In this document: positions 1-22,747 of the stretch, one piece after another | Numbering within the stretch: the stretch's first letter is position 1 | Layout of the letters: the number at the start of each line of letters is the position of its first letter | Notes under the pieces: generated by a model | Told to the model about the DNA's origin: nothing | The model's input: the letters and a program-made list of their open reading frames with translations, nothing else | The model's database searches: none | Position numbers and translations under genes: made by a program | Virus record (IMG/VR): IMGVR_UViG_3300044627_005127 | Location: 1 to 22,747 of that record | Direction: 5' to 3' (one strand) | Length of the DNA stretch: 22,747 bases | Source: a virus

Positions 1-664
1 TGGATCCGGGAATATTTTCAACCTGAACAGTAGGACCGATGGAAACATTCGCACTTATTCCTGCACCGATGATGTTTACATTAAGAGCATTTCCAGATAC
101 TCCAATTTCAGTTCCATTTGATGCTACTAGTCTGGAAAAGACATGAGTCGATCCTGCTGGTCCATAGACTTGAATACTGTCTACAAGATTGGTTAGGTTC
201 CAAGATTTTCCTATCGAACCAGTGACTTCAACTTTATCAACATTCCAATCTAAAACTCTTCCTCCAGTTACATTTACAGTTCCCGTTATTCCAACGCTCG
301 ATCCGAGTATTACACTACCAGTTACAGCAACAGGAGTTGCCCCGGTCATTCCAAAAACAAATGATCTTATTCCTCCTGTGACATGAATAGGGGAACCCGC
401 GGTATTTCCGATGGTAAAAGTTCCAAGGCCATAAACAGAACCGGTGACAGTTATTCTGGAAAGACTACCGGTTAATCCATATACCTGAACAGGAAGTGGG
501 GTCGTAGTCGTGGCTCTAGTTACTGTTGATTCGTTTCCCCATGCAACCTTTACCACTTGTGAATGAGCGGTAAGTCCGGAATTTATGAATACATCTGTGC
601 CTATTATGGCTTGATTTCCGTCATCAACTGCTATGGGTAAATTATTATCGTTATCGACTGCCAT
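1..664 (-). CDS. Unknown beta-rich repetitive protein, probably virion structural (partial, C-terminus outside window)
   Basis: The reading frame begins at ATG 664-662 on the minus strand and stays open for 221 codons to the window edge, so the C-terminus is missing. GGAG lies just upstream of the start. The protein begins MAVDNDNNLPIAVDDG. It is rich in Gly, Thr, Val, Ser and Ile, has no Cys in the visible part, and carries a recurring hydrophobic-x-V-T-G-(S/G) unit: ITVTGS, IHVTGG, VAVTGS, VNVTGG and VEVTGS between about residues 70 and 150. This is the composition of a repetitive beta-structured fibre or decoration protein. No enzyme motif is visible. Its position beside late morphogenesis genes supports a virion role, but that is inference and I do not recognise the family. 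It is divergent from the gp33-like gene and shares a roughly 70-base spacer with it. Confidence 0.7.
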   Translation of the reverse strand, partial: MAVDNDNNLPIAVDDGNQAIIGTDVFINSGLTAHSQVVKVAWGNESTVTRATTTTPLPVQVYGLTGSLSRITVTGSVYGLGTFTIGNTAGSPIHVTGGIRSFVFGMTGATPVAVTGSVILGSSVGITGTVNVTGGRVLDWNVDKVEVTGSIGKSWNLTNLVDSIQVYGPAGSTHVFSRLVASNGTEIGVSGNALNVNIIGAGISANVSIGPTVQVENIPGS

Positions 665-701
665 TAAGTTTCTCCAGAAAAATTGGGAATCATACCTATA
701 T

Positions 702-726
702 ATTCTTGTAAGTTTGTGGTATAATA
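702..726 (+). promoter_or_regulatory. Phage promoter upstream of the gp33-like gene (extended -10 plus ATTCTTGT box)
   Basis: TATAAT lies at 720-725 and is preceded by TGG, giving the extended -10 form TGnTATAAT. The box ATTCTTGT lies at 702-709, five bases before TGTGGTATAATA. The same two elements at the same spacing recur at 960-984 upstream of gp32. The expected transcription start is near 731-732, directly against the ATG at 733, so the message would be leaderless or nearly so. In T4, middle promoters combine a MotA box with a sigma70 -10. The box here differs in sequence and sits closer to the -10, so use of a MotA-like activator is only a possibility. Confidence 0.65.
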
Positions 727-732
727 GTTGGT

Positions 733-954
733 ATGATACTAGACTTAAAGAATAAATTTTCTCGTAGCGTAGAGCTTTATGTTGAAAAATGGGGGGTATC
801 CTATATGGATGCCGTAATCACATTATGTGAAGAATATAGTGTGGAACCGGAAGCTGTCGTAAAGCATCTTTCCAAACCAATAATGGAAAAAATCAAGACA
901 GAAGCACAGAGCTTGAATTTTTTACCAAAAACCAAGTACAAGTTACCATTCTGA
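733..954 (+). CDS. 33: gp33-like late transcription co-activator
   Basis: This is a 73-residue, mostly helical, charged protein. Its size and pattern, together with its position immediately before gp32, resemble the gp33 proteins of T4-like marine phages, which are shorter than T4 gp33 (112 residues). In T4, gp33 links host RNA polymerase carrying gp55 to the DNA-loaded sliding clamp gp45, through a short hydrophobic C-terminal tail. Here the protein ends LNFLPKTKYKLPF, a plausible clamp-contact tail. The ATG at 733 is the only start in this frame that keeps the N-terminal helix, because an in-frame stop at 709-711 blocks extension. There is no Shine-Dalgarno sequence, and the -10 ends only eight bases upstream, so leaderless translation is likely. 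The assignment rests on pattern recognition and synteny. Confidence 0.6.
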   Translation: MILDLKNKFSRSVELYVEKWGVSYMDAVITLCEEYSVEPEAVVKHLSKPIMEKIKTEAQSLNFLPKTKYKLPF

Positions 955-959
955 CTTGC

Positions 960-984
960 ATTCTTGTTTCATTGTGGTATAATA
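960..984 (+). promoter_or_regulatory. Phage promoter upstream of gp32 (same motif as at 702-726)
   Basis: ATTCTTGT at 960-967, five variable bases, then TGTGGTATAATA at 973-984. Twenty of the 25 positions match the upstream copy exactly, with identical spacing. TATAAT is at 978-983 with an extended TGG. Transcription should start near 990, giving gp32 a leader of roughly 43 nucleotides that contains the hairpin at 1003-1019. Having its own promoter immediately behind the gp33-like gene would allow gp32 to be expressed more strongly than its neighbour. Confidence 0.7.
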
Positions 985-1002
985 CAGTCATTCAACACTA
1001 GG

Positions 1003-1019
1003 CCCGGGTAGCCCCCGGG
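1003..1019 (+). promoter_or_regulatory. GC-rich hairpin in the gp32 leader, candidate translational operator
   Basis: CCCGGG at 1003-1008 can pair with CCCGGG at 1014-1019 around the loop TAGCC, a 6-bp all-GC stem in otherwise AT-rich DNA. It sits between the promoter and the Shine-Dalgarno AAAGGAA at 1021-1027, only a few bases from the ATG at 1033. There is no U tract after it, so it is not a terminator. T4 gp32 represses its own translation by binding a structured leader just upstream of its ribosome binding site. An analogous autoregulatory role here is inferred from position. Confidence 0.5.
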
Positions 1020-1032
1020 GAAAGGAACCAGT

Positions 1033-1929
1033 ATGTCATTTAGCGATTTTAAGAAGCGTAGCAAGTCCAGCATCGACACCCTTGCCAAGAAGCTCGAAGA
1101 GGATCTTGGAACCAAAAAGGATTACAAGGATGATCGTTTCTGGCGACCGGAGATCGACAAGAGCGGCAGCGGCTTTGCGATCATCCGTTTCCTCCCCGCC
1201 GTGGAGAACGAGGACATTCCGTGGGCCAAGACCTATACCCATGCCTTTAAGGGCAAGGGCGGCTGGTACATCGAGAACTGCCCCACAGCGATCGGTCAGA
1301 AGTGTCCGATCTGCGAGATGAACAATGAGCTTTGGAATTCCGGTATCGAGAGCGACAAGAACATCGCCCGCGACCGTAAGCGTAAGCTTTCGTACATCTC
1401 AAATGTTCTGGTCGTTTCAGATCCTGCGAATCCTCAGAACGATGGTAAGGTCTTCCTGTTCAAGTATGGCAAGAAGATCTTCGACAAGATTCAGGAAGCA
1501 ATGAAGCCTGCTTTCCCTGATGAGAAGCCCATGAATCCGTTTGATTTCTGGCAGGGTGCGAACTTCCGCATGAAGATCCGTACCGTGGCTGGATACATCA
1601 ACTATGATAAGTCTGAGTTTGATTCGGCTTCGGCGTTGATGGAGGGAGATGATAAGAAGCTTGAGGTTCTTTGGAAGAAGCAATACGCTCTGTCTGAGTT
1701 CAGCGATCCGAAGAACTTCAAGGCTTATGATGCTCTCTCCAAGAAGGCCAAGGATGTCATTGGAAGCAACATCCGTGAAACTATGTCAGAGGACCGTACG
1801 GTTGAGGACGAGGAACTGGAGGCGGCTCCGCGTCCCTCAGTGGCTTCTGGAAAGAAGCCACAGGCGGTTTCTCAGCCCGACGAGGAGATGGATTCTATGT
1901 CCTACTTCGAGAAGCTGGCTAACGAATAA
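1033..1929 (+). CDS. 32: Single-stranded DNA-binding protein gp32
   Basis: 298 residues, close to T4 gp32 (301). It coats single-stranded DNA during phage replication, recombination and repair, and recruits replisome partners. Domain order is visible. A basic N-terminal segment (residues 1-20, rich in Lys, Arg and Ser) suits cooperative self-interaction. The core contains a zinc-ligand set H70-x12-C83-x7-C91-x2-C94, matching the T4 pattern His-x12-Cys-x9-Cys-x2-Cys. An acidic C-terminal tail (about 253-298, many Glu/Asp, ending SYFEKLANE) is the partner-binding region in T4. The start has a good AAAGGAA ribosome site. The gene uses many C- and G-ending codons and is visibly more GC-rich than the structural genes around it, in keeping with strong expression. 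Its stop directly abuts the stop of the convergent minus-strand gene. Confidence 0.95.
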   Translation: MSFSDFKKRSKSSIDTLAKKLEEDLGTKKDYKDDRFWRPEIDKSGSGFAIIRFLPAVENEDIPWAKTYTHAFKGKGGWYIENCPTAIGQKCPICEMNNELWNSGIESDKNIARDRKRKLSYISNVLVVSDPANPQNDGKVFLFKYGKKIFDKIQEAMKPAFPDEKPMNPFDFWQGANFRMKIRTVAGYINYDKSEFDSASALMEGDDKKLEVLWKKQYALSEFSDPKNFKAYDALSKKAKDVIGSNIRETMSEDRTVEDEELEAAPRPSVASGKKPQAVSQPDEEMDSMSYFEKLANE

Positions 1930-2487
1930 TTAGCCAACAAATCCCTGCCTCCAAATAGGCAACATCACGGCTGCCATGATCGTTTGATCAATGGTAGCCA
2001 TGTTGTTTATGGTGACTGAACCCGCAGATTGGGAGCCGCCACCTTTGGCTCTAGGATAGCTATTTCCGACTTGTGTCGGAGCAGGAGGGGGTGTTGGGGG
2101 CTCCTTCAACCTATCCTGCATCATTATTGTTTTGGTGGTAGAAGTGTAAATATTTTCTTTTGATCTTTCAATATTCACATTATTGCTTTGGGCGATTCTA
2201 TCCATCATGGAAGTGTTATATCTGGGTGTCTGTCCCGGCAGAAAAACATCTCTGGGTGCTATTGGATTTTTAACAAATTTTTCAGTATTTTCGTTGAATG
2301 CCGTCCAAAAATCATCGATGAGCATTTTGCTCATGCTGTTTTTCATGATATTATCTGAATTTTCTTGTTTCCGAGACACCGGAGGAGATTGAATTGTGTC
2401 AAAATTTCCTCTCAAGTTGGAAGACATTCGAGGTTTCATTCTTGCGAATGCATTTGTTTTTTCGGAATATGGTTTATTGATTGCCAT
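1930..2487 (-). CDS. Unknown Pro-rich protein downstream of gp26
   Basis: 185 residues, family not recognised. The first half is polar and Asn/Ser/Met-rich with little predicted hydrophobic core. A proline-rich linker (EPPTPPPAPT, about 129-138) and a Gly/Ser stretch (about 147-157) separate it from a short hydrophobic C-terminal region (about 158-185: several Met, Ile and Ala, then PIWRQGFVG). There is no signal peptide, no membrane helix of convincing length and no Cys. It is the last gene of the minus block that runs from gp4 through the tail-tube-like gene and gp26, and it starts six bases after the gp26 frameshift extension ends, so a role in tail or baseplate assembly is a reasonable guess. 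The convergent gp32 gene ends at the adjacent base, with no terminator visible between them. Confidence 0.7.
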   Translation of the reverse strand: MAINKPYSEKTNAFARMKPRMSSNLRGNFDTIQSPPVSRKQENSDNIMKNSMSKMLIDDFWTAFNENTEKFVKNPIAPRDVFLPGQTPRYNTSMMDRIAQSNNVNIERSKENIYTSTTKTIMMQDRLKEPPTPPPAPTQVGNSYPRAKGGGSQSAGSVTINNMATIDQTIMAAVMLPIWRQGFVG

Positions 2488-2493
2488 TTGATT

Positions 2494-2667
2494 TTACGCT
2501 TTTCTTTTTCTTTCTTCTTCCATAAATTGCCTCAATTGTGCCACATAAACTTCTCTTTCCCAAGGAATCATATTTTCTATGTCGTTCAATGTCCATTTGT
2601 ACATATGGACGAATAAGAAGTTCAATTTATAATAATCAGCAATACTTATGTGGCTGAGGCAAATGCG
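2494..2667 (-). CDS. Probable -1 frameshifted C-terminal extension of gp26 (tail assembly chaperone T-like domain)
   Basis: This frame, -1 relative to gp26, is open through the end of gp26 and for about 150 further bases. Read from the slippery site it encodes 57 residues beginning RICLSHISIADYYKLN and ending RQFMEEERKRKA. The middle portion (LNDIENMIPWEREVYVAQL) is helical and looks conserved, like the small downstream part of tail assembly chaperones made by frameshifting in many tailed phages. No Shine-Dalgarno-led ATG precedes the conserved part: the first ATG, at 2604-2602, would lose the ADYYKLN helix. Fusion through the heptamer at 2667-2673 would give a 288-residue product, 231 shared with gp26 plus 57. 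Internal initiation is the alternative; T4 gene 26 is reported to use an internal AUA start. Confidence 0.65.
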   Translation of the reverse strand, partial: RICLSHISIADYYKLNFLFVHMYKWTLNDIENMIPWEREVYVAQLRQFMEEERKRKA

Positions 2668-3359
2668 AAAAAACTGTCTATCCCATAAAGCTCCATGTTT
2701 CTTTGTGTTCCATCTTTTGTTTTATATAATATTTGCTTTTTCATTCTTGGAATGGCATCGATATATTCAGTAAACTTAGCCAGTTGAACAGCCGTCATAT
2801 TATCATAAAATTCATTCAAATCGGAATCAGACAACTCTTCTTTCTTGATCGTGTTATCCTTTGTCTGTAATTCAAGAAAGCAAACTCTAAACTGTCTTTT
2901 TTGCTCATCTTCCTCTTCGTTTTCACAAAGATACTTAAGAGTTGGATGTTTCATGAACAGAAGCATTTCCTCTGATAATTTAATTTTGGTGCTTTCTGAT
3001 GATCCCACATTTAGAGAGAATTCTTCCATATTGACACGAATCATGACAGATTCTTGTGTTTCTGGACATCGGATGAAAAAAGTCGCCTCCTCTCCTATTG
3101 ACTTGCTCCGAATAGCCAACAACGCTTTTTCCGCGTCTCCGATTGCTAACTGCTCAGGATACGGAATATCGTGGAAGCAATTTTTTATTATTTGAACTAG
3201 AGAATTGCCCATTTCCTTGGCAGAACCTGATTGTTGGGCAAGAAGAAGAATTTTTTCTTCTTTTACAGTCATCGGTCTGAATTTGTGGTTTTTTTTACAG
3301 ACCGGCAAATACACTTCATAAGTCGGAAGACTTTCCTTTAATAATTCAGAAATCATCAT
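2646..3359 (-). CDS. 26: Baseplate hub / tail assembly protein gp26
   Basis: 237 residues (T4 gp26 is about 208). It matches the gp26-type baseplate family in pattern: an N-terminal LPTYEVYLPVCKK, then FRPMTVKEEKILLLAQQSG, typical of T4-like marine phages, followed by a helical body with several acidic stretches. The family takes part in baseplate hub formation, and its layout resembles tail assembly chaperones. Two adjacent ATG codons (3359 and 3356) follow GAAAGGAATT, and either could be used. The gene lies 23 bases after the tail-tube-like gene in the same minus-strand operon. The 3' end contains a canonical slippery heptamer in the correct phase, and the -1 frame continues past the gp26 stop, so two products are predicted. 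Confidence 0.8.
   Translation of the reverse strand: MMISELLKESLPTYEVYLPVCKKNHKFRPMTVKEEKILLLAQQSGSAKEMGNSLVQIIKNCFHDIPYPEQLAIGDAEKALLAIRSKSIGEEATFFIRCPETQESVMIRVNMEEFSLNVGSSESTKIKLSEEMLLFMKHPTLKYLCENEEEDEQKRQFRVCFLELQTKDNTIKKEELSDSDLNEFYDNMTAVQLAKFTEYIDAIPRMKKQILYKTKDGTQRNMELYGIDSFFAFASAT
2667..2673 (-). promoter_or_regulatory. Programmed -1 ribosomal frameshift site TTTTTTC in gp26
   Basis: On the minus strand the gp26 frame reads AGT TTT TTC GCA. The heptamer T TTT TTC, phased X XXY YYZ, is one of the canonical -1 slippery sequences. A slip moves ribosomes into the frame that continues to the stop at 2494-2496 instead of stopping at 2646. Nine bases downstream, TCAGC (2653-2657) can pair with GCTGA (2636-2640), a weak 5-bp stem with a 12-base loop; no stronger stimulator was found by eye. 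The G/GT frameshift of lambda-type tail chaperones is the precedent. Confidence 0.6.
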
Positions 3360-3382
3360 AATTCCTTTCTATTTGTAAAATT

Positions 3383-3946
3383 TTATGGTAATCCCATTGC
3401 AGAAACCACAAATGACATAGTTATTGATTGTGGTTCGGTGGTTCCAGCTTCAAATCTTAATGGAAGGATTTTTTCCAAAAAGCAGTTTCGGTAGAAATAT
3501 TGTCTTATTATATCACCGCCTCTAGAAAGAGCGGCGATTGAAATATTGCATCCGGCACCCTGATCTGGTCTATTCCAAGAAAACGCAAGATTTCTAGAAT
3601 CTTTGGTGTTATCAAAAAACCAGCCACCATTATTCGTGGTGAATTGTGTGCCGGTATATGTCTTTAAAAAATTAAACAATTCACCGTTTGCAATCTCAGG
3701 AACGAGCATTTGAATGACAAGGCTGTCTTCAAATTTGACACCCATCGGCAACTTAAAAAATGGGTTTCCTTGCCAATAATTAATATTCAAAAAATCATAT
3801 TTTGGTCCCGGCAAATCCACAGCAATCACTTGTTCACTGAAATCTATTCCACATATAGTAACAGCATAGCGAGAACTCTCCTGAATGCCTTGGGAGGCTA
3901 TAAAATTCTTTAAGTTGTCTATGCTGTCTGTTGAAAGTTGGCTCAT
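3383..3946 (-). CDS. Tail-tube-fold protein, gp19/gp54-like
   Basis: 187 residues from ATG 3946-3944. This ATG overlaps the stop of gp4 as ATGA, the usual translational coupling arrangement. The longer frame begins with TTG at 3988 deep inside gp4 and is less credible. The sequence has the layout of contractile-tail tube proteins: YAVTICGIDFSEQVIAVDLPGP, a central FEDSLVIQMLVPE strand pair, then RQYFYRNCFLEKILPL and a final beta strand SITMSFVVSAMG. T4 gp19 forms the tube and gp54 initiates it on the baseplate. The position in an assembly operon with gp26 and gp4 favours a baseplate tube-initiator role over the main tube, but this is not decided by sequence alone. There is no signal peptide or membrane segment. 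Confidence 0.55.
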   Translation of the reverse strand: MSQLSTDSIDNLKNFIASQGIQESSRYAVTICGIDFSEQVIAVDLPGPKYDFLNINYWQGNPFFKLPMGVKFEDSLVIQMLVPEIANGELFNFLKTYTGTQFTTNNGGWFFDNTKDSRNLAFSWNRPDQGAGCNISIAALSRGGDIIRQYFYRNCFLEKILPLRFEAGTTEPQSITMSFVVSAMGLP

Positions 3947-4371
3947 TTGATGTGAAGGTCCTCTTCGGTGAGAATTTTGAAATGCCAACCATTGTCATCA
4001 CACAATTTTTTAGCTGATTCCCATTTTGAATTATTTATCAAATAAGTTGCCATTTCAAAGGCAAAGCTTTTTCTTTTTTTGTTTTCTGGGGGCTTTGTCT
4101 GTTTTTTGGGCTTCACTTCCACGACATAGGTCTTGATTTCCCCATTTTCGTTCGACTCGAACAGAAAATCCGGGTAGTACATACAGGGCTTTTTCTTGAC
4201 CGGACAATAATAAGGAACCCTAAGTTCTTCACTACACCACCTTATTATGGAGGTGTTCTCATCCAGATATTTACAGAACTTCCTCTCCCAGAGCGATCTA
4301 CATATTATTTTATTTGAATCGCCTACATATTTTGATGGATTTTTTGGTAAATATTTCGTTTTATAGGGCAT
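3943..4371 (-). CDS. 4: Head completion nuclease gp4
   Basis: 142 residues, near the T4 gp4 length (about 150). The T4 family closes DNA-filled heads before neck and tail joining. The N-terminus (YLPKNPSKYVGD, then RSLWERKF) is a family hallmark. A PD-(D/E)XK nuclease signature is visible: E29 in the SLWER helix, P67-D68 in YYPDFLF, and E85-V86-K87 in VVEVKPKKQTKPP. The motif is intact. The gene opens the minus-strand assembly operon, and its start lies 12 bases from the divergent gp48-like gene, so both promoters must lie inside neighbouring coding sequence. It overlaps the next gene by ATGA. No Shine-Dalgarno is visible before its ATG. Confidence 0.9.
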   Translation of the reverse strand: MPYKTKYLPKNPSKYVGDSNKIICRSLWERKFCKYLDENTSIIRWCSEELRVPYYCPVKKKPCMYYPDFLFESNENGEIKTYVVEVKPKKQTKPPENKKRKSFAFEMATYLINNSKWESAKKLCDDNGWHFKILTEEDLHIK

Positions 4372-4383
4372 AGAGGATCAAAA

Positions 4384-5202
4384 ATGTCAGCCACAAGAGT
4401 TCCAGATACATTGGGAAAAACTCCCTTTACGGCTACCCCTATGTATTTGCAGTTGTATGTGAGGGAGACAAAAGATTTGGACCCCGGAAATGGAGGAAAG
4501 TGGAGAGAAATAAAAACATCTGAAGTTGAAAGTGAAAAGTCTTATATTCTTCCTGCTCCAAAGATAGGCATGGGACTGGGAACTCATAGCGAGAATATGG
4601 ACGAGGTGGAGTTTTGGCAAGTATCGTCGGTCGGCGATAAGGCTAGAATGATATTAGGTGACACTATTTTTTATGGTGTCAGCAAAGTAGTGGAGGGGTT
4701 TGCTGGATCTCAGGGATTGGCAAATTACAATTATATTTTTGGAAAATCTCAAATACCAAAAGATTTAAGTGCCTTACAATTCAAGGGAAATCGAAAAAGA
4801 GCATATAATTTTTCTTTTGAATTGTTTGCTTATGAACAAAACGACCATGTTGACATAAGAGATTTTTGTAATTCGATGCACAAAGCCTGTATGGTCAAGG
4901 GAAGATCCCAAACATCAAGTGGAGGAGTTGACGAAATAGTATTGAATACTCCTGCGGTTTTTTCATTTAAAATTCATAGTGGCAACGCTGAGGGTGCTGT
5001 TGGAAACGAAATAACCAACAATTTTTTTCTCAGTCCCAAGCCATGCATGATGATAGGATTTAATTCTTCGGCGGTAGATTACATGGCAATAAATTCATCG
5101 TATGAATATCCTTCAAGAGTTGCAATAAACATGATTTTGGCGGAAATAGAGCCAGTCGTTGTAAATCAAAGCGGTAATGTCGTTTCTATGTTCGAAATTT
5201 AA
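4384..5202 (+). CDS. 48: Baseplate tail-tube cap protein, gp48-like
   Basis: 272 residues (T4 gp48 is 364). gp48 sits on top of the baseplate hub and connects it to the tail tube. The pattern of family members is visible in the second half: RKRAYNFSFELFAYEQ (about 138-153) followed by a helix with HVDIRDFCNSMHKAC, then SPKPCMMIGFNS and the final YPSRVAINMILAEIEPVVV, a paired-strand ending typical of baseplate tube-like proteins. The start follows AGAGGATC. It opens the large plus-strand operon, with gp53 15 bases downstream. T4 gp54 shares the tube fold, so gp54 is the main alternative identity. Confidence 0.65.
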   Translation: MSATRVPDTLGKTPFTATPMYLQLYVRETKDLDPGNGGKWREIKTSEVESEKSYILPAPKIGMGLGTHSENMDEVEFWQVSSVGDKARMILGDTIFYGVSKVVEGFAGSQGLANYNYIFGKSQIPKDLSALQFKGNRKRAYNFSFELFAYEQNDHVDIRDFCNSMHKACMVKGRSQTSSGGVDEIVLNTPAVFSFKIHSGNAEGAVGNEITNNFFLSPKPCMMIGFNSSAVDYMAINSSYEYPSRVAINMILAEIEPVVVNQSGNVVSMFEI

Positions 5203-5216
5203 TGTAAAGGTCACAA

Positions 5217-6104
5217 ATGAAATACTTTAGTTTTTTTCCAACATTAAGATACGGTTTTCACGGAGACAAGGTGAGAACTATGATGAATATATTTTCCCGC
5301 CCGGATATCAATATAAAGGATGATTCTGGATATAATGTCAAAGGAAACAAATATGTCATCGATGATGCAAAATCTCCAGATTCCGTAAGTAGACAAATTT
5401 ATGAAACCCCAGAACTTTTCTGGTCCATTTTGGCTACCAATAATATCATAGACATTTATAAACAATGGCCAATTTCCAGTTATGAATACAAACAGGAACT
5501 TTTGAAAACAAATGGCAACTTTACTTTTTATACCATTTACAATATGGATATAAGAAAAAATGATATAGTGGTTAAATCCAGCGGAAGTTCTTCCCTTTTT
5601 GACAACAATAATTTTGGAGTGGTATTAGAAACAGACAAATTCTTGCGATCTTTTGATGTGTTGATGCTTTCTGGGGACATCAAGAAAAATGATTCTTATT
5701 ATATTTTAAGACCAAGCGGTATAAATTACACTATAGTACAACCTGTTTCCGGCATATCTACTCAAATTCTAAAAAAGAAAACCAACAAACTTGATGGAGC
5801 GGTAAAGTTTTCTAAATTGGACGATAATTCAAAACAGAGAGTGGCTATTTCTCCCTATTATTCAATAACAAACGGATCACAGGTTTCGGAACAAATTCAA
5901 GACCTTTCTTCTGGAGATGGAGTAAATACAATTTTGTATCGATATATGTCCGATTCTTTGCCGATAAATCATTTTGCAATAACATACATGAACGTAAAAG
6001 ATGAAGAATGGCTCATCAACAAGACCATAAATGTCATTCCGAACAAGTATAGGGCGAACATAGGTAATGCGTACACTTCAGCATTAGAAAGTATGTCGAG
6101 TTAA
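5217..6104 (+). CDS. 53: Baseplate wedge protein gp53
   Basis: 295 residues (T4 gp53 is 196). gp53 joins neighbouring wedges in the baseplate. The N-terminus begins MKYFSFFPTLRYGF, and residues about 53-85 hold the family core (QIYETPELFWSILATNN, then DIYKQWPISSYEYKQEL), a LysM-like segment well known in gp53 proteins. The region after about residue 100 is longer than in T4 and not recognised. A Shine-Dalgarno-like AAAGGTC precedes the ATG. It sits between the tube-cap gene and the giant hub gene, four bases before the latter, so these genes are almost certainly co-transcribed. Confidence 0.85.
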   Translation: MKYFSFFPTLRYGFHGDKVRTMMNIFSRPDINIKDDSGYNVKGNKYVIDDAKSPDSVSRQIYETPELFWSILATNNIIDIYKQWPISSYEYKQELLKTNGNFTFYTIYNMDIRKNDIVVKSSGSSSLFDNNNFGVVLETDKFLRSFDVLMLSGDIKKNDSYYILRPSGINYTIVQPVSGISTQILKKKTNKLDGAVKFSKLDDNSKQRVAISPYYSITNGSQVSEQIQDLSSGDGVNTILYRYMSDSLPINHFAITYMNVKDEEWLINKTINVIPNKYRANIGNAYTSALESMSS

Positions 6105-6108
6105 TTTT

Positions 6109-9100
6109 ATGAGCGAGATCAATTTATTTTATTTAAAAAATGCAAGATTGTTGAGCAGCACCAATCCTGACCTACAAGCATTTCTTCTCAACAACGAAGA
6201 TCAAAGGGATCCAGATACCGGATCCGCATTTGTTGTTGGTCTGGAAATAGAAGAGAGCATGTTCTCGCCTACAATTACAGGAAAGGCAACTCTCCGTGAT
6301 TATGCAATGAACGGAGCATATCAAGATGTTGTTCTTAAAAATTTAGGTCTCGGTGGATACGATATTTTAGAGATGACATTCGAAACAGATGACGTTGCGA
6401 ATGGATTGTCAATACCAGATGGCAGCAAAAAAGCATATAAATTTCAATTTTTGATTTATGCATATAGTCAAGAAACAAGTGAAACATATTCATTGTACTC
6501 TGGGAGTCCCGTTCCGAGGGTAGTTGTCCTGAAACTGGCTTCTCCAGAATTTGCAGTGATGAATTATCTTTATTTTGATTATTTCAATCAAAGTGAAGAT
6601 ATGATAATGCCTATTTCGAGAATAGGAGAGGGAATTCCGGGAGATGTCATAATACAACAGCCTTCTCCACCACTTTCTTCGGACAATGAAAACACGACTC
6701 CAATCGTTGTTGTAGATGAAACATCACAATCATTGACGGATGAAGGTGGTGTGTCCAGCGAAGGAGAAGAAGATGATTTCATTCCGGGACCCACTCCAAT
6801 TACAACTGGAATGGGTCAAGATTATCAAGGAATGGGAATGGTTCAATATTTGGTGGATGAGGTAAACAAAGAACTTAAAAAGAAAAAATTGCCGGGCGTT
6901 CCTCTTTTGTCCGAAAATACCATGAATTGGATTTGGTTGAAAAAGGATTATAATTTTTATCCATGGGGTAAGATGGCATCCCCACCAAGATTCAATCAGT
7001 TGGTACAGACCCTGACTGAAAATGCAGTTCATGAAAAATGGGATACAGGAAATGTCAGAGCAGCTAATTTCTTCTTTTGGAGAACAATGGATTCTTGGAA
7101 TTTCTTTTCCTTGGAATCATTGGTGCAAAGGGAACCAACAAGAGAATATTTGCTAAGTCCGGACATGAATCAAGCAGAATCGATTCATAATTTGACTACG
7201 ATGAATGTCTCTGAAGGTTTATTGAAGTCTTCTGATGAAACCGACAATTTAGCCCTTTTGAATTCTTATGCGTTTGGATCAAATTATCTTTTTGTCGAGC
7301 CTAAGTATGTCGATGATCCTTATGGCAGATATCTTGACACACAAAAGGGCCATATCATATCGGAGATTAAATACGATTATCTTCGGGATGGAATATATTG
7401 GTCTCGTTTGAAACAACCAGATGAAGTGAAAAATTTTATATCAAAAGGATTGAATTTCAATTCTTGGAATGACGAATATGCAAAAGAATTTTCAAGCAAA
7501 ATTTCTCAAAATAGAATCATAGACAAAAATTATGGTTACTTTTCTCCGGGATTCTTCAATAAACAAAAAACAGTTCCTTGGGAATATTATGGTTATGAAC
7601 ATTCATCTAGACAAGAAGATACTCTTTGGCAAACTCAATTTGACATAACAGATCTGGATGCAGAACGCTTAAGATGGTTCCAGAAAGAAATAAAGAAGTA
7701 TGTTAAGAAAAAGAAACTTGAATATGCAGCCAAGAAAAATCTAAAAGAAAAATGGAAAGTTTATAAATGTTCAATATGCTGTGCTGGTGCCGACATCGGA
7801 ATAACGGCATATAATGGATTGCCATTTTCAGGATTCACTGATCTTAAGTTTCAAAAATCTTTTGATTTGAGAGACAATCTTCTTTCAAATTATGAGATTG
7901 CTGCTGCAGGAGCATTCAGTGACACTTTGAATTACAATTCAAAACTAAAAGGAGTTTTCCAGCCTTTTGGTGATGGAACTCTCACTGATACTGGGTTGAC
8001 ACTAAGTTATGATTTGAACAAAAAACCTTACAATATGAGTCTTGGTGAATTTTTCAGTCTTGAAAAAAATCCAGACAATTTCGTCAAATATAGGTTTGAT
8101 CTTGAAATCACTAGACACGAAAAATTAAAAGAAATTCTTTTGAAAAATAAAGAAGCAAGAGAAATAAGAAAAGAAAAATATACAGAATCAGTCAACGCAT
8201 ATGATCAAGCTTATCAGTCTAGAAACTCAAATTGCAACACCGCAGGTTGTACTGGAAATTGTTTATGTCCTACGGAATATCCAGAAACAGTAATAATCAA
8301 AAGCGATCTTGTGAAAGGTGCTCATGATTCTTTGATTGGCCATGAAGATAAGATACTTCAGCAAATAGATCCGATCATCGATAAGCTGACAAAATTAAAA
8401 GAAGAATTTGAACTTCTTTATGACAAATATTGGTCAAGAAAGGCTTTCTTCTTTTCAAGAAACATAAATTTTCCAAAATTCTTGAAAACAGAAAACAATC
8501 TTTTGAATGTCAAGAGCATAACTCGGAAGCCTATACGAGGAAGCAAATATGAGCCATTTGCTCTTCGAAAGCCAGTTGAAAACTTGAATAAGATGATTCC
8601 TGCTATCACAGGATCACCAGACATCGGGTCTTATCCGGTCGGGAGTCCGGGAACATCACCCCTGTGGCCAAGATCAGGGGATGGTTCAACTTGCATGTAT
8701 CCTTATGATGTACCCGGCGATGTCAATGCATTGGGCACAAAGAACGCTACGAGCACGGCAACAACTCCAGTATGTGGCACAACTAGCGGTGTTTATTACA
8801 TGAGGACATATGGTCCTTCTGGAGATGGTATAAGTGGAAATCCATCTGCAGATTTTTGGTCATCGTTCAGTAGCCCATATGCAAATTTCCCCTATTCGGA
8901 AGCTGGGGAAGAAAGACCAAAAGGTCCGATTTGGTACAGAAACTGGTTGATTTCTTATGAAATCACTTTGATAAAACCCCCATGTTTGAACAGAAAGCCT
9001 CCTTGTTTCACTGGCGATTGCAGTTGCGATGAGATCAAATTGAATCTTAACATGCATTTTGAGACTTTTGCAAATTATAAAGATGCAGATATCTTGACCA

Positions 9101-11364
9101 ATTCTACACAAATTGTCGATTATGCATTTACCGAATTGTCGAAGAATTGTGATGGTTGCAAGATAAGAATTCTCAGTGGTTTGCCTGCATCAGAAATCGA
9201 GTTGTATCACCCATGGGGTGCAGATGATTTATCTGGTCTTGGACCTAGTGGATTTGGTTATGAAGATTATAAAAATTACAAAAGATCCGCGAGTTTGTTC
9301 AGAACAAATCCGGGTATAACCTTACCGGAATATAAAGCAGCAAATAGCAAAGATGATCCAAGATTCCCACCACACTTAGTATTGGAGGGTCTAGAAAGTT
9401 ATGTAAGAGTAGAATTCATGACTCCTATCGGCGTTGAATCCTTGAAGGATTTTCCGGAAGGATTCATTGATACCCATGGAAGTGAATACTTCTTGCCATA
9501 TATCGTTCTTGCGACAGCAGGTCCTTTTGGGTCACAAGCGGCAAGAGCAAATATATCAGTCATCGGACAAGATCCATTTGGATTTGATTTAGCTGTAAAG
9601 AAGATAAAAAACAAAGATGACTTTGCAGGAATGAATCTGGTATTTACCAAAGATGAAACTGGAGATATACGAGACCCTTATACCAATAATCTTTATGTTG
9701 ATCCTCGTACTCCTTTCTCGACTTCATCTTCTTGGCTCAAAACCTCACAGAATTCCTTGTTCTATAAACCAAAAGATGGAGTCGCCGATTTATTTGTTCC
9801 AAATGGAGTACAAGATATTTTCAAGGCATCCGCTCTGGAAAGAAGCATTCCCGTCAAAACATGGTGGGATATGTGGGTATCTTTACCTCCTGTTGCCGTT
9901 GCCACTTTCTACAACAGATATAATGTGAAGGGAGTGACCCAAGAAGAAGGACCAACGCTAGGTGGTCCCGGAGTTGCTTTTTATAACAATGGATCATTGG
10001 TTGCAGAGCCTTACGCTTGGACTGGAGGATGTACAGGGCAAGTAAATCAGTCTTGTGCTCAAGATCCACCTTGGCCTCTGTTCTTACATCCGGATACGGA
10101 GCAGATTATCACAGGTGCATTTGCTTCCAATACGGCGGTTATTCCCACTTCCGAAATTTTCCAAACAGCAGAATTCGTCACCGGTCCTGCCGGAACCACT
10201 ACATTTATTCCGGGCAAAACCGCAGGAATTCTACCAAGCGATCCATCAAACTATGTGTATAGAATAGCAGATTTCCCACACATAATAGGAGACACTACCA
10301 CCGGAATTTCCGGTCCACAGAAAAAACAATATGATACTATATCCTATCCTGTCGGGACTTTGATCTGGGGTAAAGATTTACCCCCGGTACAATCGGTCCA
10401 AGGAGAAAACGGCAATTTTCTTTTCTACGATCACAATTATGTTAATTATTATGATATCTCAAGAAAAACACAATATGGTCTTGTTCAACTCAGTTCAGAC
10501 TCTATGCCTTCGCTTTTGACTCTTATAAATGGGGTTGGTGGCGAAATAGAAAAGATACAAGAATACCATAAATGGGTATCTGATAAACTTGTAGATTGGT
10601 TCCAAAATACAATATTTGATAATAATTTTTCGGCACAATTCGTGGTGTTGTCTAGGCAAGAAGGATGCAAGGGATATCCTTGCATGAATCCAGATGGGTT
10701 CCCGGGAATAGATGGTTGTCCAGCAGATAATCCTTTATGTAAATGTCCTTGCCAAGGTAATGGTCAACCACTATCAACATATGTTTCCCCGGGTGGTCAA
10801 ATGCCAGATGATGTTGTACTGAGACCAGACTTGATGGACATGGTTGACGATAGATTCGTCGGGGTGACATTTGCTCCAACCGGTGGATGGGGATTGGAAC
10901 CGTCTTCGTTGGAATTGAAACTTTTAGAAAAAGAAATAAACGAATGTAATATAATCAAAGCACACCCGAGATTTGGAGATACTTGGCTGGGTTGTGTGTG
11001 GGACGATCCTACCAGCGATTATAACTGTAATTGTCCAAATATAGGCAAGAATTTCCCGATTTACATGATGTACAACAGAACCCATTCAACTTTCTGGAGC
11101 ACTCCCCTCGAAGCCCCGCTCTATAGAACTGCGCAGATGGCTTTATTTAATGCCAATAAGATAACTATTGATGTTCCCGGAGATTTTTATGTCGTGACTG
11201 GTGATGTGGTGAAAATAAATGCTTCTCGCCTAAATGGTGGGGCAAAGAGATTTGCTGGGAATTGGATTGTAAGCAGTATAAATCACTTTTTTATGAGCAA
11301 TGTTCATACTATGAGAATGGTTCTTTCTAGAGAATTGCCGCACCCGAATCCAGAGGGAAAATAA
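6109..11364 (+). CDS. 27: Giant gp27-like baseplate central hub protein with Cys-rich insertions
   Basis: 1751 residues, over four times T4 gp27 (391), which forms the trimeric centre of the baseplate. The ends look gp27-like: residues 1-155 (SPTITGKATLRDYAM, then YDILEMTFETDD, then ASPEFAVMNYLYFDY), about 240-345 (VQYLVDEVNKEL, then DSWNFFSLESLVQRE), and the last 100 residues (ITIDVPGDFYVVTGDVVKIN, then WIVSSINHFF and MRMVLSRELPH). An acidic Ser/Pro linker (about 182-228) splits the N-terminal domains. The middle, roughly 400-1640, is unlike T4 and includes three charged helical stretches (about 508-550, 662-705 and 736-781) and several Cys clusters. No lysozyme or other catalytic motif was seen. 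It starts without a clear Shine-Dalgarno and precedes gp25 directly. Confidence 0.7.
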   Translation: MSEINLFYLKNARLLSSTNPDLQAFLLNNEDQRDPDTGSAFVVGLEIEESMFSPTITGKATLRDYAMNGAYQDVVLKNLGLGGYDILEMTFETDDVANGLSIPDGSKKAYKFQFLIYAYSQETSETYSLYSGSPVPRVVVLKLASPEFAVMNYLYFDYFNQSEDMIMPISRIGEGIPGDVIIQQPSPPLSSDNENTTPIVVVDETSQSLTDEGGVSSEGEEDDFIPGPTPITTGMGQDYQGMGMVQYLVDEVNKELKKKKLPGVPLLSENTMNWIWLKKDYNFYPWGKMASPPRFNQLVQTLTENAVHEKWDTGNVRAANFFFWRTMDSWNFFSLESLVQREPTREYLLSPDMNQAESIHNLTTMNVSEGLLKSSDETDNLALLNSYAFGSNYLFVEPKYVDDPYGRYLDTQKGHIISEIKYDYLRDGIYWSRLKQPDEVKNFISKGLNFNSWNDEYAKEFSSKISQNRIIDKNYGYFSPGFFNKQKTVPWEYYGYEHSSRQEDTLWQTQFDITDLDAERLRWFQKEIKKYVKKKKLEYAAKKNLKEKWKVYKCSICCAGADIGITAYNGLPFSGFTDLKFQKSFDLRDNLLSNYEIAAAGAFSDTLNYNSKLKGVFQPFGDGTLTDTGLTLSYDLNKKPYNMSLGEFFSLEKNPDNFVKYRFDLEITRHEKLKEILLKNKEAREIRKEKYTESVNAYDQAYQSRNSNCNTAGCTGNCLCPTEYPETVIIKSDLVKGAHDSLIGHEDKILQQIDPIIDKLTKLKEEFELLYDKYWSRKAFFFSRNINFPKFLKTENNLLNVKSITRKPIRGSKYEPFALRKPVENLNKMIPAITGSPDIGSYPVGSPGTSPLWPRSGDGSTCMYPYDVPGDVNALGTKNATSTATTPVCGTTSGVYYMRTYGPSGDGISGNPSADFWSSFSSPYANFPYSEAGEERPKGPIWYRNWLISYEITLIKPPCLNRKPPCFTGDCSCDEIKLNLNMHFETFANYKDADILTNSTQIVDYAFTELSKNCDGCKIRILSGLPASEIELYHPWGADDLSGLGPSGFGYEDYKNYKRSASLFRTNPGITLPEYKAANSKDDPRFPPHLVLEGLESYVRVEFMTPIGVESLKDFPEGFIDTHGSEYFLPYIVLATAGPFGSQAARANISVIGQDPFGFDLAVKKIKNKDDFAGMNLVFTKDETGDIRDPYTNNLYVDPRTPFSTSSSWLKTSQNSLFYKPKDGVADLFVPNGVQDIFKASALERSIPVKTWWDMWVSLPPVAVATFYNRYNVKGVTQEEGPTLGGPGVAFYNNGSLVAEPYAWTGGCTGQVNQSCAQDPPWPLFLHPDTEQIITGAFASNTAVIPTSEIFQTAEFVTGPAGTTTFIPGKTAGILPSDPSNYVYRIADFPHIIGDTTTGISGPQKKQYDTISYPVGTLIWGKDLPPVQSVQGENGNFLFYDHNYVNYYDISRKTQYGLVQLSSDSMPSLLTLINGVGGEIEKIQEYHKWVSDKLVDWFQNTIFDNNFSAQFVVLSRQEGCKGYPCMNPDGFPGIDGCPADNPLCKCPCQGNGQPLSTYVSPGGQMPDDVVLRPDLMDMVDDRFVGVTFAPTGGWGLEPSSLELKLLEKEINECNIIKAHPRFGDTWLGCVWDDPTSDYNCNCPNIGKNFPIYMMYNRTHSTFWSTPLEAPLYRTAQMALFNANKITIDVPGDFYVVTGDVVKINASRLNGGAKRFAGNWIVSSINHFFMSNVHTMRMVLSRELPHPNPEGK

Positions 11365-11365
11365 G

Positions 11366-11767
11366 ATGACCAGTTTTAGGCCCAATTTAATAAACTACAA
11401 AGACTTTGATTTTGATTTTAATAAAAACGAAATAACAAAAGATGTCAAAGCCAGATTGGGACTGTCATGCATTTCACAATCTCTGAAAAATATAATTTTA
11501 ACTTCTCCGGGAGAAAGACCATTTTCTGAGATGGGGATTGAGATATACAGGTCCATAAATGAAAATGCTACCGGAGATCGCTTGGTTTTCATGAAAAATC
11601 AGATATTATCAGCAATTGGGCAAAGAGAGCCCAGAGTTAAAGTGGAATATAATGATGTGGATATTGTTAGGGAAAATGGTGGGAAAATTTCAATAAATAT
11701 TAGATATGCTATAGTAGACGGATTGGGTGTGGATTCGATACAAAACTTAAACTTATCCATTGAATAA
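11366..11767 (+). CDS. 25: Baseplate wedge protein gp25
   Basis: 133 residues, matching T4 gp25 (132). gp25 is the wedge component from which sheath assembly starts; the family is shared with contractile injection systems. The signature REPRV is present at about residues 92-96 (the EPR motif of gpW/gp25 proteins), preceded by the family pattern TSPGERPFSEMGIEIY. The ATG begins one base after the stop of the hub gene, with AGAGGGAAAA inside the hub 3' end as ribosome site. gp6 follows after eight bases, giving the conserved gp25-gp6 pair. Confidence 0.95.
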   Translation: MTSFRPNLINYKDFDFDFNKNEITKDVKARLGLSCISQSLKNIILTSPGERPFSEMGIEIYRSINENATGDRLVFMKNQILSAIGQREPRVKVEYNDVDIVRENGGKISINIRYAIVDGLGVDSIQNLNLSIE

Positions 11768-11775
11768 GAGGAAAA

Positions 11776-13539
11776 ATGGCAGCTAACGACATAACCATAT
11801 CAGACTTGACCTTTGAGGGTATAAAAAAATCTCTCATTGAGTATCTGAAAAAACAAGAAACTTTCAAAGATTATAATTTTGAAGGTTCGGCTATTCGCAC
11901 TCTAGTTGATCTCTTGGCATATAACACTTTTTATTATGGTTATTATTCAAATATGATTGCTAATGAGATGTTTTTGGATACAGCCAAACTTCAAAATTCG
12001 ATGATATCATTGACCAAACCCCTTGGTTATGTAATTCACAATTATCTTTCAGCCAAAAGCACTTTAAGACTGAATAATATTACTTCTATAAACAGTGAAT
12101 TGTCCGCTTTTTCCTCCTTTCGAGGAAATGATCCTGCTGGTAGGCCATATTATTTTTATAACATAAGGTCGATACCGGTCGGGGCAAACGAAGATTTGCC
12201 GGGATCATATAGAACTCCATTTTTCGAGGTGTATGAAGGAAAGGCTTTGGTAAGAAGACAATTAGTGAATGTTGATCTTAATACTCAAACTTTCTCATTG
12301 CCAGATCTTTTTATAGATCCCAGAACAATAACGATCGAAGTCGGCGATGTGAATGGCAAAAATTTAACTGTCTGGAATAGCTATTATTTAAATCCAGATA
12401 CAGTAATAGGATCTGAAACTGAAATATTTTTTACAGAAAGAACAAAAAACGGATACAACATAAATTTCGGAAAATTTACATCTAACGATGTTGGCGGACA
12501 AAGCAATGGAAAACAGATCACCGGAGAAGATACTGTATATGTTTCATATTTGATTTCATCCGGTGCTGATGGAAATGGTGTAGCAAATATAACTTTCCTC
12601 AGAGATGCGGAGGGAAAGTCCATAAAGAAAGAAACGACAGTCACCGAAGTTTCTATTGCTTCTAGAAATGGAACCTCTTCTCCAGATTTAGATGAAATAC
12701 GTTTCTTTGCTCCAAAGACATTTGCGAGCCAAAATAGAATAGTTACCAAAAATGATTACTACTCTGTTTTAAATAGTCTTGGTTATGGTTCGGGTTCAAG
12801 TCCAGAATTTGGCTATAAGGTATTTGGTGGAGAAGAAGCCACTCCTCCTATTTATGGAAGAGTCTTTGTTAGTATAATGGATCTAAATCCGGGTGATGCT
12901 AAAGACTACAGCAAACAAAATGAAATAAATGAAGTTCTTTCTGTTTTGAAAGATAAATCTGTGGTTAGTATTTTACCAGAATATTTGGCACCTTTTGATG
13001 TGAATATGAAATTAATTGTGGTAACAAATCACAGAAATGTAAGGAGTGCGGGTACAGTCGGAGAAATCGTCGTTGCTGTCAGGAATGCACTCCGTGCAGA
13101 ATATGGGACTAAAAAATATGACCGAAATGTTCAGGAATTAGATATATCTCAAATAGCCAGAGATGCATATCCGGGTCTGAATATTGTATCGGTTTTCTTG
13201 GAAATTAGGGCAATAAGTCCACAAGTCTCGGATAAGCAAGGAAGAAAAATAAATCTTAAAAATCCAATAGAAAGTTTGGAAATAACTGGATTTGAAGATT
13301 CAACTCAAGTAGCTCGAAATGCAGAAAAATACATTTATCTCTATAAAGATAAATCATTAGTCTCAGACATGCCAGTCGGAGAATTGGACACCGAAAATGG
13401 AATAATAACCATATATCCAAACATAACAGCAAATCGATTAATAATAAGTGTAAAAGTCCCAAAGAATGTTTTCATCGCGAAAGATGAAATTGTTTGTTAT
13501 CTAGATGCAGATAATGACTTGACAATAACGGTAGTATAA
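11776..13539 (+). CDS. 6: Baseplate wedge protein gp6
   Basis: 587 residues (T4 gp6 is 660). gp6 dimers form the continuous ring that ties the baseplate wedges together. The N-terminal hallmark is clear: FKDYNFEGSAIRTLVDLLAYN, then SNMIANEMFLDTA, followed by KPLGYV. The central part is beta-rich, and the C-terminal half shows the gpJ-like pattern (NRIVTKNDYYSVL near residue 325, then GRVFVSIMDLNP, then the NALRAEYGTKKY region). The start is preceded by TAAGAGGAAAA, which combines the gp25 stop and a strong ribosome site. Its stop overlaps the next start as TAATG. Confidence 0.93.
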   Translation: MAANDITISDLTFEGIKKSLIEYLKKQETFKDYNFEGSAIRTLVDLLAYNTFYYGYYSNMIANEMFLDTAKLQNSMISLTKPLGYVIHNYLSAKSTLRLNNITSINSELSAFSSFRGNDPAGRPYYFYNIRSIPVGANEDLPGSYRTPFFEVYEGKALVRRQLVNVDLNTQTFSLPDLFIDPRTITIEVGDVNGKNLTVWNSYYLNPDTVIGSETEIFFTERTKNGYNINFGKFTSNDVGGQSNGKQITGEDTVYVSYLISSGADGNGVANITFLRDAEGKSIKKETTVTEVSIASRNGTSSPDLDEIRFFAPKTFASQNRIVTKNDYYSVLNSLGYGSGSSPEFGYKVFGGEEATPPIYGRVFVSIMDLNPGDAKDYSKQNEINEVLSVLKDKSVVSILPEYLAPFDVNMKLIVVTNHRNVRSAGTVGEIVVAVRNALRAEYGTKKYDRNVQELDISQIARDAYPGLNIVSVFLEIRAISPQVSDKQGRKINLKNPIESLEITGFEDSTQVARNAEKYIYLYKDKSLVSDMPVGELDTENGIITIYPNITANRLIISVKVPKNVFIAKDEIVCYLDADNDLTITVV

Positions 13540-14744
13540 TGTTTTTATTGCTAAAGCAATCCCCTTCTTTAACAGCAAAAGGCTTGTATCAAAACATGCA
13601 AGCCAGTATAGAATTTGCGTTAAATAACAGAAAAATCAATTTCAATCCCATTCAAGTCAATACCCAAGTTCCTCAATGGCTTAATGATAATCATCCGATT
13701 TTTGTAAACTTTCTTCAATATTATTATGATTGGTTGGTCGATTCTTATGGAAACACTGGGACGAATCTCATGGATATGTCCCAATTGTTTGACGTAGATG
13801 AAGCTCCGGAATTCCTTCTTCCGAATTACATAAGAACTTATGCTCCAGATCTCATAGGAATCTATGACATTGGGATAACTTATCAACCAACACCAGAACA
13901 AATAAGAAGAACAATAACCAATATAAAAACTGAACTGTACCAAAGAAAATCAAACGAAGATGCATTCAGGACATTGATGCCATCGTTATTCGGAATAAGT
14001 GCAGATACGGTAAAAATCAGCTATCCAAAAAGAAAATTGATGCGTTTGAACGCAGGCAGATTAGATTGGATGACTAATAGTGATTATTATGGAATCACTG
14101 GGGAATATTCGCCCGAAAGATACACGATGGTCGGAAGTCATTTGAATCAAGGGGTGTTTCCTGATAGCGGAATGTGGCAAGAATTTTCTTACTTGCTAAC
14201 ATCAGAGGTCGATGATTCCAATCCATATTATGAAGCTGTTGTCAAGGAAACTTTACATCCAGCGGGTCTCTTGGGACTATATGAAAAAATCGAAAAATAT
14301 TCTGAAGGTGGATACGAGTCTCCAATTCCGATAGACTATGAAGTTCCTCTGATAGCGAATTATTATCCATATACTCTAGGTTCTCAGATCTCGTTATCCA
14401 AATGCTCTGGTTGCACCGGGGCTCTTTCAGCAGCAGGGTGGTTATATCCGACTTATGTTTATCCGTCTTGGGACGTTGAAATTGCGGGTGGTCAATCTGC
14501 TGATTTTGGATCTATAATCTTACAAGACTTTTTTGTGCTAAATTCTTTCCCCGGAAAATTATCTCCAAATGATCAAATAGGAAATGCATGCAATTTTGCT
14601 TGTGGTGTATCTGGAGAAATAAATTTCGAATGGTATGTTGGTGTTGGTTTAACTTCAGATATTCCCTATGTTGAGTTCATAGAACCGGGACCGATTTCAG
14701 AAAAAGAACCTACAGATTTGATTGAACTTCCAGAAGAAGGATAA
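13539..14744 (+). CDS. Baseplate wedge-associated structural protein (gp7/gp10-type initiator region)
   Basis: 401 residues. The N-terminal part resembles a protein type found after gp6 in T4-like marine phages: PQWLNDNHPIFVNFLQYYYD (about 46-65), NYIRTYAPDLI, then RRTITNIKTELYQRKSNEDAF (about 126-146) and VKISYPKRKLMRLNAG. I connect this with wedge initiator proteins such as gp7/gp10, but the match is from memory of pattern, not from a search. The C-terminal third is unrecognised, holds paired cysteines (KCSGCTG and CNFACG), and ends in an acidic Pro-rich tail. It overlaps gp6 by one base (TAATG) and leads directly into the spike gene, so it may link wedge and spike. Confidence 0.5.
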   Translation: MFLLLKQSPSLTAKGLYQNMQASIEFALNNRKINFNPIQVNTQVPQWLNDNHPIFVNFLQYYYDWLVDSYGNTGTNLMDMSQLFDVDEAPEFLLPNYIRTYAPDLIGIYDIGITYQPTPEQIRRTITNIKTELYQRKSNEDAFRTLMPSLFGISADTVKISYPKRKLMRLNAGRLDWMTNSDYYGITGEYSPERYTMVGSHLNQGVFPDSGMWQEFSYLLTSEVDDSNPYYEAVVKETLHPAGLLGLYEKIEKYSEGGYESPIPIDYEVPLIANYYPYTLGSQISLSKCSGCTGALSAAGWLYPTYVYPSWDVEIAGGQSADFGSIILQDFFVLNSFPGKLSPNDQIGNACNFACGVSGEINFEWYVGVGLTSDIPYVEFIEPGPISEKEPTDLIELPEEG

Positions 14745-14753
14745 GAGGAAAAA

Positions 14754-17700
14754 ATGCTTTTTGAATCAGGCATAACAATTTTTAGGGTAAATCAACAGAT
14801 ATTGATAGAAAATACCAGTGACCCCGGATTTGACAAATGTTTATTGTACAGCATTCAGGGAAATTATCAAATTCTTCTATTAGATAGTTTTGTAATAGGA
14901 ACAACATATTCATATGCATATGGATCAGAAGGCCAAAGAGTAATAAAAATAATAGGAGAAAAAGAAAGAGAAGATTCGAAATTTTATTCGGAAAAAGGAA
15001 TCACTGTAAACATTGGATATGCTCCAACTGATGTTCTTTTGTTTAGCAGAAGAGAAGATCAATCTTCTGAATATGATTTTAATTATGTTCAGCAAGGAAT
15101 TTGTTTTGAAATAAACAGATTTCAATCAATAACTGGAACATCTCCATTGACATATTCTTGGAATTATGGTGGAGCTGTAACTTTTTCAAACACTATAAAC
15201 CCAGTTCAAACTCTAAAATTTGATGCTCTTGGTTATAAATTTGTCGGCGTAACAGTAAGTAATTTATTCGGAACAACCTTTTCCAATCTTGAGTTTGTTA
15301 CCATAAATTCACCTATTTTGGGAATAACTTCAACTCCTAGTTTCGGTAATGTTCGCACGGGTGAAACTTTGATTGTGGATACGCAATTTGTTCAACAAAA
15401 CGGTCACACACAAAGAGATATTGCTTATAGATGGAACATCAATGGTGTTACATATTCAACTAGCCGAATAACACTGAATTATGATCTAGGAATAACAGTC
15501 GGGGTTACTCTTTCGTATTTCAGTAGAATTTTTAACGGATTTTCTGGAAGCACATTTGGAACTTATGCAGTGTCTGATGTTCCGGGTATTTACTCAATAC
15601 ATGTTTCAAACTCCTTGGGTAATGATTCTTGGGCAGGAAAAACATCAGGTATTTTTGGAACCGATGGACCAGTAAGAACATTGACCAAAGCAGCGGAATT
15701 GGCTAGGGGGTATAGCGGTCCTCTAGATATTGACATAAAAATTGCCGGTGGAACTTATCAATTTATCGAGCAATCTTTCTATCTAACCGGTCCTGACAGC
15801 GGGGTCAATAGGACAATAACATATAAACCATTAATAAGCGGAGCTAAAGTCATCATAAGTGGTGGATATACTGTATCACCATCACTTTTTACCTTAGTAA
15901 CAGCCGGGAATACGTTAATTTATGATAGACTTAAACCTTCTGCACAAGGAAATGTGTATCAGGCAGATGTTTCGATGATGGGAATTTCCTTCGGAACGAC
16001 TTTACCCAATACTTGGAATGGAAGAGCAGTACAAAATAAATATCTGCCCTCCATACCAGAACTGTTTTTTGACAATGAAAAAATGACTGTTGCCAGATGG
16101 CCCAATAAATCATCGTCATCTTCTGACTCTTCCGATCCATTTGGGTATACATCGATGGCATATATTGAATCTGTTGTGAATTCCGGTTCAAGTTCAACGA
16201 GACCCCCTCTTGGTCTGACAAATGGTGTTTTCAAATACGAATCGAGTGTTTCATCCGTTATAAACAGATGGAATGCTACAGGACCGACAGAATATGATGG
16301 AATATGGTTGTTTGGGTTCTGGCAGTGGGATTGGAGTGATGATGTATATCAAATTAAATCTATAAACAAAATCACCCGAGAAATAGAAGTATACTCATCA
16401 ACATCCTCGTATGGAATATTGAAAAATATTCCCTGTTCAAGTCCGGGAAATCCTTTTGCATATGCAAATCCAACTAATAGAAGATTCTTCGCATTCAATA
16501 TCCTTGAAGAGCTTGACTCTCCGGGTGAATATTTCTTGGACAGAAAGAATAAGAAACTTTATTTCTGGCCCCCATATACAATCGGAGCAACCAGTAATGT
16601 CGTTTTGAGTTCAATACAACTGGCAGGGGATCAATCTTGGATTCCGGGAACTCCAAAATATGCAGACAGTGTATTGCAAATGCAAAGCAATTTGAACACT
16701 TTAGGTGTAAATGCATCAATTTTTAAATTTTATAAACTTAAAAATGTTGTTTTTGATGGTCTTGAATTCTATCATATGTCGGGATCTGCAATCCAGATGG
16801 ATCTTTGTGAAAATGTACAGATAAAGAATTGCAAGATACATTCTCCGAGAAAGAATGGAATAGTCATAGTTGGAGGAAAAAATAACATTATAGATTCATG
16901 TGAAATTTATAATTCTGGTCTCAATGCGGTTATAATAGGTGCTGGTGATAGAAGAAATCTAATCCCTGCAAATAATGTGTTACAAAATTCAAGATTGATT
17001 GGTTCTGGAAAAAACAGTTCGAACTACGGTGGGGGTTTAGCTTTACTCGGAGTTGGAAATATTGTTAGAAAAAATATAATTGCCAATTCTTGCTCAAAGG
17101 CAATTATGTTGCACGGAAACGATCATATAATTGAATATAACAATTTTAGTTATTTGACCAGCGCTCAAGATGATACGGGTGGAATCTATGTTGCAAACAA
17201 CGTTTCTGACAGAAACACAACCATACGATACAATTTGTTTAACAATGTGAAGACAAACCTTCCGGGAGGACCGGCTTATAGTGGAACTCTTCCGGCAGGG
17301 GGGTGTCCAAGTCCTCCAATCAAAACCGCACTTTCTTGTGGTATTTACATAGACGAATTCAATTGTGGAGTTAACATTCTTTCAAATGTTTTTTACAATT
17401 GCGGTGCGACTTCTGGTGATACAGATGGTGCAATTTTTATAACTCATGGTCTGGACCATCTAGTCAAAAACAACATAATAATAGATTCAAATTGTGGTAT
17501 AGGCCATTGGTACTCGAATAGAGAATTATGGAATACCAACGGTAAAGCATTTAAAAGTGGAAATTCAAATATTGGTGTCGGTGCTTTGCAGCAAATAATA
17601 AATGTCGGAGATGAGCCTTGGTATGAAGATGGATCTCCAAGCAGTCTTCCCGGACCTGCTGTTTTATTCGGTGGCAGAAACTATACACCATATTCTTTCT

Positions 17701-18122
17701 TTGCTTCCGGATATGGGAGAGAAGGAACATGGGTTTCCACTAAAGGATTGTTGAACAAAGTCGATGTCACTGGAACAACTTGGACAAACAAATATCCACA
17801 ACTAGCCGGTGAAGATGGCATGATTCGATATGATCCGGAAAATTATCTTGTGACTTTTAATCAAAGGTATCCAATGAAAAATTATCTTATAGATAATGTA
17901 TTTGTTAATGTTGGAGCGAACGCAAGAATAACACAACAACAATCTTCTGGCTTGAGTGGATCCACATTTGAAATTGGAAATTATTTCAATTATAATAATT
18001 ATGACATATTTGTGGATAAAAATTCATTGAATTTTAAATTGACAGAAAGAGGGCTGAATTTAATTCGCGGTGATGTTCCCGACTTCGCAGACATACCATT
18101 TGAAGAAATACCTGTATTATAA
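14754..18122 (+). CDS. Tailspike/adhesin with Ig/PKD-like domains and a GH141-like beta-helix glycoside hydrolase
   Basis: 1122 residues. Residues 1-90 are a small beta-rich region, probably for virion attachment. About 95-190 and 191-275 look like two Ig/PKD-like domains (TGTSPLTYSWNYGG; AYRWNINGVTYSTSR). From about 282 to the end the pattern is that of family GH141, right-handed parallel beta-helix enzymes acting on fucosylated or xylan glycans: IHVSNSLGNDSWAGKTSG, GGTYQF, a segment ending VARWPNKS, and the hallmark NILEELDSPGEYFLDRKNKKL at about 582-602, followed by LYFWPP. Then come helix turns with GNDHIIEYN, DDTGGIY (D806-D807) and GIYIDEF (D867), and the C-terminal IFVDKNSLNFKL. GH141 enzymes are thought to use paired Asp residues, for which D807 and D867 are candidates. 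The gene ends the baseplate operon; a TAAGAGGAAAAA signal precedes it and a terminator follows. Confidence 0.75.
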   Translation: MLFESGITIFRVNQQILIENTSDPGFDKCLLYSIQGNYQILLLDSFVIGTTYSYAYGSEGQRVIKIIGEKEREDSKFYSEKGITVNIGYAPTDVLLFSRREDQSSEYDFNYVQQGICFEINRFQSITGTSPLTYSWNYGGAVTFSNTINPVQTLKFDALGYKFVGVTVSNLFGTTFSNLEFVTINSPILGITSTPSFGNVRTGETLIVDTQFVQQNGHTQRDIAYRWNINGVTYSTSRITLNYDLGITVGVTLSYFSRIFNGFSGSTFGTYAVSDVPGIYSIHVSNSLGNDSWAGKTSGIFGTDGPVRTLTKAAELARGYSGPLDIDIKIAGGTYQFIEQSFYLTGPDSGVNRTITYKPLISGAKVIISGGYTVSPSLFTLVTAGNTLIYDRLKPSAQGNVYQADVSMMGISFGTTLPNTWNGRAVQNKYLPSIPELFFDNEKMTVARWPNKSSSSSDSSDPFGYTSMAYIESVVNSGSSSTRPPLGLTNGVFKYESSVSSVINRWNATGPTEYDGIWLFGFWQWDWSDDVYQIKSINKITREIEVYSSTSSYGILKNIPCSSPGNPFAYANPTNRRFFAFNILEELDSPGEYFLDRKNKKLYFWPPYTIGATSNVVLSSIQLAGDQSWIPGTPKYADSVLQMQSNLNTLGVNASIFKFYKLKNVVFDGLEFYHMSGSAIQMDLCENVQIKNCKIHSPRKNGIVIVGGKNNIIDSCEIYNSGLNAVIIGAGDRRNLIPANNVLQNSRLIGSGKNSSNYGGGLALLGVGNIVRKNIIANSCSKAIMLHGNDHIIEYNNFSYLTSAQDDTGGIYVANNVSDRNTTIRYNLFNNVKTNLPGGPAYSGTLPAGGCPSPPIKTALSCGIYIDEFNCGVNILSNVFYNCGATSGDTDGAIFITHGLDHLVKNNIIIDSNCGIGHWYSNRELWNTNGKAFKSGNSNIGVGALQQIINVGDEPWYEDGSPSSLPGPAVLFGGRNYTPYSFFASGYGREGTWVSTKGLLNKVDVTGTTWTNKYPQLAGEDGMIRYDPENYLVTFNQRYPMKNYLIDNVFVNVGANARITQQQSSGLSGSTFEIGNYFNYNNYDIFVDKNSLNFKLTERGLNLIRGDVPDFADIPFEEIPVL

Positions 18123-18124
18123 AG

Positions 18125-18155
18125 AAAAACCCCGCCTTGCGGCGGGGTTTTTTTT
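18125..18155 (+). terminator. Strong intrinsic terminator, likely bidirectional
   Basis: CCCCGCC (18130-18136) pairs with GGCGGGG (18141-18147) around the loop TTGC, extended by five A-T pairs, and is followed by eight T residues (18148-18155). It begins three bases after the spike stop. The five A residues on the 5' side give a shorter U tract for transcripts coming from the minus strand, so it probably stops both convergent operons. Confidence 0.95.
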
Positions 18156-18175
18156 GTTCTTCCCAAGCTGAATGT

Positions 18176-18301
18176 TTACTTATTCCAAGGAAGCTTAGCG
18201 TTGACCCATTTCCAGAGAGCAGGACCGATTGCGGCACCTGCAGCGAAAACGAGGGCGGTATAGAAAAACTTACCGAGAGTGTCTGCGAAGAAAAAGTCCA
18301 T
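18176..18301 (-). CDS. Small single-span membrane protein, 41 residues
   Basis: The frame runs from ATG 18301-18299 to TAA 18178-18176. The protein starts MDFFFADTLGKFFYTALVF and ends NAKLPWNK. Residues about 11-30 form one hydrophobic, Ala/Gly-rich helix (KFFYTALVFAAGAAIGPALW), with an acidic N-terminus and a basic C-terminus. AAAAGGAGC with five-base spacing is among the best ribosome sites in the window and overlaps the stop of the upstream 276-residue gene. It uses many C-ending codons. Small single-helix proteins in phages include holins, antiholins, lysis regulators and inner-membrane effectors. Which applies is not shown by the sequence; no lysis gene was recognised nearby. It sits between a virion-type gene and the terminator. 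Confidence 0.75.
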   Translation of the reverse strand: MDFFFADTLGKFFYTALVFAAGAAIGPALWKWVNAKLPWNK

Positions 18302-18313
18302 ATCTTGCTCCTT

Positions 18314-19144
18314 TTATGATCTCTTGTATCTAAGAGTTCTGGTTATCTTGTCGTATTCTCTCTCAAGACCGGCTGGGCGGAGATTCTGAATCACGGAAGT
18401 GTAAGTGAAACCATCTGCTGTTTGACCCATTGCATTGGTGATGGGGGATTTGGTTGGAATATTTACAACCGCTTGTTCTTTGGTTGCCTTTGTAGAGAAA
18501 ATGACTGATCCTACGTTCGAGGGACCGTTCATTTCAATTTTTCCGACACCAAACCCAGCAGTGGCTGCAGTGAAGAATGTGACTCCTCGGATGCCTTGGA
18601 ATCCTTCAATCAAAATATTTTCTGCAGTCAAAGATTTAGTCTTCAGAGAACCTCTTTCGACTTCTATTTCTGTCCATTCACCAGATGCAAAGAATGTCGC
18701 GGTTTGACCGTCCATCAATGCAATTGAATATGCACTTGCCGGAATGTTGTTGATTGAAATTTCTGCATTATTCTTGTCTGTTCCGATAAAAAGTTTATTG
18801 ACTTTGAGATTCAATCCGCCGGTGATTGATCCGAAAGAATAACCAAGTTGAGTCAGATCTGTGGTATTGGGTAGAGTAGCTCCGTATCCACGCTCTACAA
18901 AAACAGTCATATCAGTTGCTGCATCGGCATCTCCAGAATTATAACCAATCCAGACACCTCCAGACAAACCCCCAACTAAACAACATGCAATTGCCGTTGC
19001 TCCGAAAATAACGGTGTCTCCTCCTTTAGGGAAAACTGTTGCCGGAACACTGGAAGTCAGTGAAGTACGCCAATTTGCGGTATTTCCCCATTCGTAACCA
19101 GTTGGACCGACTGCAGTAAGACCTCTCCAGAAATAAGTAGCCAT
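18314..19144 (-). CDS. Beta-rich probable virion protein
   Basis: 276 residues, not recognised with certainty. The opening MATYFWRGLTAVGP, then EWGNTANW, resembles the Trp-rich start seen in repetitive beta-solenoid or adhesin-like virion proteins (aromatic-W-R-G, then G-N-x-x-N-W). The rest is Gly, Thr and Ala-rich with short alternating strands and no catalytic motif. Adjacent Cys residues occur in ATAIACCLVGG. There is no signal peptide. A good ribosome site AAGGAG lies eight bases before the ATG, and a CATAAATA element just upstream resembles the T4 late promoter TATAAATA. Together these suggest late, strong expression of a structural or decoration protein. The 41-residue membrane protein gene follows, coupled through its ribosome site. 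Confidence 0.65.
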   Translation of the reverse strand: MATYFWRGLTAVGPTGYEWGNTANWRTSLTSSVPATVFPKGGDTVIFGATAIACCLVGGLSGGVWIGYNSGDADAATDMTVFVERGYGATLPNTTDLTQLGYSFGSITGGLNLKVNKLFIGTDKNNAEISINNIPASAYSIALMDGQTATFFASGEWTEIEVERGSLKTKSLTAENILIEGFQGIRGVTFFTAATAGFGVGKIEMNGPSNVGSVIFSTKATKEQAVVNIPTKSPITNAMGQTADGFTYTSVIQNLRPAGLEREYDKITRTLRYKRS

Positions 19145-19170
19145 TTAAGTATCTCCTTGTTAGATATGAT

Positions 19171-19178
19171 TATTTATG
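19171..19178 (-). promoter_or_regulatory. Candidate T4-type late promoter for the 276-residue protein
   Basis: CATAAATA on the minus strand matches seven of eight bases of the T4 late consensus TATAAATA, which is recognised by the gp55 sigma factor. It overlaps the stop codon of the ribonucleotide reductase gene and would start transcription near 19164, leaving a leader of about 20 bases with AAGGAG. A late promoter here would separate the structural gene from the nucleotide-metabolism genes upstream. A single 8-base near-match in AT-rich DNA is weak evidence on its own. Confidence 0.4.
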
Positions 19179-21096
19179 TATTTGTCAAATCTACAAGTTC
19201 GCATTTGTCGCCACTGCATGCAAAGGTTTGCGTTCCTTTTGTAGAATCCGACTTTTCATAATTAAAAAGCTGCTTCCAATCCACATTTTGAGGCATTTTA
19301 TTCAACAAAGCTTCATATTCTTCCTTTGTACAGTCCTGATATGGGGCTTGACGATAGCTGTGATCAGAATGGGGTAGAAAAGAAATACCACTGATCTCGT
19401 CAAAATGCTCATACACCCAAGCACCCACTTCCATCCATTCATGCTCTCTGACCGTGACAGTAATAGATGGCTTGTGCTCACACCAGTGGCGTTGGTAAGT
19501 CAACCAAAGTTCCAGTTGCTCGATTGCGTCCATGTCATTTCGTGTGACAGAACCCACTGCCTTCATTGGGAATGAGAATACCATGACGCTATCTGGCTTC
19601 ATGACACAGGGCTCATGAGGGAAACCAAGATCAATCATCATCTTGCAGAGAGGATCCTTTTGGTCTGCACGCACGGTACGAATGTAGTATTCGTTGTGAC
19701 GAGCGTGAATACCAGAAGCGGCATCCACAAGTTGTGACACCGTTCCACTGGGTTTGACACATGTTATGGCGGCAGCCTGATTAATCTTGATCTTCTTTGC
19801 CCATTCTTTGTTGGTATCAATAGAAATCTGACGCAAGCCACCAAGCAATTTTTCAAGGTGTTCATTCCCACCATACATCATTGGATTGTCCATGATGCCA
19901 GTCAAGGAAACACCAAGCAGAGCTTCTTCTTCACAGTTCTTCTTCCATTCTGATGAAAGATATGGGAAATGAGTCAATGATGCTTGGAAAGTCCCGAGAA
20001 CGCTGGCAAGTCGAACTTTTCGTTGCAGACTCTCAACGGTATCTTCCGGACGAACCACGACTTCAGTGAGATTGCAGAACTCACGATCTCGCAGGATGAT
20101 CTCTGAGCACGGGTTGGTCCCAAACTCGTATGATGCGTCACGACGCTCACCCAGACGCTCCACTGTCTTACGGGTAGCCTCACGGTTGAAGATACCACGC
20201 TCACCGCTCTTGCTCTTGTAGAGAGACAGCCACTCTTCCATGAATGTTCCAATCTCTGGCTTTTCCTTGTAAGCTACCGAGTTATTTGCAAGGGCGCGTT
20301 GTGGATTCGCTTCCCACCATGCACCACTCTTAGCTTCCCGCATTCTTTCGTCGGTAAGGTTAGATAGAGAAATAAGAGCCGATCTACGCACTCCTCCGAC
20401 CACGACAATCTCTGCAACTTTACAAACGATATCGTGGCACTCGATTGAAGTGAGCTTTCGTCCTGCTGCTCGTTTAAAAGTATCGCAGGTGAATTTGAAA
20501 AGATCCTCAAGAGGTCTTGGCCCTGAAGCCCTACCACCAAAGGTTTTGAGCCTTGCACCAGCAGGGCGTACCTTAGAGATGTCCCATTTAGGAATCTGAC
20601 CTCCAACGAGAAGGGATACAAGTTCCTTGAAAGCCTTAGCCCAGCCAGCCTTAGAGTCATCCACAACGATTGTCGTATCGCTTTGGCTGAAATGTTCAGC
20701 GATTGTAGGAAGCTTCTCGACATATTGGCGTTCCACCGAGAAACCGACCCCGGTTCCACACATGAGGATATATAGAATTTCATCGAAAGCACGCAGACGA
20801 TTTACAGCGACATAAGAACAATTATAACCGGCGGTATTGTCACGACGAAGTGCTTCTCCTGAAGTCATGAGAGCACGCATTGAAGGCATTATCTCAAGGT
20901 TGAGAACAGCATCTTCTAGTTCCTTACGAAGAGCTTTGGTAAGATGATAACCTTGATTCTCTTGAAGGTGATTCTCAAAGAAATCAAAATATCTGCCAAC
21001 CGTCTCCTTCCAAGTTTCGCGTCTGTTTTCCTTTTCAAGCCATCTTGAGTATCTTGAAAGATGGATAAAATCTTGGTACAAAGTTGGTAATGACAT
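19174..21096 (-). CDS. nrdJ: Adenosylcobalamin-dependent (class II) ribonucleoside-triphosphate reductase, monomeric type
   Basis: 640 residues (Lactobacillus leichmannii RTPR has 739). It reduces ribonucleotides to deoxyribonucleotides using a B12-derived radical, with no oxygen requirement and no small subunit. Key residues are present: C93 in NTAGYNCSY (first redox Cys), C330 in NPCSEI (radical-carrying Cys), C341 in EFCNLTEV (second redox Cys, 11 residues later as in RTPR), and the C-terminal shuttle pair C627-x4-C632 in FACSGDKCE. CVKPSGTVSQL is the conserved phosphate-binding loop. The gene looks intact; it is shorter than bacterial RTPR, and the missing part was not mapped. AAGGAG lies before the ATG. 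It follows thyX by 36 bases in the same operon. The host or its environment must supply cobalamin. Confidence 0.92.
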   Translation of the reverse strand: MSLPTLYQDFIHLSRYSRWLEKENRRETWKETVGRYFDFFENHLQENQGYHLTKALRKELEDAVLNLEIMPSMRALMTSGEALRRDNTAGYNCSYVAVNRLRAFDEILYILMCGTGVGFSVERQYVEKLPTIAEHFSQSDTTIVVDDSKAGWAKAFKELVSLLVGGQIPKWDISKVRPAGARLKTFGGRASGPRPLEDLFKFTCDTFKRAAGRKLTSIECHDIVCKVAEIVVVGGVRRSALISLSNLTDERMREAKSGAWWEANPQRALANNSVAYKEKPEIGTFMEEWLSLYKSKSGERGIFNREATRKTVERLGERRDASYEFGTNPCSEIILRDREFCNLTEVVVRPEDTVESLQRKVRLASVLGTFQASLTHFPYLSSEWKKNCEEEALLGVSLTGIMDNPMMYGGNEHLEKLLGGLRQISIDTNKEWAKKIKINQAAAITCVKPSGTVSQLVDAASGIHARHNEYYIRTVRADQKDPLCKMMIDLGFPHEPCVMKPDSVMVFSFPMKAVGSVTRNDMDAIEQLELWLTYQRHWCEHKPSITVTVREHEWMEVGAWVYEHFDEISGISFLPHSDHSYRQAPYQDCTKEEYEALLNKMPQNVDWKQLFNYEKSDSTKGTQTFACSGDKCELVDLTNT

Positions 21097-21132
21097 ATAT
21101 TCAATCTCCTTTATGATTAAGACAAGTTGTAT

Positions 21133-21885
21133 TTATTTTGCTGTTAGAACCTTCCAGGATTCTGGAAACAGTTCTGAAATAATATTGGATATAGCGGTAG
21201 AATATTCACGAACTTCCCATTGTGCATGGGGATCTGAACGGAGTTTACAGACTCTCGCGTAGGCGGCTAGGGAGCCTGTCCAGAACCATTCTGTGTATGT
21301 ACCCTGTGGGAGGACGAACCGAGCCTGCTCAGGTGCCACGCCCTTTGCCAGAAGGCTACGGTAGATCCCAAGAGCATGTTCAGTAGCAGAATCGTAACCC
21401 AAATTACAATAGTTATAGTTGTCATTGTACTCCATAAAATCATCGGAACCCTGCTTGGCTCCGTTAGTGGGCTTGTCTCTCCACCGGGGATTATAGACTT
21501 CCGGTTCTTCGGTCACATAACGACGGGAAATCTCGTTCTCCACAAATCCCACTTTTGATTTAAAGAGCTGGGTTCGAATTGAAATTGGTGCCTTGATGCG
21601 AAGGCAAATCTGGGGATGTGCAAAAGGTGTCCAGTGTTGGTGCTTTGCAAGATAAGAGATGAGTTTCTTATCCTTTTCCTTCAGCCTGAAATTGTATCTG
21701 TGTTCGATTACGGATCGACTATCAACATCAATCTCTTCTTTGATGTCGAAGTCAAATTCTGATTCCTTGGCGAAAGACACGCGAGCGGCATTGACCACCA
21801 AGAGATCCGATCCCATGTGGTCAACATACTCAACATGCCCCTTGTCAAGTACCGGTATCTTCGTTTTTGTCAGATTCGTCGTCAT
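21133..21885 (-). CDS. thyX: Flavin-dependent thymidylate synthase ThyX
   Basis: 250 residues. ThyX makes dTMP from dUMP using FAD, NADPH and methylene-tetrahydrofolate, and works with the downstream RNR. Visible family features are NAARVSFAK (about 32-40), HWTPFAHP (84-91), the signature region IRTQLFKSKVGFVENEISRR (103-122), and the C-terminal RFVLPQGTYTEWFWTGSL then HAQWEVREY. The classical RHRx7S is altered: the RHR place reads KSK or similar, with one extra residue before S120. I recall similar departures in ThyX of marine T4-like phages. The start at 21885 is required to keep the N-terminal strand, so the gene overlaps the preceding small acidic gene by 41 bases. Confidence 0.92.
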   Translation of the reverse strand: MTTNLTKTKIPVLDKGHVEYVDHMGSDLLVVNAARVSFAKESEFDFDIKEEIDVDSRSVIEHRYNFRLKEKDKKLISYLAKHQHWTPFAHPQICLRIKAPISIRTQLFKSKVGFVENEISRRYVTEEPEVYNPRWRDKPTNGAKQGSDDFMEYNDNYNYCNLGYDSATEHALGIYRSLLAKGVAPEQARFVLPQGTYTEWFWTGSLAAYARVCKLRSDPHAQWEVREYSTAISNIISELFPESWKVLTAK

Positions 21886-22075
21886 AATATAAAAACTTCA
21901 CATTCTCTGTTTCTGCAAAAGACTTTGCATAATCAATTGCCATTTTCCATAATTGCGGATCTCGTTCTTTCACATAAGTGGAGAACAATGACATGAAGTC
22001 AAGAAGGGCATCAGCCAGTTCGTCGCCCGTCTCTTCATCTAATGGCTCTTCGTCTGGTCCTTCGTTTTCTTCCAT
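21845..22075 (-). CDS. Small acidic protein of unknown function
   Basis: 76 residues, very acidic at both ends (MEENEGPDEEPLDEETGDE at the start; YYDDESDKNED at the end), with a central amphipathic helix (about 19-57, including LLDFMSLFSTYVKERDPQLW). No family is recognised. It overlaps the primase 3' end by 37 bases and the thyX 5' end by 41 bases in different frames, so three consecutive genes interlock. The helix composition and the tight packing suggest a real gene, perhaps a replisome partner or small regulator. Function is not shown by the sequence. Confidence 0.6.
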   Translation of the reverse strand: MEENEGPDEEPLDEETGDELADALLDFMSLFSTYVKERDPQLWKMAIDYAKSFAETENVKFLYYDDESDKNEDTGT

Positions 22076-22747
22076 TGGGTCATCCTCAGTTTCGCTTCCA
22101 TACCAGTGAATGAATATGTGCGAAGCATATCCATTATACCAGAAATCTTCATCCCAGACAAGACCATCTCGTTGATATCCTTGTGACGAATGCAGGAAGG
22201 CAGGATCGTGACCCTATGGCCCTGATCAATCAACTTTTCCATCGCAAAGCAAACATTGCTGTTTCTTGGCTCATTGTCCAGAACGAATATCAGTTCCTTA
22301 TCCTTCAGGGTTGAAGGTACTTTATCTATGGTGGACAAGCCAGTTGAAGCAACACAATTAGACAAAAAAAGCGAGTCAATTGGACCCTCTACGACGAACA
22401 CAGGACCTTCCAGTTTTCTCCACAATCCATACCATTTGTCGGAATCTTCTGACGCACGAACAGTGATGTAACGGACTTCTGCATTCTTGTCCAATGCTCT
22501 ACCCTGTGCTGCAATGATATTTCCTTCTGCATCATAAAAAGGAATCACGAATCTCGCTTCCTTCTTGACTTTTGCATTCGGATCTATGGTCTTTGCAAAT
22601 TGCGCAAAGTCTTCTGCATAAAGAAGTTCATCCCACTTTTCAACCGGAATCATTCTTCGGTCTGCAAATCTCACGGCTTCGTTGCTCTTGGGTAAATCTG
22701 ACAGTTTAGGAAGGACAGATTCCTTGGAAACTGTCCTTATAGGAAGG
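22039..22747 (-). CDS. 61: DNA primase gp61 (partial, N-terminus outside window)
   Basis: The frame stays open from the stop at 22039 to the window edge, about 236 codons, so the N-terminal zinc-finger part is missing. A GTG at 22674 is only an internal codon: the upstream residues (KESVLPKLSDLPKSNEAVRF) continue the typical gp61 lead-in to RRMIPVEKWDELLYAEDF. gp61 makes RNA primers for lagging-strand synthesis together with the gp41 helicase. A Toprim-like core is visible: GPVFVVEGPIDSLFLSN (catalytic Glu motif), then IFVLDNEPRN (acidic motif), then the conserved C-terminal FTGMEAKLRMTQWKK. It shares an operon with the small acidic gene, thyX and the RNR gene. Confidence 0.88.
   Translation of the reverse strand, partial: LPIRTVSKESVLPKLSDLPKSNEAVRFADRRMIPVEKWDELLYAEDFAQFAKTIDPNAKVKKEARFVIPFYDAEGNIIAAQGRALDKNAEVRYITVRASEDSDKWYGLWRKLEGPVFVVEGPIDSLFLSNCVASTGLSTIDKVPSTLKDKELIFVLDNEPRNSNVCFAMEKLIDQGHRVTILPSCIRHKDINEMVLSGMKISGIMDMLRTYSFTGMEAKLRMTQWKKTKDQTKSH

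Follow-up and report, generated by a model that had tools for sequence, protein, structure and literature searches.

Tail assembly chaperone (TAC) genes usually lie between the tail tube and tape measure genes, and the heptamer on which lambda G/GT shifts is GGGAAAG, unlike the T TTT TTC of the locus described here. In lambda, one gene yields a short and a −1-extended tail chaperone from a site near its 3′ end; the tape measure protein carries the short form, and the tube protein is brought in by the extension (PMC5009743). G-T frameshifting was stated in 2016 to be conserved in long-tailed phages “except T4” (PMC5009743). T4 itself carries its two genes in divergent orientation and lacks a slip site. 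A 2022 study by Vladimirov, Gautam and Davidson (Virology 566:9–15) reportedly established which genes encode the TACs of T4-like phages; going by its title, it proposed a route that does not involve frameshifting. Passages citing that study describe T4-like phages in which a short gene is accompanied by a longer, fused copy (PMC10885494), as well as poly-T slippery sites in the TAC-N genes of T4-like phages (PMC12846349), so a frameshift in the T4-like gp26/gp51 family has, to judge from these statements, very probably already been reported. Among the papers searched, none contains both “baseplate hub assembly catalyst” and “frameshift”. In Pakpunavirus Adele, an invariant GTTTTT close to the end of TAC-N is the site of a −1 frameshift, and the downstream ORF has been misannotated as a separate gene (PMC12846349); Adele belongs to other phage families (Vandenendeviridae/Andersonviridae) and is likened to the present locus by the layout of its site. 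The frameshifting device is known in tailed phages, and the locus opens no new kind of system.

The window analysed here is a 22,747-nt stretch of viral DNA (IMGVR_UViG_3300044627_005127). Programmed −1 ribosomal frameshifting very probably gives rise to two proteins from its gp26 gene, a reading to which we assign a probability of roughly 0.92. The majority of ribosomes would halt at the gp26 stop codon and yield a 237-aa short form, while a minority would slip from AGT TTT TTC onto TTT TTT and read on in the −1 frame, producing a gp26-gp51 fusion of 288 aa. By homology, the two products would correspond to lambda G and GT, as short and long forms of the tail assembly chaperone in a T4-like phage, and by analogy with lambda the shared part would coat the tape measure protein and the extension would recruit tail tube subunits. 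We infer the slipping, its rate and the role in assembly from sequence. Like the T4-like TAC genes (gp26/gp51), as far as these can be judged from the citing text, the locus belongs to the PF12322, phrog_150 and phrog_634 family and has short and long forms; unlike T4, it consists of one gene with a slip site and a longer two-frame overlap. On sequence grounds it is a new, divergent member of the T4-like chaperone family, with a longer overlap and weak stimulators, from a previously unannotated lineage.

The gp26 gene and its −1 frame

The gp26 gene lies on the minus strand at 3359–2646. Its 237-aa product, the putative 0-frame short (G-like) chaperone, matches phrog_150 and PF12322 (T4_baseplate, the T4 gp26 family; E 7.3e-39, residues 12–232 aligned to positions 2–219 of 219). 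As the preliminary description had placed it, T TTT TTC occupies 2673–2667 in exact X XXY YYZ phase, where it encodes residues 230–231 (Phe-Phe). The gene ends AGT TTT TTC GCA TTT GCC TCA GCC ACA TAA, with six sense codons between the heptamer and the stop. Slipping on the two Phe codons gives a computed long product of 231 + 57 = 288 residues, and the sizes of 237 and 288 residues proposed earlier are thereby correct. The −1 frame, likewise described as open past the gp26 stop, runs from 2721 to a TAA at 2496–2494, 152 nt beyond the first base of the gp26 stop codon. The predicted extension covers 2494–2667 (minus strand; 57 aa after the slip plus TAA), and the two-frame region, in which the 0-frame tail reads AFASAT-stop, covers 2646–2666 on the same strand. 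This overlap is longer than the 0–2 codons usual in relatives, as it also is in L105, L107 and L108; in the close relative L106, the stop lies two codons further on. The heptamer is shared between the window and its closest relatives, L105–L108. The window contains 20 copies of TTTTTTC where 16.5 would be expected, which is not above chance, so the case for frameshifting rests on comparison.

The preliminary description spoke of a hidden reading frame, and the frame is real and open; it is not anonymous, since the extension is an overlooked gp51. Its match to phrog_634 (“baseplate hub assembly catalyst”, gp51; E 1.5e-21) identifies it as the segment annotated as gene 51 in other T4-like genomes. 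A further match is to the C-terminal end of phrog_150 (gp26; E 2.8e-5). In relatives, the gp51 segment directly follows gp26 in the −1 frame, and the extension is up to 70% identical to its relatives. Cyanophage and vibriophage gp51 proteins were described as being without the first ~200 residues, and gp51 as missing from Aeh1 (Sullivan et al., 2010; PMC3037559); both oddities would be explained by gp51 being the −1 tail of gp26. In Aeromonas phage Aeh1 (locus L010, 2169–2378), an unannotated −1 frame past gp26 corresponds to gp51 (phrog_634 E 9.2e-15). The correction implied for hundreds of phage records is a single joined CDS in place of two genes.

Conservation of the slip site and the −1 frame among relatives

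Without exception, the 182 single-gene gp26 loci (59 representatives sharing less than 60% identity) carry T TTT TTN in phase, and past it the −1 frame stays open and codes for gp51. The closest relatives are included, and the loss of the heptamer that the preliminary description had named as evidence against its proposal is not seen in them. In ten relatives (cyanophages, Pelagibacter phage HTVC008M, Sinorhizobium phiM12, Rhizobium RHph_I1_9, Aeromonas Aeh1 and a marine virus contig), every gp26 ends in an in-phase T TTT TTN located 0–2 codons ahead of the stop. The heptamer was present in 102/102 loci of a first survey, which comprised IMG/VR loci fetched by gp26 alignment and additional phage records. 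Searching with only the extension, independently of gp26, retrieved 80 further loci, and in each of them the extension is preceded by a gp26 with T TTT TTN in phase. A search of IMG/VR with the window gp26 as sole query returned no relative; the alignment- and extension-based searches did. Variability in the extension alignment A2 precluded a pattern scan.

The codon ahead of Phe-Phe ends in T in 182/182 loci, with eight different codons among the first 102. The chance of a T-ending codon throughout is ~1e-21 to 1e-22 for 45 representatives, assuming independent codon choice and ignoring shared ancestry. Of 14,006 other codon positions in gp26 genes, just 14 hold T TTT TT in phase, compared with 59/59 representatives at the slip site. 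A −1 mRNA made by transcriptional slippage on the T run, rather than a ribosomal shift, would find a suitable run at every locus, reaching 8–9 in some relatives. The run is just six in the loci with the TTTTTTC form (133/182, including the window), and the exact codon phase, together with the SD-like element and downstream stem conserved at family level (see below), also speaks against slippage by the polymerase, which we consider extremely unlikely.

The −1 frame is conserved as protein. Its omega is ~0.10 (a rough dN/dS estimate) and differences between related loci fall mostly at third positions, which supports purifying selection on this frame. The extension had been described from the window as helical and conserved-looking, and both impressions are borne out, with the helical prediction reaching a pLDDT of 85.5. 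Conservation starts right at the slip, with the consensus FF-RIxLSH; extension residue 6 is His in 50 of the 59 representatives, and in most loci it lies past the gp26 stop.

Most phage records annotate gp51 as its own CDS, and the gp51 starts given for KVP40, P10VF and S-CRM01 overlap the region around the gp26 stop. On this basis, gp51 could be a separate small protein translated from a start of its own, or by reinitiation once gp26 has terminated, with the poly-T run being incidental. Free gp51 may be made by independent or coupled initiation in relatives whose ATG overlaps the gp26 stop or closely follows it (16 of 45 representatives have an ATG before slip+24). In 32 of the 59 representatives, that interval holds neither ATG, GTG nor TTG. 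The annotated starts also vary from just past the gp26 stop to ~30 codons from the end. Because these starts are inconsistent and conservation begins at the slip site, the separate gp51 genes in relatives, which the preliminary description had listed as potentially refuting, exist as annotations and do not refute the frameshift. In the −1 frame of the window, the first possible start is a TTG at slip+48 with no visible Shine-Dalgarno sequence, and the earliest ATG, at slip+69, would drop the conserved YYKLNF stretch; the sole ATG ahead of the PWERE motif would give a 36-aa product and has no Shine-Dalgarno sequence. The frame was thus correctly described as having no good start of its own. Protein conservation up to the slip site, the invariant phase of the heptamer across 182 loci and its absence exactly where the extension is fused in frame further argue against a separate gene, and we rate a separately made gp51 with an incidental poly-T run as very improbable.

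Candidate stimulatory elements around the slip site

The frameshift site of E. coli dnaX consists of an SD-like element ~10 nt upstream, a slippery heptamer and a downstream stem. Stimulation of −1 shifting by SD sequences is cited in PMC10885494. The gp26/gp51 family resembles dnaX in having all three components at family level, and differs in its heptamer (U UUU UUN here, A AAA AAG in dnaX) and, in one sublineage, in a loop of ~38 nt; each stimulator is present in the window itself only in weak form.

In 45 representatives, anti-Shine-Dalgarno binding reaches its peak mean energy of −5.7 kcal/mol in windows that start 15–16 nt ahead of the slip, and the strongest match of each locus outscores synonymous shuffles (z −6.4 at family level). 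Most relatives carry a GGAGG-like stimulator at about −15 to −9 from the slip, where the window has only UGGGA (2681–2685, minus strand), a weak anti-Shine-Dalgarno match with a binding energy of ~−4.0 kcal/mol. In P-SSM2, the SD-like element lies ~24 nt (by eye) from the downstream gp51 ATG, too far for it to be the gp51 ribosome binding site. The position of the element fits that of a putative dnaX-like stimulator, and this element, like the downstream stem of some lineages, lends support to a ribosomal shift.

Downstream of the slip, the 80-nt segment has a mean folding z of −1.9, with 21/45 representatives below −2, compared with a mean of −0.2 and 2/45 below −2 for an upstream control; these values derive from approximate shuffles. 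In one sublineage, an 11-bp stem with a 38-nt loop starts 5 nt past the heptamer, and 88% of its cells are paired, compared with 24–46% in slid versions of the stem. Nine cells carry compensatory changes, altered on both sides, and the covariation score was reached by 2/500 shuffles. The stem is seen at 3184–3263 of L016 and in L017, L021, L023, L053 and L061, and its loop also encodes protein in the −1 frame. In the window, folding downstream of the slip is not significant (z 0.15 over 107 nt). A possible small stem-loop, TCAGC...GCTGA, occurs 9 nt past the heptamer (2636–2657, minus strand) and is not significant alone; the 5-bp stem falls within the control range. Inspection by eye found no conserved downstream stem in the window clade, in which L105 alone has CTATAG/CTATAG. 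The family forms a natural series of frameshift signals, for which the duplicated genes of T4-type phages serve as built-in controls.

Two-gene phages, predicted fold and gene order

In T4, genes 26 and 51 point in opposite directions and neither has an in-phase heptamer. Both products match PF12322 and phrog_150, and gp51 carries the phrog_634 extension in frame; T4 gp26 keeps the Phe-Phe pair, coded as GAG TTC TTT. The two-gene state without a slip site also occurs in 44RR, EC-F2 and Vibrio phage TDDLMA, and no in-phase heptamer was found in the genes of T4, 44RR, ZZ1 (short gene alone examined), EC-F2, TDDLMA or CP220 (long gene alone). The PF12322 genes are in tandem in EC-F2 (long and short; L186, 2501–3794) and in TDDLMA (short and long; L098, 275–1617), two arrangements unlike the divergent pair of T4 that hint at frameshifting having been replaced by duplication more than once.

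In the tree, the two-gene sequences of the Straboviridae group into a single clade (100/96) that sits among frameshift lineages, close to Aeh1, KVP40 and Milchi; TDDLMA/CP220 lie apart from this clade, near Rhizobium RHph_I1_9. This topology suggests that frameshifting was replaced by duplication twice, once in the Straboviridae clade (T4, 44RR, ZZ1, EC-F2) and once in the TDDLMA/Campylobacter group, the second being uncertain owing to long branches and a flagged join of TDD_short with CP220. We give about even odds to the proposition that the T4-like chaperone pair began as one frameshifting gene, with at least two later replacements by a short gene plus an in-frame long gene, each accompanied by loss of the slippery codons. 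Lineages that retain the slip site differ in their stimulators, having the SD-like element, the long-range stem or, in the window clade, neither in clear form; should the proposition hold, the short:long ratio may be tuned differently in related phages. The presence of gp26-like and extension parts in one frame in T4 gp51 might also suggest that a gene once fused in frame has since decayed, leaving the −1 frame as a remnant, or that a sequencing error has disrupted it. This is refuted by the conservation of the same −1 relation in all single-gene relatives, and it sits poorly with the purifying selection on the −1 frame and with a tree that puts the duplicated T4-type genes inside the frameshift lineages and not the reverse; we give it almost no credence.

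For the products of the proposed frameshift, gp26 and the extension were folded as separate chains with AlphaFold2, using alignment rows from IMG/VR loci. The gp26 model has a pLDDT of 92.4 and the extension is predicted to form three helices (85.5). The best matches of the gp26 fold among solved structures are 3fgx (uncharacterised; Z 7.6) and the HK97 TAC (2ob9; Z 7.5), the latter score being under the tool's safe-match level of 8; unrelated structures fall below these, at Z 5.1 and 2.5. Residues 1–88 of gp26 align with 2ob9 over 87 residues (rmsd 4.3), while gp26 is larger by ~150 residues and sequence identity is 9%. With Foldseek alone, 2ob9 ranked 34th (E 3.5, not significant), and a Foldseek search of the PDB with gp26 gave nothing under E 0.001. 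No sequence relatives of gp26 or the extension were found in the PDB, which has no chain for T4 gp26 or gp51 and includes gp25 in baseplate entries 5iv5 and 5iv7; the absence of gp26 and gp51 is expected for assembly factors that leave.

In HTVC008M, phiM12 and RHph_I1_18, the gp26/gp51 pair lies between the tail tube and tape measure genes. The earlier comparison with a G/GT chaperone is supported by the resemblance of the predicted gp26 fold to HK97 TAC (moderate Z), by this gene position in several relatives and by the published T4-like TAC genes, and gp26 and gp26-51 are most likely a G/GT-type tail assembly chaperone pair.

In the window, no tape measure gene follows gp26, and its neighbours have no family match. 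Directly upstream, at 3383–3988 (minus strand), is a 201-aa ORF with ~45–48% identity to counterparts in L105–L108; other phages have the tail tube gene at this place. Its TTG start overlaps gp4 and may be a wrong call. Downstream, a 185-aa ORF with a proline-rich stretch (1930–2487, minus strand) starts 6 nt past the gp51 stop and has weak homologues at the same place in L105–L108. A 1751-aa ORF at 6109–11364 (plus strand) has no Pfam match and matches only the tail protein family phrog_350, with the best stretch near its C-terminus. At 19174–22674 (minus strand), beside ThyX, is a ribonucleotide reductase with a match to a B12-dependent (class II) insertion domain, and a primase-like ORF is found at 22039–22674.

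Follow-up and report, generated by a model that had tools for sequence, protein, structure and literature searches.

The baseplate operon and its terminal spike gene

The DNA analysed here (the window) is a viral record of metagenomic origin, a fragment of 22,747 bases, in which a run of T4-like baseplate genes fills the + strand from about 4.4 to 18.1 kb according to PHROG and Pfam matches. The run includes a tube-cap-like ORF, whose match is weak (E 0.0019), a gp53-like wedge gene, a gene for a 1751-aa tail protein, the baseplate wedge genes of gp25-like (11366..11767, +) and gp6-like (11776..13539, +) type, both recognised by Pfam and PHROG matches, and a further baseplate wedge gene for a protein of 401 aa (13539..14744, +), which is matched by baseplate wedge PHROGs and scores 25.1 bits with Pfam Baseplate_wedge, below the cut-off of 27. 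Directly downstream of these gp53-, gp25-, gp6- and wedge-like genes lies the final gene of the run, here called the spike gene (14754..18122, +), an ORF of 1122 aa with its ATG at 14754 and its stop at 18122, which the ORF call, the motifs and a profile match predict to encode an anchor followed by a GH141-like module. The stop of the 401-aa wedge gene is 10 bases upstream, an AG-rich stretch (AAGAGG) stands just 5' of the ATG, and the spike protein begins with MLFESGITIF, where no signal peptide is evident by eye.

A terminator-like, bidirectional hairpin at 18125..18152, given no strand, closes the operon. Beyond it on the opposite strand are a conserved 41-aa ORF (18176..18301, -), which forms the right edge of the spike slot, an ORF of 276 aa, a ribonucleotide reductase of 640 aa, and an ORF of 250 aa which is presumably ThyX. 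As side observations, gp32 is closest to cyanophages (about 58%) and NrdJ is closest to alphaproteobacterial phages (about 65%).

Profile and structural evidence for a GH141-like module

The initial annotation read the last 840 or so residues of the spike protein as the full GH141 layout, and profile, structure and motif positions agree with that reading; the motifs start where it had placed them (VSNSLGNDSWAGKTSG at residue 284, EELDSPGEYFLDR at 585, LYFWPP at 602 and IFVDKNSLNFKL at 1085), and Asp is found at 807 and 867. Direct scans of the spike protein against Pfam, NCBIfam and PHROGs gave weak or generic matches only, Pfam Beta_helix matching at E 5e-12, and a PADLOC scan found nothing. 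The Pfam family GH141_M scores 22 bits, under its cut-off of 27, covering residues 567-606 and 40 of its 156 positions, and it likewise falls below the cut-off in known bacterial relatives (22.8 and 23.1 bits). The NCBIfam galacturonidase and rhamnogalacturonidase matches (16 and 13 bits, with cut-offs of 800 and 650) were discounted as generic beta-helix similarity.

Two IMG/VR scans, in which 1 of 5 pattern matches and 4 of 110 proved to be relatives, turned up four phage contigs that encode proteins 34-42% identical to the spike, one of these contigs appearing in both scans. In GTDB contigs, 54 bacterial loci among 161 pattern matches encode relatives. The pairwise relatives of the module have E values from 2e-137 to 5e-76, independent of any profile, and a chance match is therefore excluded. 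Of these loci, row set A3 took 25 of the 54 bacterial ones and all four viral ones then known, and in A4 two of those 25 were dropped. A GH141-like protein profile matches the spike with 667 bits over profile positions 37-700 of 708 and residues 272-1120, a figure to be read with the spike itself as one of that profile's 30 rows. Because the GH141-like module reaches residue 1120 of 1122, a trimerisation or chaperone domain is not seen at the C-terminus of the spike protein.

Among solved structures, the best match of the 30-row profile is PDB 9rx2 (266.9 bits), named 'Parallel beta-helix repeat protein', for which no paper was found under that code, which is not known from a virion and which has Asp at both columns of the pair discussed below. 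The GH141 alpha-L-fucosidase BT1002 of Bacteroides thetaiotaomicron (PDB 5MQP) is matched with 115.2 bits (E 2.3e-32), and 3vst, which we take to be a GH120 xylosidase, with 32.5 bits; with the spike protein as a single-sequence query, 5MQP was not found at E <= 1. For CAZy membership, which calls for kinship in sequence with a characterised enzyme, the profile match to 5MQP speaks in favour, and the single-sequence search and the GH141_M score below its cut-off do not. An AlphaFold model of the spike protein, built with 28 rows, has a mean pLDDT of 65.7 and is mostly confident at residues 278 to about 922 and 1020-1117, with values below 50 at residues 1-204 and 929-1001. The top Foldseek match of this model is again 5MQP (E 4e-19, the runner-up having 2e-5), and VIA-align superposes the two with Z 26.9 and rmsd 2.8 over 494 of 600 residues at 19% identity, within the model range 279-1122, while its runner-up has Z 24.1 and 321 residues. 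This difference in coverage therefore indicates that generic beta-helices match mainly the helix, and 5MQP the helix together with the insertion. By the 5MQP superposition, the module contains the parallel beta-helix with a beta-sandwich insertion domain that BT1002 also has. The equivalent of the insertion domain spans about residues 376-610 (15879..16583, +), from the GH141_M match, the model strands and the superposition, with boundaries set by eye, and its final segment is ELDSPGEY...LYFWPP.

Many beta-helix enzymes superpose on the model at Z 20-24, and together with the 3vst profile match this gives some room to the reading that the spike only resembles GH141 and is really a member of a different group of beta-helix enzymes, such as GH120, PL6 lyases or mannuronan epimerases. 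We regard this as very unlikely, since the remaining 49 structural matches listed cover 268-399 residues against the 494 of 5MQP, the profile score of 5MQP is as given above, and the catalytic pair of BT1002 aligns with invariant Asp of the spike. The right-handed beta-helix is also common to the tailspikes of P22 and Sf6, phi29 gp12, the CBA120 TSPs and LKA1 gp49, all of which are among the structural matches of the spike model; the phage tailspike and depolymerase structures listed match fewer than 340 residues, however. The BFVD viral structure library returned generic beta-helix proteins only (best E 6e-7), with no standout viral GH141-like fold. Placement in a non-enzymatic beta-helix family had been named as one outcome that would speak against the annotation, and the profile and structure searches led to GH141 (5MQP) instead. 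On the model and the profile together, we are fairly sure that residues 279-1122 (15588..18119, +) make up a complete GH141-like module, predicted to be catalytic.

Candidate catalytic residues and the loop between them

The essential pair of BT1002 is reported to be D523 and D564, proposed as nucleophile and acid/base (PMC10154630). A profile built from just the beta-helix part (A5) failed to reach 5MQP, and the catalytic pair was therefore mapped by way of a bacterial orthologue of BT1002 (L162; 5MQP match E 3.6e-265), in which the two Asp stand at 513 and 554, with a spacing of 41 equal to that of D523-D564. In three of three MAFFT modes, this pair aligns with D807 (codon 17172..17174, +) and D867 (codon 17352..17354, +) of the spike, the same residues that had been put forward as candidate catalytic acids before the alignment with BT1002. 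We are fairly sure, from these alignments, that D807 and D867 are the counterparts of the BT1002 pair; by this equivalence D807, opposite D523, would serve as the nucleophile and D867, opposite D564, as the acid/base. The xylanase Xyn141E (Cthe_2195), whose pair is D540 and D577 (PMC5593877), and the Wf141 endo-fucanases are reported to be alike in family fold and Asp pair (PMC5593877, PMC12786026), a likeness by description.

Both Asp are invariant in the 30-row alignment. In a larger set of 9 phage and 49 bacterial rows, each covering at least 440 profile positions, the D807 column has Asp in all 9 phage rows and in 48 of the 49 bacterial rows (the other one having Glu), and the D867 column has Asp in every row of both kinds (9/9 and 49/49). 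From these counts L012 (two copies), L149-L151, L153, which has a very long branch, and L154 were omitted, as was L141, taken as a repeat of L140, with which it agrees in gene layout and scores. Between the two Asp, at about residues 838-860 (17265..17333, +), lies a loop with low pLDDT at 839-857, whose phage versions are longer than most bacterial ones; the spacing from Asp to Asp is 52-75 in the 9 phage rows and 36-59 in the 49 bacterial rows, and 60 in the spike, whose loop is thus longer than that of BT1002.

It should be considered whether the spike carries a catalytically dead GH141-like fold and acts only as a glycan-binding adhesin or receptor-binding tail protein. The adhesin PfbA is among the structurally similar beta-helices, the loop is lengthened as described, and E868 of the spike sits where more than 90% of rows have Asp. 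However, the Asp pair is kept in all nine phage rows, of which the others are only about 40% identical to the window, and further columns are invariant too, for example E794, N796, N878 and N907. A dead fold thus seems unlikely to us, though it is the most serious of the alternatives, and an active glycosidase is preferred.

The predicted N-terminal anchor and the exchange of the C-terminal part

Residues 1-280 (14754..15593, +) form the predicted N-terminal, Ig/PKD-like anchor. A Pfam scan of residues 1-288 found no family, the best match of pieces of the N-terminus to Pfam was PKD_2 (E 0.13), and a single-sequence fold of residues 1-288 reached a pLDDT of 31. A pattern search with the spike N-terminus gave seven candidate stretches and no relative, which was a false negative, as a homologue was later found by way of the wedge gene. 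This homologue lies on a syntenic contig, L171, on which the genes for the 1751-like protein, gp25, gp6, the wedge protein, a spike, the 41-aa ORF, the 276-aa ORF and the reductase follow in the same order, with identities of 63% for the wedge protein, 90% for the 41-aa ORF, 58% for the 276-aa ORF and 92% for the reductase. The slot holds a 791-aa spike in L171, whose residues 1-281 share 38% identity with residues 1-280 of the 1122-aa spike; the identity is confined to this part, and the match stops within two residues of the GH141 start. The other 511 aa showed no kinship to the giant proteins tested (described below) or to any fetched locus, and the whole L171 spike matched nothing among solved chains better than E 0.15. 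A conserved anchor with an exchangeable C-terminal module is thus seen in one example, and this swap gives the tailspike reading independent support.

Two further contigs, L061 and L062, show the slot without a spike, the wedge gene leading directly into the shared terminator hairpin and the 41-aa ORF (77% DNA identity); their reductases are about 94-95% identical to that of the window, and the 41-aa ORF is 85-90% identical across L061, L062 and L171. L060 matches the left flank, and its last 48 or so bases open an ORF that by eye resembles the spike N-terminus. L064 encodes an anchor homologue as part of a fusion with the wedge protein; this homologue matches PKD domains at E 1.2e-10, above the cut-off, and an Ig domain at a score under it. 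The first annotation, of Ig/PKD-like domains attached in the last gene of a baseplate operon, is thus borne out by the operon matches, the L171 homology and the L064 matches. From the operon position, the anchor swap and the empty site, we are reasonably sure that the spike is a tail-located protein.

Tailspikes that are built as beta-helices and act as glycosidases or lyases have long been known, and they are modular, with an anchor and a catalytic part. The spike is probably a device of this ordinary kind, a baseplate-attached receptor-binding or depolymerase protein of a T4-like phage that joins an anchor to a GH141-like enzyme, and we hold this reading with good confidence. Judging from synteny and the conserved anchor, residues 1-280 would fix the spike to the baseplate beside the wedge protein encoded upstream, so that it would be part of the virion; residues 279-1122, as a right-handed GH141-like beta-helix with a beta-sandwich insertion, may then cut a glycan of the host surface at adsorption. 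Cleavage of glycan is predicted by analogy with BT1002, and with less assurance than the fold.

The characterised GH141 enzymes are bacterial and degrade polymers, as described in PMC10154630, PMC5593877 and PMC12786026, which would also suit an auxiliary metabolic glycosidase that releases sugars inside infected cells and is not part of the virion. We consider this improbable, as the gene lies among the baseplate genes of one operon, the protein has no evident signal peptide, and its anchor recurs, joined to another C-terminal module, in the spike that occupies this slot in L171. For the tailspike, the substrate is not predictable, because the specificities of characterised GH141 enzymes vary widely, as PMC12786026 describes.

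Distribution and origin of the module in phages

Besides the window, at least four T4-like contig lineages carry the module, and all fall in one clade with it. The nine phage rows form five sequence groups (the window; L002/L004; L003/L005/L140; L142/L144; L148). In L003, L005, L140-L142 and L144 the module gene directly follows gp25/gp6/wedge-like genes; in L004 it follows gp6/wedge-like genes at the contig edge; in L002 it adjoins a homologue of the gene that follows the module gene in L005; and in L148 the gene that comes next is matched by PHROGs for tail and tail-spike proteins. In a quick tree of 64 rows all nine phage rows are one clade (SH-aLRT 100). In a careful tree rooted on the BT1002 side, with 34 rows (5 of the 9 phage, 25 bacterial and 4 BT1002-side), the five phage rows form a 100/100 clade inside the bacteria, with two Hydrogenedentota rows as sisters (95/92) and the window as its first branch, while BT1002 lies distant from the phage module on the opposite side of a 100/100 branch. 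Since bacterial GH141-like proteins surround the phage clade, the module probably entered phages a single time, and the simplest reading of the tree is that the clade goes back to one such transfer of a bacterial enzyme.

The grouping also bears on whether bacterial DNA has been joined to a phage contig by misassembly or contamination, as might be feared for a metagenomic fragment of this length. Matches to the anchor half, to the flanks and to the terminator region exist in the independent contigs L171, L061 and L062, and to the left flank in L060 as well; the GH141-like half groups in the phage clade with other tail-operon contigs, so that such an artefact is highly improbable.

Some apparent phage matches were rejected. 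L149 and L150 of IMG/VR place among bacterial rows in the tree, as does MT835657.1, the sole match under 'phages', whose locus reads by eye as a bacterial polysaccharide-degradation fragment with an adjacent GH29-like ORF. No convincing match for an isolated phage with the module was found with three queries in a collection of 50,697 phage records. No paper on a phage GH141 was found among the openly accessible journal papers searched, PMC12786026 and PMC13101531 included.

BT1002, Xyn141E and the Wf141 enzymes are bacterial, the latter two polymer-degrading, unlike the module on a protein of a phage baseplate operon. Therein lies what is new, the GH141-type catalytic family in what is otherwise probably an ordinary tailspike depolymerase. 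It is about evenly balanced, in our view, whether the module represents a phage-domesticated GH141 branch in the full sense, taken once from bacteria, dispersed through T4-like phages in two forms, the compact spike and the giant baseplate-operon proteins, equipped with its own lengthened active-site loop, and hydrolysing a bacterial surface glycan beyond the known GH141 substrates. Phage depolymerases tell which sugars a host bears on its surface, and they are in demand as tools for cutting specific glycans; a GH141-type domain on phage tails would broaden the catalytic families used there. With pectin, xylan and fucoidan, polymers of plants and algae, as the characterised GH141 substrates, the phage spike likely offers a new substrate class; moreover, the shared anchor with varied C-terminal modules and the empty site offer a natural setting in which to follow the exchange of host-recognition parts among T4-like phages.

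The giant proteins (L002, L003-L005, L140-L142, L144 and L148) carry the same phage-clade module as the compact spike, in single frames of about 2200-3560 aa against 1122 aa, lengths to be read with the frame of L003 broken (1032 + 2496 aa), L002 and L004 cut by contig ends, and L140 and L141 by the fetched stretch. Extra domains are found in some of them, namely RCC1 repeats in L004 and L148, and GH85_C/fn3 in L148.

Distribution of the anchor and the GH141-like module

The anchor of the spike is also found in other arrangements. In the syntenic contig L171, the spike (L171:7196-9568) has an anchor of the window type joined to an unrelated C-terminal part of 511 aa, for which no convincing relative was found by sequence in Pfam or PDB; in L064, the anchor domain is fused at the C-terminus of a 689-aa wedge protein (L064:10798-12864). 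The ORF next after this wedge protein starts within a PKD domain.

As for the GH141-like module, it is contained in giant ORFs of three phage contigs (L004, L005 and L148), with RCC1 repeats beside it in L004 and L148, and with GH85_C and fn3 in addition in L148. The carbohydrate-related proteins that these giant ORFs encode are built of several modules and reach 3556 aa. Two GH141-like domains stand in tandem in one 1545-aa protein of L012 (Hydrogenedentes). A distant GH141-like protein of 666 aa (L153:6803-8800) lies on an IMG/VR contig of 478,840 bases, where six neighbouring genes have no PHROG matches. MT835657.1, labelled 'Bacteriophage sp.', bears a GH29-like and a GH141-like ORF, a content resembling a bacterial polysaccharide-degradation fragment; it was thus rejected as evidence for phages, and its label is probably wrong.

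Genes around the spike

Right of the spike slot, the window has a 276-aa ORF (18314-19144, minus strand) with no PHROG match and with a counterpart in L171 at 58% identity. This ORF is absent from the contigs L061 and L062, where the reductase gene comes directly after the 41-aa ORF. Upstream of the spike, the 1751-aa protein (6109-11364, plus strand) matches phrog_350 (tail protein) at its C-terminus; in relatives at a greater distance, for example L070, the matches to it are split over two ORFs of 975 and 311 aa.
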